From Dehalococcoidia bacterium (GTDB lineage: Bacteria > Chloroflexota > Dehalococcoidia > SZUA-161): 64,000 bases of DNA. The notes below the pieces were generated by a model, which was not told the DNA's origin, ran no database searches, and saw only the letters and a program-made list of their open reading frames with translations. Within the stretch, counting starts at the first letter, position 1. Every line of letters begins with the position of its first letter. The translations under genes were made by a program, and so were the position numbers. Location of the stretch: assembly GCA_014874385.1 (NCBI GenBank), contig JACWAE010000118.1:1-64000 (forward strand), in the 5' to 3' direction. Positions 1-64,000 of the stretch are shown in pieces.

Positions 1-1
1 C

Positions 2-118
2 TACTATGCTTGGCTGGAGCGGCCTCCCTCTGAGCGAGCGAAGGAGGAAATGCGGCGGGGGGTGGAGATTAGGGCAGCACACAAGCGGACCCGGCAGACC
101 TATGGGGCAGAGCGGCTG
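2..118 (+). pseudogene. IS3-family OrfB transposase fragment
   Basis: Frame 2 reads YYAWLERPPSERAKEEMRRGVEIRAAHKRTRQTYGAERL, typical of IS3-type OrfB N-terminal regions (YYAW...EIRAAH...TYG..R); the frame then degenerates to a stop. Confidence 0.65.
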
Positions 119-301
119 CTCTTCCCTGGGAGGTCAGCGAGTAGAACACTCGCTGCTGGAGACAGCCATACTGGGCGGGTTTGCGCTTCGCTCTGCGCCG
201 CATCAAACCGGGGATGAGGAACCAGTGGAAGTATGGAACAGTCTGGCCGTTTAGTCGGCTTGTTGCCGTTCCTGGCAGGTTCTTCATCGAGGCTGATGAT
301 G

Positions 302-730
302 TTATCCCACAGCCCCTGATAGAAGAGTCATCGATTCGGTTTCCCTGGCCAGGGCTACCAAGTTCAATCCGTGCTTAAATCCACAGTGTACATCGGCAGC
401 GCACACCATGAAGTCCTCTTTCGCGTGGCCCTCGGTGAGATAAGGTTCTGCATACGTAAGTCGCTCTTGATATGCCTGGGTCTTCTCATCCAATCCTACT
501 CTGTTGACGATCTTGGTAGGGGCGACTTGTGGTCCGCCGAAATGCGCCGATTCTTCGTTTGAAATCGCAGGCGCATAGCTTGGGGTCGGTGTCTCAGTCA
601 GCACGCCCTTATTCTTAAGGCTCTGTGCGAACTGGTCGAAGTCTTTAACCGAGTCCCGCTGCAAGAATTTCTCCAGCGGTAGCCTGGGGATTACGTTGAC
701 TATGCCCATCACGATATCCCAGCCATCCAT
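302..730 (-). CDS. hypothetical protein
   Basis: ORF with start ATGGATGGCTGG at 730 preceded by GGAGG Shine-Dalgarno and an upstream TTGACA -35. Confidence 0.55.
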   Translation of the reverse strand: MDGWDIVMGIVNVIPRLPLEKFLQRDSVKDFDQFAQSLKNKGVLTETPTPSYAPAISNEESAHFGGPQVAPTKIVNRVGLDEKTQAYQERLTYAEPYLTEGHAKEDFMVCAADVHCGFKHGLNLVALARETESMTLLSGAVG

Positions 731-784
731 AACTGTGCCTCCTAAGCTTAATTTTCCTGCTTTTTTCGTCATTGTCAAGAAAGC

Positions 785-857
785 GAAAAGTCACTGACAA
801 ATAGAACTGAAAAGTCACTGACAAATACGTTCGGTACGACTTTTAAAAGTCAGTGAC
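785..857. promoter_or_regulatory. Direct repeats GAAAAGTCACTGACAAATA (785-803, 809-827) plus inverted GTCAGTGAC (849-857)
   Basis: Two identical 19-bp repeats at 24-bp period just upstream of the TTGACA (773-778, - strand) of the 302-730 gene. Confidence 0.55.
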
Positions 858-988
858 TCAAGGAAAGTCGGGCGTCACGTTTACGCTAATAAAAAAGTTT
901 CGAACCTGACAACGCCAAAAAGTGCGTTAATCTAAAAATGTAAGTATGACGGTCATAGATGACTCATAACGACTCATAGGGGGTCAAC

Positions 989-1264
989 ATGGCGAAATGG
1001 CTAATTCAGGGCACGGATAAGACAGAGGAAGGGACTCAAAAAGGCTGGCAGCGACTAAATGCGACCAGGAATAGAGAGAAGCTATTCAAGGCGAAGCCCA
1101 TAATCTTTGTTGATGACCGTGGAACGACTCATGCCGACGTCGATAACCCAATGGATGCAAGAAAGGCCGGCCTGCTGGTTAAGGGGAAGGAAAAGGAAGT
1201 GCAGGGCCGGTCCTCAGCTCGATTTTCCTTCAAGTTTCTGCGGTTGCCAAGCGGCCTGCTGTAA
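989..1264 (+). CDS. small hypothetical protein, paralog of 1896-2186
   Basis: MAKWLIQGTDKTEEGTQKGWQRLNATRN...FVDDRGTTHADVDNPMDARKAGLL matches the second copy in the same order. Confidence 0.6.
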   Translation: MAKWLIQGTDKTEEGTQKGWQRLNATRNREKLFKAKPIIFVDDRGTTHADVDNPMDARKAGLLVKGKEKEVQGRSSARFSFKFLRLPSGLL

Positions 1265-1840
1265 TCCGCCGAAATGCGCCGTTCAAAAGCCTCTAAATCC
1301 GTTCAAATGACAAAGGGATAGACGGACACACCGACGGAAGGAATTACGTTCAAATCACTGGAGAAATGGAGATGGACGGACAGAAAAATGATAATACGTT
1401 CAAACGTCTAGCAGAAATTCACTAAAAAATGTCACGGGGGTCCAGCGGAGATCGTGTAATACCATCCTCCCTATGTTCCTCCCTATCCTCCCTATGTTCC
1501 TCCCTATCCTCCCTATATTCCTCCCTATCCTCCCTGTTATCCTCTGTGTAGGAGGTATAGTTGTTCCATGAACCTGTGGTGCGCCGAAATGCGCCGTTCA
1601 AATGCGTCTAAATCCGTTCAAGTGACAAAGGGATAGATGGACAGACCGACTGAAGGAATTACGTTCAAATCCCCAGAGAAATTGAGGTCGTCGGACGGAC
1701 TGACGAGAATACGTTCAAATATCGGGAAAATTCATTGAAAAAACCACTGAATCGTGACGATATCGTGGGGTACTATTCTCCCTATGAAGCTATGGCGTAC
1801 CAAAATCAGCGTTTAAGTGCATCCAAATCCGTTCAAAATT
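1265..1840. repeat. Iteron-like array: two ~180-bp units plus a partial third containing GTTCAAA/GTTCAAG motifs
   Basis: Motif at 1281, 1301, 1348, 1398 and 1596, 1616, 1663, 1713: identical 20/47/50-bp spacing; third partial unit 1811 (GTTTAAG) and 1831. Confidence 0.7.
1466..1535. repeat. 21-bp tandem repeat (CCTCCCTATGTT + CCTCCCTAT), ~3 copies
   Basis: CCTCCCTATGTTCCTCCCTAT repeated at 1466, 1487, 1508. Confidence 0.85.
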
Positions 1841-1895
1841 GACAAGAGAAAAAGTGTAGTAGCATAGAATTAATCGAGGGCGTCACGAGGTCGTC

Positions 1896-2186
1896 ATGGC
1901 GAAATGGATAATTCAGGACACAGATAAGGAAGAGGAATGTAGCGAGGAAGGCTACAAGCGTATCAATGCGCTCAGGAATAGGTTCTTTAAGAATAGAACA
2001 TTGGTCTTTGTTGACGACAACGGTGTCGCCCACGCGGACATCAATAGCATCACTGCAGCCAGGAAAGCCGGCCTGCTGCCGAAGAAAAAGGATGTTCATG
2101 ATGGCAAGGGTGCCCCAGGACGAGTAGGCGCTATCCGGTCTGGCCAGGGCAGCGCTGCTGCTCTTCCCTGGGAGGTCAACGAGTAG
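1896..2186 (+). CDS. small hypothetical protein, paralog of 989-1264
   Basis: MAKWIIQDTDKEEECSEEGYKRINALRN...FVDDNGVAHADINSITAARKAGLL; C-terminus runs into a sequence repeated at 111-180. Confidence 0.55.
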   Translation: MAKWIIQDTDKEEECSEEGYKRINALRNRFFKNRTLVFVDDNGVAHADINSITAARKAGLLPKKKDVHDGKGAPGRVGAIRSGQGSAAALPWEVNE

Positions 2187-2329
2187 AGGATTTGCTCCTG
2201 GAGAAAAGCATACTGAGCAGGTTCCCGCCTGCCTGTACGCTGCGCCCGGGCCAGAACCTAGCAGGTGGACCAGCTCGGATCACCGGAGCACCGCCAGGGC
2301 CAAGACCATGGCCAAGCGGCAGACACCAA

Positions 2330-2356
2330 AGGGCCAGAGCTTTGAGCTCTGGCCCT
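2330..2356. repeat. Perfect 12-bp inverted repeat (hairpin)
   Basis: AGGGCCAGAGCT-ttg-AGCTCTGGCCCT. Confidence 0.7.
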
Positions 2357-2509
2357 ACTTGTCAACCCCAATTATTATGTTAAAAGTGATATCGCCGCGA
2401 CCCAAAAATTCGTAGCTACCTGCAGCACCGGCAGCAGCTCACGGGTGAGGCTAAACTCGCAGGCATAGATATTGAGACAAGCCCTGGCCTACATCACCTT
2501 TGAGCGATG

Positions 2510-3058
2510 TCAAGTTTTCCTAGCACCAGGGTAACGCTCTATACTGCCTTCCATCTGCCGTTGCAGCCGCTGCGTTCTTTTCCTAATACACACTTCATAC
2601 GCCTTGTCACCGAGCCACCCTAACTGATCGGGATCCAAACGGTTAAGCCAAGCCTCCACATCGCCAGAATTTGACGGAGCTCGAACATCTTGAATCACAA
2701 ACCTGGGCACCACTTGAATCAGTCGCCTTCTACTCTCCACCTCAGCGTCTAACATGGCTAACTCGTTTTTCTTAGCCGAGAACTCTCGATCTAGCCCCTG
2801 GGCTAATTGGTTTTTCGCAACCTCGATAGAATGGGCTAATGTGTTATTATAGCTTTGCTTTTGCCGAATTTCTTCGTTCAAACGCTCGATTTCTTCGTTC
2901 AAGCTGGTCTTCTGCCGCTCCAAAGCCCCGAAGTCAATACCCAGGTCCTTCCTAACCTTCGCAATATCACGAAGACTAACCTTAAGGTTAGTGGCTATCG
3001 TCCGGGTCGAGTCACCACGGGCCAGTGCCTCCCTAATTTGGTCAATCTTTGATACCAT
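2510..3058 (-). CDS. HTH plus coiled-coil protein (possible DNA-binding/autoregulated)
   Basis: MVSKIDQIREALARGDSTRTIATNLKVSLRDIAKVRK resembles a HTH; followed by a long Glu/Gln/Leu-rich coiled coil. Confidence 0.55.
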   Translation of the reverse strand: MVSKIDQIREALARGDSTRTIATNLKVSLRDIAKVRKDLGIDFGALERQKTSLNEEIERLNEEIRQKQSYNNTLAHSIEVAKNQLAQGLDREFSAKKNELAMLDAEVESRRRLIQVVPRFVIQDVRAPSNSGDVEAWLNRLDPDQLGWLGDKAYEVCIRKRTQRLQRQMEGSIERYPGARKT

Positions 3059-3084
3059 TGATACCTCCTGATACCGTTGATATC
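3050..3084. promoter_or_regulatory. Four TGATAYC repeats overlapping the start of the 2510-3058 gene
   Basis: TGATACC at 3050, 3059, 3069 and TGATATC at 3078; spans the start codon and Shine-Dalgarno. Confidence 0.5.
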
Positions 3085-3348
3085 ATTATTCTATGAGATT
3101 ATTTTGACGTGTCAAGCGAACGCATTTCTCGGCGCATTTCCGCGCGTCACAGCAGGCCAAAAAGCTGCCTCAGAACCTCCCTATGGGGAGAAAGTGCTCT
3201 TTGTCAGTTCCGCGGACCCGGAAGACGATGAGGTTGAGCGGGAGTTAGAGAACCTCGAGATATGTCACTCTTTTGACATGTGAAGCTGTCACTTATTTGA
3301 CTTATGCGGGGTTTGTCTCTTTTTTGCTATCATTTTGTGGGGGCGAAT

Positions 3349-3525
3349 TCAAATCTTACCATCGAATTCGTTCCGTCGTACGAGCAAAGGCTCACCAGCT
3401 TGCCCAGCAGCTATAACATCGGCGATGGCCGGCCAATCGCCTAGCACCTCTCCACTCCTGGGCCGAATATCTATCAGGACCCGGCTACCCTGCGACGTGG
3501 TCTTCTCAGCGGAAGCCACTACCAA
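3349..3525 (-). CDS. small hypothetical ORF missed by the ORF track
   Basis: TTG (3525) or GTG (3519) start; reads VVASAEKTTSQGSRVLIDIRPRSGEVLGDWPAIADVIAAGQAGEPLLVRRNEFDGKI*; directly downstream of the 388-aa gene on the same strand. Confidence 0.35.
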   Translation of the reverse strand: MVVASAEKTTSQGSRVLIDIRPRSGEVLGDWPAIADVIAAGQAGEPLLVRRNEFDGKI

Positions 3526-3538
3526 GCACTGGAGCCGG

Positions 3539-4705
3539 TCAGAGTGAGGATGTGTAAACGTCGTATACTTCGCATATCCCCAGGAACCTCTTCCTCAAAG
3601 CTACTAGAACCAACTTCTGCTTCATTGGCACCAGATGTCCCTCAGCCTGCCTGTAGGCCTCCTGCGCTGCCTTGAATGCCTCCCATTCCTTGGCTTCCTT
3701 GATAAGGGCTGTATGGACATCCTGAAGGCGGGGCCGCTCGGCGGCATTGCGAGCCCAAGCCAATATGCCCATATCACCAAACAGGGTCACCCCATCATCC
3801 TTCCGACTTGACGGAAACCCGTATGTGGGAAGCCTTCCTGCGAGGGCGTATTCGAATACTCTCTGTGCAAAGCAGAAGTTCAGCGTTCCAATCTGAACGC
3901 TTCCGTAGGAGTGCTTAAGTCCAGTTCTTTCTTCAGCCTCGACCCTAATCCTTTGGGCCAATGAATAAGTGAAACGGTGGAGATCAGCCAGGCTTTTCCT
4001 CAAGTCAAATAACCTAGCATCCCACTGACTATCCTCTGCCTTCAGGTGAGTCGATAGATAGGGGTAGAGCTGGAAATTCACCGCGCTCTCGCCGGGGTGG
4101 TAAGGCAGGTCTGCGTATCTGAACTGATAATTGCGTTTTAGAAACATGATTGCTTCTAGGCCATCCCTATCTCTGGGAATCTGTTCTGGGCTCGCTGGGT
4201 CAGTGAATCCTGGAAGTTCCCAGATCGCGGGCAAGCGCAGATGATCACCCCTTACCATGAAATCTGCCAGGGCAGCCAGGTCTTTCCAGTGCTCTCGCAC
4301 TTCGGGCAAGCGGCCGTCCTCATTTGTTTGAAGGGGCTCGCGCATTTTCTGCTTGTGTGGAGTCTCTTGGTATGGCTTCTCTTCGATTGGGGCCTCTCTC
4401 CGCGCTTCTTGCTCCGCTTCTTTAATTTGTTCATGCCTAGCCTCATCGACAGTTGGACAGTGTGAAAGATAAGCCAAGTATGGCTCAAGTTCACCTTCAT
4501 CGTATAGCTTCTTGATTTTATAAACGGAACCCTTGCCGCAAACAGGTGCTCCCTTATCTGGTCTCGTAGCGTAGAGCGAATAAAGAGACTCAAGAGCTTT
4601 ACCAGATAGCACGTTTACCACTTGACGAACCACTGACTCATCTATGTGGAGGCCCAGTCCTTGCAGCAACCTTTTCGCATCTTCGGAATTATTCAACTTG
4701 TCCAT
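3539..4705 (-). CDS. hypothetical protein (388 aa)
   Basis: Long ORF; no family recognised. Confidence 0.6.
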   Translation of the reverse strand: MDKLNNSEDAKRLLQGLGLHIDESVVRQVVNVLSGKALESLYSLYATRPDKGAPVCGKGSVYKIKKLYDEGELEPYLAYLSHCPTVDEARHEQIKEAEQEARREAPIEEKPYQETPHKQKMREPLQTNEDGRLPEVREHWKDLAALADFMVRGDHLRLPAIWELPGFTDPASPEQIPRDRDGLEAIMFLKRNYQFRYADLPYHPGESAVNFQLYPYLSTHLKAEDSQWDARLFDLRKSLADLHRFTYSLAQRIRVEAEERTGLKHSYGSVQIGTLNFCFAQRVFEYALAGRLPTYGFPSSRKDDGVTLFGDMGILAWARNAAERPRLQDVHTALIKEAKEWEAFKAAQEAYRQAEGHLVPMKQKLVLVALRKRFLGICEVYDVYTSSL

Positions 4706-4831
4706 ATGGTCAATTTATTTGTCCGTATTTGTCCACTGGCGCTTGTCCGCATTCATGTGCTTCCATGAAAGCATACAGAAATATTATATGCCTGCGTTAA
4801 TGATAAAGCACAGGAACGATGACGGTCAAGG

Positions 4832-5041
4832 ATGCCTACGTTAAATGAACGGGTTTTGCACAAACTTGGGCCGCGGGGCAGCGTGGTAGTAGCCATCCCA
4901 CAGGACTGGCTACGCTATTACGGGCTGAAACCAGGTGACAGGGTTCAAGTGATCGCCAACGGTGAACTCACCATTCGCCCACTGAGGGGACAAGACAGTG
5001 GCACAACAGATAAGAAAGCGAACCAGCAAACCACAGATTAA
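4832..5041 (+). CDS. AbrB/SpoVT-type DNA-binding protein
   Basis: LGPRGSVVVAIPQDWLRYYGLKPGDRVQVIANGELTIRPL is a swapped-hairpin AbrB-like pattern. Confidence 0.7.
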   Translation: MPTLNERVLHKLGPRGSVVVAIPQDWLRYYGLKPGDRVQVIANGELTIRPLRGQDSGTTDKKANQQTTD

Positions 5042-5156
5042 GGTCATTGTGGACATTCAGCCTGCGCCAGCTTCACCGGCTCAAAAACAGGCTTGGCGCA
5101 AGTTCTGGCGGCGCCTTATTGCGGAAGCGAAGCAAAGCGAGGCTAAAAATGGGTGA
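4998..5156 (+). CDS. small basic protein, GTG start, missed by the ORF track
   Basis: MAQQIRKRTSKPQIKVIVDIQPAPASPAQKQAWRKFWRRLIAEAKQSEAKNG*; overlaps the AbrB gene end and the start of the next ORF. Confidence 0.45.
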   Translation: MAQQIRKRTSKPQIKVIVDIQPAPASPAQKQAWRKFWRRLIAEAKQSEAKNG

Positions 5157-5328
5157 GGCTTATGCTACTGCTTTCAAGTTGCTAAACCTGGGGTTTAGCG
5201 TCATTCCGTCTGGCGGCGGCATGGAGAGCAACGTAGGCGAAGTTTCTATCGAAAGGCCGGGACCAACAGGAAACGAAGGCGCGACAGGGCAAGGATACGG
5301 AGCGAATGGAAGCGAAGCAATCAACTAA
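5149..5328 (+). CDS. truncated prim-pol N-terminus-like mini-protein
   Basis: MGEAYATAFKLLNLGFSVIPSGGG parallels DPYTLAYKMLTLGFHVAPSGGG of the downstream primase; ATG overlaps the preceding TGA. Confidence 0.45.
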   Translation: MGEAYATAFKLLNLGFSVIPSGGGMESNVGEVSIERPGPTGNEGATGQGYGANGSEAIN

Positions 5329-7684
5329 TGCACGCGGCAACCCACTGGACAACATAGCGTCTGACCCTGATATCCCCAGCGATCCCTATACCCTTGCTTA
5401 CAAGATGCTCACTCTCGGTTTTCACGTAGCCCCTAGCGGCGGCGGCTCCACAGGAAAGGAGCCAATCGCAGGCTGGAAAATCTATCAGCCCAAGAATAAT
5501 CCCCCCACTGAGGCGCAACTTGAACGATGGGAACAGGAATTACACCCAAAAGTGTGGGGTGCAGTCACTGGGATTGACTTCCTAGATATAGAGGTTGACA
5601 CTCCCGAATGGGCCAATTTCATGCTTGCCTCTGGACTCAAACCACATTTGCAGTCCCCCCACGGCGGAGGTCATTTCCTTTGCACAAAGCCCCCTTGGAC
5701 AGTCAAGACGAACGCTCCCATACCAGGGCTGACCAGGGGGATTGATATACGCGGTGATCGCGGTTTCATGAACTTTGCCGGGATAGTTGATGGCCATCCC
5801 TACAGGCTGATCCGGTGGCCGACTCCTGAGAATCTTATCCCCTTCAATTCGTTACCAGCTATCATCCAGAAGGCGCTAGCGCCTGAATCTGCTACTCAGC
5901 CTCAGCCTGACAAAGACAAAGCAGGCACCTTCCCATCTTTAACTGCTGAGGATTGCCATAAGTGCATAGAAATGCTCAGAACTTTACCCTGTGTCAAGTA
6001 TTGTGATGATAATAGGGCCATGCTTTCCGAATCCCTTTGGAAAGACGTGGTAATTGACCAGAATATCACCTTTGGGCCAGAGGGAGATAACGAGGCTCAT
6101 AGACTGTCAACAGGCTACGTGGGAAAAGATAATCGGGGCTATTCCGAGCAAGATACCGCTAAGAAGATCAAGTACGCTCGGGAAGCAAGGGAAACGAAGC
6201 ACTTGGGGCCAACGCTATGCGCAACTATCCGCACGGCTGGCTTTGACTGTCCGGCAACGTGCATAGCTCAGACAGAGAAACTCGAAGTCCACACACCGGC
6301 AACGCTGGCAATCAAGCTAGCCTTAGCACATGAGCGATTACCACTTAATGACGTGGGGAACGCCAAGCGGTTATTCAGGCTATTTGGTAACAGAATCCGG
6401 TTTGTCTTAGATATGGACAAGTGGATTGTCTGGACTGGAAAATTCTGGCAATTCGACCACGGAGAGCAGCTAGGACGCATGGCCAAAAGGGTAGTTTCCA
6501 GCATCTATGCTGAGGCAGCGAACGCAGATGAGGATATGGCCAATAAATTAGGGGCCTGGGCCAGGCAGTCCGGCTTCGACGCTCGGATCAAGGGGATGAT
6601 TAACCAGGCTAAAACCCTCGACGGCATTACCGTCTTGCCGGACGAACTAGATAGTAATCCTTGGCTGCTGAACGTCAAGAATGGAACCGTGAATCTGATA
6701 ACCGGAGAGCTGCTACCACACAGCCCAGATGATCTGATAACCCGGATCATTTCTATAGATTACAAGTGTGATGCTGAAAGTCAGCTATGGGAAGATACGC
6801 TGAGGCAGATTTGCTCAAACGATGACGATCTTATCTTGTTTATGCAGAGAGGGCTAGGCTGTTCCGCGACTGGCTCCAATAAAGATATGGCCTTCTTCCT
6901 ACCGCAAGGTGCGGGTTTTAATGGGAAGTCAACACTGTTGGGTGTAATCCATGACGTGTTAGGGCCATACGCGCACGAAGCAGACCCAAGGGTGTTCATG
7001 GTTTCAAGGAATGACCGCACAGGCCCAAATGAAGATATTGCAGATTTATACCGCAAACGTTTTGTATTGAGTGCTGAGATCAACACTCAAATGCGTCTGA
7101 GCGTCAGCCTGGTAAAACGCATGACCGGCGGCGAACAGTTGAGATACGAGCGCAAATACGAGCACGGATTCAACTTCAAACCGGACTTCAAGCTCTGGCT
7201 GATGAGCAACCATGAGCCAACTATTGCGGATTCGACTAATTCAATTTGGTGTAGAGTTAAGAAGATTCCCTTCAGGCACTTCTTTGGTCCCGAAGAGCGG
7301 AACCCTAGTCTACGGCAGCAGTTAGTCACGGAACATGGCGAAGCAATCCTAGCTTGGCTCGTACATGGTGCGATGGAGTGGTATGAGTTTGGATTATCTG
7401 AGCCGATGGTAGTCAAGACTGCAACAGAGGAATACCGAAGGTCCCAGGACGTGCTACAGGAGTTCTTGGCCGAGAAGTGCAACATAGAAGAAAATGCCAC
7501 TGTGTTAGGCCATGACCTTTATCGTTGCTATCAAAACTGGTGTGCTGCGACTGGAGAAAAGGACGTGCTGGGCAAGATCAACTTTGGCAAGCTACTAAGG
7601 GAAAAGGGATTTTGTACATTCGCAGGAACAGGCAACGCTCAATTTTGGAAGGGGATAGAATTATCAGAGGGGGTAATTAATTAA
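5306..7684 (+). CDS. bifunctional primase-polymerase / D5-like helicase replication protein
   Basis: N-terminal prim-pol motif (LGFHVAPSGGG...KEPIAGWK...GIDIRGDRGF); C-terminal P4/D5-type ATPase with GAGFNGKSTLLGVI Walker A. Confidence 0.85.
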   Translation: MEAKQSTNARGNPLDNIASDPDIPSDPYTLAYKMLTLGFHVAPSGGGSTGKEPIAGWKIYQPKNNPPTEAQLERWEQELHPKVWGAVTGIDFLDIEVDTPEWANFMLASGLKPHLQSPHGGGHFLCTKPPWTVKTNAPIPGLTRGIDIRGDRGFMNFAGIVDGHPYRLIRWPTPENLIPFNSLPAIIQKALAPESATQPQPDKDKAGTFPSLTAEDCHKCIEMLRTLPCVKYCDDNRAMLSESLWKDVVIDQNITFGPEGDNEAHRLSTGYVGKDNRGYSEQDTAKKIKYAREARETKHLGPTLCATIRTAGFDCPATCIAQTEKLEVHTPATLAIKLALAHERLPLNDVGNAKRLFRLFGNRIRFVLDMDKWIVWTGKFWQFDHGEQLGRMAKRVVSSIYAEAANADEDMANKLGAWARQSGFDARIKGMINQAKTLDGITVLPDELDSNPWLLNVKNGTVNLITGELLPHSPDDLITRIISIDYKCDAESQLWEDTLRQICSNDDDLILFMQRGLGCSATGSNKDMAFFLPQGAGFNGKSTLLGVIHDVLGPYAHEADPRVFMVSRNDRTGPNEDIADLYRKRFVLSAEINTQMRLSVSLVKRMTGGEQLRYERKYEHGFNFKPDFKLWLMSNHEPTIADSTNSIWCRVKKIPFRHFFGPEERNPSLRQQLVTEHGEAILAWLVHGAMEWYEFGLSEPMVVKTATEEYRRSQDVLQEFLAEKCNIEENATVLGHDLYRCYQNWCAATGEKDVLGKINFGKLLREKGFCTFAGTGNAQFWKGIELSEGVIN

Positions 7685-7718
7685 AAGTTAATTCTTGTAA
7701 GGCTTCTTCTATAAAGTG

Positions 7719-7738
7719 TTATATACGCGCGTATATAA
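7719..7738. repeat. 20-bp perfect palindrome TTATATACGCGCGTATATAA
   Basis: Read directly; just downstream of the replication protein gene. Confidence 0.8.
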
Positions 7739-7999
7739 AGATTTTCCGAACAAGCCTTGAGGGTTTTAACTTTTAACGGTTTTTTGACAAGCTCTTTGGG
7801 CTTATATGGATAATATATGGAGCACGATGGACGGTTTTAGAACTTTTGGGAGTAGGTTAAACAAAATGGTGCAAAAGAGCCAGAGATCTCTCCCCCGGCT
7901 CTGTGTGCGAGGGGGCGGGTATGCTCTCCCTACGCCGACCCCTTATTTCGCCAAGTGGTACAAATGCACCACCTCATTATGTTAAGGGTAAGGGGAACA

Positions 8000-8206
8000 A
8001 TGGCTGAAAAAGAGGTGAAACACCTTGAAAAATGCCCGTCCTGTGGCACCGAGGGCCCGGTAGAGCACTGGACGAAGGTTGACCGGGTGCTTGAAAGCAT
8101 CGAGTGCTTCCCATGCGGGAAAATTTATGGGAGAATTATGGGCTGTGCGCACACAGGAAGCTGGCACTATCTCAGTATAACTGAAGCTCATGCGTTGATA
8201 GCTTAG
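8000..8206 (+). CDS. small zinc-ribbon-like protein
   Basis: MAEKEVKHLEKCPSCGTEG...ESIECFPCGK. Confidence 0.5.
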   Translation: MAEKEVKHLEKCPSCGTEGPVEHWTKVDRVLESIECFPCGKIYGRIMGCAHTGSWHYLSITEAHALIA

Positions 8207-8345
8207 CCCGGGGCTACAGATAGCGAAATGGGGATGAAAATGGGATAAAGGACGGCGGGTAAGAACCTACTTGTCTGTGTGGCAATTCCCTAAAGAGCGC
8301 TGAACAGAGTTAATCCGGTGTCCGCACTGCGGGGGAACGGTAGCG

Positions 8346-8573
8346 GTGAATGGTTTAGGACGGAAAGCGTTTGATATGCCAGTCACTAAAGTTTGTGACG
8401 CTCTACGGCTTCACCGTAGCGTAGTGACGGCGGCTAATGAGCTGGGGTGTAGCCGCGCATACATTTACAAAGTCCTGAAAGCCGATGGGCTAACACCGGC
8501 GGAAGTAATAAAGGTATTAGCAACAAAAGATAACAGTTTGTTGCATAAGGGGGCGGCAAGTGACGGACGGTAA
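8346..8573 (+). CDS. small HTH protein
   Basis: GTG start; VCDALRLHRSVVTAANELGCSRAYIYKVLKADGL is HTH-like. Confidence 0.45.
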   Translation: MNGLGRKAFDMPVTKVCDALRLHRSVVTAANELGCSRAYIYKVLKADGLTPAEVIKVLATKDNSLLHKGAASDGR

Positions 8574-9237
8574 GAATGAGACGGCCTTGACGGTAAGGGC
8601 GGATAATGCCGCTTTACGCAACAAAACTTCTCAAGTGTTCGCAATTCAACGGGCGGAAGCCGGAGCCGACGACTATGTACCGCACGTCAGCGCGGGCCAG
8701 GTCAAGCTAATGGCAGTGGTGGCCGGACAGAATAAGCGGCATGGCGAGCGAAACGCCTTGCTAATCAAGTTTTTGTTTGACAGTTGCCTGAGAGTAAGTG
8801 AGGCGCTAGGGGTAAGGCCCGTTGACTTGCAGCGGACGCCGGACGGCTGGACGGTGCGAGTGTTGGGTAAGGGCAGCAAGCCGGGCGTGGTAGCAATATC
8901 AGCCAGCATAGCGGCTGAGTTGCAATCCTACTGCTACCGGGCCAGGATAGGCGAAAGCGAGCGCATATTCCCGCTGAGTCGGTCACAGGCTTTCAGGGTA
9001 GTGACCGAGGCTTTTGACAAGGCGGGCATACCGAGGCCGTCAAAGGAACGTGACCACGTGGGCGGCGTCCATATCCTTCGGCATAGCGGGGCTATTGAGC
9101 GCCTACGGCTTACCGGCAATCCGAGAGCTACCCAAAGCCAGTTAAGGCACAAATCAGCCTTAATGACCCTGCGCTACTTAAAGACATTAAGCGCGGATGA
9201 ATCATTGAAAATTCAACAAGGCGTTGAACTATGGTGA
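8560..9237 (+). CDS. tyrosine recombinase / integrase
   Basis: R in DSCLRVSEAL, HILRHSGA box, QLRHKSALMTLRYLK with terminal Tyr. Confidence 0.85.
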   Translation: MTDGKNETALTVRADNAALRNKTSQVFAIQRAEAGADDYVPHVSAGQVKLMAVVAGQNKRHGERNALLIKFLFDSCLRVSEALGVRPVDLQRTPDGWTVRVLGKGSKPGVVAISASIAAELQSYCYRARIGESERIFPLSRSQAFRVVTEAFDKAGIPRPSKERDHVGGVHILRHSGAIERLRLTGNPRATQSQLRHKSALMTLRYLKTLSADESLKIQQGVELW

Positions 9238-9309
9238 GACTAATAATAGTCCTAAAAAACAGGGCAAAGAGTGTTGACATTCTACAGATATGTCCTTATA
9301 ATAACAGGC

Positions 9310-9468
9310 ATGAATAGTATTGAACTTCCGAAATTAACCTGTACCAGGTGCGGACATACGTGGATACCACGCACATCACACCCTAAGAATTGCCCTAAGT
9401 GTGACAGTCCTTATTGGAACAAGCCAAAGGTAAAGCAATCAGGGCCAAAAAGGAAGGTGAAGCCATGA
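9310..9468 (+). CDS. small zinc-ribbon protein
   Basis: LTCTRCGHTWIPRTSHPKNCPKCDSPYWNKP; stop overlaps the ATG of the next gene (ATGA). Confidence 0.6.
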   Translation: MNSIELPKLTCTRCGHTWIPRTSHPKNCPKCDSPYWNKPKVKQSGPKRKVKP

Positions 9469-11180
9469 AAGCAGGTGTCTATTGCCGGGTGTCTACAGAC
9501 AATCAGGAGCGCGAAGGCACGAGCCTACACACGCAGCTAGAGGCTTGCCAGAAGCATTGCCAGACTAAAGGTTATCAGATAGCCTATCAATTCAGTGAGG
9601 CATATTCAGGCTTGAGCCTGGAACGGCCTAAGCTGAACGAAGTGCGCAGCCTGATAAGAGACAAACAAATAGCCGTTTTGGTGGTTTACTGCTTGGACAG
9701 ACTGAGCCGCGATCCGGTGCATGGTGTTATTCTCACTGAGGAACTTGAAAAGTACAAAGTTGCACTTGAAGCAGTAACCGAGAATGTCGATAGCTCCGAT
9801 TTGGGCAAGCTGATAAGCTATATCCGGGGCTATGCCAGCAAGCTAGAGGCTGAGAAGATACGGGAGCGCTGCACACGCGGTAAGCGGGCCAGGGCAAGGG
9901 AAGGCCGCATACCTGGCGGCGGCGGTACAACTATTTACGGCTATACCTATAAAAAGGTGTCAGAAAAGAACGGCGGGCGGCGGGTCATAAACGAAACTGA
10001 GGCGTCCTGGGTGCGCCAGATGTATCAATGGCTAGTCAATGAGGGCTTGTCTACCAATGCGATCACCTATCGTCTGAGGGCTTTGGACGCGCCTACCAAG
10101 TTCGGTAAAATGTGGAATAGGCACAGCGTACAGGCGATACTGATTAACCCGGCTTACACTGGCAAGACCTACACTTTCACCACCGTTAGGGGCCGTGGGC
10201 GACTCACCCGGCCAGAATCAGAGTGGATTGAGATTGAGGGCGTTACACCGGCCATAATCAGCCAAGAGGTATTTGACGCGGCACGGAAACAGCTACAGGT
10301 AAACCGGACTAAGACAGTACCCGCTACCAAGCATGAATACCTCTTGCGCGGGCATTTACGCTGCCGCCAGTGTGGACGTGCCTACGTGGGCTGCATAGCC
10401 CGCAGGAGCCTGCAGAACGGCAAGCAATATGTCAAGCTATATTATCGCTGTATGGGCAAGTCGAAGGTCGACGTGCCGCTTGAGCGGTGCTGTAACAAGG
10501 GCTGGTCCGCTAAGAGGCTTGAGGGCATGGTATGGGCCGAACTTGAACGCTATTTGAGTGACCGTGACCTTATAAAAAATGAGCTTGAAAAAGAGCGCCA
10601 GGACGCGGGCCAGTTAGGGGCATTTGAGGCTGAACTAGAGCGCGTGGAGCGCCAGCTTAAGGCAGCTGATGGTGAGCAGCGCCAGCTTTTACAGTGGGCC
10701 TTAAAGGACTTCCCGGCTAACCTAGTAGAGGCAGAAAATAGGCGTCTGAACAAGGCGAAAGAAACACTGAAGGCTCAAAAGACCGAGCTAGAGGCACAGC
10801 TTAAGGCCAGCCAGGACGCCGTTATCAAGGTGCCGAACCTTGAACGCTTTATTGAGGATATGCAGAAGCGATTGCCGGAACTGGACTTTGAGGGCAAGCG
10901 CCTTGCCTTAGATATGCTCGGTATCATGGTATACCTTGACGGTGAGAATGTGGAAGTCACCGGCATAATTGATCCTGAAAAACAGGTGTTACGCTGCCCA
11001 AGCAATATCAGTTGCACGGCTCTGGCCCTCGGCAAAAACATAGATGACGATTGTCCCCATAAGCAGGAGCTTTGCGACATGCTGGCCGAGGACTCGGGCT
11101 CGTCATCCCGCATCTGGGGGAGGCTCGACCCTAACGTAGCCCGCAGGGCGCTGGGCATAGAGCCAGACCTTAAGGAGTGA
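9465..11180 (+). CDS. large serine recombinase
   Basis: MKAGVYCRVSTDNQEREGTSLHTQLEAC resolvase domain; recombinase domain; C-terminal zinc-ribbon (CRQCGRAYVG...YYRC) and coiled coil. Confidence 0.92.
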   Translation: MKAGVYCRVSTDNQEREGTSLHTQLEACQKHCQTKGYQIAYQFSEAYSGLSLERPKLNEVRSLIRDKQIAVLVVYCLDRLSRDPVHGVILTEELEKYKVALEAVTENVDSSDLGKLISYIRGYASKLEAEKIRERCTRGKRARAREGRIPGGGGTTIYGYTYKKVSEKNGGRRVINETEASWVRQMYQWLVNEGLSTNAITYRLRALDAPTKFGKMWNRHSVQAILINPAYTGKTYTFTTVRGRGRLTRPESEWIEIEGVTPAIISQEVFDAARKQLQVNRTKTVPATKHEYLLRGHLRCRQCGRAYVGCIARRSLQNGKQYVKLYYRCMGKSKVDVPLERCCNKGWSAKRLEGMVWAELERYLSDRDLIKNELEKERQDAGQLGAFEAELERVERQLKAADGEQRQLLQWALKDFPANLVEAENRRLNKAKETLKAQKTELEAQLKASQDAVIKVPNLERFIEDMQKRLPELDFEGKRLALDMLGIMVYLDGENVEVTGIIDPEKQVLRCPSNISCTALALGKNIDDDCPHKQELCDMLAEDSGSSSRIWGRLDPNVARRALGIEPDLKE

Positions 11181-11184
11181 AACC

Positions 11185-11403
11185 TTGGAATATGATTTTA
11201 GCTGGGTATACTGTCCTGAATGCAATATTACCCTTGTCTTTGAGTGCCGCCTGGAGAAAGATGGAGGGCGCACCGAGATGATAGTCTGCCCTAAATGTGG
11301 ACTCGAGTTAGGAGAGATAAGAGCTGACTGCGGCTGTGACTGCATCGGTATGGCCTGCGGCTATATCTACCCGGGGCGACCCTGCTGCGGCGGAGGTTAC
11401 TGA
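11185..11403 (+). CDS. small Cys-rich zinc-ribbon-like protein
   Basis: YCPECNITLVF...IVCPKCGLELGE. Confidence 0.45.
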   Translation: MEYDFSWVYCPECNITLVFECRLEKDGGRTEMIVCPKCGLELGEIRADCGCDCIGMACGYIYPGRPCCGGGY

Positions 11404-11408
11404 GAATC

Positions 11409-11624
11409 TCACTTCTTGGACTTCGGCTTCTTGGCCTTCTTGAATCCGGACAGGTCCAATCCCTCAACCCAGGCATCGTTCAATTTCTCGAGCTTCTGCT
11501 CCCGCTTCTTGCCTTTCCGCCAGAAATCCTTGCACCCTTCTTCGGGCGTGACATTGGGCCGTTTGGGGTTGCGGCAGCCCCGCCAATCATACTCACAGTA
11601 GTTGCATAAAAAAGTCTGCTTCAA
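11409..11624 (-). CDS. small Cys-containing hypothetical protein
   Basis: MKQTFLCNYCEYDWRGCRNPKRPNVTPEEGCKDF, Lys-rich tail. Confidence 0.45.
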   Translation of the reverse strand: MKQTFLCNYCEYDWRGCRNPKRPNVTPEEGCKDFWRKGKKREQKLEKLNDAWVEGLDLSGFKKAKKPKSKK

Positions 11625-11660
11625 AATTCTCCCTGGGTCTACGATAAAATTTTGAACTGA

Positions 11661-12665
11661 TTAGCAAATCCGCGGCAGTTGCTCGCCGACCAGCATATCC
11701 ACGATGCGGGATGCGCCCATGCGGGTCTTCATCACCACCCGCCCTAGGTGCTCCGACACCACCTCGCCGATAATGGCAGCCTCTTTGCCGTACTTGTTGC
11801 GGCGCATCACCTCAATCATCTTCTCTGCGCCATTCGCAGCCACCACGGCCGCCAGCTTGCCCTCGTTGGCTACATATAGCGGGTCGAATCCCAGCAGCTC
11901 GCAGGCAGCCTGCACCACTTCATGAACCGGTAAGTTCGCTTCCTCTATCCTGATGCCCACCCTGGAACTCTCGGCGAACTCGTTCAAAGTACTCGCTAGC
12001 CCTCCTCTGGTGGGGTCGCGCAGGCAGCGTATCTCGACACCGCTATCCAGCATCTCGGCCACCAGCTTATTCAAAGGAGAGCAATCGCTCTTGACAGAGG
12101 AGGAGAATTGCAGACCCTCTCGCTGGCTGATCACAGCGATGCCGTGGTCGCCTATGGAGCCGCTGAGTATGACCTTATCGCCTGCCCTGGCATTGGAGCC
12201 CGAGATTTCCACGCCGGGCGGGATAACCCCTACGCCGGCGCTGTTGATGAACAGCTTGTCGGCACTTCCCTTGTTCACCACCTTGGTATCACCGGTAACC
12301 ACCTTGACCCCGGCCTCCTGAGCAGCCTTCTTAATCGAGCCGATGATGCGCTTCAGGTCGGACATGGGAAGACCTTCCTCGATAATCAAGGCTATGCTCA
12401 TGTATTTGGGGACAGCGCCGCTCATGGAGAGGTCGTTCACCGTGCCGCAAACCGCCAGTTTCCCGATGTCGCCCCCGGGAAAGAAGATGGGATTGACCAC
12501 ATAGCTATCGGTCGTAAAAGCGAGGCGCCCTTTAAGCTCGAAAACCGCTGAATCATCCAGCTTGTTCAGAAAGGTGTTGTCGAACAGGGGAACGAAGTTC
12601 TGCTTCACCAGGTCGTGGCTGAGCTTGCCGCCGCTGCCGTGAGCCAGCAGAATCTTATCTTCCAT
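11661..12665 (-). CDS. hypE: hydrogenase expression/formation protein HypE
   Basis: AIR-synthase-like fold sequence; GSGGKLSHDLVKQ N-terminus and C-terminal PRIC ending typical of HypE. Confidence 0.92.
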   Translation of the reverse strand: MEDKILLAHGSGGKLSHDLVKQNFVPLFDNTFLNKLDDSAVFELKGRLAFTTDSYVVNPIFFPGGDIGKLAVCGTVNDLSMSGAVPKYMSIALIIEEGLPMSDLKRIIGSIKKAAQEAGVKVVTGDTKVVNKGSADKLFINSAGVGVIPPGVEISGSNARAGDKVILSGSIGDHGIAVISQREGLQFSSSVKSDCSPLNKLVAEMLDSGVEIRCLRDPTRGGLASTLNEFAESSRVGIRIEEANLPVHEVVQAACELLGFDPLYVANEGKLAAVVAANGAEKMIEVMRRNKYGKEAAIIGEVVSEHLGRVVMKTRMGASRIVDMLVGEQLPRIC

Positions 12666-12814
12666 AGCCCTCTCACTGTGAGCCTATCACATACTATAGT
12701 CCCAGTCAACGGCTTCCGAATCTTCTTGACACCCCTGTCCTCTCAATATATGATGCTACCATTCATAAAAAGAGTTCATTAGCAATGTGTAGAGTTGACG
12801 GTGGTGTTTAAATA

Positions 12815-13540
12815 ATGACTTTCAAATCAATGACAAAATTTGGCTCTCTGTTTGCCCCAGAAGGAGCAATTTATGTCGCTAGGGGCAAAGAAGGCGTTGT
12901 TCAGCTTTTTGCCGACATTTGTAAAAGCGCGTTGAAGTTGAAAGGTGAGAAAATAACGCCAGCAATTGAAAAAGAAATCCTAGAAGTAGTTCAAAAAAAA
13001 TTAGATGAAATGGATAGTGAAATTAATATAGAAGGAATACCAGACAAATTGATGCCCCTATTTGAAATCAAGAAAAAATCTAAAGTCTTAGGATACTGCA
13101 AGAACCTCGAATTATCAGAAAGCGAATTGTTCCTTCTGATGCATAATTGTTATCAAATAGGCTTCAAGCATAGAGCTAAGTTCACAGAGTTCATTCCTAC
13201 TCACCTAAGAATTCTAGACTCTGACATTTCTGCTATGAAGAACAGAAATTCTCGTCAATTTTTAAAAAAGGTACGTGGGGTTTTCCAGGAGCGGAAACGA
13301 ATCCACATTCATGTACTCGAGAAGGATAATGAATGGCATTGTTTCTATTACACTTACAGCGATATAGAATCTGGTAATAAAAGTCACTGGAACTATGGTT
13401 CCCATCTTCATTACGTGAGCTACCTATGGCCTAATCTAAGGAAACGTCAAGTCTGGGAATCATTTGACCAGCGTACTGTTGAAATCCAAGGGAGTGCTCA
13501 CATTAGACTGCGACCATTCGTTTTTGATTCGAACAGGTAA
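12815..13540 (+). CDS. hypothetical protein inserted between hypE and hypD
   Basis: 241-aa ORF with TTGACA-N17-TATGAT upstream (12726-12754); no family recognised. Confidence 0.6.
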   Translation: MTFKSMTKFGSLFAPEGAIYVARGKEGVVQLFADICKSALKLKGEKITPAIEKEILEVVQKKLDEMDSEINIEGIPDKLMPLFEIKKKSKVLGYCKNLELSESELFLLMHNCYQIGFKHRAKFTEFIPTHLRILDSDISAMKNRNSRQFLKKVRGVFQERKRIHIHVLEKDNEWHCFYYTYSDIESGNKSHWNYGSHLHYVSYLWPNLRKRQVWESFDQRTVEIQGSAHIRLRPFVFDSNR

Positions 13541-13607
13541 ATCATTAGTTAGCGGATGAATTTTCAATACCCACATACAGGAGAATTAGTTCTCCTAGCT
13601 GAATTAG

Positions 13608-14726
13608 TTACCGGCCAACCTCACCGTACTGAAAATAGGCGGCGCAGGTGCCCTCGGAGGAGACCATACACGGCCCTATGGGGTGCTCAGGGTTGCACAC
13701 CTTGCGGAATAGCTTGCAGTCCAGAGGAGTCTTTACGGCACGCAGGACGTCTCCGCAGATGCATCCCCTGGGCTCAATCGGCTTGCCAGGCCTGATTTCG
13801 AAATTGTGCTCTGCGTCGTAGCTCTGATATTCCTTCCTCAACCTCAGTCCGCTGCCCGGGACAACGCCTATACCCCGCCAGTTCCCCTCACATACCTCGA
13901 AGACCTTATCCATAAGCTCCAGGGCTATTTTGTTGCCTTCGGGTTTCACGCCGCGGCGATAGGCTATCTCCACCCTGGGCTGCCCGATTTCAATCTGAGC
14001 CACCAGCATATCAACACACTGCAAGATATCCAGAGGCTCGAAGCCTGATACGACGCAGGCGATTCCGTAGTCGCGTGGTATGAACTCGTAGGGCCGCGAA
14101 CCGATGATGGCGCTGACGTGTCCGGGGCAGATGAGGCCGTCAATCTTCACCTCACCGGAATCAAGCAGTGCTTTTACTACAGGGGGACACAGCTTATGCA
14201 ACGATAGTACATAGTAATTGTCTATGCCCTGCTGCTGCGCCTGGAGCACCGAGGCGGCGACAGTAGGAGCAGTCGTCTCAAAGCCGACGCCGATGAATAT
14301 GACCGGTCTCGAGAGGTTGCTCCGAGCAATCTCGATGGCATCAAGCGTGGAGTAGACTATCCTGATATCCTTACCCTCTGCTTTGGCCTGCTGCAGGCTG
14401 GAACGGCTTGCAGGCACCTTCATCATATCGCCAAAAGTGGTGATGATAACACCGGGCAATTCAGCTAAGGCGATAGCTTTATCCAAATCAGCGTTGGCGG
14501 TTACGCAGACAGGGCAACCCGGCCCCGAAAGCATCGTGATATTAGGCGGCAAAAGCTGTCTGAGGCCGTGCCTGGCGATGCTGACGGTATGACTGCCGCA
14601 GAACTCCATAAGCCGTGCCGGTTTGGTTGACCTCTGTCGAATCCTGGCTATCAGGCTCTTACCTAATTCAGCATCGCGGAATTCGTTAATATATTTCATC
14701 TTCGTTATTATGAGGGGGTTCACCAA
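13608..14726 (-). CDS. hypD: hydrogenase formation protein HypD
   Basis: LMEFCGSHTVSIARHGLRQLLP, GPGCPVCVT, GFETTAPT motifs. Confidence 0.93.
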   Translation of the reverse strand: MVNPLIITKMKYINEFRDAELGKSLIARIRQRSTKPARLMEFCGSHTVSIARHGLRQLLPPNITMLSGPGCPVCVTANADLDKAIALAELPGVIITTFGDMMKVPASRSSLQQAKAEGKDIRIVYSTLDAIEIARSNLSRPVIFIGVGFETTAPTVAASVLQAQQQGIDNYYVLSLHKLCPPVVKALLDSGEVKIDGLICPGHVSAIIGSRPYEFIPRDYGIACVVSGFEPLDILQCVDMLVAQIEIGQPRVEIAYRRGVKPEGNKIALELMDKVFEVCEGNWRGIGVVPGSGLRLRKEYQSYDAEHNFEIRPGKPIEPRGCICGDVLRAVKTPLDCKLFRKVCNPEHPIGPCMVSSEGTCAAYFQYGEVGR

Positions 14727-14857
14727 TCATTTTTTCAACCCCTGCACCCCACGACCTTTGTAATCCCCCTGTATCCCCCTTTAAAAAAGGGGGATTTGAC
14801 GCTAAAGGAGCTTTGTACCTGAACCCCTTTTAATGAACAAACTCATATTATGTCAAT

Positions 14858-15094
14858 TCAGCCGGAGGACTCTCTGTCCTCGGCCTCGGCGATCTCCTGA
14901 AATATCTTAAGAGTCTCCTGAGCCTCCTCCTCGTCGATAACGTTTATGGCATAGCCCGTGTGAAGCAGCACATAGTCGCCCACCCTAGCCTCGGGTGTGA
15001 GCATAATGCTGGCCTTGCGGCTCACCCCGCCGACCTCCACCTCGGCCTCCACGCCATCTATTGATTTGACCTTCGCCGGTATTGCCAGGCACAT
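14858..15094 (-). CDS. hypC: hydrogenase maturation chaperone HypC
   Basis: MCLAIPAKVKSIDG...VGDYVLLHTGYAINVIDEEEA. Confidence 0.92.
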   Translation of the reverse strand: MCLAIPAKVKSIDGVEAEVEVGGVSRKASIMLTPEARVGDYVLLHTGYAINVIDEEEAQETLKIFQEIAEAEDRESSG

Positions 15095-15120
15095 AATCTC
15101 AACCCTCTTTCATGCCCTAC

Positions 15121-15225
15121 AGGTAGGTTGGAGCATCCGCGCCAACCACGTCTTGTTAGGGGCGAACCAATGTGTTCGCCCTACCCCTCAATTCGGGCAG
15201 ACACATAGGTCTGCCCCTACCCCGT
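15121..15225. repeat. Cluster of palindromic REP-like hairpins
   Basis: GGTTGG..CCAACC, GGGCGAAC-caatgt-GTTCGCCC, GGGCAGAC-acatag-GTCTGCCC. Confidence 0.6.
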
Positions 15226-17535
15226 CCTGATGAAATTGGCGATGACTGCCTGGCCCAGGGAGACCCCGCCGTCGTTTGTGGGTACTTTACTGTGCGTGAG
15301 CACCTCGAACCCGGCCTCCTCCAGAGCAGCCGCCGTCAATCTCAGCAGCAATCTATTCTGGAACACGCCGCCGCTTAAAGCCACCCTGTTAATGCTACTC
15401 ATCTTTGCCAGACGTTGGCACATCTGCACAACCATTTCAGCCATAGTGCGGTGGAACTTCATCGCTATTCTTGACTGGGACATATTGTTTACAATGTCTT
15501 GAATTATGGCACTAAACAAACCCTTGAGATGAACGATGTTCACCCCATTTTGTTCAACGATAGCGAACGGGTAAATTCCGCGCTCGCTCTCGTCCGCTGC
15601 CATCTCCATCTCGATAGCTGCCTGAGCTTCGTAATCTATCCTGCCCCTGATACCGATTAAAGCTGAGACAGCGTCGAACAGCCTGCCGCAGCTTGAGGTC
15701 AGGGGCGAGTTGATTCCCTTCTCCAACTGCTTCTTAATAAGCTCAAGCTCCTGATTGTTCACCTCTTTCAGAAAAGCTAAATCTGGCGTCAGCGCATCTT
15801 TGCCCAGCAGCGTGAGCAGATAGCTGATAGCCATGCGATAAGGCCGCTCGATAGCGACCGTGCCGCCGGGCAGCGGCACATATGCCAGATGCCCTCCTCT
15901 TTCGAATCCCTTGTAGTCTGCTATAAGAAACTCACCGCCCCATATATGTCTGTCACTCCCGTAGCCCGTACCATCGAATGAAACCCCTATCACTTTATCT
16001 TCAACGCCGTTCTCCACCATGCAGCTTACAATGTGGGCGTGGTGATGCTGGACCGGGATAAGCTTCAGCTCCTTCTGCTTATCGCCGAGCGACTTCGCGT
16101 ACTTAGTGGACAGGTACTCAGGGTGCATATCGTAGGCCACTATCCCTGGTTCGATGCGGAACAGCTTCTTGTAGAGCTCGAGTGTAGCCTCGAAGTGCTC
16201 CATCGTCTCCAGATTTTCCAGGTCGCCGATGTGCTGGCTCACAAATGCATAGTTATCCTTAGTCAAACAAAACGTGCTCTTAAGCTCAGCCCCGCAGGCC
16301 AATATCTGCTTTGCCTGGAAGGGAAGATGGACAGGGTATGGGGCATAGCCGCGGGCCCGTCTCACTATCTGTGGCTTGTTCAACTCCACAACAGCCACGC
16401 TATCGTCGTAGCGTGAGTAGATGTCGCGGTTATGTTGCAGAAAATAGTCAGGTATGCCCTTGAGCCGCCGCAATGCTTCGTCATTGTCCTTGGCAATGGG
16501 CTCCTCGCTGAGGTTGCCGCTGGTCATCACCAGAGGCAGGCCAGTCTCTCTAAGTAATACATGATGCAGCGGGGTGTAAGGCAGCATCACCCCGAGATAT
16601 TTGAGATTAGGCGCTACCGATGGCGATATCGTAGAGTCCTCCCTCCGTCGCAACAGCACTATGGGGCACTGCGCCGACGTCAGCAACTCCTCCTCAGGTT
16701 CAGATACCAGGCAATGCTTTTTCACGTCGTCCAATGTGGCAACCATTATGGCCAGGGGCTTGAAAGGACGCCTCTTTCTCTCCCTGAGCAGCTTGACTGC
16801 CTTTTCGCTGGTAGCATCGCAAGCCAGGAGAAAGCCGCCGAGCCCCTTTACAGCCAGAACTTTCCCCTGCTTGAGAAATCCGGCGGCGGTAGCCAGAGCA
16901 TCGTCACACGGCACAGTATTCCCAGCACCGTCAACTAGCTTCAAACTGGGGCCGCACCTGGGGCAGGCATTGGGCTGGGCATGGAAGCGCCGGTCCATAG
17001 GGTCTTCGTACTCGTGCTGACATTGAGGACACATCTTGAAGCCGCGCATGGTGGTCTTGGGACGGTCATAAGGAATGTCCTCGATGATAGTGAAGCGAGG
17101 GCCGCAGTTGGTGCAGTTGGTGAATGGATAACGATAACGCCTGTCGCCCGGATTCAATACCTCACCCAGACAGGGCTTGCAGGTAGCAATGTCAGGCGAA
17201 ACAAGCTGATACTTGCCTTCCTCGGCAATGCTGTGTCTAATCTCAAAGCCGCTGTAGCCCTGCGGTGTATGGCTGGTTACAGAGACGTCTTCCAAACGCG
17301 CCAAAGGCGGTGCCAGAGCTACCAGCTCATCGAGAAATCTGTCTAAAGCGCTCCTCTCCCCTTCCACCTCGATCTTGACATCGCCCGAGGTGTTGCATAC
17401 CCATCCCTTGAGATTGTGTTTGGTGGCAAGCTGATAAACAAAGGGACGGAAGCCAACCCCCTGCACTACACCGCGCACGCTGATGCGCAAGAGCTCTAAA
17501 TTCCCTACCTTAATTGCACACCTCCACCAATTCAT
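15217..17535 (-). CDS. hypF: carbamoyltransferase HypF
   Basis: Acylphosphatase N-terminus (RISVRGVVQGVGFRPFVYQLA), zinc fingers, YrdC-like and Kae1-like domains. Confidence 0.93.
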   Translation of the reverse strand: MNWWRCAIKVGNLELLRISVRGVVQGVGFRPFVYQLATKHNLKGWVCNTSGDVKIEVEGERSALDRFLDELVALAPPLARLEDVSVTSHTPQGYSGFEIRHSIAEEGKYQLVSPDIATCKPCLGEVLNPGDRRYRYPFTNCTNCGPRFTIIEDIPYDRPKTTMRGFKMCPQCQHEYEDPMDRRFHAQPNACPRCGPSLKLVDGAGNTVPCDDALATAAGFLKQGKVLAVKGLGGFLLACDATSEKAVKLLRERKRRPFKPLAIMVATLDDVKKHCLVSEPEEELLTSAQCPIVLLRRREDSTISPSVAPNLKYLGVMLPYTPLHHVLLRETGLPLVMTSGNLSEEPIAKDNDEALRRLKGIPDYFLQHNRDIYSRYDDSVAVVELNKPQIVRRARGYAPYPVHLPFQAKQILACGAELKSTFCLTKDNYAFVSQHIGDLENLETMEHFEATLELYKKLFRIEPGIVAYDMHPEYLSTKYAKSLGDKQKELKLIPVQHHHAHIVSCMVENGVEDKVIGVSFDGTGYGSDRHIWGGEFLIADYKGFERGGHLAYVPLPGGTVAIERPYRMAISYLLTLLGKDALTPDLAFLKEVNNQELELIKKQLEKGINSPLTSSCGRLFDAVSALIGIRGRIDYEAQAAIEMEMAADESERGIYPFAIVEQNGVNIVHLKGLFSAIIQDIVNNMSQSRIAMKFHRTMAEMVVQMCQRLAKMSSINRVALSGGVFQNRLLLRLTAAALEEAGFEVLTHSKVPTNDGGVSLGQAVIANFIRTG

Positions 17536-17632
17536 ATTATACAGGAAAGTGACGTTCAGGGGAAATTCGAATCACACTCATCCATCTAATAAGTTGATTG
17601 ACTCTTCAATTAGCCTTATAGTATTGCAGGGG

Positions 17633-18343
17633 ATGAAAATGGGTAGCAGCAAAATCCTTGTCGTTGAAGACGACCAAAACCTGCTCGATGTCCTGAAGTA
17701 CAACCTCGCCAAAGAAGGCTATGACGTACTCACCGCTGCCGATGGTGTAGAGGCCTTGGATACTGCCCGTAGCAAGAAGCCCGACCTGATTGTCCTCGAT
17801 ATTATGCTTCCCAGGATGGATGGACTCGAGGTCTGCCGCATCCTGCGCAGAGAGATGACTGTGCCCATCCTCATGCTCACCGCCAAGGCTGAAGAAACCG
17901 ACAAGGTAGTTGGACTTGAGCTGGGCGCTGATGACTACATGACCAAACCCTTCAGCATCAGAGAGTTCCTGGCTCGCATCAGGGCAATGCTGCGCCGCGC
18001 AGAGATGATGATAGCCGCTAGCTCCGCTCAAGAAGCGATTCCATCGCTCATTAAGGTCGGCGAACTGGAGATAGACCTCGCTCGCCACACGGTATCCCGA
18101 AGCGGTACCCTTATCGAGCTGAGCCCCAAGGAGTTCGACCTCCTTGCCTTCCTGATTAAGAACAGGGGGCAGGTATTCAGCCGCGACCAGCTACTGGAGA
18201 AGGTCTGGGGCTATGATTACGCAGGCGATACCCGCACCGTAGACGTCCACATAAGGTGGCTAAGGCAAAAGATCGAAGCAGACCCAGCAACCCCCGGCCA
18301 CCTTTTGACGGTGCGGGGCATCGGCTACAAATTCGAGGGATGA
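17633..18343 (+). CDS. phoB: phosphate response regulator PhoB/PhoP-like (OmpR family)
   Basis: Receiver plus winged helix; located upstream of phoR-like HK and pst operon. Confidence 0.82.
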   Translation: MKMGSSKILVVEDDQNLLDVLKYNLAKEGYDVLTAADGVEALDTARSKKPDLIVLDIMLPRMDGLEVCRILRREMTVPILMLTAKAEETDKVVGLELGADDYMTKPFSIREFLARIRAMLRRAEMMIAASSAQEAIPSLIKVGELEIDLARHTVSRSGTLIELSPKEFDLLAFLIKNRGQVFSRDQLLEKVWGYDYAGDTRTVDVHIRWLRQKIEADPATPGHLLTVRGIGYKFEG

Positions 18344-19725
18344 CAGTGTTTCGCAGTATCAGATGGCGCATAGGCATAGTTTTCGCCGTATTCGTCATAG
18401 CATGTATAAGCGGTCTCGGCGTCTATTTGTCCCAGAGGGCCGGAGATGAATCCCTGGGCGTTAATCTCGTTATCGTCATTGGAGATGTCATTGCCGCAAT
18501 CATCGCTATTCTGCTGGCGTTTCAGATATTGCGAATCACCACAGAGCCAATCAAAAAATTAACTCACTTGTCCAGGAAAGTGGCTGAAGGCGAACTTGAA
18601 CTCGACCAGGATTTCCAGATAACGTCCCGGGACGAGGTGGGCGAGCTTGCCACAGCATTCAAGCAGATGGCAGCCAGGCTCAGGGAAATGGTAGCCCTCA
18701 TCACTAATGAACGCGACAGGATGGCAACTATCCTATCCAACATAGATGATGCCATCTTCATGGTAGGCAGTGACAGCAAGATAACCACAATGAACCGCGC
18801 AGCAGAGAATATATTCCAGGTTTCAGAGAAGAAAGCCCTGGGACATACTTTTATTGAAGCAGTGCGTGACCATGAGGTCAACGGGATACTTCAGCGCTGT
18901 CTGAGCACAAGAAAACAGCAAACCGGAGCTGTGGAGATAAAGCCCAAAAAACAGTCTTTGACAATTATAGCCACGCCCTTACCGGGTGACGGCGGCTGTC
19001 TGATGCACATCCAGGACCTTACCGAGTTGCGCAGGCTCGAGATGGTTCGCCGGGATTTCATCTCGAACATATCCCACGAACTTCGCACTCCTATAGCCTC
19101 AGTTAAGGCCCTGGCTGAAACACTGAATGAGGGTGCTATAGAAGACACTGCGGTAGCGAAAGATTTTTTGAACAGGATAAATGTCGAAATGGATAAACTG
19201 GCTCAAATGGTGCAGGAACTGGCAGAGTTGGCCCACATCGAAAGCGGAGAAACACCTCTCAACAAAAGACGCGTCAACATGGCCGACGCTATAGGGCATG
19301 CTGTGGACAGGCTCAGGGCACAGGCTGACCGCGCGGGGCTCAACTTCGATTTTGTTATTCCTCCCGCCCTGCCTGAGGTGATGGCCGACGAGTCGCGCGT
19401 GGAGCAGGTTCTGGTCAACCTCATCCACAATGCCATCAAATTCACCACATCCGGTGGTAAAATTACTATCTCCGCCAGAGCCAGGGACACTGATATTTTA
19501 GTCTCAGTGGCCGACACAGGCAGCGGCATTCCCGCAGACGATTTGCCCCGGATTTTTGAGCGTTTCTACAAGGCCGATAAATCCCGCTCCGGCGGCGGCA
19601 CAGGGCTGGGCCTGGCAATCGCCAAGCACATCATCGAAGCCCACGGAGGTAAGATTTGGGCGGATAGTGTGGAAAGAAAGGGCTCTACTTTCAGCTTCAC
19701 TCTGCCCCTTGAGCAGAAGGCTTAA
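18340..19725 (+). CDS. phoR: sensor histidine kinase PhoR-like
   Basis: TM, HAMP, PAS, HisKA (FISNISHELRTPIASV), HATPase; ATGA overlap with phoB. Confidence 0.82.
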   Translation: MTVFRSIRWRIGIVFAVFVIACISGLGVYLSQRAGDESLGVNLVIVIGDVIAAIIAILLAFQILRITTEPIKKLTHLSRKVAEGELELDQDFQITSRDEVGELATAFKQMAARLREMVALITNERDRMATILSNIDDAIFMVGSDSKITTMNRAAENIFQVSEKKALGHTFIEAVRDHEVNGILQRCLSTRKQQTGAVEIKPKKQSLTIIATPLPGDGGCLMHIQDLTELRRLEMVRRDFISNISHELRTPIASVKALAETLNEGAIEDTAVAKDFLNRINVEMDKLAQMVQELAELAHIESGETPLNKRRVNMADAIGHAVDRLRAQADRAGLNFDFVIPPALPEVMADESRVEQVLVNLIHNAIKFTTSGGKITISARARDTDILVSVADTGSGIPADDLPRIFERFYKADKSRSGGGTGLGLAIAKHIIEAHGGKIWADSVERKGSTFSFTLPLEQKA

Positions 19726-19740
19726 TAACCCACAAAAAGT

Positions 19741-19779
19741 TTAACAAAGCTTTAACAAAACCTTAAACACCTCTTAACA
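19741..19779 (+). promoter_or_regulatory. Pho-box-like array of four TTAACA repeats
   Basis: TTAACA 19741, TTAACA 19752, TTAAAC 19763, TTAACA 19774: exact 11-bp period, 28 bp before the arsC-like start. Confidence 0.75.
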
Positions 19780-19806
19780 ATCGCCTGCTAATCTTAACTA
19801 AGAAGC

Positions 19807-20229
19807 ATGAAGAAAATCCTGTTTGTATGTGTTCACAACTCGGGCCGAAGCCAGATGGCTCAGGCCTTTTTTAATAGCTATGCGAAGGGCAAAGCACAAT
19901 CCTTTTCTGCCGGAACTCAGCCAGCCAGCCACACGGACCGCACCGTGTTGCAGGCCATGAAAGAAATAGGAATAGATATCAGCTCTCAGCACCCCAAAAT
20001 GCTGACCCTCGAGATGGTGGAAAACGCTGACAAAGTTGTCACCATGGGCTGTGGAGTGGAAGGTGTTTGCCCCGCTACCTTTGTTCCCACCGAAGATTGG
20101 CAATTGGAAGACCCCGAAGGCAAACCCATAGAGCGGGTAAGAGCCATTAGAGACGAGATCGAAACAAAGGTAAAGAAGTTGATTGAGGAGATACAGGATA
20201 TCCTGCCTGACACGAGTCCCATAACTTAA
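19807..20229 (+). CDS. arsC: low-MW phosphatase-like arsenate reductase
   Basis: MKKILFVCVHNSGRSQMAQAFF (CX5R loop) and MGCGVEGVCPA. Confidence 0.82.
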   Translation: MKKILFVCVHNSGRSQMAQAFFNSYAKGKAQSFSAGTQPASHTDRTVLQAMKEIGIDISSQHPKMLTLEMVENADKVVTMGCGVEGVCPATFVPTEDWQLEDPEGKPIERVRAIRDEIETKVKKLIEEIQDILPDTSPIT

Positions 20230-20252
20230 ATAAAGTGAACAGGAGGCAAAAA

Positions 20253-21329
20253 GTGAAAATTAGAAAGAGATGGAAATGGCTCATATTTCCTGCGGTAGCA
20301 GCTTTGCTCGTGGCAACAATTTTGCTTGCCGGATGCAGCAGCGGTAACACCGTGAGCCTGAACGGTGCGGGCGGCACATTCCCTCTACCTCTGTACACCA
20401 AGTGGTTTGCCGAATACTATAATCTCACAGGCGTAAAAATAAACTATCAGCCGGTCGGTTCCGGTGCAGGTATCAATCAGATTACAACAGGCACCGTCGA
20501 CTTCGGCGCCAGTGACGCTATCATGACTCCTGAACAGCAGGCGAAGGCGGAGGCCGCTGGGGGCCCGATTCTGCATATACCGATGACCAGCGGCGCAATC
20601 GCTATAATCTACAACTTGACCAGTATCAGCTCGGGACAGCTCAAGCTTACAGGTGATGTCCTGGCGAAGATATACCTGAAGCAAATAACATCCTGGAATG
20701 ACCCTCAAATAACAGCTCTGAACCCGGGATTGAACCTTCCTAACACGCCGATTGCAGTGGTGCACCGGTCTGATGGTTCGGGCACTACCTTCATCTTCAC
20801 AAACTATCTCTCGAAGGTAAGCTCCGACTGGAGCACCCAGGTAGGCAGTGCAACTTCGGTCAGTTGGCCCGGAGATATCGGTGCCGAGAAAAATGCCGGG
20901 GTGGCAGGTATGGTACAGCAGACACCTGGCGCCATCGGTTACGTTGAGCTGGCTTATGCCGAGCAGAATAACCTGCCCTGGGTATTACTGCAGAACGCCG
21001 CAGGCAATTACGAAGCTCCTACCCTGGCCGGAACCACCAAAGCGATGGAGGGCGTTGTTTTACCTGACGACATGAAAGTCATGATTACCGACTCGTCTAA
21101 CCCGGACGCTTACCCGATTTGCGGCCTTACCTGGATACTGGTCTACGTAAACCAGACTGATAAAACCAAAGGTGAAGCGCTGGTAAACGCGCTCTGGTGG
21201 GCGATACATGATGGACAACAGTATGCAACGTCGCTTGACTATGCCCCCCTATCAAGCACGGCGGTGGCCAAGGCGGAAAACGAGATAAAGTCCATTACGT
21301 ACAAGGGGCAGCCATTGCTCAGTCCATAG
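20253..21329 (+). CDS. pstS: phosphate ABC transporter substrate-binding protein PstS
   Basis: Lipobox LLAGCSSG; GAGGTFPLPLYTKWFAEY; GSGTTFIFTNYL. GTG start after AGGAGG. Confidence 0.92.
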   Translation: MKIRKRWKWLIFPAVAALLVATILLAGCSSGNTVSLNGAGGTFPLPLYTKWFAEYYNLTGVKINYQPVGSGAGINQITTGTVDFGASDAIMTPEQQAKAEAAGGPILHIPMTSGAIAIIYNLTSISSGQLKLTGDVLAKIYLKQITSWNDPQITALNPGLNLPNTPIAVVHRSDGSGTTFIFTNYLSKVSSDWSTQVGSATSVSWPGDIGAEKNAGVAGMVQQTPGAIGYVELAYAEQNNLPWVLLQNAAGNYEAPTLAGTTKAMEGVVLPDDMKVMITDSSNPDAYPICGLTWILVYVNQTDKTKGEALVNALWWAIHDGQQYATSLDYAPLSSTAVAKAENEIKSITYKGQPLLSP

Positions 21330-21429
21330 GGCGGCCAGGACAGCAATCAATAGGAGGAATGCAGGGAGGTGAACCCTCTTCTGCATTCGCTGTTTGTCTC
21401 GCAAAGGAGGCAGGAGAGCAGTAGGCGCG

Positions 21430-22407
21430 ATGAAGTATAACGCACCGGATATATTACCACCTCCAGGGATAAAAGGCTGGATATTTGGCCGCCACAGGCG
21501 CTTCGGCGACAGGATATTCTCGAATCTTACACTTGTTTTTGCCCTGGTCATAGTCGCGATTCTGTTGGGCCTGGTTGTAGTCCTGAACATAGATGCCGCG
21601 CCATCTATCAGCAAGTTCGGGCTTTCCTTTCTCAGTAGTACATCGTGGGACTCGGTCAAAGAATCATTTGGTGCTCTTCCAGCAATTTACGGGACGCTGC
21701 TAAGCTCGGCAATCGGCGTTCTAATCGCTCTACCGATAAGCCTGGGAGCAGCTATTTTTCTGGTGGAAATGGCGCCATCGTGGCTGCGAGGACCGTGCTC
21801 TTTTCTCATCGAAATGCTGGCGGCCATACCCAGCGTAATCATCGGGTTGTGGGGAATCTTTGTTCTGGTGCCGTTCTTGAAACCGATTGAGACCTGGCTG
21901 GGAGACCATCTGGGGTTCATCCCGATATTTCACGGGCAGGTGTTCGGTTATAGTTTCTTTTCCGCAGGGGTAATCCTCGCGCTGATGATTATTCCCATCA
22001 TCACCGCGGTGAGCCGGGACGCGATTCGGGCTGTCCCTGACCATCAACGGGAAGCAATGCTAGCGCTGGGGGCAACACGCTGGGAGACGATCCGCCGGGC
22101 AGTCCTTCCTTATTGCCGCTCCAGACTGGCAGGAGCGACAATCCTGGGGCTGGGCCGCGCCCTCGGTGAAACCATGGCGGTGACTATGGTCATCGGTAAT
22201 GCATACAAGTTGACCGCCTCGCTTTTCTCTCCCGGCACTACTATTGCCAGCAAGATTGCCAGTGAGTTCGGTGAGGCTTCTAGCGGGCTCTTCATTGGCA
22301 GCCTCGTAGAACTGGCACTGGTGCTCTTCGCCGTCACACTGCTGGTAAATGTGGTTGCCCGCCTGCTTGTGTGGCGTTTGACAGCAGGGAAGACGGCAGG
22401 TGAATAA
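21430..22407 (+). CDS. pstC: phosphate ABC transporter permease PstC
   Basis: Permease with EAA motif (REAMLALGATRWETI), gene order. Confidence 0.88.
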   Translation: MKYNAPDILPPPGIKGWIFGRHRRFGDRIFSNLTLVFALVIVAILLGLVVVLNIDAAPSISKFGLSFLSSTSWDSVKESFGALPAIYGTLLSSAIGVLIALPISLGAAIFLVEMAPSWLRGPCSFLIEMLAAIPSVIIGLWGIFVLVPFLKPIETWLGDHLGFIPIFHGQVFGYSFFSAGVILALMIIPIITAVSRDAIRAVPDHQREAMLALGATRWETIRRAVLPYCRSRLAGATILGLGRALGETMAVTMVIGNAYKLTASLFSPGTTIASKIASEFGEASSGLFIGSLVELALVLFAVTLLVNVVARLLVWRLTAGKTAGE

Positions 22408-22409
22408 TC

Positions 22410-23252
22410 ATGTCTGAAAATAGCCAGTTACGACGGAAGTGGTCCAACCGGGTAATGCTCGCCCTGAGCGGTTGCGCCGCCGGACTAGCTATCATGATTC
22501 TGGCCCTTATCCTGGGTTATATACTGTTCCACGGTATCTCTTTCATCAACATAGGCTTCCTTACCCACGCAGCCAAACCGGTTGGTGAGGCTGGCGGCGG
22601 AATGCGCAACGAAATTATCGGCACCCTTATCTTGATAGGGCTAGCTTCAATACTGGCTATCCCGGTGGGACTGATGGCAGGCATTTTCGTGTCCGATTTC
22701 GCCGGCCCGAAAATGGCTGCGACAGTCCGGTTCGCAGCGGATATACTAGCTGGAGTGCCCTCAATTGTGGTGGGCGTGTTCGCCTATGCCATTTTAGTCC
22801 GGCCAATGCACTCATACTCCGCACTCTCAGCCGGTGCAGCGCTGGCAATAATCATGGTTCCCATTATCGCCCGGACAGCCGAGGAGTCATTGCGTCTGGT
22901 ACCAAACTCAATGCGAGAGGCAGCGCTCGCCCTGGGTATCACGCGGTGGCGAGCAGTGGTAGGAGTAGTTATACCAGGCGCTCTCACCGGCATTGTTACC
23001 GGGGTAATGCTGTCCATTGCCCGCATTTCCGGCGAAACTGCTCCGCTCCTCCTCACAGCCCTGGGCAGCAACTTCGGCTTTCAGGGCCTGACCAAGCCCA
23101 TAGGGGCGTTGCCGTTGCAGATATACCACTACGCCCTGTCGCCTTACTCGGACTGGCAGCAGCAGGCCTGGGCCGGAGCTTTCCTCCTAGTACTGCTGGT
23201 TCTTGGTATAAGCATCCTCGTCCGTTGGATTAGTGGTCGCAGGCATGCGTGA
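22410..23252 (+). CDS. pstA: phosphate ABC transporter permease PstA
   Basis: REAALALGITRWRAV EAA motif, ISGETAPLLLTA. Confidence 0.88.
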   Translation: MSENSQLRRKWSNRVMLALSGCAAGLAIMILALILGYILFHGISFINIGFLTHAAKPVGEAGGGMRNEIIGTLILIGLASILAIPVGLMAGIFVSDFAGPKMAATVRFAADILAGVPSIVVGVFAYAILVRPMHSYSALSAGAALAIIMVPIIARTAEESLRLVPNSMREAALALGITRWRAVVGVVIPGALTGIVTGVMLSIARISGETAPLLLTALGSNFGFQGLTKPIGALPLQIYHYALSPYSDWQQQAWAGAFLLVLLVLGISILVRWISGRRHA

Positions 23253-23295
23253 TAAGTCCGGAAGAATAGAGTAATATTTAAGAGAGGGAAGAAGA

Positions 23296-24150
23296 ATGGC
23301 TACGGTATATGATAAGGTCGGTCACATTACTAAACAGGACAATACTTGTGAAGTGCCAACCCACCTTGAAGGTAATAAAGGTATTCTGGAAGTCCAAAAC
23401 CTGAGTGCCTGGTATGGGAAAATGCTGGCAATCAAGGATATTAAAATGAGTATTCAGTCGAGAGCGATTACTGCTATTATCGGTCCCTCCGGCTGCGGAA
23501 AGTCCACATTCATTCGCTGTCTGAACCGAATGCATGAGGTCTCGCACGGAGGTCGAGTAAGCGGCAGCGTTTTTCTGGACGGAAAAGACATTTACGCCAG
23601 AGATGTCGACCCCGTTACCATACGCCAGCGTATCGGCATGGTCTTCCAGAAGCCGACCCCTTTCCCCACGATGTCCATCTTCGACAATGTAGCGGCAGGT
23701 CTCAAGCTAACACGCCTCTGGAGCCGGCGCGGCGATTTACAGGAAGTTGTGGAACGCAGCCTGTGCCAGGCAGCCCTGTGGGACGAGGTGAAAGACAAGC
23801 TTAACCAGTCCGGGGCTTCTCTCTCCGGCGGACAGCAACAGCGTCTCTGCATTGCCCGGGCTTTAGCTGTAGCGCCTGAGATAATATTGCTGGATGAGCC
23901 CTGCAGCGCTCTTGACCCGGCAGCTACTCTCAAAATTGAAGATTTGATGAGAAGTCTGGCCCAGGCATACACTATCGTCATTGTTACCCATAACATGCAG
24001 CAGGCAGCGCGGGTATCGGATATGGCAGCTTTTCTGTTGATGGACCAGGACCGGGCAGGTATACTGGTAGAATATGGGAAGACATCTCAGCTATTCGCCA
24101 ATCCCAAAGACAAACGGACCGAAGACTACATCACCGGCCGCTTTGGCTAA
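23296..24150 (+). CDS. pstB: phosphate ABC transporter ATPase PstB
   Basis: [46 protein letters not shown]. Confidence 0.93.
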
Positions 24151-24162
24151 AGGAGTGTCAAC

Positions 24163-24828
24163 ATGCCAAGAACAAGTTTCGAGCGACACCTTCATGAGCT
24201 TCAAGATGATGTCCTGGTTTTAGGCAGCATGGCTGAGAAGGCTACTTACCGCTCTATGGAAGCCCTCAAAAACAGGGACTTAGAGCTGGCAAAGCAGGTC
24301 ATTGCAGATGACGACGAGATAGACCGAAAGCGTTTCGATATCGAGGAGAAGTGCATCGAACTCATCGTTACCCAGCAGCCTGTGGCCAGCGACCTGAGGA
24401 TAATTGTCGCTGTTCTGAACCTCATTATCGACCTCGAAAGGATAGGTGACCATGCTGAGGGAGTTGCTAAAATAGCCATTATGATCGGCAATGAGCCCCC
24501 TCTGAAGCCCCTCATAGATTTGCCCCGCATGGCACAGAAGACAGGTGATATGCTGAGACGGAGCCTCGATGCCTTCGTCAACCGCGATGCAGAGGCAGCC
24601 AGGCAAATTGCCAAAGAGGATGATGAAATTGACGCCTTATACGACCAGGTCTTTCGAGAGCTACTTACCTACATGGCAGAGGACCCCAGGACCATCACCA
24701 GGGCTACCCGCCTCATCTGGGTAGCACATAACCTGGAGAGAAGCGCTGACAGGGTCACCAACATCTGTGAGCGTGTCGTTTTCGTGGTCACCGGGAAGAT
24801 GGAGGAGATAGGGGTTTCCAAATATTAG
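24163..24828 (+). CDS. phoU: phosphate uptake regulator PhoU
   Basis: DLRIIVAVLNLIIDLERIGDHAEGVAK and second repeat. Confidence 0.92.
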   Translation: MPRTSFERHLHELQDDVLVLGSMAEKATYRSMEALKNRDLELAKQVIADDDEIDRKRFDIEEKCIELIVTQQPVASDLRIIVAVLNLIIDLERIGDHAEGVAKIAIMIGNEPPLKPLIDLPRMAQKTGDMLRRSLDAFVNRDAEAARQIAKEDDEIDALYDQVFRELLTYMAEDPRTITRATRLIWVAHNLERSADRVTNICERVVFVVTGKMEEIGVSKY

Positions 24829-24858
24829 GATATTGCTTGATGGGCGAGCTTGCCAGCT

Positions 24859-26439
24859 CTAAAGCTTTACCGCCTTAGCGGTATGCACGTCGGGGATAGC
24901 CAGAAGCCGCTGACGTTGCTCCTCAGTCAACTGCTCATCGACAGCAAGCACCATAAGCGCGGGGCCTCTCGGTTTAAGGCGAGCTACCAGCATCGAGCTG
25001 ATATTGATATCGGCGGCGCCGGTTACCATGCCCACCGCACCGATGAGGCCGGGACGGTCGAGATGGTCGCTGAATATCCAATAGCCTCCCGTGGGAACAA
25101 TGTCGAGCCAGTAGCTGTTGACGCGAACTATATGCGTCTGGCCCCTCATCAATGTGCCTGAAACTGTAGTCGTTCCCTTGTCGGTGGTTACTTCAACAGT
25201 GATAAGACTGGCATAGTTCTCGCACTTCGCCGTCTTCTGCTCTACGACCTTTAACCCGCGGCTTTGGGCAATGACATTAGCGTTAACAAGGTTAACCCGT
25301 TCATCGGTCATCGACTCCAGAAGCCTGCCTATGATGGTAGCCTTGAGAGCGCTGCTATCGTAATCGGCGATCTCGCCTTCGTACTTAATCACAATAGTGC
25401 TTAAACGTCCCTCAGCGAGCTGGATGCACAGCCTAGCTACGTCGGAGGCCACAGCCAGAAACGGCGTCACCATCAATGCAGTCTCGGGAGATATCAGAGG
25501 GACATTGACCGCATAGCGGGCAGGCTGGCCATTGAGCACAGTCAAAACCTGCTCCGCTACATCCACTGCTACGCTCGTCTGGGCCTCGGCAGTCGATGCA
25601 GCGAGATGAGGAGTCACAATCACCTTATCGCTTTTGAGCAGGATATTATCCAGAGCTGGCTCCTTGGTGAAGACATCTACGGCAGCCCCGGCTACCTTGT
25701 CCTCCTCGATGGCATGGTAAAGCGCTTCTTCATCAATCACCCCACCCCGCGCGGCGTTGATAAACCTCACTGTAGGCTTGACCATGCCTAATTCTTTCTT
25801 ACCTATCAGCCCTTTTGTCACAGAGGTCAAAGGGACATGGACTGTGATGAAGTCGGAGCGTTTCAGCAGCTCCTCCAGGGATACCAGCTCCACACCCGTG
25901 TGGTTGGCCTTCTCCGCGGAGACAAAGGGGTCATAGACGATAAGTTTCATCTCCAGACCTTTGGCCATCCTTGCTACCTCGGAACCCACACGACCCAGCC
26001 CAACGATACCCAGAGTCTTGTTGCGCACCTCGGTGCCCATGAAGCCTTCCCGCTTCCACTCGCCCGATTTCAAGCGAGTGCAGGCTTGAGGGATATGGCG
26101 GGCAAGCGAAAGCAACAGGGCTATCGTATGTTCAGCAGTGGAGATAGAGTTGCCTGCCGGAGCGTTGACCACTACAATGCCGCGCCTGGTTGCCGCATCG
26201 ACGTCTATATTATCTACGCCGATCCCGGCACGGCCGATTACCTGGAGCTTTTCCCCTGCTTCGATAACCTGAGCAGTGACCTTGGTTTCACTGCGAACCA
26301 CCAGTGCATCGTAGCTGCCGATAATATCTATCAACTCCGCAGGCTTCAGCTTCAGCTTTATCTCAACATCAGCCTCCGGGCGCAGGACATTTATACCCTC
26401 TTCGGCAATATTATCGGCAACAAGAATCTTCGGTTTCAT
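24859..26439 (-). CDS. serA: D-3-phosphoglycerate dehydrogenase
   Basis: 526-aa PGDH with NAD-binding, intervening and ACT domains. Confidence 0.92.
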   Translation of the reverse strand: MKPKILVADNIAEEGINVLRPEADVEIKLKLKPAELIDIIGSYDALVVRSETKVTAQVIEAGEKLQVIGRAGIGVDNIDVDAATRRGIVVVNAPAGNSISTAEHTIALLLSLARHIPQACTRLKSGEWKREGFMGTEVRNKTLGIVGLGRVGSEVARMAKGLEMKLIVYDPFVSAEKANHTGVELVSLEELLKRSDFITVHVPLTSVTKGLIGKKELGMVKPTVRFINAARGGVIDEEALYHAIEEDKVAGAAVDVFTKEPALDNILLKSDKVIVTPHLAASTAEAQTSVAVDVAEQVLTVLNGQPARYAVNVPLISPETALMVTPFLAVASDVARLCIQLAEGRLSTIVIKYEGEIADYDSSALKATIIGRLLESMTDERVNLVNANVIAQSRGLKVVEQKTAKCENYASLITVEVTTDKGTTTVSGTLMRGQTHIVRVNSYWLDIVPTGGYWIFSDHLDRPGLIGAVGMVTGAADINISSMLVARLKPRGPALMVLAVDEQLTEEQRQRLLAIPDVHTAKAVKL

Positions 26440-26457
26440 ATCACATATCCTTGCCGC

Positions 26458-27555
26458 TTACTTATGCGGCACTGCGTATCCTACTTTGGGCAAAGCCTGG
26501 CGCAATTCCCTGAGCAGGTCATCGATATCGGAGTCAGTCACACAGCCGAGGTGGCCGATGCGGAATATCTTCCCCGCCAGGGTGCTCTGCCCTCCTGAGA
26601 TGACTATGCCGTGTTCATCCCGCATGACCTCTTGAATCCTCTTGGCGTCGATTCCATTCGGGGCATTGACTGCGGTGACCGTATTCGAAGCGTATTTCTC
26701 ATCGGCAGCATACAGCGTCAATCCCAGTGATTTCATGCCATCCCTGGTCTTCTGTCCCAGACGTGCATGTCTGGCGAAGATATTTGACATCCCTTCCTCC
26801 AGCATCATCGCCAGAGCAACATCTAGAGCGTAAAATATAGAAACCGCCGGAGTCCAGGGGGTCTGCTTCTTCTGGAGAAAGTTCGCCGCCAAAGTGAAGT
26901 CCCAGTAGAAACGCGGCATCTTGGCAGCTTGATGCGCCTGCCAGGCGCGCTGGCTGAAGCTGACGAAAGCCAGGCCGGGGGGCACCATCCAGCCTTTCTG
27001 CGAGCCGGTGACCACCACATCGCAGCCCCAGTTATCAACCTGTAAATCGATGCAGCCCAAGCTGCTGATAGCATCGACCAGGAGCAGCTTGTCGTGCTTT
27101 CTCACTATAGAGGCGATAGCTTTCAGGTCGTTGGTCATCCCTGTGGACGTCTCGTTATGCGTGACCAAGACCACCTTTATCTTGGGGTCAGCTTTAAGGG
27201 CTTTATCCGCAGCATCGGGATCAACAGGCCGGCCCCAATCGAACTTTACCCGGGTCACATCGGCACCGAACCGCTCCGCTATGGTAGCGAATCTATCCCC
27301 GAAAACACCGTTGGAGAGCGAAAGCACTTTGTCTCCCGGGGACATGGTGTTGACGACAGAGGACTCCATCCCACCGGTGCCTGAAGAAGTGAGGATGAAG
27401 ATGTCGCCCTTGGTTTGAAACAACTCTTTGAGCCTCGCGGTAGCCCGGGTCATCAGCTCTGCGAACTCCTTACCGCGATGGTTAATCATCTGCTTGGACA
27501 TAGCTTGAAGCACATTTTCAGGGCATGGCGTTGGGCCAGGGATACGCAAACTCAT
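26458..27555 (-). CDS. class V aminotransferase (serine-pyruvate/alanine-glyoxylate type)
   Basis: MSLRIPGPTPCPENV, VTGSQKGWMVPPGLAF PLP-Lys region. Confidence 0.88.
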   Translation of the reverse strand: MSLRIPGPTPCPENVLQAMSKQMINHRGKEFAELMTRATARLKELFQTKGDIFILTSSGTGGMESSVVNTMSPGDKVLSLSNGVFGDRFATIAERFGADVTRVKFDWGRPVDPDAADKALKADPKIKVVLVTHNETSTGMTNDLKAIASIVRKHDKLLLVDAISSLGCIDLQVDNWGCDVVVTGSQKGWMVPPGLAFVSFSQRAWQAHQAAKMPRFYWDFTLAANFLQKKQTPWTPAVSIFYALDVALAMMLEEGMSNIFARHARLGQKTRDGMKSLGLTLYAADEKYASNTVTAVNAPNGIDAKRIQEVMRDEHGIVISGGQSTLAGKIFRIGHLGCVTDSDIDDLLRELRQALPKVGYAVPHK

Positions 27556-27795
27556 CAGGGTCTCCTCCTCAAAAAGACTAAGTTACAATAATAACTTAAA
27601 GGTTGCCAGGAATCAACTGCCACTGCATCGTGGATTTTGTAAATCACAACGTTCTGCGTGAATTCCGCCAAAACATTCTTTTAATCGGGTATTCTCCCTT
27701 GAGGAAAGGGAGATTACATACCTTTCCATCTTCAAAATCCCCCCTTTTGTAAACTTGTCCCTGGCTCAGACCAGGGAGAGGGCAATGGGGATTAC

Positions 27796-27986
27796 GTAGG
27801 GGCAATTCATGAATTGCCCCTACCACGAAAGGTTGGAGCAGGTGCTCCAACCTACCCATTCGGATGCCTCCCAATCAGCCCGTTTGGGCGGGTTGGGAAA
27901 CCCGCCCTACAATAAAATTGCCCCCCAAATCGACCATAGGGTAGGGGCTCTGTCCCCTACCAGGGAATGCGGGTGCCAGAGCACCC
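27796..27986. repeat. Cluster of five consecutive palindromic hairpins
   Basis: GTAGGGGCAATTCATGAATTGCCCCTAC (27796-27823), AGGTTGGAGC..GCTCCAACCT, GGGCGGGTT..AACCCGCCC, GTAGGGG..CCCCTAC, GGGTGC..GCACCC. Confidence 0.8.
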
Positions 27987-28102
27987 ACGCTATCGAGAAT
28001 CCAAGGCTGTCCCGTGATTGAACTTTGTAGTTACCTTGCCAAGCGAATCAGGTCAGGAAAGCCCGATGAATTGGGCAACCATAATGACCTTTCTGCTCTG
28101 GG

Positions 28103-28155
28103 GGGATGATAACATCCCACCAAAAACACATGCTGTGGATGATAACATCCACAGC
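28103..28155. repeat. Two ATAA-loop hairpins sharing core GGATG-ATAA-CATCC
   Basis: GGGATG-ATAA-CATCCC (28103-28118) and GCTGTGGATG-ATAA-CATCCACAGC (28132-28155). Confidence 0.75.
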
Positions 28156-28205
28156 GAGCAGAAGATTCACACTTTCCTATAAAAGGGAACCAAGGGGATT
28201 ACTTA

Positions 28206-29036
28206 TTACTTATTGGCGAGCCATCCTTTCGTCCCTTCCAGGTTCCTGGTCGACATGCTCAATATATCTTCAATGGGATACACTTTATGAATGCCTTTCA
28301 TTAATGTGTGAATGCATGCGCCGAGCCCATAAAACAGCATTGAAAATTGCTCGTTGAACCTCCGCTCCAGTTCATCTTTTGTAGATGGCACACCACTTGT
28401 AAAGACACCTATATGGAAAATCGACCCATATAGCGTACCATGCAAAGCTTCAGAGGCGTCATCATAGATCGCCAAAATTGCCAACATTAGAAAGCCAATC
28501 TGAATGTTCCCTTTCTCTGAAATAATTTTCAACATTTCCTCCAGATTGGATGTAGTCCAACGCGTTATTTGTCGACCTTTCTTGCTAGTATAGAGTTCCA
28601 CTGCTTTCTTAAGTTCCAATTCTTTGTTTAAATCGATAGAACCAGACCATTCCAGCTTAGCAGTCAGGTCACCAACAGTAATGCTACGCTTTAGGACTCT
28701 AACCGCTTTTTGCTTCGTATAAGCCAAGTAATTTAAGTACTCTGTTTCTTCACAGAACAATAGGTATAGATATGAAATCAAACGCTCCAATAACGACCTA
28801 GCCAACATGAAGCACTCGTTCAGTTGACCGTAGCAGAACAAAATACTGATAGACTTGCCTATCTCATGCAAACTGAACAATAATGGATAAAGAGAGTCTA
28901 TACGGCTACCTCGTACATTATCAAGTTCATAAAACTGACGCTGATATAGTTTCTCAAGCAGACCGAGTTGGTCACTATAAAAATCAAAATAGCGACGCAT
29001 TAACCCTTTAGACCCAAACTCACTTAAACCAGTCAT
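28206..29036 (-). CDS. hypothetical protein, possibly DUF5677/HEPN-like helical
   Basis: All-helical, FMLARSLLERLISYLYLLF; tentative resemblance only. Confidence 0.5.
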   Translation of the reverse strand: MTGLSEFGSKGLMRRYFDFYSDQLGLLEKLYQRQFYELDNVRGSRIDSLYPLLFSLHEIGKSISILFCYGQLNECFMLARSLLERLISYLYLLFCEETEYLNYLAYTKQKAVRVLKRSITVGDLTAKLEWSGSIDLNKELELKKAVELYTSKKGRQITRWTTSNLEEMLKIISEKGNIQIGFLMLAILAIYDDASEALHGTLYGSIFHIGVFTSGVPSTKDELERRFNEQFSMLFYGLGACIHTLMKGIHKVYPIEDILSMSTRNLEGTKGWLANK

Positions 29037-29351
29037 CTATTCTTTCTCAAGCTAACATCGTTTTGCCATCTGCGTGCTCTTGCCATCCGCTTGCCCTTCC
29101 CAAACTAACTTTAAAATTGTAGCTCTTCAAAGGTAATATAGCAAGAAACTATTACTCTGAATTTAAGATTAGGCTACTTCCATTCGCTTATAACCCGTCA
29201 ACATATATCTCCTTAGTCAAAGCAAATTTAAAATCGACATCGCTCTAGCATGGCTATGTTCTATGGTTCATAATAAATTCGTCCTTTCATTATGAATCAG
29301 CTTGGGCAGTTAGCTTCGGGGGTTGCAACCTCCCCGATTCCCTGCTAAAAT

Positions 29352-29882
29352 TTGCCATATACGGAGATTATCGTGATCAATGCCCCGGTTTTGGTACTGA
29401 ATCAGAATTACGAGCCGCTCGATGTCTGCCGCGCCCGGCGGGCCATTGTCTTGCTCTGGCGGGGCAAGGCAGAGATGCTGGAGAAGAACTCAGGTTCAAT
29501 CAGCAGCGCCTCCATGACTATCGACCTGCCCTCAGTGATCCGCCTGGTTTACCTGATTAAACGTCCCCGCGTGCAGCGGAAGCTGAGCCGCCGTGAGGTA
29601 TTTCTGCGCGACAACTATACCTGCCAGTATTGCGGCAAGCAGACCAGAGACCTCACCATTGACCACGTCGTCCCGCGCCATCTCGGAGGCAAACATACCT
29701 GGGATAACGTGGTGAGCGCCTGCAAGTCCTGCAATCAGCGCAAAGCAGGACGTTCGCCCAAAGTGGCAGGCATGGATCTCCGCCACCAGCCCTCTGCACC
29801 ACCCATAGTTGGCTACCACATAGTGTATCATCGCTTCGACGAACACCCCGAATGGGAGAAGTATATCCCCATCCGTAACTGA
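29352..29882 (+). CDS. HNH endonuclease
   Basis: CQYCGKQTRDLTIDHVVPRHLGGKHTWDNVVSACKSCNQRKAGR. Confidence 0.9.
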   Translation: MPYTEIIVINAPVLVLNQNYEPLDVCRARRAIVLLWRGKAEMLEKNSGSISSASMTIDLPSVIRLVYLIKRPRVQRKLSRREVFLRDNYTCQYCGKQTRDLTIDHVVPRHLGGKHTWDNVVSACKSCNQRKAGRSPKVAGMDLRHQPSAPPIVGYHIVYHRFDEHPEWEKYIPIRN

Positions 29883-29927
29883 AAGAGGCGCAGGGCACTG
29901 CTATTTTCCCTGGTAACTAAAGTAAAC

Positions 29928-29955
29928 TTGACAATACTACTAAAGTTGGTATAAT
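29928..29955 (+). promoter_or_regulatory. Sigma70-type promoter of the pantothenate leader
   Basis: TTGACA (29928-29933), 16-bp spacer, TATAAT (29950-29955). Confidence 0.75.
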
Positions 29956-29961
29956 TATTAT

Positions 29962-30073
29962 GTCTATCGATCCTTCCCTAGAAGGACGGTAAGATTCTCT
30001 GGATGCACCTTTAAACATTAGTCGCTTGGATCGGACACGACCGAGACGGCAGAATAGAATAGAGCAGCTCTCA
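29962..30073 (+). ncRNA. Structured 5' leader, candidate tandem pan RNA motif
   Basis: Two hairpins (29963-29994; 30017-30055), both with ACGGyArgAaT-like 3' side and unpaired A residues, directly ahead of a panD-panB-panC operon. Confidence 0.6.
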
Positions 30074-30107
30074 AAGCCTTCTCGGATTAATGTCTGAGAA
30101 GGCTTTT
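30074..30107 (+). terminator. Intrinsic terminator/attenuator inside the pantothenate leader
   Basis: AAGCCTTCTC-N12-GAGAAGGCTT then TTTT, 17 nt before the first ATG. Confidence 0.75.
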
Positions 30108-30123
30108 GTAATTTCCGGGAGAG

Positions 30124-31050
30124 ATGAGAAGGATGCCTAAGATCGGCTTCATCGGGGCAGGCACAGTGGGCACAGCGCTGGCGATAACGCTCCATGAAAG
30201 AGGCTACGCCGTGATAGCGGTTGCCAGCCGCAGCAAGTCGTCAGCAGACAGGCTGGCATCGAGGGTGCCCGAGTGCAAGTCGTTCGAGAACAAACAGTCC
30301 GTTGCCGATGTCGCCGAGCTTGTCTTCATCACCACCCCCGACGATGTCATCGGACAGGTCGCCTCAGAGCTCAAATGGCACCCCGGACAAAGCGTAGTTC
30401 ACTGCAGCGGCGCCCACTCACTGGATGTGCTTGAGCCCGCAAAACGAGACGGCGCTAATGCAGGCGCCTTCCACCCCCTGCAAACCTTCGCCAATGTTGC
30501 CCACGCCATAAAGAACATCCCCGGCTCCACCTTCGCCCTGGAAGCAGAGGGGGAGCTTTTAGAAACGCTAAAAAATATGGCCCAGGACCTCGATGGAACC
30601 TGGGTAAAACTTAGTGCAGGCGACAAAGTGCTCTACCATGCAGCAGCAGTTGTCGCCTGCAACTACCTGGTAACCCTGATGCAGATGGCTACCGACCTGT
30701 GGCGGACCTTCGACGTGTCCACCCCGGAAGCAACCCGCGCTTTACTGCCATTACTGCGCGGCACCCTCAACAATCTCGAAAATATCGGTTTGCCCAACTG
30801 CCTCACCGGCCCCATTGCCCGCGGAGACCTGGGAACCATAAAGAAGCACCTGGAGGCCCTGGAGAAATCGGCCCCGGCGCTCCTTTCCGCTTACCGGGAG
30901 CTGGGACTGCAGACTATCCCCATAGCTCTAGGCAAAGGGAAGATAGATAACGACAGAGCTGAAGAGATGCGTCAACTTCTAACTAACCCGTGCAGGAGGG
31001 ACATAACATGCGAACCATGCTCAAAGGAAAAATCCACCGCGCTCGCGTAA
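30124..31050 (+). CDS. Rossmann-like/DUF2520 protein, candidate alternative ketopantoate reductase
   Basis: [35 protein letters not shown]-terminal Rossmann; helical C-terminus; first gene of the pan operon. Confidence 0.75.
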
Positions 31051-31391
31051 CCGAGGCTAACCTGGCGTATGAAGGCAGTATCACTATAGACAAAGACCTC
31101 ATGGATGCTGCGGACATCCTGCCCTACGAGCAGGTCCATGTACTGGATGTAGACAACGGAGCCCGTTTGGTGACCTACGCCATAGAGGGAGAGCGCGGCT
31201 CCGGGGTGATCTGCATTAATGGAGCTGCTGCCAGGATAGTTACCAAAGGAGACCTGGTCATCATTATCTCTTACTGCACTGTTAGCGATGCTGAAGCGCA
31301 CAGCATTGTCCCCAAGCTGGTCTATGTTAACTCCAGGAACGCTATCGCTAAAAAGGACAAAGAGGTTTGCCCTGCTTTCAGCGACAACTGA
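31008..31391 (+). CDS. panD: aspartate 1-decarboxylase
   Basis: [52 protein letters not shown]. Confidence 0.93.
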
Positions 31392-31439
31392 GTCTTTCAG
31401 CCCTTGCTGTCTGCGGCTAATGCTCAGAGGAGGTAGCCG

Positions 31440-32285
31440 GTGAGAGTCACCATTACCCAGATCAAAGAGATGAAGCAAAAAGGCGAGAAAATCGCCATGC
31501 TCACCGCCTATGACTACTCCACAGCCAAGCTCATTGACGAAGCAGGGATACCCCTAATACTCGTTGGAGATAGCCTGGGAATGGTGGTTCTGGGCTATAG
31601 CTCGACCATCCCCGTTACCATGGACGAGATGATCCATCACACCAAGGCCGTGGTCAGAGGCGCGACTAGGGCGCTCGTTATCGGCGACATGCCTTTCATG
31701 ACGTATCAGGTATCCGTTGAGGATGCTCTGCGTAACGCCGCCCGCTTCATGCAGGAGGGTGGCGCCCAGGCAGTCAAGCTCGAGGGCGGCGAGATCATGG
31801 CAGAGACAGTGAAGAAAATCGTTTCGTATGGCATACCCGTAATGGGGCACATCGGACTCACCCCTCAATCGATAAACCAGCTTGGTGGATTCAAAATCGT
31901 AGGCAAGACGCCGGAGGCGGCAGTCCGCATGCTCAACGATGCTATAGCCCTCGATGAGGCTGGCGCTTTCGCCGTTGTACTTGAGTGCGTGCCCGAGCCG
32001 TTATCGAAACTCATCACCGAGTCGATAAGCGTGCCCACCATCGGCATCGGCGCAGGTAAGTACTGCGACGGGCAGGTACAGGTAATAAGCGACCTCCTGG
32101 GTCTATACACCGATTTCATGCCCAAACACGCCAAGCAATACGCCAAATTGTTCGAAATCATCAAGAAGGCGACTGCCGATTATATAGCCGAAGTCCAGGC
32201 GGGGACTTTCCCCACCCCTAAACAGAGCTACGCCATGGATGAGAGCGTTCTCGCCGAGTTGAAGAAGTCTTCACGGAAACACTAA
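31440..32285 (+). CDS. panB: 3-methyl-2-oxobutanoate hydroxymethyltransferase
   Basis: MLTAYDYSTAKLIDEAGIPLILVGDSLGMVVLGY. Confidence 0.95.
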   Translation: MRVTITQIKEMKQKGEKIAMLTAYDYSTAKLIDEAGIPLILVGDSLGMVVLGYSSTIPVTMDEMIHHTKAVVRGATRALVIGDMPFMTYQVSVEDALRNAARFMQEGGAQAVKLEGGEIMAETVKKIVSYGIPVMGHIGLTPQSINQLGGFKIVGKTPEAAVRMLNDAIALDEAGAFAVVLECVPEPLSKLITESISVPTIGIGAGKYCDGQVQVISDLLGLYTDFMPKHAKQYAKLFEIIKKATADYIAEVQAGTFPTPKQSYAMDESVLAELKKSSRKH

Positions 32286-32291
32286 ACGCCG

Positions 32292-33131
32292 ATGAAAGTC
32301 ATAAATACTATCGCCGAGATGAAAGAGGCACGGCATAAGCTCAGGGGCTCAGTGGGCTTCGTGCCTACTATGGGCTACCTCCACGAGGGTCACCTCGAGC
32401 TGGTGCGCATAGCGCGTGCGGAGAATCGTAATGTGGTCGTGAGCATCTTCGTCAACCCTGCCCAGTTCGGCCCCAAGGAGGATTACGCCTCCTATCCCCG
32501 CGATACAGAACGAGACCTCGCCATGCTCAAAAAAGAAAGGGTGGGCATCGTGTTCATGCCCAGCGCCGAAGATATGTATCCCCCCGGATATAGCACCTGG
32601 GTAGATGTGGAAAAAGTCACCGAACGGCTGGAGGGAGCTGTCCGCCCCGGTCACTTTCGCGGTGTGGCTACAGCGGTCAACAAGCTGTTCAACATCGTCG
32701 ATCCTACCAGGGCCTACTTCGGCCAGAAGGACGCCCAGCAACTGGTGGTAATCAAGAAGATGGTTGCCGACCTCAATATGAACCTCGAAGTCATCGCTGT
32801 GCCCACGGTGAGGGAGCCCGACGGGCTGGCGATGAGCAGCCGTAACGTATATCTAAACCCGGAGGAGAGGAAATCAGCGCTGGTACTTTACAAAGCATTG
32901 ACCCTGGCGCAGAAGCTCTGGAATAAAGGCGAAACGAACGCCGGTCTTATCCGCAAAGAGATGAGCTCGCTTATACAGAGAGAGCCGCGTGCAGCCAGAA
33001 TAGACTATGTCAGCATCGCAGATGCCGAGACCCTGGAGGAGCTTGCCAGAATAGACCGCCCGGCGGTGGTCTCTCTAGCGGTCAAAATCGGCAAGCCCAG
33101 ACTCATCGACAACATAATACTGGGGGCCTAA
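32292..33131 (+). CDS. panC: pantoate-beta-alanine ligase
   Basis: [38 protein letters not shown]. Confidence 0.95.
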
Positions 33132-33197
33132 TAGCCGGTTACAAGCCGGCTATTTATATTTTGAGAGGATGGGGGAGACACCCCCATCCTCTCTTTT
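33130..33197. terminator. Double hairpin terminator after panC
   Basis: AATAGCCGG..CCGGCTATT and GAGAGGATGGGGG-agaca-CCCCCATCCTCTC-TTTT. Confidence 0.8.
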
Positions 33198-33236
33198 ATT
33201 TCATGCTTTAACTGATTACTGAAAAGCGCCTGTACC

Positions 33237-34334
33237 TCAAACATGGGTATGGGTAAATATCAAGGCGATAAAATAAATGACCATGATAACTGCCCCTAGT
33301 GGAATTCCTATCCTTGCCCATTCTCCCATGTTTATCTTCAGCCTCTCTGCCGCCACTATGTTCGGTATATTGCCCGGTATCAGCATCCCTCCGGCAATGA
33401 GCAGGCCCAGGATAGCGCTGAGAATCTGAAATCGTGTCATAAGAGGCCCTATCTCTACAGCAGTCAGGGTGGCATTATCGAGGAACGCAGAAATCGTGTT
33501 GATCCAATAAAGCACCCAGGGTGAAATCTTATCTAAATACCACACTATCAGTGGCTTCATGCCTTCACCCAGCAATATGAGTGCGGCAACGAAAATAAAG
33601 ACCTTAACCGCTCTAATTATTACTCCCCTTACGGTCTCGCTATACGTGGAATCTACGGTCTCGGTCTGAAGAGAAATATCGCGGCCGATATACACCACAC
33701 CGAAAATAGCCAGGGCGATGACGCCGGGGATTACATAGATTCCGAAGATATCTACAGGAAATAGGAATCCGGCATTGTACGGCGCTCCCGTCAGCTTACT
33801 CACCAGGATGGTGGATAAAGGCTCGCCCACCGGCGTTAAAACAGCACCCAGGCCCGCAGCGAAACAGGTAACGATTATGGTCTTTATTTTGTGACGCCGT
33901 GAGAAGGGAAGCACCGCCACGATTTCAGCCAGGATGACAGCCGTAACAATCACCGAGATAATGCTGGAGAGCAGACCCAGAATAGCTATGAAAAGGAAGA
34001 GGAAGATTTTGGGGCCGAGCCTATCGGCCAGATTTACTATGCCGTTGCGGAAAGGTTTGTTGAAATGGTGTATGAGAAGGCCAAATATGAGCACCACCTG
34101 GAAAATGCCTATGGGGAGTGACCGTATTATAACCGGGGCTTTCAGGGCGTCTTTCACCAGCCCCCAGCTCCAGAGCCCGGAAACGCTCACGGCGATTATG
34201 CCCATGACCAGGAAGAATGGCTCTAGATGTTCCCCTATTTTCTTAACTCTGAAAGGAAGGACCAGCACCATTAAGGTTATGATAACTAGTCCTATGACTA
34301 TGTAGAGGACCGGCTCCTGCGCGATATTATCCAA
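33237..34334 (-). CDS. DUF1646-type putative transporter
   Basis: Multi-TM protein, TCFAAGLGAVLTPVGEPLSTI permease-like motif. Confidence 0.7.
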   Translation of the reverse strand: MDNIAQEPVLYIVIGLVIITLMVLVLPFRVKKIGEHLEPFFLVMGIIAVSVSGLWSWGLVKDALKAPVIIRSLPIGIFQVVLIFGLLIHHFNKPFRNGIVNLADRLGPKIFLFLFIAILGLLSSIISVIVTAVILAEIVAVLPFSRRHKIKTIIVTCFAAGLGAVLTPVGEPLSTILVSKLTGAPYNAGFLFPVDIFGIYVIPGVIALAIFGVVYIGRDISLQTETVDSTYSETVRGVIIRAVKVFIFVAALILLGEGMKPLIVWYLDKISPWVLYWINTISAFLDNATLTAVEIGPLMTRFQILSAILGLLIAGGMLIPGNIPNIVAAERLKINMGEWARIGIPLGAVIMVIYFIALIFTHTHV

Positions 34335-34485
34335 CTAATCTTTCTCCTGATTTCAAGGTTTCAATTATAAGCCAAGCTCCCTGACCAGGCAAACTTATTG
34401 TCGCTTCAGAACGCTATCGCAGGCTGAGAAATTGTCTCACCCAACTCCATTGTGTTAAACTAAGACGAGATAAGGAGAATGCATT

Positions 34486-35292
34486 TTGAGAATCCTGGTC
34501 ACTAACGACGATGGCATTGCCGCCAGGGGGCTTTGGGCGCTGGTTCGAGAACTCAGGAGAATAGCTGAAGTAGTTGTAGTCGCTCCTGACCGCGACCAGA
34601 GCGGGATAGGGACGGCAGTCACCCTGCACCACCCGGTGAGAGTAAGCCCCGTGCCGGCAGGGATTACAACGGTCAAGAGCTATTCCGTTGAGGGCACCCC
34701 GGCCGACACTGTTATTTTAGCTTTGAAAACACTATTAAAAGATGGCGTAGACATGGTGTTCTCAGGCATCAATGAAGGTTCAAACCTGGGCAACGATGTT
34801 CTAATCTCAGGCACAGTGAGCGCTGCCCTGCAGGGGTACTTCTATGGACTGCCCTCTGTTGCTATCTCTGTTGCCGCTATCAAAAGGGTACGCTTCGATG
34901 TGGCAGCTAAGTTTGGCGCTCTCATCGCTCAACAGGTTGCTGCCAGCAATATGCCACAGAAGTTTTTGCTCAATATTAACCTGCCCAACCTGCCACTTGA
35001 TAAGATTGCCGGAATCGAGATAACCCGGCTCGGCGAACGAAGCTATATGGACAATATCAAAGCGGGGCACGATGGGAAGAGAAAATACTACTGGATTGTG
35101 CGCGGCAAACCCGACTGGAAAGAAGTAGAGGGAACAGATATCTCCGCGCTGGGGAAAAAGAAAATCTCAATTACGCCGCTTCATAGCGACTTAAGCAGCG
35201 ACATACATCTTGAATCGCTGGGTAAAGCGTTTTCCTCGTTGTTTCAAGGTCTGAGGACAGGTAGTCCCCGCACACACACCAAATCAAAGTAG
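34486..35292 (+). CDS. surE: 5'-nucleotidase SurE
   Basis: MRILVTNDDGIAARGLWALV, VVVAPDRDQSGIG, GINEGSNLGNDVLISGTVSAA. Confidence 0.93.
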   Translation: MRILVTNDDGIAARGLWALVRELRRIAEVVVVAPDRDQSGIGTAVTLHHPVRVSPVPAGITTVKSYSVEGTPADTVILALKTLLKDGVDMVFSGINEGSNLGNDVLISGTVSAALQGYFYGLPSVAISVAAIKRVRFDVAAKFGALIAQQVAASNMPQKFLLNINLPNLPLDKIAGIEITRLGERSYMDNIKAGHDGKRKYYWIVRGKPDWKEVEGTDISALGKKKISITPLHSDLSSDIHLESLGKAFSSLFQGLRTGSPRTHTKSK

Positions 35293-35331
35293 ACCCTAAC
35301 CCAAAGTGCAGTGCTCCCGGCTACTTTCCCT

Positions 35332-37614
35332 CTACCCAAGGGGACGTAACTTACTTCTTGCCGCCGCAATCTGACTGTCGAGGATAGCACCCTGAGCCGC
35401 TGCCAGCTTGGCTATCGGTATTCTAAACGGGCTGCAGCTCACAGAATCAACACCGGCAGTGTGGAAAAACATGATGGAGCGCGGCTCTCCGCCATGCTCT
35501 CCGCAGACACCAATATCCAGCTCTTTCTTCTCCCTGCGGGCCCAGGTTATAGCGGTTTCCATCAGCCTGCCCACGCCCTTCACATCCAGAATCAAAAAGG
35601 GATTGTCCTGAAGGATACCGGCGTCAAGATATATGGATAAGAACTTCTTTTCCACGTCCTCCCTGCTGAAAGAATATACAGCCTGGGTCAGGTCATTAGT
35701 ACCGAAAGAGAAGAAATCGGCCACCTGAGCAAGCCTTCCTGCTCGCATGCAGGCGCGCACAGTCTCCATCATTACCCCAAACTTAACGCCCCTATCTTTA
35801 ACCATCCTCTTTACCCAGAGGAGCTCCTGGGAAGTAACCACCTGCGGCACCATGATAGAGACATCGCAGTTGACCTCGGCGCAAGCGTCGGCAATAGCAT
35901 CGATCTGCATCTGGTAAATCTCAGGATAGGTAACAGCCACCCTGACACCCCGGTGACCCAACATAGGGTTTGTTTCCCTCAACTCGCGTATTCTTCGCTT
36001 GAGCTCTGGGTCCGTTGTCTCCGCTTCCGAGGGCAGGAACTCATGCAGAGGCAGGTCGAGAAGCCGGATTATGATAGGCATCCCTTCAAGCTCTCGGAAG
36101 ATCGCCATGAAATCTTTTTTCTGCAGCTTGTGCAGCAGGACCAGGGCCTCAGCCCTTTGCTCCGGGGTCTCCGCCAGTATGAACGCTCTGATAGCAGAAA
36201 GCCGCTCCTCGCCGGTAAACTGCCGCTCGGTGCGGCAGAGCCCGATACCCTCAGCTCCGAACTTTCTAGCCAGAGCTACGGTTTCCACCGTATCAGCATT
36301 AGCCTTCACCCTCAGTCTCCTGAAGCTGTCAGCCCATGTCAGCAACTCTGCGAGCTCGGGGCTGCCTTCGGCTTCTGTCAGCGGCAAATCGCCGAGATAG
36401 ACTTTACCCGCACTGCCATCAATGGTAATAATATCACCCTTATTGACGGTATGTGAGTTAACCTCGAACTTCTCAGCATGAAGGTCTATTTTCATCTCCT
36501 CAGCCCCACAGATACAGGGTTTGCCCATGGCTCTGGTGACTATGGCTGCGTGGGAAGTAAGGCCGCCCCGGGATGTCAATACCCCCATAGCGGCTGAGAC
36601 ACCGAGGATATCATCAGGGCTTGTCTCAGGCCTGACCAGTATCACTCGCTCGTTCCTCTTCATGGCCGCCACAGCATCCAAGGTATTAAATACTACCTTC
36701 CCCGAGGTTGCCCCGGGGGCAGCGCCCAGTCCGCTGGCAATAGCTTGGTATTTCTCCACGTGCTCAATGCGCCTGTGCAGGAAAGACCTCACATCTTCGG
36801 CAGACACCCGCAGCAGAGCTTCCTGACGCGAGATAAACCCTTCCTTCGCCATCTCAACTGCGATCTTAACCGATGCCCGGCCGCCGCGCTTGCCCGACCT
36901 GGTCTGGAGGATATAAAGCTTGCCTGACTCAATAGTAAATTCCACATCCTGCATGTCGCGGAAGTGGTTCTCCAGTATACTGGCTACCTCCTCCAATTGA
37001 GCATACATGTCAGGCATTTGCGATTTGAGAGCATCCATAGTCTGCGGCGTTTTGCGGCCGGATACCAGGTCCTCCCCCTTAGCTTCGGTTATATATTCAC
37101 CGAACAACACTTTTTCGCCTGTGCTGGGATTGCGAGTAAACATCACGCCCGTCCCCGAATTCCCATCCAAATCGCCGAAAACCATGGCTTGAATTATGGC
37201 AGCCGTGCCCATATCAGCAGGAATATTGTTGAGGCGGCGATATTCCACTGCCCTGGGATTGTCCCAGGAATCAAAGACCTTCTTTATAGCGGAAAGCATC
37301 GCCTCCCGATCCCTCACATCAAGTACCGTATCCATCATCCCCGGCATAGACGCTGCCGCCGAGGAGCGCACCGATACAGACAGCCCTTTCCCTAATTTCT
37401 TCCGGGTCTGCTTCTCCAGAGCTTCCAATGCCTGCTTGATTTCTTCTTCAGGGAGCTTGCCAGTGCGTTTGTATTCCTTATAGGTTTCAACTGATACTGC
37501 AAAGCCCGGAGGCACCGTGAGCCTCAACTTGGTCATGGCAACCAGGTTGGCCCCCTTGTTGCCCAGAAGGTTTTTATCATCCCAGGCGCCTGTAAAGTGG
37601 TAAATTGTGGACAT
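35332..37614 (-). CDS. ppdK: pyruvate phosphate dikinase (compact form)
   Basis: LGNKGANLVAMTKL, GGLTSHAAIVTRAMGKPCICG swivelling His, SCSPFRIPIAKLAAAQGAI C-terminus. Confidence 0.88.
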   Translation of the reverse strand: MSTIYHFTGAWDDKNLLGNKGANLVAMTKLRLTVPPGFAVSVETYKEYKRTGKLPEEEIKQALEALEKQTRKKLGKGLSVSVRSSAAASMPGMMDTVLDVRDREAMLSAIKKVFDSWDNPRAVEYRRLNNIPADMGTAAIIQAMVFGDLDGNSGTGVMFTRNPSTGEKVLFGEYITEAKGEDLVSGRKTPQTMDALKSQMPDMYAQLEEVASILENHFRDMQDVEFTIESGKLYILQTRSGKRGGRASVKIAVEMAKEGFISRQEALLRVSAEDVRSFLHRRIEHVEKYQAIASGLGAAPGATSGKVVFNTLDAVAAMKRNERVILVRPETSPDDILGVSAAMGVLTSRGGLTSHAAIVTRAMGKPCICGAEEMKIDLHAEKFEVNSHTVNKGDIITIDGSAGKVYLGDLPLTEAEGSPELAELLTWADSFRRLRVKANADTVETVALARKFGAEGIGLCRTERQFTGEERLSAIRAFILAETPEQRAEALVLLHKLQKKDFMAIFRELEGMPIIIRLLDLPLHEFLPSEAETTDPELKRRIRELRETNPMLGHRGVRVAVTYPEIYQMQIDAIADACAEVNCDVSIMVPQVVTSQELLWVKRMVKDRGVKFGVMMETVRACMRAGRLAQVADFFSFGTNDLTQAVYSFSREDVEKKFLSIYLDAGILQDNPFLILDVKGVGRLMETAITWARREKKELDIGVCGEHGGEPRSIMFFHTAGVDSVSCSPFRIPIAKLAAAQGAILDSQIAAARSKLRPLG

Positions 37615-37752
37615 ATGTTACCCTTTCCCCTAAATTCTACCCAACTCTAGTCCGTATGGATGTTGTTCCCTTAGATGACGACTGATTCTCTTTATCTACA
37701 TATTATATATTATCTACATATTATCAAAGGCTTTTTGCCCTGAGACAAGAGG

Positions 37753-39909
37753 CTAATGCGAAATATGCCGACGTGCACGCAATCCAGCGGCTGGTACATA
37801 CAATTGCTCAGTATAATCCTTTATCATTCGCCGGGCACTGAACTTGGGCACGACCGAGCTAATCGCCTCTTTGATAACACTAACCCAGTTATGAGGCACG
37901 CCACCACGGTCTCTATCATAATAAAGCGGCACTATCTTCTCTTCCAACAGACGATACAACGCCTCTGCATCAGCTCTATCTTCCTCTTCCGAGCTGTATG
38001 TCCCGGGGCCATCGCCAATCGCCCAGCCGTTTTCTCCATTGTAACCTTCGTACCACCACCCATCCAATACGCTGAGGTGAGGAACTCCGTTCAGCGACGC
38101 CTTCATACCACTGGTGCCACATGCCTCGTTGAGACGCCGCGGCACATTCAGCCATACATCTACACCCTGTACCAGGTAGCGCGCCATGTGCATATCATAG
38201 TCTTCCATAAAGGTTATCCGACCATGGAAATCACGGTCGGTGGCCAGGCAGTAAACATGCTGAAGCAGGCCCTTTGATGGAAAATCAGCGGGGTGAGACT
38301 TACCAGCGAATACTATCTGAATAGGACGCCAGCGGTCCTTGACCAGCCTCTTCAGACGTTCGACATCCTGGAAGATAAGCGCTGGCCGCTTGTATTCAGC
38401 AAACCGCCGCACAAAACCAATAGTGAGCACCTCGGGGTGGAGCAAGGCTCCCATCGCCAGCACCTGCTGCGGCATTACCTCAGCTTCTGTCCACCGTTGC
38501 TGCGCCCAGTCGAGCATGGCTCCCTTGAGCTTGCGCTTCAGAGCCTGACGCACCGCCCAGAGTTCCTCGTCGGGGATATCCATCACTCGCTCCCAGAGCT
38601 TGGGGTCATCGTGCCTGTCCATCCAGTCCTTTCCCAGATATTTCTCGTAAAGACGCGCCATTTCCGAGGCAATCCAGGTAGGTACGTGAATCCCATTGGT
38701 AACATGTGAGATAGGCACCTTCTCTTCCTTAATATCCGGCCAGAGCATATGCCACATTCTTCTTGAGGCTGTACCATGTAGCTGGCTCACAGCATTGCAC
38801 TTATCAGCAGTTCCTAAGGCAAGTATCGTCATATTGAAAGCCTGATTACCCACGCCATTCCCCTGACCCAGTCCCAAAAACTTCCCCTGGTCGATCCCTA
38901 GCGAACCCCAGTAATTATGAAAGTACTTCTCCACAAGCTGGGAAGAGAAAACGTCATGCCCGGCAGGGACCGGCGTATGGGTGGTGAAAATGGTAGTTGC
39001 CCGCACCTTTTTCACGGCTTTGTCAAATGTTGCACCCTGCTCCACTTCCTCGCGGATACGCTCCAACATCATGAAAGCTGCATGGCCTTCGTTCGCATGC
39101 CAGAGGGCCGGTTTGATGCCCAGGGCCCGGAGAACGCGCACACCGCCGATCCCCAAAACTATCTCCTGCTGGATGCGCAGCTCCCGGTCGGCTATGTAAA
39201 GACGGGCGGACAATTGGCGGTCCTGAGGAGTATTTTCCTCAACATTAGTATCCAGTAAGTAGAGGGTCGTGCGGCCCACCTGGATTTGCCAGGCGCCAAT
39301 ATATACAGGCCTATTGTCCAGTTGAACCTCGGCCAGTGATTTGCACCATTGCGAGGAAAGGACAGGAGCCATAGGCGCTTCGCTAAAATCCAACTGCCTG
39401 TATATCTCCTCCTGCCAGCCATCAGCAGAGATACGCTGATGGAAATAGCCCTGGGGATACATAAATCCCACTCCGACCATCGGCAGCCCCAGGTCGCTTG
39501 CCTCCTTGCAAATATCGCCAGCAAGGATTCCCAGACCTCCTGCATATATCGGAATCGAGCTGTGGATAGCGAATTCCATTGAGAAGTAAGAAATAGGGCC
39601 CTGCAGCACGTCGGGATATTTGGTGGTAAACCAGGTATTATCGTCTGACATGTCAGCATCAAATGCTGACATTATGGAATCATATGAGGCTAAAAAGGCG
39701 GGATCGCTGGCAGCCGCCTGTAGTTTATCAGGGTTAATGTCCCTCAATTGCTTGACCGGATTACGCCCACTCGTTAGCCATAGTGTATAATCCAGCGCCC
39801 TGAACAGCTCGCGCCCCTGATAATGCCAGCTCCACCATAGATTATGAGCAAGCTCATCCAGCCTATCTATACGCTTGGGCAGTTTAGTTCTTGCAGCCTG
39901 TTTCAACAT
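37753..39909 (-). CDS. glgP: alpha-glucan (glycogen) phosphorylase
   Basis: ISYFSMEFAIHSSIPIYAGGLGILAGD, WHANEGHAAFMMLER, NEACGTSGMKASLNGVPHLSVLDGWW. Confidence 0.92.
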   Translation of the reverse strand: MLKQAARTKLPKRIDRLDELAHNLWWSWHYQGRELFRALDYTLWLTSGRNPVKQLRDINPDKLQAAASDPAFLASYDSIMSAFDADMSDDNTWFTTKYPDVLQGPISYFSMEFAIHSSIPIYAGGLGILAGDICKEASDLGLPMVGVGFMYPQGYFHQRISADGWQEEIYRQLDFSEAPMAPVLSSQWCKSLAEVQLDNRPVYIGAWQIQVGRTTLYLLDTNVEENTPQDRQLSARLYIADRELRIQQEIVLGIGGVRVLRALGIKPALWHANEGHAAFMMLERIREEVEQGATFDKAVKKVRATTIFTTHTPVPAGHDVFSSQLVEKYFHNYWGSLGIDQGKFLGLGQGNGVGNQAFNMTILALGTADKCNAVSQLHGTASRRMWHMLWPDIKEEKVPISHVTNGIHVPTWIASEMARLYEKYLGKDWMDRHDDPKLWERVMDIPDEELWAVRQALKRKLKGAMLDWAQQRWTEAEVMPQQVLAMGALLHPEVLTIGFVRRFAEYKRPALIFQDVERLKRLVKDRWRPIQIVFAGKSHPADFPSKGLLQHVYCLATDRDFHGRITFMEDYDMHMARYLVQGVDVWLNVPRRLNEACGTSGMKASLNGVPHLSVLDGWWYEGYNGENGWAIGDGPGTYSSEEEDRADAEALYRLLEEKIVPLYYDRDRGGVPHNWVSVIKEAISSVVPKFSARRMIKDYTEQLYVPAAGLRARRHISH

Positions 39910-39957
39910 ATTTCGTCTCCCGTCCTGGGCAATTTGCCTGTGCTCGACCTGTTTTTG

Positions 39958-41226
39958 TCATTTAACTACAAACTTGCTAACCAGGTCCCTTGTCCCTATT
40001 ACATTCAGCTTCTGGAAGAGTAAAGAAAAGCGACCTTCGAGCTCATCACTTAACCCTTTAAGATTGCTTTCAGGGATGTTCCACATCTCCGCCTTGAAAT
40101 CGCCGAACGCCCTCTTTCGGTTTTTGTACAGAAATTGCTCTTCCGTTTCCCCTTGTTTTCTTTCATTTGCGTATTTATCGGAGATATGTCTATTGATTCT
40201 ATCCATAAGTTCCTTGGGGAAATACTTGCTTTCATAAATAATATTCTGAAATCCCGTAGCCAGATGCACTTCTCCAGCTCCAACCTGGGGAAAATGATGA
40301 AACGCCTCATCGGGAAGGGTAGAGGCTCCGTGTTGCACAGCGCCGCACATACCATACTCCTCACGTGCCAGCTTGGAAAGCTCTTTCAGGGTCTTGAAAT
40401 CTATTTCTACGTTTGCAATCGACCCGTCGGGCAGGACCACCCCGCCGTGAGTAGTTCCGGTCTGCACGCTGATTTTGGAGATTCCTTTTATATTTGGGCC
40501 CAGCCGTTTTAGATACCCCGACATAAATGCCCTGAGGTCCTCCACCGTGCTGTTTCTCTTCCCCACCTCTCCGATCTCACCACCAACAGAGACTGTTACC
40601 CCTTTAGGCTCGATACTGCGGATGAACTTTGTCATCTCAGCAGTGACCACGCAGTTCTTCTCCTGCTGCTCATCAAGAGTCTTTTTGCTTAAATCCACGA
40701 TGGTGGAAGCATCTATATCGATGTTCAGAAACCCGGCAGCCACCGACTCACGGATAAGCTCCTTTATTGCGTTCAACTCCTTATCAGGCTCCGAGCTATA
40801 TTTGCTGTGGTTAACCTGATAATGATCACCCTGCAGAAAAACCGGGCCCTCGAATCCCTCCCTGATGGCAGCGGCCAGCACGCAGGCAGCGTACTCACCG
40901 GGCCTCTGACCTGTATAGCCCATCTCAGAGCGGGCTATCTCGAAGATAAAGGCGCCAACCTTATTTTTCAAAGCGGCCCTGAATACTGCCCTTGCGACAT
41001 AATAGGTGATGCCGCGGATATTCATGGCCGGGACAGTTATGCCGCTATACATCTCTTTACCTGCCGCTTCGTACAAGCCTTGAATACTAGATACAAAGAT
41101 GCCTTGCCCGGAAGCTAATTCTCTAATAGTCCGCTGAGCTTTGTCCTTAACTTTAACGTCAGCAGCAAGAGCAGCATCCCTCGCCAAGGCATCGATTTTA
41201 TCAGGCGCAACAGATTCTTTAGGCAT
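39958..41226 (-). CDS. class II fructose-bisphosphate aldolase family protein
   Basis: VPAMNIRGITYYVARAVFRAA, GPVFLQGDHYQVN, GGVVLPDGSIANVEIDFKTL. Confidence 0.78.
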   Translation of the reverse strand: MPKESVAPDKIDALARDAALAADVKVKDKAQRTIRELASGQGIFVSSIQGLYEAAGKEMYSGITVPAMNIRGITYYVARAVFRAALKNKVGAFIFEIARSEMGYTGQRPGEYAACVLAAAIREGFEGPVFLQGDHYQVNHSKYSSEPDKELNAIKELIRESVAAGFLNIDIDASTIVDLSKKTLDEQQEKNCVVTAEMTKFIRSIEPKGVTVSVGGEIGEVGKRNSTVEDLRAFMSGYLKRLGPNIKGISKISVQTGTTHGGVVLPDGSIANVEIDFKTLKELSKLAREEYGMCGAVQHGASTLPDEAFHHFPQVGAGEVHLATGFQNIIYESKYFPKELMDRINRHISDKYANERKQGETEEQFLYKNRKRAFGDFKAEMWNIPESNLKGLSDELEGRFSLLFQKLNVIGTRDLVSKFVVK

Positions 41227-41240
41227 ATTATTCCTCCATT

Positions 41241-42350
41241 CTACCTTAGTATTGTCCGACGCCCGTTGTACCTTTCAGTATCATACTGCGTCTTCACATC
41301 AACCAACCTCAGCTTTCCACTCACCTCTTTGAGCAGGACAGCGGTGATCTCACCGTTTCTGTAGCTGACCATCTTACCGAAATCCTTCTTCACCACCAAA
41401 TCAACAGCAGCGATGCCGAAATACCTGCCCATCCTTCTGTCATAAGCGCAAGGAGAGCCGCCACGCTGCAAGTGGCTCAACACAATACTCCGCGTTTCCA
41501 GCTTGGTAGCATCCTGGATTTCGTTAGCCAGAACCTCGCCGATTCCCCCCAGAATCTCATGGCCAAAGCTGTCCCCGCCTTTTCGGGTCACAAACTGAGT
41601 GCCACCCGCTGGCTTCGCCCCCTCAGCTATTACGATAATGTCATACCTGTTGCCCTTTATTTTACCCTCCAGGACCAACTCATTGACCTTCTCAATAGAA
41701 AAATCGTATTCAGGGATCAGTATAATAAATGCTCCGCTGGATTCTCCACCCTCCAAAGCCAGCCAGCCCGCATGCCTCCCCATTGTTTCCACCACAAATA
41801 TCCTTTTATGAGAGCCAGCAGTGGTCCTCAGCCTGTCAACTTCCTCTGTGATGACATTGAGAGCCGTCTCAAATCCCAGGGTGTAATCTGTACCGGGAAG
41901 GTCCTTGTCAATTGTCTTGGGAATGCCTACGACATTCACCCCCTCCTGAGATAGCTTATAAGCCACCCCCAAAGTATCCTCCCCCCCGAGGGCTATCACG
42001 ACCTTCAAATCGAGCTTATCTACATTGCTTAATACTGTCTTCGAGCGATCATTCTTAGGGTCATAAGGATTTGTCCGCGAAGTCCCCAGCATGGTGCCAC
42101 CATATCTGTCCCAGGTCCTCACCAGTTCCTGATCCAGCGGCACAGTATACTCTTTTAAACTATCCGGGTTTGTAGGATCGGCATAAACCAGCCCCTTCCA
42201 CCCATCTCGAATCCCCAACACTTCATACTGGACACCCCTCTCCCGCTGCAGTCGGTCATCCAGAGCAGTCTTGACAACCCATTTAATAGCAGGGTTCAGC
42301 CCGGCGCAGTCTCCGCCACCGGTGAGAATGCCTATCCTACATTTCTTCAT
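41241..42350 (-). CDS. pfkA: 6-phosphofructokinase, probable PPi-dependent type
   Basis: GILTGGGDCAGLNPAI, GGEDTLGVAYKLS, IPKTIDKDLPGTDYTLGFETA. Confidence 0.85.
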   Translation of the reverse strand: MKKCRIGILTGGGDCAGLNPAIKWVVKTALDDRLQRERGVQYEVLGIRDGWKGLVYADPTNPDSLKEYTVPLDQELVRTWDRYGGTMLGTSRTNPYDPKNDRSKTVLSNVDKLDLKVVIALGGEDTLGVAYKLSQEGVNVVGIPKTIDKDLPGTDYTLGFETALNVITEEVDRLRTTAGSHKRIFVVETMGRHAGWLALEGGESSGAFIILIPEYDFSIEKVNELVLEGKIKGNRYDIIVIAEGAKPAGGTQFVTRKGGDSFGHEILGGIGEVLANEIQDATKLETRSIVLSHLQRGGSPCAYDRRMGRYFGIAAVDLVVKKDFGKMVSYRNGEITAVLLKEVSGKLRLVDVKTQYDTERYNGRRTILR

Positions 42351-42518
42351 AAAACCTATCTCATCCTCACTTTACCTGTCTTTAATTAATAATACTCTTT
42401 CAACATTAACATACATAACGCAAGATGTACAATAGTCATTTTGGCCATTCATGAAGGGGAGAAATGGTACTAGCAACTTTATAAACTTTAGTATGGGAAG
42501 CTCCTGTGCTTGTGAAGC

Positions 42519-42547
42519 TTGACAAAGTCCTGAAAAAGTGTTATATT
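42519..42547 (+). promoter_or_regulatory. Sigma70-type promoter of sRNA copy 1
   Basis: TTGACA (42519-42524), 17-bp spacer, TATATT (42542-42547). Confidence 0.8.
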
Positions 42548-42553
42548 AAATCT

Positions 42554-42675
42554 AATCTCGGGTGGGCGAACCAGTTAGAGAAGACCAAATCCGCAAGAGG
42601 AAACGAGTAGGAAACCAAAGGGACCGGGAGGGCGGAAAAGGTCGAGGAAGCTGGGGAGGTCACCCGAGATTTTTT
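42554..42675 (+). ncRNA. Candidate small structured RNA, copy 1
   Basis: CTCGGGTG...CACCCGAG closing stem plus T-run; internal CCAGUU/AGCUGG, GACC/GGUC, UCCGC/GCGGA helices; near-identical to 44595-44717 (-). Confidence 0.75.
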
Positions 42676-44113
42676 ATGTGCCTGGCTCGGTGCCGGGCTT
42701 TTCCTCGCTCATCAGCGCTACAAAAGGCAAGTTGCGGTACTCCTCTTGATAGTCTAGCCCGTAACCCACCAGGAACTCATCGGGGACCTCGAATCCCACA
42801 TAGGTCAAGGGGGCTTCAGCCAGCCGACGTACCTTCTTATCGAGCAGGGTACAAACCGTCAAGCTGGCTGGCTTATGTTCCCTTAGATGGCCAATGACGA
42901 AGCTCAATGTCATTCCGGTATCTACAATATCCTCCACCAGTAGAACATGGCGGCCCTCCAGACTCAGATCGACGTCTTTGGTGACATGCACTGCCCTACC
43001 GCTCTCAGCCCCATAGTAGGAAATAGCCATGAAATCCACATCCGCAGGAACCGTGAGGTATCGCATCAGGTCCGCCATAAAGCAGAATACCCCCCGCAGT
43101 ACACCTACCAATACCGGGTGACGTCCTTCGTAGTCACGGGATATCTCTTTGGCAAGCTGCCGCACCCTTCTCTGTATCTGTGCGGCGCTGAAGAATACCC
43201 GCCCTACACCGCGCGTCTTCGTCCCTGCCAGAGGGCCATGTCCATATTTGGCAATCAGACGGTCATAGTCTCGACGTGCCAGAAGCTTGATGTTCACTTC
43301 AGGATAGAGTTCCCGCATACGGCGAACCCTGCGGTTCTTCACCCTGGTAAGCCCCGGCTTCAGAGTAGTCATCTCGACATAAAGGTCCAAGACAGGCAGA
43401 TAAAAATCAGGGGTGAACATCTCGCTGCCCTTGCCATCGTCCCACCTTAGCTCGAATGAGCGGGGCTCATAGAGCCACTCGATCTGGTAGAAGTCGAGGA
43501 GATGGGCGAACTCCTCCTCACTGGGATGGGCAAAAGTGGTCGGCTTGAGTTGTGAAGCTAGAGAAGCATGATGAGGTACGACTCTGGCTTCTGATTCTAG
43601 TAGAGGTTTTTCAATCTCGGCAAAGCGACCTGACTCCAGGACGATACCGGCCAGATTTGCTGCGGTGGTGAGGAACATCTCCTCCCTTAAAGTGAACTCA
43701 CGGCTGGTGCGGCTGTAGGCACGCAGGGTTCCCACTACCTCTCCTTTTATTTTCAAAGCAACGCTCAGGATAGAGGAGATATGTTCCAGTTGCGCTAATT
43801 CGTGAAACTGTATCCTGGGGTCAGTGGCTACATCGTGGATTGCCACTGTTTTTCCATCTAAGACCTCGGAAAGACTTTTCTCCGATTCCAGAAAGCCCTT
43901 CCTGAGATAGCGTTCGCTGAGGCCATGCGAAGCTGCATGAACGAGTCTCTTCCTCTGTGCGTCCAGCAACATGATGGAACAACCCCGGACTCCCAGAGCC
44001 CGGGCTGTGGCCTTCACCAGTAAACGGAGCTTCTCACTGGCGGTAAGGCTTGAGTTAACCGCCTCTGCAATCTCACTCAAGGATTTATTGAAACCATGAG
44101 TCTGTTTGCTCAC
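42674..44113 (-). CDS. GAF domain - PD-(D/E)XK-like domain - hypoxanthine phosphoribosyltransferase fusion
   Basis: GAF-like N-terminus; FTPDFYLPVLDLYVEMTTLK middle; C-terminal HPRT with VLVGVLRGVFCFMADLMR and VLLVEDIVDTGMTL. Confidence 0.8.
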   Translation of the reverse strand: MSKQTHGFNKSLSEIAEAVNSSLTASEKLRLLVKATARALGVRGCSIMLLDAQRKRLVHAASHGLSERYLRKGFLESEKSLSEVLDGKTVAIHDVATDPRIQFHELAQLEHISSILSVALKIKGEVVGTLRAYSRTSREFTLREEMFLTTAANLAGIVLESGRFAEIEKPLLESEARVVPHHASLASQLKPTTFAHPSEEEFAHLLDFYQIEWLYEPRSFELRWDDGKGSEMFTPDFYLPVLDLYVEMTTLKPGLTRVKNRRVRRMRELYPEVNIKLLARRDYDRLIAKYGHGPLAGTKTRGVGRVFFSAAQIQRRVRQLAKEISRDYEGRHPVLVGVLRGVFCFMADLMRYLTVPADVDFMAISYYGAESGRAVHVTKDVDLSLEGRHVLLVEDIVDTGMTLSFVIGHLREHKPASLTVCTLLDKKVRRLAEAPLTYVGFEVPDEFLVGYGLDYQEEYRNLPFVALMSEEKPGTEPGT

Positions 44114-44332
44114 CGCAACTTCCTTTCGCTGGCCGGGCGATAATCATCCTTGCTACGTCTCAGGCAGATTATTGGTGCCATTATAGGTGAAGGAAAGGTG
44201 TCAAGCAACCTTCTGTAATGAAAAAACATGGTAGTTTAGGAAGCAGACGAAAAGATTACACGTACAGGGAATATAAATACAAGCGTCATTGCTGCCAGTA
44301 GATGTCAGAATCACAAAGCAGCGATGGAGTCC

Positions 44333-44551
44333 CTAACCCACAGCCTCCCTTAGCTTCTTGATGAAATCGCGATGTTTCTGCTCATCACCAATTATCTGCT
44401 GCTTGAGCGTTCTCCAGGTAACGGGGCAATCTTTGTACTCAACCCCAACAATCTTATGAATCGCCTGGTCGATTTCTTTCCTGTTGCCAGGAGTCACCTC
44501 AACACCGGCCTCAGCCAGAATATCTTTCAAATGGCGGAAATAGCAAGACAT
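44333..44551 (-). CDS. small conserved-looking hypothetical protein
   Basis: 72-aa ORF MSCYFRHLKDILAEAGVEVTPGNRKEIDQAIHKIVGVEYKDCP. Confidence 0.65.
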   Translation of the reverse strand: MSCYFRHLKDILAEAGVEVTPGNRKEIDQAIHKIVGVEYKDCPVTWRTLKQQIIGDEQKHRDFIKKLREAVG

Positions 44552-44594
44552 CGAATGTTAACCTCTAGAGGAAAATTTGAGGCGCTGAAGACAT

Positions 44595-44717
44595 AAAAAA
44601 ACCTCGGGTGATCTCCCCAGCTTCCTCGACCTTTTCCGCTTCCTGGTCCCTTTGGTTTCCTACTCGTTTCCTTTTGCGGATTTAGTCTTCTCTAACTGGT
44701 TCGCCCACCCGAGGACA
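44595..44717 (-). ncRNA. Candidate small structured RNA, copy 2
   Basis: Same sequence as copy 1 apart from a handful of substitutions and one 1-nt indel; closing stem CCTCGGGTG/CACCCGAGG followed by seven T. Confidence 0.75.
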
Positions 44718-44723
44718 TTATTT

Positions 44724-44752
44724 AATGTAACACCCTTTTAGCCCTTTGTCAA
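44724..44752 (-). promoter_or_regulatory. Sigma70-type promoter of sRNA copy 2
   Basis: On the - strand: TTGACA (44752-44747), 17-bp spacer, TACATT (44729-44724). Confidence 0.8.
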
Positions 44753-44783
44753 TATTATGGGTAGAGCATCGTATACAGCTTAA

Positions 44784-44848
44784 TTGACACTTTCTTGACC
44801 GCCTACCCTATTTTCTTGACATCTTTTTGACCTCTATATCGCTATAAT
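44784..44848 (+). promoter_or_regulatory. kdp promoter region with TTGAC direct repeats
   Basis: TTGAC at 44784, 44795, 44816, 44827 (11/21/11 spacing), TATAAT at 44843-44848. Confidence 0.6.
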
Positions 44849-44870
44849 GCGGCCAAGTGGTACTTATCAT

Positions 44871-44963
44871 ATGAATGACCTGATATTTCTAACGATAACT
44901 GTATTGTTTTTCCTGGCAAGCCTGGGGCTGATATGGGTCTGTCAGCGCTTAATGAGGCCATAA
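44871..44963 (+). CDS. 30-aa membrane peptide of the kdp operon
   Basis: MNDLIFLTITVLFFLASLGLIWVCQRLMRP*; adjacent to kdpF (TAAATG); absent from ORF track. Confidence 0.65.
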   Translation: MNDLIFLTITVLFFLASLGLIWVCQRLMRP

Positions 44964-45056
44964 ATGCATATCCTTTACATTATTTCAGGTGTGCTTTCCC
45001 TGGGTTTGTTGGTGTACCTTATGCTGGCACTTTTGAAACCTGATTGGTTGGAATGA
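44964..45056 (+). CDS. kdpF: KdpF-like small subunit
   Basis: [30 protein letters not shown]; overlaps kdpA start (ATGA); absent from ORF track. Confidence 0.7.
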   Translation: MHILYIISGVLSLGLLVYLMLALLKPDWLE

Positions 45057-46789
45057 CGACCTTCGACTGGCTTCAACTCGGTCTGTACTTATTTGTCCTG
45101 CTGCTGCTCGTTAAGCCGCTGGGTTCCTACATGGCGCGTGTCTATAAGGGTGAACGCACGTTCCTTTCCCCCGTGGTTCGACCTGTCGAGCGCCTCCTCT
45201 ATCACATCGCAGGCTTGCACGGCGACGAAGAGATGGACTGGAAGACGTACGCCGTTGCCATGTTGTTCTTCAATCTGGTGGGATTGCTACTCCTGTATGC
45301 TCTGCAGCGTTTTCAGTCCTCACTGCCGCTCAATCCCCAGAATTTAGGAGCAGTTCGCCCCGATACGGCTTTCGATGCTGCGGTCAGCTTTGCTACCAAC
45401 ACGAACTGGCAGAGCTACAGCGGAGAGACCACCATGAGCTATCTGATCCAAATGCTTGGGTTTACTGTACAGAACTTTCTGTCAGCGGCTACAGGCATGG
45501 CGATACTGGTTGCTCTGGTACGCGGCTTTGTGAGGCATTCTGGCAATACCATAGGCAATTTCTGGACTGACATGACTCGAACCATCCTCTATATCTTATT
45601 ACCCCTGGCTTTTGTACTGGCACTGGCTCTGGTATCACAGGGTGTAGTTCAGACGTTTCACAGCGCTCAGCAAGTGTCGCTCTTACAATCAACACAGGAC
45701 GCAGGTAATCAAACTATAAACCAGCAGACCCTGGCACTCGGGCCGGCGGCTTCCCAGGTTGCTATCAAGCAGCTTGGAACGAATGGCGGCGGTTTCTTCA
45801 ATGTTAATTCGTCACATCCCTTCGAAAACCCCACGCCTTTTTCCGACTTCCTGGAGATGCTGGCAATTCTGCTCATCCCCGCGTCGCTGTGCTATACCTT
45901 CGGCAAGATGGTAGGGGACACGCGCAAGGGCTGGGCTATACTTGCCGCCATGACTATCATCTTCGTGGCGCTGTTGTCCGTAACCGTATGGGCGGAGCAG
46001 AGCGGTAACTCCGCTGTAACCAGCCTCGGCGTTGACCAAACGGCCAGCAATCTTCAGTCCGGTGGCAACATGGAGGGCAAAGAGGTGCGCTTCGGCGTCG
46101 CTAACTCAGCTTTATGGGCCACCGCTACGACCTCTGCTTCAAACGGCTCGGTGAATTCCATGCACGACTCATTTACGCCGCTTGGCGGCTTAGTGCCGAT
46201 GTGGCTCATCCAGCTAGGAGAGGTGGTGTATGGTGGGGTCGGCTCAGGTCTATACGGCATGCTGGCCTTCGTGATAATTGCGGTCTTCGTGGCCGGGCTC
46301 ATGATAGGACGTACTCCTGAATACCTGGGTAAGAAGATTGAATCATACGAAATGAAGATGGCTTCGCTAATGGTGCTGCTCCCGGTACTGGTCGTGCTCC
46401 TGGGAACAGCAATCTCTGTGATAGTACCTGCTGGTAAAGCGGCGGCGTATAACCCCGGCGCACACGGCTTCAGTGAGATACTGTACGCCTTCTCTTCGGC
46501 GGGCAATAATAACGGCAGCGCCTTCGCCGGTATCGCTGCTAATACATCATACTACAATATCATGCTTGGTTTCGCCATGCTCCTGGGTCGCTACTGGCTG
46601 GCCATTCCCGCGCTGGCCATAGCCGGTTCGTTGGTGCGTAAAAAGAGTGTGCCTGTAAGCTCCGGCACACTCCCCACACATACGCCGCTATTCATTGGCT
46701 GGCTCATAGCGGTAGTCATTATTGTGGGTGCTCTCAGCTTCTTACCTGCCCTTTCTCTCGGACCTTTAGTAGAACATCTGATGAGGTAA
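45053..46789 (+). CDS. kdpA: potassium-transporting ATPase subunit A
   Basis: KdpA motifs [50 protein letters not shown]. Confidence 0.95.
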
Positions 46790-46794
46790 CAGAA

Positions 46795-48921
46795 GTGACA
46801 CAGGACCCGCAGCTATCAGGCACTGGACCGACCGAAGGCGTGGCGACTACCTATCCCAGAAAGCAACCACGCCTGGGAGTGAAGGTCTACCGTCAGGCGA
46901 TTATCTACGCTTTCCTTAAACTCAATCCACGCTGGATGGTGCGCAACCCCGTCATGTTTGTGGTGGAAGTGGGCAGTATACTGACAACTGCTCTGTGGGT
47001 GCAAGCACTTCTGGGACATGGTGAAGCAAAAGCCAGTTTCATTGGCGCCATTACTTTGTGGTTGTGGCTCACTGTGCTCTTTGCCAATTTCTCCGAGGCC
47101 CTGGCCGAGAGTCGGGGTAAAGCGCAAGCGGCCGCCCTGCGTCGAGCCCGGCAAGAGACTCAGGCCAAGAAACTCAGTCATCCTAAATACGGGGCTGAAT
47201 ATGACCTGGTTCCGTCTAGCGCCTTGAAGCAGGATGATATGTTCTTTGTGGAGGCTGGTGATATTATTCCGGCTGATGGCGAGGTGATTGATGGTATTGC
47301 CTCAGTGGATGAGAGCGCCATCACTGGCGAGAGCGCACCCGTTATTCGTGAATCTGGAGGAGACCGGAGCGCCGTCACCGGTGGGACACGTGTGCTATCG
47401 GATTGGTTGATAGTGCGAGTAACGGCTAGCCCCGGCGAAGGGTTCCTTGACCGTATCATCGGTCTGGTAGAAGGAGCAAAGCGCCAGAAGACGCCTAACG
47501 AAATCGCTCTTAATACCCTGCTAGCAGCATTTACCATCGTCTTTCTCGTTGTCTGCATTACGTTGCTGCCCTATTCGCTATTCAGTGTTGAAGTGAACCA
47601 TCAGGGCACGCCTATTACTATTACTGTGCTGGTGGCGTTGCTGGTCTGCCTTATTCCAACTACTATTGGCGGGCTATTGCCAGCCATTGGCATTGCGGGA
47701 ATGGACCGCTTTATCCGACGCAACATCATTGCATTATCCGGCCGTGCGGTAGAAGCTGCTGGGGATGTAGATGTACTATTGCTGGACAAGACAGGCACTA
47801 TCACTCTGGGCAATCGCCAGGCAGTAGAGTTCATCCCTATGGGCAAGGTGAACGAGCGGGAGCTGGCAGAAGCGGCACAACTCGCTTCTCTGGCTGACGA
47901 GACGCCAGAGGGTCGCAGTATAGTTGTATTAGCCAAGGAAAAGTATGGGCTGCGGGGCAGCGCAGGTCGCGACGAACCACGCGGCATGCACTTTATCCCG
48001 TTTTCGGCACAGACGCGTATGAGCGGTGTAGACCTGGATGGACTGAGCATCCGCAAGGGCGCCTATGATGCCATCATGGCTTACATTCAACAGCAGGGCA
48101 AGTCGGTGCCGCCGGAACTGAAGGCTATAGTTGAGAGCATTTCTAAAGCAGGTGGCACGCCCCTAGTGGTAGCACGCAACGGTGAAGTACTGGGTGTGGT
48201 CCATCTCAAAGATATTGTCAAGGGTGGAATAAAAGAACGTTTTATCAAAATGCGAAAGATGGGTATCAAGACAGTGATGATTACCGGCGATAATCCGCTC
48301 ACAGCAACTGCCATTGCGGCTGAAGCGGGGGTGGACGACTTTCTGGCGGAGGCCACCCCTGAAACCAAACTCAAGCTGATACGCGAATACCAGGCCGGCG
48401 GACGGTTGGTAGCCATGACCGGCGATGGCACAAATGACGCTCCGGCGCTGGCGCAGGCCGATGTCGCCGTAGCCATGAACACCGGGACACAACCGGCGCG
48501 CGAAGCCGCTAACATGATTGACCTCGAGAGCAACCCAACCAAATTGATTGAAATAGTGGAGATAGGCAAACAACTGCTGATGACGCGCGGCGCTTTGACC
48601 ACGTTTAGCATCTCCAATGACGTGTCCAAATATTTCGTTATCATCCCTGCAGCATTTGCCAGTACTTACCCCGCACTGAGAGCCCTGAATTTCATGCACC
48701 TGTCTACGCCGGAAAGCGCTGTTATGTCAGCCGTGATATTCAATGCACTAATTATCATCGCGCTCATACCGCTGGCCCTGCGCGGTGTGCCCTACCGTCC
48801 GGTGGGAGCGGCAACACTGCTGCGTAACAACCTCCTAGTCTACGGGTTAGGAGGGTTAATCGTGCCATTTGGCGGCATCAAATTAATAGACATGATTCTG
48901 GTGGCTCTGAGGTTGGCATAG
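46795..48921 (+). CDS. kdpB: potassium-transporting ATPase subunit B
   Basis: P-type ATPase [35 protein letters not shown]. Confidence 0.95.
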
Positions 48922-48945
48922 TTCATAACATAGGAGGTAGGCTCT

Positions 48946-49518
48946 ATGCTGCGTCAGCTTCGAATCGCCATAATATTTCTGGCTCTGTTCACCGTGCTCA
49001 CAGGGATAATTTATCCTCTGGTCGTGACCGGCATTGCTCAAACCGCGTTTCCTCATCAGGCTAACGGCAGCCTGATTGTGAAAGATGGAAATTACACCGG
49101 CTCCGAGTTGATAGGTCAGCCGTTCAGTGACCCCAAATACTTCTGGGGCAGGCTCTCAGCGACGGCGCCTTTCCCGTACAATGCAGCAGCCTCCTCGGGC
49201 TCAAACTACGGGCCACTCAACCCTGCATTGACTGAGGAAATTCAAGCGCGGATAGATGCACTGAAAGCGGTCGATCCTACAAACGATCAACCAATCCCTG
49301 TGGACTTGGTGACCTCCTCAGCAAGTGGCCTCGACCCGGACATCAGCGTCGCGGCTGCTCTCTATCAAGTCCCTCGTGTGGCACGGTACCGCGGACTTAG
49401 TGAAGAACAAGTTTATGGCCTTGTAAATCGCTTCATTGAAGGCCGCCAGTTCGGCATCTTAGGCGAGCCGCGAGTAAACGTCTTGAAGCTTAATCTGGCG
49501 CTGGATGAACTGAAATAG
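48946..49518 (+). CDS. kdpC: potassium-transporting ATPase subunit C
   Basis: KdpC pattern [21 protein letters not shown]...[13 protein letters not shown]...[10 protein letters not shown]. Confidence 0.94.
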
Positions 49519-49571
49519 ACTTGCCCGTAACAGAGTATAATATGTGGCTGTGACTTGGAGAGGCAAATCAT

Positions 49572-52265
49572 ATGGCCGAAAAGAGTTCTGGCCCTAATCC
49601 CGATGAAGTGCTGGCGCGAATCAAAGCCGAGGCCAAGCAGCCAAAGCGTGGCAAACTCAAAATCTTTCTCGGCTACGCCGCCGGTGTGGGCAAGACCTAT
49701 ACCATGTTGGAGTCCGCTCGCCAGCTCAGAAAGGACGTCGATCTTGTTGTCGCCTATGTAGAGACGCATGGCCGGCCTGAAACTGAGGCTCTTCTGGAAG
49801 GGCTTGAGATCATTCCACGCAGAGAGGTGGGGTACCGCGGCGTGACGCTGACTGAGATGGACCTGGATGCGGTGCTGGCGCGTCGGCCCCAGTTGGCACT
49901 GGTAGATGAACTCGCCCATACTAATGCCCCGGACTCGCGCCACCCCAAGCGTTATCAAGACGTAGAGGAACTGCTGGAGGCCGGAATAGATGTTTACACT
50001 ACACTCAATGTCCAGCATATCGAGAGTTTACAGAGTACGGTAGCGCAAATGTCAGGCGTCTGGGTACACGAAACAGTCCCCGACACTGTTGTTGACAATG
50101 CGGCGGAGATTGAGCTGGTTGACCTGCCTCCCGAAGACCTGCTGAAACGACTTAAAGAAGGCAAAGTCTATGTCCCCCAGCAAATAACGCGTGCAGCTAC
50201 TAATTTCTTCCGCGAGGGTAACCTCATCGCACTGCGCGAGTTGAGCATGCGCACTGCCGCGCAGCGTGTGGACGAGCAGATGCGGGCTCATATGGAGACT
50301 CGTGCTATCCCTGGCCCCTGGCCAACTGTCGAACGCATTCTAGTGTGCGTAAGGCCTGGCCCTCAGGGCAATCGCTTAGTGCACTCTGCTTACAGGCTGG
50401 CCTCTCGACTGGGTGCCGAATGGTTTGCCATCTACGTTGAGACACCCGATAGCGCCCAGCTGTCGCCGGACCGGCAGGACCGGCTCATGAATATGTTGCG
50501 GCTGGCTGAACAGTTGGGAGGCAAGGCTGCGACCGTTCAGGGACGCTCTGTCGGCGCAGCCATAGCAGAATATGCCAGCAAGAACAACATCACCAAGATA
50601 CTTGTCGGTAAGCCTGATGATAGACGTTGGTGGAACCTGCCGGGCAGATCAGTTGCGAGTCAAATCATTCGCCAGACCGAACATATTGATGTGTACATTG
50701 TCGGCGGCAATAGAGAAGTGCGCCCGAAGCGAGAAGAAACGGCAGCCAGGCAGCTATCACATCGTTGGTGGCGCTACCTTTTGGGCTTGGCATTGGTAGG
50801 CTTGTCTACCTTGCTGGGTCTTGCGATGCGTCCCCATTTCTCACCCACTACCATAGTAATGATCTACCTGCTGAGCGTTGTCGTTTCGGCCCTTTACCTT
50901 GGCCTCGGCCCTTCTATCCTGGTCTCCGTCCTTGGTGTGTTAGTATTTGATTTCTTTCTTATTCCTCCGTATCTCACCTTTGCTGTGACAGACACGCAAT
51001 ATGTTTTCACCTTCATCGTATTACTAGGAATAGGTATTGTGGTCAGTTATTTGACGTCACGGGTTCGCCGACAAACCAGAGTGGCGCGTCACCGCGAATC
51101 CGCAACAGCTACCCTTTATGCTCTAAGTCGTAACCTGACCACCACGATGGAATTGGAGGCTACTGTACAGGCTATTATTAGCAGCGCCAGGGAGACATTT
51201 GGACGAGATGCAGCAATCTTTCTGCCCGATGACCAGAATAAGGAAATACTTAAGCACCATGCTGAGAACCCAAACCTTGTCATTGATAAGAATGAAGTCG
51301 CTGCAGCAGTATGGTCTTTTCAGCACCGAAAGAGGGCAGGACAGAGTACTGATACGCTCCCTAATGCCAAAGCGCTATATTTGCCGCTGAATACAGCCAG
51401 CGGCGTAGTGGGAGTAATGGCTCTATGGGTATCTGACACAACAAGCCAGTTGACGATCGAACAAACACGGCTTTTAGAGGCCTTCGCCGACCTTGCCGCA
51501 GTGGCAATTGAGCGCACTCAACTGGCTGAGGAGGCGCGTAATGCGCAAATCTTGGCAGCCACGGAGAAACTGCAAACAGCACTTCTCAATTCAATCTCGC
51601 ATGACTTGCGCACACCATTGGTGTCTATCATCGGCGTGCTGACCAGTCTTCGAGAAGAAGGAATGGGCCTGGATGATGCAGCCAGAACGAATCTAATCCA
51701 GGTCGCGACTGAGGAAGCGGAAAGGCTGAACCACTTGATAACCAATCTGCTTGATGTCTCCAGAATTGAAGCTGGTGCAATCAGGATATCCAGGCAGTCA
51801 TCCGATGTGCAGGACATAATAGGCGTAGCTTTGGAACAGTTGGGCAGCCGCTCCGGCAGCCACCCTATCAATATAGACATATCCTCAGCGCTACCCTTTG
51901 TGTCTGTGGATTTTGGCCTTATCGTACAGGCGCTGGTTAACATTATGGACAACGCGCTCAAGTATTCACCTCCCGATTCGCCTATTGAAATCAGCGGGCG
52001 GCAGGTTGCCCAGCAGGTCGAGATCGAAGTGGCGGACCTGGGGGCCGGTATCCCGCCTGAGGACTTGCAGCATGTTTTCGACAAGTTCTATCGTGTGCAC
52101 CGCCCAGATAATGTGACCGGCACAGGGTTGGGGTTATCCATCAGCAAAGGGATTATTGAGGCACACGGCGGTCACATTGTGGCCGGGAACCGTCCTGGTG
52201 GCGGCACGATTATCAGGTTAACGCTGCCGGTTGCGGAGGTTATTTCGAAGGACAAGGGGCAATGA
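49572..52265 (+). CDS. kdpD: osmosensitive K+ channel histidine kinase KdpD
   Basis: KIFLGYAAGVGKTYTMLE, USP domain, 4 TM, GAF, HisKA/HATPase. Confidence 0.95.
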   Translation: MAEKSSGPNPDEVLARIKAEAKQPKRGKLKIFLGYAAGVGKTYTMLESARQLRKDVDLVVAYVETHGRPETEALLEGLEIIPRREVGYRGVTLTEMDLDAVLARRPQLALVDELAHTNAPDSRHPKRYQDVEELLEAGIDVYTTLNVQHIESLQSTVAQMSGVWVHETVPDTVVDNAAEIELVDLPPEDLLKRLKEGKVYVPQQITRAATNFFREGNLIALRELSMRTAAQRVDEQMRAHMETRAIPGPWPTVERILVCVRPGPQGNRLVHSAYRLASRLGAEWFAIYVETPDSAQLSPDRQDRLMNMLRLAEQLGGKAATVQGRSVGAAIAEYASKNNITKILVGKPDDRRWWNLPGRSVASQIIRQTEHIDVYIVGGNREVRPKREETAARQLSHRWWRYLLGLALVGLSTLLGLAMRPHFSPTTIVMIYLLSVVVSALYLGLGPSILVSVLGVLVFDFFLIPPYLTFAVTDTQYVFTFIVLLGIGIVVSYLTSRVRRQTRVARHRESATATLYALSRNLTTTMELEATVQAIISSARETFGRDAAIFLPDDQNKEILKHHAENPNLVIDKNEVAAAVWSFQHRKRAGQSTDTLPNAKALYLPLNTASGVVGVMALWVSDTTSQLTIEQTRLLEAFADLAAVAIERTQLAEEARNAQILAATEKLQTALLNSISHDLRTPLVSIIGVLTSLREEGMGLDDAARTNLIQVATEEAERLNHLITNLLDVSRIEAGAIRISRQSSDVQDIIGVALEQLGSRSGSHPINIDISSALPFVSVDFGLIVQALVNIMDNALKYSPPDSPIEISGRQVAQQVEIEVADLGAGIPPEDLQHVFDKFYRVHRPDNVTGTGLGLSISKGIIEAHGGHIVAGNRPGGGTIIRLTLPVAEVISKDKGQ

Positions 52266-52266
52266 T

Positions 52267-52956
52267 ATGAGCGAGGGTAAGCCGCGAGTGCTGGTAGTTG
52301 ACGATGAGCAAGCTATCCTGAGATTCCTACGCGTTGCGCTGGAATCTCAGGCGTACGCGGTTTTTGAAGCGGCCTCGGGGCAGGAAGCGCTCTCCGATGC
52401 TGTCAGCCGCAAGCCCGATATAATTATTCTGGACCTGGGTTTACCTGATATCGACGGTGTTGAAATCACTCGTCTGCTACGCCAGTGGACACAAATCCCG
52501 ATTATTATACTGTCTGTCCGGGGCTCGGAGAGCGACAAGATCGCGGCACTTGATGCTGGGGCAGATGATTATCTGACTAAGCCGTTTGGTGTAGGAGAGT
52601 TGCTGGCCCGGTTGCGTGCTGCCTTACGCCATGCATCTCAACCCAAAGGCGAACCGATCTTCACAAGTGGTGACCTCAAAGTCGACCTGACGCGAAGACT
52701 GGTGACAGTAGCGGGCCGCGAGGTGCAATTAACACCAAACGAATACGACCTGCTCCGTATACTCGTAGCTCACGCAGGAAAGGTATTGACCCACCGTCAT
52801 TTGCTGCGCGAAGTGTGGGGAATAGTCTACGAGCAGGAATTCCACATTTTGCACGTGAATATCAGCAATTTGCGCCGGAAAATCGAGCCTGATCCAGCGC
52901 GCCCGCGGTTTATAATCACCGAGCCGGGGGTAGGCTATCGCTTGAGGACCAGCTAA
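52267..52956 (+). CDS. kdpE: response regulator KdpE
   Basis: OmpR-family regulator immediately after kdpD. Confidence 0.92.
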   Translation: MSEGKPRVLVVDDEQAILRFLRVALESQAYAVFEAASGQEALSDAVSRKPDIIILDLGLPDIDGVEITRLLRQWTQIPIIILSVRGSESDKIAALDAGADDYLTKPFGVGELLARLRAALRHASQPKGEPIFTSGDLKVDLTRRLVTVAGREVQLTPNEYDLLRILVAHAGKVLTHRHLLREVWGIVYEQEFHILHVNISNLRRKIEPDPARPRFIITEPGVGYRLRTS

Positions 52957-52974
52957 AGCTTAACCTTCCTACAT

Positions 52975-54501
52975 TTACCCTATTTTTTCGTACAAATCTT
53001 CCAGCCATTTTGCAGTGAGTAGCCACCTTTCGTAGTAACTAGAATACTCCTGCCCGCATTGAGCATCAGGTTCAAGTACCCTGTATTTGGGCCTCATAGC
53101 TACCATAGCCCTCTTCAGGTCAGGATAGACACCGGAGCCAACCGCAGCGCACATTGCCGACCCCCAGGCAGTGACCTGCGGCGACTCGAAACATGTCACA
53201 GGCATGGCGAGTATATCGGATAGTATTTTTACAAGGCAGCGGCTCTGCGCAAGTCCTCCGCCCATGCTAACTTCTTTTACTTTCTGCCGTGATACCTCCT
53301 CCAGTTGAGCACAATTAGCCTTAAAAGCGAAGGCGAGGTTCTCCAGGGCCGCCCTGACGAAATGTTTCTTCTCCACAGCCGTAATACTTGGTGTTACAGA
53401 GAAAATGAAACCGCCCAGGCTGGGCTTCATTCGACTCATATCCATCACTGCGGGCCCGATGAAGGCTAGCATCCCTCCGGCGCCAGGCGGCACCTCCTGC
53501 GCCAGAGTATCCATCAAGCCATATACTTCTTCCGGCTTACCTGAGGCATCGAAGAGTAACCCCTTGAGCCAGCGATGCGCGCCTCCCGACTCCTGGGCAT
53601 TGCTCTCCAGAACCCACCTATCCGGCAGAGCGTGGCAGCCCGACCAGAGCCTGCCTTTAGGGTCAATGATAGGCCGGGTTGTCACCATCTGAATGGCGCC
53701 ACTCCAGCCCCCTATTATCCCCACCTGGCCTTTGTCTTTAACTCCCATTCCCAGCAAGCCGCACTGGGTGTCAGCTCCACCCGCAACCACTACTGTGCCT
53801 GTAGACAGTCCTGTCTTTCCGGCAGCCTCAGACGTAACCATCCCAACGCGAGTGCCGGCGGTGACGATCCCGGGACAAATTTCCTGAGACAACTGGAGCC
53901 TTTCACCTAACCTGTCCGACCATTTGACCTCGTGAATATCAATCAGCCCCAAATCGGCAACGCAGGAGACCTCGGCTACCCGCTCTCCCGACAGCCTGAA
54001 TGTAATCCAGTCGCCGATGGAAAGAGCAGTAGCTATTTTTTCATAAATACGGGGGCGATTCGCCTGGAACCACTTCAGCCTTGCAGGTACGAAAAGAAGG
54101 GACGGCTTATGGCCTGTGATACGGTAAACCTCATCGCCAAATTCGCCATCTATGGCGAAACCTTCCATTATAGCCCTGATGTCTGTATTAGGACCGGCAT
54201 ATAGCTCATGGCCCTTCTTATCCAGGAAGACCACACCCTGCCTCTGGCTGGCAGAGCTTACTGCAATTATGTCAACAGGAGTTACATGAGCCTTTTTAAT
54301 GGACTCCCTGATTAAACGGCAGATTATGTCCCAGAACTTTCTCGGGCTGAATTCCTTGCCCATGGGTGCAACCTCAGGAGGTGTTAAATCGTAAAACCAT
54401 TCCTGAGCAGCCGAGGAAACCAGATTGCCCTTGAGGTCGATAATAAGGGCACGGCAACCTGAAGAGCCGGCATCTATAGCCAGAAAATATTTACTTGGCA
54501 C
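52975..54501 (-). CDS. FGGY-family carbohydrate kinase (xylulokinase-like)
   Basis: FLAIDAGSSGCRALIIDLKGNLV, SVSSASQRQGVVFLD, GGGLAQSRCLVKILSDIL. Confidence 0.85.
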   Translation of the reverse strand: MPSKYFLAIDAGSSGCRALIIDLKGNLVSSAAQEWFYDLTPPEVAPMGKEFSPRKFWDIICRLIRESIKKAHVTPVDIIAVSSASQRQGVVFLDKKGHELYAGPNTDIRAIMEGFAIDGEFGDEVYRITGHKPSLLFVPARLKWFQANRPRIYEKIATALSIGDWITFRLSGERVAEVSCVADLGLIDIHEVKWSDRLGERLQLSQEICPGIVTAGTRVGMVTSEAAGKTGLSTGTVVVAGGADTQCGLLGMGVKDKGQVGIIGGWSGAIQMVTTRPIIDPKGRLWSGCHALPDRWVLESNAQESGGAHRWLKGLLFDASGKPEEVYGLMDTLAQEVPPGAGGMLAFIGPAVMDMSRMKPSLGGFIFSVTPSITAVEKKHFVRAALENLAFAFKANCAQLEEVSRQKVKEVSMGGGLAQSRCLVKILSDILAMPVTCFESPQVTAWGSAMCAAVGSGVYPDLKRAMVAMRPKYRVLEPDAQCGQEYSSYYERWLLTAKWLEDLYEKIG

Positions 54502-55489
54502 TTTTCCCCCAGACTTGAGGATTAAGCATGTTCAGAGGACGCTCCCCCCTGAGAAATCTTTCTACATCGTCAACTATCATCTGTGAGTAGCGTACTATAG
54601 TCTCGGCAGTAGCCCCTCCGATGTGAGGCGTCAGGACGACATTATCCATTTTCAAGAGGGGGCTATCAGAACGCACAGGCCAAGTCTCAAAGACATCGAA
54701 AGCAGCGCCAGCGATGCGCTTTTCTTTTAAGGCCTGGATTATGGCCTCATTATCCAGGACAAAGGCGTTTGCAGCATTAATAAGATAGGCTGTAGACTTC
54801 ATCAACGCTATCCTTTGAGCGCTGATCAAGCCCATAGCCTCGGGAGTGGTAGAGGCGTGGAGCGTTATGATGTCAGACTGTTTCATAAGCTCGTCCAACT
54901 CCACCGGCCTGGCACCTGCCTTTTTTATTGTATCGGGGTCTAAGAAGGGGTCGTACACCAGTATGGATGTTTCGAAAGCGCTGACAATCTTCGCCACCCG
55001 CCGTCCGATAGCTCCAAACCCCACTATGCCCACAGTCTTGCCGCCAAGCTCGTTGCCACGCATGGAATGGTAGGCAGCGGTAGGGTCAACCCATGCGCCG
55101 GAGCTGACCATCTGGTGCGCCTTGGGGATGTTCCGCAGCAGAGACAGCATCAAACCCACTGTAAGCTCTGCCACACTGGCAGCATTCCTGGCGGGTGTGT
55201 TGACCACCGGTATGCCGCGCTCTGTGGCTGCTTTAATATCTACGAAGGCCAGGTCGGCCCTGCAAACGCCGAGGAACTTCAGTTTCGTCGCCTTCTCGAA
55301 AATCTCCCTGGAAATGAAATCAGCCTCTACCACCACGATTCCGATGTCCTGCCCCTGAATGCGTTCGATAAATTCTTCCGCAGAAAGGAGCTTGTTTTCA
55401 TCCATCCAACTCTCATAGATAACTTCCAGCTTCTTTCTCAGTCTTTCCAGAGCAGCAGGCCAGAATGGAGCGCGAACAAGAGCTTTCAT
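54491..55489 (-). CDS. D-isomer 2-hydroxyacid dehydrogenase
   Basis: TVGIVGFGAIGRRVAKIVSAF; LTPHIGGATAETI. Confidence 0.88.
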   Translation of the reverse strand: MKALVRAPFWPAALERLRKKLEVIYESWMDENKLLSAEEFIERIQGQDIGIVVVEADFISREIFEKATKLKFLGVCRADLAFVDIKAATERGIPVVNTPARNAASVAELTVGLMLSLLRNIPKAHQMVSSGAWVDPTAAYHSMRGNELGGKTVGIVGFGAIGRRVAKIVSAFETSILVYDPFLDPDTIKKAGARPVELDELMKQSDIITLHASTTPEAMGLISAQRIALMKSTAYLINAANAFVLDNEAIIQALKEKRIAGAAFDVFETWPVRSDSPLLKMDNVVLTPHIGGATAETIVRYSQMIVDDVERFLRGERPLNMLNPQVWGKSAK

Positions 55490-55533
55490 ATCATACCTCG
55501 CAACAAATTATATCATTAATCGCAACAGCTTAC

Positions 55534-56511
55534 TTAAGGGACCACTTTGTAATCTTTAGACCCCAACCCATGCCTGAGGGCTGTTGCGATTTGAGGGGAA
55601 TCATAGGGATTGGGCAACAGCCTATTTTTACCCTTATAAGAGCCGAGTATTTTCAATGCTTCGACATCTATGGCAATCTGATCTCCTGAGGCCATGATAA
55701 CCCCCGGCTCCACCAGTTCGCCTTTAGCAGGCCCTCCAGATATAAAAGCCTTCCTTCCATCCATTATTATCAGGTCAGGCTGCAAGGCTAAGTTGAATTC
55801 AGCGATTTTCCGCTCCAGATTTCTCATGTGCATGGAGCGACGCTCTCCAGGATGCACGTAGCCTACCGCAAGCTTTAACGAAAGGCTAAACCTGGCTAGC
55901 TGATGAGTCTTCATGCAGGGCAAATACACTATCTTGTCAGCCTCATAGACTGACCTGGGCACAGTGACCTCCTTGCGGTAATCACCATCTATTCTGACCT
56001 TGACCCAGTCCCAGCGCCTATCGTCGAAGGCTATAACCTCAGCCCCTATGTCGGTCAATTTGCGCAATGCATCCAGTTTTTCCATAACCTTCCTGGTAGG
56101 TCTCCATATTGCGCCTGAGCTTTCCCCAACCACAACCTTTGCCCCGGCCTCCCTGAGGATTTGCACCACAGCCTTCACGAAATCGAGGTCACTGGAGCCC
56201 GGATAGGGGTCGGGGCTGTTGAAATTCGGCTTCACCATCACCCTGTCCCCCGGAGATATAACCTTCCCCAGACCACCGATGAGTTCCACTGCCTTGATTG
56301 CAGAAGCCTTGAGGTCGTGCTCAACCCTAACCTTGCTCACCAATGTCATACTGTCTTTGCGAAAGGGATTCTCTTTGCGCGGCCTCGGCGGCACGATATC
56401 CAACCTTTTGGGTACCCTGTCAAACATGAAATGGTAAAGCCCGGCCATCGTGTCGGCAAACCCTTGTGAGGAACCTGAAGAGCCCTTGGTCCCCATCTCA
56501 GACCTCCTCAA
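55534..56511 (-). CDS. DUF362 domain protein
   Basis: GDRVMVKPNFNSPDPYPGSSDLDFVKAVVQILREAGAKVVVGESSG. Confidence 0.8.
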   Translation of the reverse strand: MRRSEMGTKGSSGSSQGFADTMAGLYHFMFDRVPKRLDIVPPRPRKENPFRKDSMTLVSKVRVEHDLKASAIKAVELIGGLGKVISPGDRVMVKPNFNSPDPYPGSSDLDFVKAVVQILREAGAKVVVGESSGAIWRPTRKVMEKLDALRKLTDIGAEVIAFDDRRWDWVKVRIDGDYRKEVTVPRSVYEADKIVYLPCMKTHQLARFSLSLKLAVGYVHPGERRSMHMRNLERKIAEFNLALQPDLIIMDGRKAFISGGPAKGELVEPGVIMASGDQIAIDVEALKILGSYKGKNRLLPNPYDSPQIATALRHGLGSKDYKVVP

Positions 56512-56644
56512 GAGTTAATTCTCCACCTGAGAGGCAGTCAGTTCCTTTTTTGTTTAGCCCCTTCCGCACCGTTCCCACTATTTGAGGCAGAACCTCTCCG
56601 GTCTTTCCCTGTATGAAATAATCCGACATTCCCTCGTGCGTGAG

Positions 56645-57595
56645 CTACAACCCTCTCAAAAACTCAGGTCTAAGCAGAGAGGGGTCTTTTCTAGACAGAA
56701 CGCGCTCAAGCTCCTTTAGCATTCTTTCTTTGTCCCGGGGCAATCTTCCCCGGATAGAAAGGTAATTCGAGGCGTGCATCGAGCTGAAGAAACAATCTGT
56801 AAAGCTCGAGTTTTCTATGAGCCCTTTTAGCTCTTCGAGTGACTCGAAAGGAGTAATGGGATGGAAAGTGCCCTGCTGCCACTCCTGCCATAGAGGTGTG
56901 CCGGGAACCAGGGTCAGGGTTAAAGCTCCGGCATATCCCGGGTCGATAGCGGAGAGAACCCTCGCTGTCTCGAGCACGTGTTTCCTGCTTCCTTCCACTC
57001 CCCCCAGCCCCAGAATCACCGTCAGCGAAAGGGTTATTCCTGCCTCTTTCGCTTTTCTACCCGCCTCGATCATCTGGCTGCTATTTACACCTTTGCCAAT
57101 CTTCAGCAGAACCTCATCATCGCCGCTTTCGATACCCGTATAGAAGATGCTCAGCTTGAGCTCTTTCAGCTTCCTGAGTTCGTCAACGCTCCTTCGCAGA
57201 ATATCCTGAGGCGTGGCGTAGGAACCTATTCTCTCCAGGTCAGGGAATTTCTCATTTAAATATTGAAGCGCTGCCACCAGCTTGGGGAAGGGATAGACAA
57301 CGGCGTCGCCATCTTGAAGGAACACCCTTCGCCCATCCCACCTCTGAGCTACGGCGTAGACTATATTATCGATGTCGGGGACACGAACGCCATGCCTCAC
57401 ATACATAGATAGGGCGTCTATCTCCCTTTGGACCTCGCGCACGTCTCTCAACCTGAGTTTGCAGCCATACAAGCCGCAGAAGGTGCAGGTGTTATTGGAG
57501 CAGCCGCTGGTCAGAGGTAGAAAATAGCTCTCCCTCTCGCTGGGAGGCCTGAATATGTCAGGCCTTTCGAACTTCTCGGCTTCTCGCCTCTGCAT
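56645..57595 (-). CDS. radical SAM protein
   Basis: SGCSNNTCTFCGLYG cluster motif; FYTGIESGDDEVLLKIGKG. Confidence 0.85.
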   Translation of the reverse strand: MQRREAEKFERPDIFRPPSERESYFLPLTSGCSNNTCTFCGLYGCKLRLRDVREVQREIDALSMYVRHGVRVPDIDNIVYAVAQRWDGRRVFLQDGDAVVYPFPKLVAALQYLNEKFPDLERIGSYATPQDILRRSVDELRKLKELKLSIFYTGIESGDDEVLLKIGKGVNSSQMIEAGRKAKEAGITLSLTVILGLGGVEGSRKHVLETARVLSAIDPGYAGALTLTLVPGTPLWQEWQQGTFHPITPFESLEELKGLIENSSFTDCFFSSMHASNYLSIRGRLPRDKERMLKELERVLSRKDPSLLRPEFLRGL

Positions 57596-57621
57596 AATTT
57601 TCTCCTGAGATCAGAAAGCCC

Positions 57622-57993
57622 TCATTCTGTCCGTATGGTTATCTCCTCGCCGTCTTTTACCTTTTTGAGCGACTTATAGTCCCCTTCAAGCTTCCCTATT
57701 ATGTTAACCGCGCTGGCCGGCCTGATCTCATCTCCTTTGCTGACAGGAGTTTTCCCGAAAAAGATGCACATCGCTTTCCCCGGAGGCCAGTAGGCGATAT
57801 CACCAAGACTCACCACTTCCCTGGCATCCTCCGGCCCCGCCGTCACAGGAATAGTGAAATATATCTCATCACCCCAGGTATTCACCGTAGAATTGATAGC
57901 AAGCGCCTCGAAGACCTTGCTGGCCGTCTCAGTCTCATTGAGCCAGGCTTCCAGCTCAAGCTTGCCCACGGTAATCTTTATCTTTCTTTTCAT
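57622..57993 (-). CDS. cyclophilin-like fold protein
   Basis: IYFTIPVTAGPEDAREVVSLGDIAYWPPGKAMCIFFGKTP. Confidence 0.75.
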   Translation of the reverse strand: MKRKIKITVGKLELEAWLNETETASKVFEALAINSTVNTWGDEIYFTIPVTAGPEDAREVVSLGDIAYWPPGKAMCIFFGKTPVSKGDEIRPASAVNIIGKLEGDYKSLKKVKDGEEITIRTE

Positions 57994-58319
57994 ATCCCTC
58001 CCGTCTCCTTTTTCAGCCATTCCAGATAATCGGGATTCCCCTCCACAATGGGCAAGGCGATTATCTCCGGCACTTCGTAGCTATGAATGGACTTAACCAG
58101 GCTGACAACATCGGGGAAAAGCTCCGCTCTGGTCTTGACCACCATAAGGCTTTCCTCGGTTTCTTCGATTTTGCCCTTCCACCTGAACAGCGAGCTCACC
58201 CCGGGCACTATATTTACGCAGGCTGCTTTTTTCCGGTCAACAAGTGCGTCAGCTATTTTGCGAGCCTCCTCATAGCTTGAGGTGGTGATGAAAACAACTA
58301 AGTACGCAGGCTTCGCCAT
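57990..58319 (-). CDS. cutA: divalent-cation tolerance protein CutA
   Basis: YLVVFITTSSYEEARKIADALVDRKKAACVNIVPGVSSLFRWKGKIEE. Confidence 0.92.
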   Translation of the reverse strand: MAKPAYLVVFITTSSYEEARKIADALVDRKKAACVNIVPGVSSLFRWKGKIEETEESLMVVKTRAELFPDVVSLVKSIHSYEVPEIIALPIVEGNPDYLEWLKKETGGI

Positions 58320-58340
58320 CCGCTCATTCCTTATCCCGGC

Positions 58341-59159
58341 CTACCCTTGAGCCACCACGAAATTTCTCAACGTTCCAACCCCCTCTATGCTGACCTCGAC
58401 CACATCGCCCGGACTCATTCTGCCGATGCCCGATGGAGTTCCCGTAGCGATAATATCGCCCGGCAGCAATGTCATCACGCCCGAGATGAAACTCACCACC
58501 TCGGCAACACCGAAGATAAGGTCGCTGGTGCAAGCAGACTGCCGAATCTCTCCGTTCAGGCAGGTCTCAAGCTTCAGGTCATTCGGGTCGACATCAGTCT
58601 CAATCCAGGGGCCTATGGGGGCAAAGGTGTCATAACCCTTGGCCCTGGTCCACTGACCATCCGCTTTCTGGATATGGCGCTCGGTCACATCATTAACACA
58701 AGTATAGCCCAGAATATAACCCTCGACCCTATCACTTGGTACATCCTTCGCCTTCCTGCCGATAACGACGCCCAACTCGCCTTCGTAGTCAACCCTACTC
58801 GAACCACGGGGCAAGACTATTTTATCGTCTGGCCCTATGACCGCCGTAGATGGTTTAAGGAAGATGAGCGGCACCGAAGGCAGAGCCATTTTAATCTCTG
58901 GGGCATGGCGACCGTAGTTCAGCCCCAGGGCCACTATCTTCGAAGGAACACATGGGGCAAGCAATCTCACTTCATCAAGCCTGTAGGTGCTCCCCTCGAA
59001 CTTGAAGGAACCGACCGAACCCTTAAATCCGGCAAACGGGCTGCCTCGAAAGCACCGTATAGTATTATCGCCCTCCAATATGCCGTACTTGATTTTGCCT
59101 TGAGCAGCGAAGCGAACGATGCGCAAAATTACCTCCTCTTTGTAGCCTATTATAACCAC
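58341..59159 (-). CDS. fumarylacetoacetate hydrolase family protein
   Basis: [37 protein letters not shown]. Confidence 0.9.
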
Positions 59160-59305
59160 ATCTGTATACCTTATTCCACAGGCAATTCAGAGCATCCGTC
59201 CAGGATTTAATTGTGAAAGCACATCGGAAAAAGTTGACAAAGAACAAACCTTTATGATATACGCAACGCAAGCGCAGCCAATGGCTGCAAAAGGAGGTAT
59301 CAGGC

Positions 59306-60088
59306 ATGGGAAGACTGGAAGGAAAAGTTGCCATCATAACCGGCGCAGGCCAGGGGGTAGGCAGAGGCATAGCCCTGGCATTCGCTAAAGAAGGAGCCGG
59401 GGTAGTCATCGCCGAGATAAATCCAGAAACCGCCAAAGCCGTTGCTGGAGAAATCAAGCAGCTTGGGGCAGAAGCGCTCGCGGTGGTTTGCGATGTCGGT
59501 GACGAGAAACAAGTCAAGAAAATGGTCACCAGGGCTGCCAAGAAGTTCGGTCCCATCGACATCCTGGTGAACAACGCGCAGAGATGGACCGGCGGGTCAG
59601 CGTATCACCTGAGCTCTCCCATAGAATCGTTACCCGAGGAATGGTGGGACATGGCTTTTCAGAGCGGCGTCAAGGGCACTTGGTATTGCTGTAAAGCCGT
59701 TTTCCCCTACATGAAGGACAGAGGCGGCAAGATAATCAACTTCGCCTCTTATATGGGCGTTGTGGGACTGGAAGGCTCTGTTGACTACAACTCCAATAAG
59801 GAAGCCATTCGCGGCTTCTCCAGGACCGCAGCGCGTGAGTGGGGCAAATACAAGATCAGTGTGAACGTAATCTGCCCTTCAGCCCTGACACCGTCGATGA
59901 TAGCCTATGGTATGGCCTTCCCTGACAAGATAGAGGAAATGACCAAAGAGATGGAGAAAATCCCTTTGAAGCGCGTGGGAGACCCCGAAAAGGACATCGG
60001 CCCTGTAGCTGTTTTCCTGGCCTGCTCCGATTCGGATTTCGTCACCGGGCAGACCTTGATGGTCGACGGCGGCCTTCACATGTTCTAA
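59306..60088 (+). CDS. short-chain dehydrogenase/reductase
   Basis: VAIITGAGQGVGRGIALAFAKEGA; C-terminal GQTLMVDGGLHMF. Possible degenerate catalytic region (VDYNSNKEA). Confidence 0.88.
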   Translation: MGRLEGKVAIITGAGQGVGRGIALAFAKEGAGVVIAEINPETAKAVAGEIKQLGAEALAVVCDVGDEKQVKKMVTRAAKKFGPIDILVNNAQRWTGGSAYHLSSPIESLPEEWWDMAFQSGVKGTWYCCKAVFPYMKDRGGKIINFASYMGVVGLEGSVDYNSNKEAIRGFSRTAAREWGKYKISVNVICPSALTPSMIAYGMAFPDKIEEMTKEMEKIPLKRVGDPEKDIGPVAVFLACSDSDFVTGQTLMVDGGLHMF

Positions 60089-60158
60089 GTGATATAATTT
60101 TTATAATAAGCCTTTTTCAAATATAATCAGCTCCAGCTCGAGAAAAGAAGGTGCCTTA

Positions 60159-60386
60159 ATGCCAGACGAGGCAAAGTTCAGATGCGGAGCACTGTACTGC
60201 AGCCAGTGTCAGAGAACCTTCTATTACCGTATGCACATGCTGCCTGACCAGCCGGACAATGAGGTCTACAAATGCCCTGAGTGCGGCCATGAGTTGCAGG
60301 AGGTGCTTGCCGATAACTTCCTGGACAGCACAGAGGAGACACTTCAGGTGCTGCAGCAGCTCGACGAAGAATTCAGGGAGAGTTGA
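60159..60386 (+). CDS. zinc-ribbon hypothetical protein
   Basis: YCSQCQRTFYYRMHM...YKCPECGHELQEVL. Confidence 0.6.
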   Translation: MPDEAKFRCGALYCSQCQRTFYYRMHMLPDQPDNEVYKCPECGHELQEVLADNFLDSTEETLQVLQQLDEEFRES

Positions 60387-60417
60387 AAGAAAGTACACGC
60401 AGTAGAGCATACTGCGC

Positions 60418-61167
60418 CTACAGCTCTTTCGCCTTGAAGACCTGCCAGCCGATTACAGTTACTATGATTATCAGAGCCAGGCTGACTGCCAGCACCCACC
60501 AGGTATTCGGGCCTCCCGACGAAGCTATATTGTCCGCCCAATTCAGCAGAGCGCCCGGACTGTAGTACTTCATCCCCGGCAGCCCGGCAGTCGCTTCTAT
60601 GATGACCAGAGTAACCAGAGACAGTCCTCCTGCCACTATCGGGGTTTTAACAAACCCGCTGTACATTACCGTAACTGCAAGGCAGAACAACAGGAAGAGC
60701 GCCCCCAGCAGGTTGGCTACGAAGAAATCGAGTCCTCCCGGGTTGCCAAAGAGCACCACGGTGTACAGGTAGCAGCCCCCGGCCCCCACCACTATGGCTA
60801 CGCCGAAGGTCACCGCTAGGGCAGCTAGTTTGGCCAGGATAAAGCTGCCGCAGCCTACCGGCTTGCTCAGCGTCATGGCAGCCGTGCCTGACTCCCTTTC
60901 AGTGGCTACCGAGCCCATAGCCACCAGTATCGCCACAATCAATCCTAATTGTCCCAGACTGCTAATATACGATTGGACTGCATCTACAGCGGTGAACTCA
61001 GGGATACCTATGGCCACATTCTCAGCAGGCACGAGCGCATGAAGATATTTCAACAGCAAAGGTGTAATCAGGCCAAAGATGAAGAACACAGCGACCACTA
61101 TGAGAAAGCGGTACGTCCGGAGCTGGCCTTTGAACTCCTTCCTGAATAGAACGAAAAAGCTGGACAT
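60418..61167 (-). CDS. ABC-2 type permease
   Basis: Six-TM ABC-2-like protein next to ATPase. Confidence 0.82.
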   Translation of the reverse strand: MSSFFVLFRKEFKGQLRTYRFLIVVAVFFIFGLITPLLLKYLHALVPAENVAIGIPEFTAVDAVQSYISSLGQLGLIVAILVAMGSVATERESGTAAMTLSKPVGCGSFILAKLAALAVTFGVAIVVGAGGCYLYTVVLFGNPGGLDFFVANLLGALFLLFCLAVTVMYSGFVKTPIVAGGLSLVTLVIIEATAGLPGMKYYSPGALLNWADNIASSGGPNTWWVLAVSLALIIIVTVIGWQVFKAKEL

Positions 61168-62108
61168 CAGTCCTTCCTGTTTCCCACAAGTTCGATAAAC
61201 ACTTCCTCCAGCGTGGGCAGCACCATCTGGTACTGGCGCATAGTGAGCCCGCTTCCGGCTATTATCCTGGGAAGCTCCACCTTTGCCGTAGCTATGTCGC
61301 GGGCAGTTACCCTGAGCTTGAACAGATTGCCGTCTTCCCCGGCACTCACCTTCTCCACCCAGGGCAGCGACTCAAGCAGCCTGACAAAAGGAGTGGCTGC
61401 CTCCTCGAACTCTATTTCGAAAACAGGGTGGGCGAAACGCTGGCGCAACTCCTCGACTCCAGATTCAACCACGAGCCTGCCTCTGTCTATGATGCCCACG
61501 GTGTCGCAAACCCGCTCCACATCGGCGAGGATGTGGCTCGACATGAAGATAGTGGTCGCCTGCTCCTTGAGCCGAACAAGGGTATCCAGCACCTCAGCCC
61601 TGCCCAGGGGGTCGAGCGCAGAGCAGGGCTCGTCCAGAAAGAGCACTGCGGGCTTGTTCATCAGAGCCTGTGCGATGCCCAGTCTCTGCCTCATCCCTCG
61701 CGAATAGCCGCTTATTCGACGCGAAGCATCGCGGGATAAATCTACCAGTTCCAGCAACTCGCTGCACCGTTTTACGATATCTCGGGAGGATAAACTGAAG
61801 AGCCGCCCCACAAAAGTGAGGTATTCCTTCGCCGTCATCCAGTTGTAGAAGGCAGGCTCCTCGGGGAGATAGCCTATCCTGCTTTGAAGAGAACGCGAGT
61901 GTGAGACAACTTCTTCGCCCGCTACCCACGCCCTGCCGCTAGTCGGCCTGCTCAGGCCGGTGAATATCTTGAGGGCTGTGGTCTTGCCTGCCCCGTTAGG
62001 CCCCAGAAAGCCGAAGATAACCTTATCTTCGATGGTCAGGTCAAGGTTGTCCAGAGCGACAACACTGCCGTAGTGCTTGGTGAGGCCCTGGCAACTAATG
62101 GCTGGCAA
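61167..62108 (-). CDS. ABC transporter ATP-binding protein
   Basis: [47 protein letters not shown]. Confidence 0.93.
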   Translation of the reverse strand: MPAISCQGLTKHYGSVVALDNLDLTIEDKVIFGFLGPNGAGKTTALKIFTGLSRPTSGRAWVAGEEVVSHSRSLQSRIGYLPEEPAFYNWMTAKEYLTFVGRLFSLSSRDIVKRCSELLELVDLSRDASRRISGYSRGMRQRLGIAQALMNKPAVLFLDEPCSALDPLGRAEVLDTLVRLKEQATTIFMSSHILADVERVCDTVGIIDRGRLVVESGVEELRQRFAHPVFEIEFEEAATPFVRLLESLPWVEKVSAGEDGNLFKLRVTARDIATAKVELPRIIAGSGLTMRQYQMVLPTLEEVFIELVGNRKD

Positions 62109-62113
62109 AGGGG

Positions 62114-62323
62114 TTACTCCTCCTCACGCCCCAAAACGAAGTAGAGAATAGGCCCGAAAAACTCGAATACCACTATGATAATTCCCCACAGCAACTTACT
62201 GCCGCCCCTGACATGCTTTCTTTTCACCAAGTCATATAAGGCAAAACCGAGAAGACCGAGCTCCACCAGCACCAGAGGGACGAGAAGCGCTATTAGCTGT
62301 CCCACATTCACGTTGTCGTTCAT
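62114..62323 (-). CDS. PLDc_N-type membrane protein
   Basis: Short two-TM protein, LLWGIIIVVFEFFGPILYFVLGREEE. Confidence 0.72.
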   Translation of the reverse strand: MNDNVNVGQLIALLVPLVLVELGLLGFALYDLVKRKHVRGGSKLLWGIIIVVFEFFGPILYFVLGREEE

Positions 62324-63726
62324 TCAATGCCTCTTTTGAACTCGGAGTACCGCACAAGCGCGCCGAGCGCCTTTACAGAAGTCTCCTGGTCAGTATAAGT
62401 CGGCACCCTCAGCCCCTCCAATTGTCGTGATATGTCCTCAATTAGAGACAGCTTCGTGCCATAAAACCAGACTGTTAAGGGTTTCGAGACACGCTTCATT
62501 AGCCGCTCGAACATCTGCACAATGTATGATGCCGGCGCCATCGTGCCAACGTAGAGGATGATAGTAGCGCAATCCACGTTGGTATCATCGAGGACTGTGG
62601 CTATTACTTCCTCCTGGAGGGACATGGGGTCATCTACCGTAGATAGTGGCGGGCCCAAATCAATCGGATTCCTGGCCAGCCTGGGAGACAGCCTCGCCAA
62701 CTTCTCCAATGTAGCATCAGTATATCTGGAGATCGTCAGTCCCGACTCAACCGCCGCATCGGCTGCCACCACGCCTGCACCTCCGCTGTGGCTGATAATA
62801 GCGATCCGGTTGCCCAACGGCAAGGAATGGTATGCGAAGACCTTGGGTATGTCCCAGAATTCCTGCCAGGTATTCACCCGGATCACGCCCGCCTGCCGAA
62901 TCGCGTTGTCGTAGATTAGGTCATTTACCAACAGAGAGCCGGTGTGAGATGCGGAGGCTCTGGCTCCCGCTTCGCTCCGCGCAGGTTTAAAAATTATCAG
63001 CGGCTTGCGGTCTACAAAGCTTCGAGCTGCATTAAGGAAGTCGCGCCCATTCTTCACATCTTCGATATGCAGGGCAGCTACCTTCGTCTCCTTGTCGGCT
63101 GCCAGGTAATTAAGCAGGTCAACCTCATTGACATCGCACTTATTGCCCACATCGCACATTTTGCTGATAGGATAGCCCCTATCCCCAATAGGTTGGCATT
63201 GGGGAAGGACAATGCCTGTCTGGCTGCAGTACGCTATCCCTCCCCTTCTAACCTTATCGTACCCGAAAGGATAAGGGATAGTCGTGAAGCCGTTAGCAGC
63301 ATTGAAAACGCCGACTGTATTTGGTCCCACGATGCGAATGCCCCTCTGCGTTGTTATGTCAACCAATTGCTGTTGGAGTTTAGCTCCTTCGCCGCCTGCG
63401 TCTGCGAAATTCTCGGATACAATAACCGCAGCCTTCACCCCCTTCCGAGTACATTGCTCTATGATCGTCGGCACTGTGGAGGGAGGAGTAATCACAACAG
63501 CTAAATCAACAGGGTCAGCTATCTCATTCACAGTCTGATAGGCTCTCATCCCCAGGACTTCAGTGCATGAAGGGTTGACAGGGTAAAGCCTGCCGGTGAA
63601 GCCGAAGTCCAGCATGTTCTTCAGCGCCCAGTAGCCATGCCCCATCCCATCTTTTAGCGAGCCTAGTACGGCCACGGTGCGGGGCTCAAAAAATGGCCAC
63701 AGGTCGCTTCCATTCCTTGATTTCAT
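62320..63726 (-). CDS. CoA-binding / ADP-forming acyl-CoA synthetase alpha-like protein
   Basis: N-terminal CoA-binding domain, IRIVGPNTVGVFN, IAIISHSGGAGVVAADA. Confidence 0.82.
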   Translation of the reverse strand: MKSRNGSDLWPFFEPRTVAVLGSLKDGMGHGYWALKNMLDFGFTGRLYPVNPSCTEVLGMRAYQTVNEIADPVDLAVVITPPSTVPTIIEQCTRKGVKAAVIVSENFADAGGEGAKLQQQLVDITTQRGIRIVGPNTVGVFNAANGFTTIPYPFGYDKVRRGGIAYCSQTGIVLPQCQPIGDRGYPISKMCDVGNKCDVNEVDLLNYLAADKETKVAALHIEDVKNGRDFLNAARSFVDRKPLIIFKPARSEAGARASASHTGSLLVNDLIYDNAIRQAGVIRVNTWQEFWDIPKVFAYHSLPLGNRIAIISHSGGAGVVAADAAVESGLTISRYTDATLEKLARLSPRLARNPIDLGPPLSTVDDPMSLQEEVIATVLDDTNVDCATIILYVGTMAPASYIVQMFERLMKRVSKPLTVWFYGTKLSLIEDISRQLEGLRVPTYTDQETSVKALGALVRYSEFKRGIE

Positions 63727-63781
63727 CAGAAACCTCGCACGTCGGTACTACTTGTCAGCCGCGGTAGAGAAAGGCTAAAAG

Positions 63782-64000
63782 CTACTTTTGAGTTTTTCTG
63801 GTTAAAGGAGCTTTGACAAAAAGGGCACAATTCAGGTAGAGCCGGGATGCCTGCACTACCTGGCGAAAGTCCACTGATTCCTCCGCAGTGTGGGCCGTCT
63901 CCAGACGTCCCGGCCCCAGTATAATAGGGTCTACCCCCGCAGCCCAGAGCACATTCCCATCGGAATGGCTTCTGAAGTCCTGGGGCTCCCACGGCAGAGA
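63782..64000 (-). CDS. M20-family peptidase C-terminus (partial, runs off window)
   Basis: - strand reads DFRSHSDGNVLWAAGVDPIILGPGRLETAHTAEESVDFRQVVQASRLYLNCALFVKA..K*. Confidence 0.65.
   Translation of the reverse strand, partial: SLPWEPQDFRSHSDGNVLWAAGVDPIILGPGRLETAHTAEESVDFRQVVQASRLYLNCALFVKAPLTRKTQK

Follow-up and report, generated by a model that had tools for sequence, protein, structure and literature searches.

A structured RNA family of Dehalococcoidia and its linkage to a GAF/T7-endonuclease-I-like/HPRT fusion gene, a candidate protein partner

Results and discussion

Two copies of a small RNA gene bracket a fusion gene

The window, meaning the whole stretch of 64,000 nucleotides analysed here, carries a gene for a fusion protein with GAF, nuclease-like and HPRT parts, bracketed by two copies (A and B) of a small RNA gene (Table 1). 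An earlier note, made from the sequence alone, had described an element of ~111 nt present twice and facing each other. Both copies are indeed found, with 112 and 111 nt, and they are 94% identical within the transcripts, with about six differing positions and one 1-nt indel. Since their similarity extends beyond the transcripts into the promoters, the proposal that a whole transcription unit was duplicated holds. Each copy is preceded, as had been noted, by TTGACA-N17-TA(T/C)ATT, and both promoters also carry an extended -10 TG. The closing stem, CUCGGGUG/CACCCGAG in the window copies, and the T-run that follows it were likewise found at both ends; the T-run of copy A abuts the stop codon of the fusion gene, which is convergent with it (ORF end at 42674). 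The family covariance model retrieved exactly copies A and B from the window, at 151 bits each, and only these two from the genome assembly.

Table 1. Features of the RNA and fusion gene locus, in window coordinates
Feature	Position	Strand	Details or basis
Promoter, copy A	42519-42547	+	TTGACA 42519-42524, N17, TG 42539-42540, TATATT 42542-42547
RNA copy A	42557-42668	+	112 nt
Closing stem P1, copy A	42557-42564/42661-42668	+	A-U pairs allow extension to 42554/42671
Inner helices, copy A		+	P2 CCAGUU/AGCUGG, P3 GACC/GGUC, P4 UCCGC/GCGGA
Apical core, copy A		+	GAGUAGGAAACCAAAGGGACC
Intrinsic terminator of copy A (T-run behind P1)	42670-42675	+	Sequence
Fusion protein, 479 aa	42674-44113	-	GAF 29-160, middle ~190-296, HPRT 306-468
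Middle PD-(D/E)XK T7-endonuclease-I-like domain	43226-43546	-	Profile and model
72-aa ORF (MSCYFRHLKDILAEAGVEV...) between copy B and fusion gene	44333-44551	-	ORF list, conservation
T-run, terminator of copy B	44601-44595	-	Sequence
RNA copy B	44603-44713, 5' end at 44713	-	111 nt, helices as in copy A
Promoter, copy B	44724-44752	-	TTGACA 44752-44747, N17, TACATT 44729-44724, extended -10 TG

Homologues occur across Dehalococcoidia

Of the 8 other genomes in the family of the window genome, 7 gave BLASTN matches to the RNA. A covariance model built from the four closest copies (R1) recovered all of these and two more families (15 genomes, at most five copies per genome). A search for the fusion protein through the class, followed by reading of the downstream DNA, exposed many RNAs too divergent for R1. 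A second covariance model (R2) added 27 further genomes, whose extra copies again lie in unrelated intergenic regions. The divergent homologues, 65-271 nt long, occur across Dehalococcoidia and in a single family beyond that class. What they have in common is the promoter and a closing stem like GUCCCAAGUAAUC/GGUUACUUGGGGC; their interiors differ. Paralogues vary at their apices, forming types of 72, 99, ~119 and ~157 nt, and have in common the promoter, the closing stem, a GAA/GGA internal loop and CCAG/CUGG. At one locus (L027), the minimal 72-nt RNA is present twice, at 1501-1572 and 2208-2279, about 700 bp apart and both adjoining the fusion gene. At two others (L086 and L087), a ~180-nt RNA has a similar start and closing stem and a weaker -35. 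Matches of the relaxed detector alone were left uncounted; some of them are false (for example a tRNA in L088; in L087, the same tRNA came out on top in another scan).

The RNA is convergent with the fusion gene at most loci sampled

When the flanks were read, the RNA mostly stood tail-to-tail with the fusion gene, which in the window lies between the two copies. The best 80 named loci were sampled, locating the family in Dehalococcoidia/Chloroflexota, and 73 of them had enough flanking sequence. Under a purely structural detection rule, which asks only for a sigma-70 promoter, a T-run and a stem with 8 bp or more, an RNA convergent at the 3' end of the fusion gene was found in 48 of these 73 loci. 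Applied to control flanks, the same rule gave none in the 3' flank on the strand of the gene, and 0 and 1 on the two strands of the 5' flank. About one third of the fusion loci are without the RNA under this strict rule.

The arrangement is not fixed in detail. The distance from the RNA to the stop codon ranges from touching to more than 200 nt, and in one genome (G053, L232) the RNA lies 2.5 kb from the fusion gene. At L106 and L108 it is adjacent but reversed, on the same strand as the fusion gene, and many copies sit far from it, at unrelated sites. Outside the class, 15 loci (L207-L221) encode a two-domain protein, nuclease-like plus HPRT without GAF; the RNA adjoins this version in 4 of the 15 (L217-L220), all in one family of the same phylum (f116). 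The fusion gene is present in 25 of the 26 genomes with a covariance model match, compared with 79 of all 198 (Fisher ~1e-10). These counts were compiled by hand without correction for relatedness, the adjacency itself inflates them, and the sensitivity of the covariance models is limited.

The promoter and the predicted rod are conserved

The promoter of the family is a near-consensus sigma-70 promoter, TTGACAAA, followed by TGTGnTAnnnT. TTGACA is the -35 in 48 of 48 members, where the detector demands a TTG start, and the 48 promoters read C-TTGACA-AA around it. The spacer is 17 nt in 43 of the 48, and about 46 have TG at -15/-14, an extended -10 that the detector does not demand. Aligned homologues of the window copies also retain the promoter. 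Transcription should start about 6 nt before the closing stem, and the predicted product is a single rod, with a length of ~112-120 nt in the window genome and of 65-271 nt among relatives.

Single-strand folding reproduced the rod that the earlier note had drawn by hand. Compared with 200 dinucleotide shuffles, the stability of the fold has z-scores of -4.7 and -3.1 for the two copies, with none of the 200 as good. The observation that differences between the copies keep the helices pairable extends to 12 window-type homologues, where 96% of cells in the drawn helices are paired and 8 pairs have changed on both sides. This level of pairing and double changes was equalled by only 0-2 of 500 shuffles, and when the partner was shifted by one base, pairing fell below 50%. 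Inside the 110-nt class itself, covariation is modest. Across 72 homologues, each of ten positions of P1 is paired in at least 63, with A-U/G-C and C-G/U-A exchanges and GU wobble. The multiple alignment used is oriented and model-based (A6). The closing stem is 10-14 bp long and doubles as an intrinsic terminator, and most of the RNA is paired.

The interior is modular. GUA and GAA flanking a hairpin of 2-5 bp were found in 28 of 48 RNAs, compared with a mean of 1.9 and a maximum of 7 in shuffles. In sequence, this GUA...GAA hairpin agrees with the bulged-G (sarcin-ricin) motif; judged on that basis, hairpins of this type occur in many members above chance, and their three-dimensional fold is predicted only. 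The window core, GAGUAGGAAACCAAAGGGACC, is a looser GUA/GAA hairpin outside the counted pattern, and relatives of the same type have GAGUAGGAAGCGAAAGG as their core. One homologue (L064, RNA at 165-398 of the flank read, 234 nt) contains about five tandem GAGUA..GAAAA hairpin modules.

From these sequence features, we conclude that the RNA is a separate gene with a strong promoter, forming a self-terminating rod, under selection for its structure and recurrently linked to one family of proteins.

The RNA matches none of the known families tested

A search of the window against Rfam 15, from the gathering threshold to E<=10, returned nothing that matches the RNA copies, and in the same search of diverse homologues nothing convincing overlapped the RNAs. 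Several known classes were considered individually. ARAGORN made no tRNA or tmRNA call on the copies. They are without a match to SRP (4.5S) RNA (RF00169), and the SRP RNA of the genome lies at another place (G000:C18). The 6S RNA (RF00013) is alike in being a free-standing rod with its own sigma-70 promoter, sometimes in more than one copy. However, RF00013 matches are absent from the window and from all 21 genomes searched, with E. coli and other controls positive, and 6S RNA lacks the linkage to the fusion gene. The family spans 65-271 nt, whereas 6S RNA has ~160-200 nt and a large central bubble that mimics open promoter DNA; the rods studied here do have internal loops, without evidence so far that one of them is such a bubble.

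Bacterial Y RNAs, which act with Ro60/Rsr, have stem-closed ends, a variable inside and few copies, and often lie near the gene of their partner. The RNAs studied here have no Rfam match, their stem sequence is different, and the TROVE (Ro60/Rsr) protein was found in 0 of 41 relatives. CsrB/RsmZ sponge RNAs resemble the family in their variable number of repeated hairpins and their own promoter and terminator; CsrA was found in 0 of 9 genomes of the family, the window genome included.

A non-coding RNA survey of 50 genomes names only the rdhA motif for Dehalococcoides (PMC11109978), and the Chloroflexi RNAs of a 104-motif survey include Chloroflexi-1 and pan (PMC2864571). Both are Rfam families, and neither matches this RNA. 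Our literature search, in which subscription journals were barely covered, retrieved no description of the RNA or of an RNA-protein pair, and no link between such a fusion protein and RNA.

Taken together, these results support the earlier inference of an undescribed small RNA: nothing significant was found in Rfam, homologues with compensatory changes exist in relatives and the promoter is kept in distant homologues, although no transcript has been shown. We are highly confident that the RNA family is real and, within the tests available, undescribed. To that first description, the present analysis adds the wider family, a constant neighbour gene, dispersed extra copies and a recurring internal hairpin.

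The fusion protein joins GAF, nuclease-like and HPRT domains

Pfam assigns GAF and Pribosyltran in the fusion protein and leaves the middle without assignment. The HPRT end scores 190.9 bits with TIGR01203 (HGPRTase), above the equivalog cut-off of 150, in agreement with Foldseek, and its motifs appear fully catalytic (EDIVDTGMTL). A profile of the middle domain compared with the PDB has T7 endonuclease I as its best match (E 0.001) and also hits two other endonuclease I entries, and a two-domain relative matches Pfam Phage_endo_I (PF05367, E 6e-4). The full-length AF2 model is weak (pLDDT 71) except for HPRT, and the middle domain was therefore modelled separately, with a pLDDT of 90. Foldseek matches of this model are weak (probability ~0.8) and are mostly restriction, homing or PD-(D/E)XK nucleases.

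The middle domain conserves Glu, PD and E-x-T and shares with the T7 endonuclease I family (PF05367) and PD-(D/E)XK enzymes the profile match and the Glu, PD and Glu residues. It differs in having ExT where that family has ExK, and in its placement between GAF and HPRT. All 45 aligned sequences have Thr at the position of the catalytic Lys, without exception, and an invariant Lys sits 12 residues beyond E-x-T. Because of this replacement, the domain may be able to bind structured nucleic acid and yet not cut it in the usual manner, unless the Lys 12 residues on substitutes; both binding and cutting are inferred. In a search for defence systems with PADLOC, the window fusion protein had no match, and a relative had one trivial match.

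A possible RNA-protein partnership and its alternatives

What could such an RNA do? The strong promoter, the extra copies and the absence of coding potential lead us to infer that it would be abundant and trans-acting. We propose that it constitutes a new class of free-standing structured RNA whose likeliest partner, or target of regulation, is the neighbouring GAF/T7-endonuclease-I-like/HPRT protein, a proposal that we hold to be evenly balanced, with no binding, expression or phenotype data. The nuclease-like domain, with Thr in place of the catalytic Lys, would grip the structured RNA, which in turn would scaffold or control purine salvage, GAF sensing and HPRT performing it. Since the HPRT motifs look fully catalytic, the RNA would not be needed for the chemistry itself. 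Attenuation by PyrR, in which a protein of the phosphoribosyltransferase fold acts through RNA, would by analogy be a precedent for the partnership. By contrast with the PyrR system, the RNA here is free-standing, the phosphoribosyltransferase is a true HPRT, and the part proposed to grip RNA is an added nuclease-like domain. The extended version, a ribonucleoprotein in which a dedicated multicopy RNA binds and controls a GAF, altered junction-nuclease and HPRT enzyme, providing RNA-regulated purine salvage conserved across the class, remains tentative, with the balance tilting slightly against it.

Against this partnership stand the conserved adjacency, which can be inherited without being functional, the many copies far from the fusion gene and the fusion loci without the RNA. 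The RNA could be an abundant trans-acting molecule with another partner (RNA polymerase, as for 6S, an unknown chaperone or the ribosome), the fusion gene being merely an old neighbour. Strong promoters, the rod shape and dispersed copies would all suit such a role, and the 6S slot looks empty, as a scan of these genomes with the Rfam model yielded no 6S RNA. However, 6S RNA is far less variable in length and module number, its model does not match, and the RNA studied here is repeatedly a neighbour of the fusion gene, in two orientations and also beyond the class, so that we regard this explanation as unlikely, without setting it aside. A purely local role, as a shared 3' terminator or as an antisense RNA over the end of the fusion mRNA, is suggested by the T-run of copy A touching the stop codon and by the usual tail-to-tail arrangement. 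Yet a role in cis alone is hard to reconcile with a distance to the stop codon that varies so widely, up to 2.5 kb, and with copies that are dispersed to unrelated loci or, like copy B, lie upstream of the gene; a terminator, moreover, has no need of a conserved promoter. We judge this reading improbable.

We give less credence still to regulatory sRNAs that act by base pairing, a family in which the closing stem would stay constant and the loops would vary with the target. In its favour are the constant ends, the variable inside and several paralogues per genome with different apices, but the RNA is mostly paired, and the apical core is conserved where targeting least expects it and fits a structural hairpin motif. 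Finally, dispersed copies, and the two inverted ones on either side of the fusion gene and the 72-aa ORF here, might evoke a small mobile or selfish repeat carrying a promoter and a terminator. This we find very hard to sustain: there are compensatory changes, the location is conserved across families and in one outside taxon, and the genome has only 2 copies, a picture that suggests fixed loci, passed on vertically, with RNA structure kept by purifying selection. The partnership between the RNA and the fusion protein is retained as the best-supported mechanism; inferred from genome context without binding data, it is unproven and, in our estimate, has at most an even chance of being right.

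Dehalococcoidia are a bacterial class important for groundwater dechlorination. A structured RNA family found class-wide, absent from Rfam and from the literature retrieved, would fill a gap in the knowledge of a phylum that has been little studied. Should the RNA prove to bind the fusion protein, a core purine enzyme would have an RNA as its cofactor or regulator, a case for which we know of no bacterial precedent. The family alignment and the candidate partner render this RNA-protein hypothesis directly testable.

Other neighbours of the RNA copies

Further genes adjoin RNA copies in the window and elsewhere. The 72-aa ORF is conserved at the same place and in the same order in another genome (G004, L030 1700-1927); it belongs to no Pfam family and has one sub-threshold NCBIfam match. 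In two genomes, extra RNA copies are convergent with a gene for an uncharacterised protein of ~350 aa (MSGQVYGDRLICYLDIMGLKNRI...; L024 549-1661, L039 1671-2729), which matches nothing in Pfam or NCBIfam. Two genomes of a single genus have extra copies convergent with a RelA/SpoT gene (L031 1501-1657, L041 1501-1653). ppGpp and HPRT are metabolically linked; these two copies may reflect one inherited event. In the window itself, a kdp potassium-transport operon (45044-52265, + strand) starts just past copy B, with kdpA, kdpB, kdpC and a kdpD-like sensor, named from their translations.
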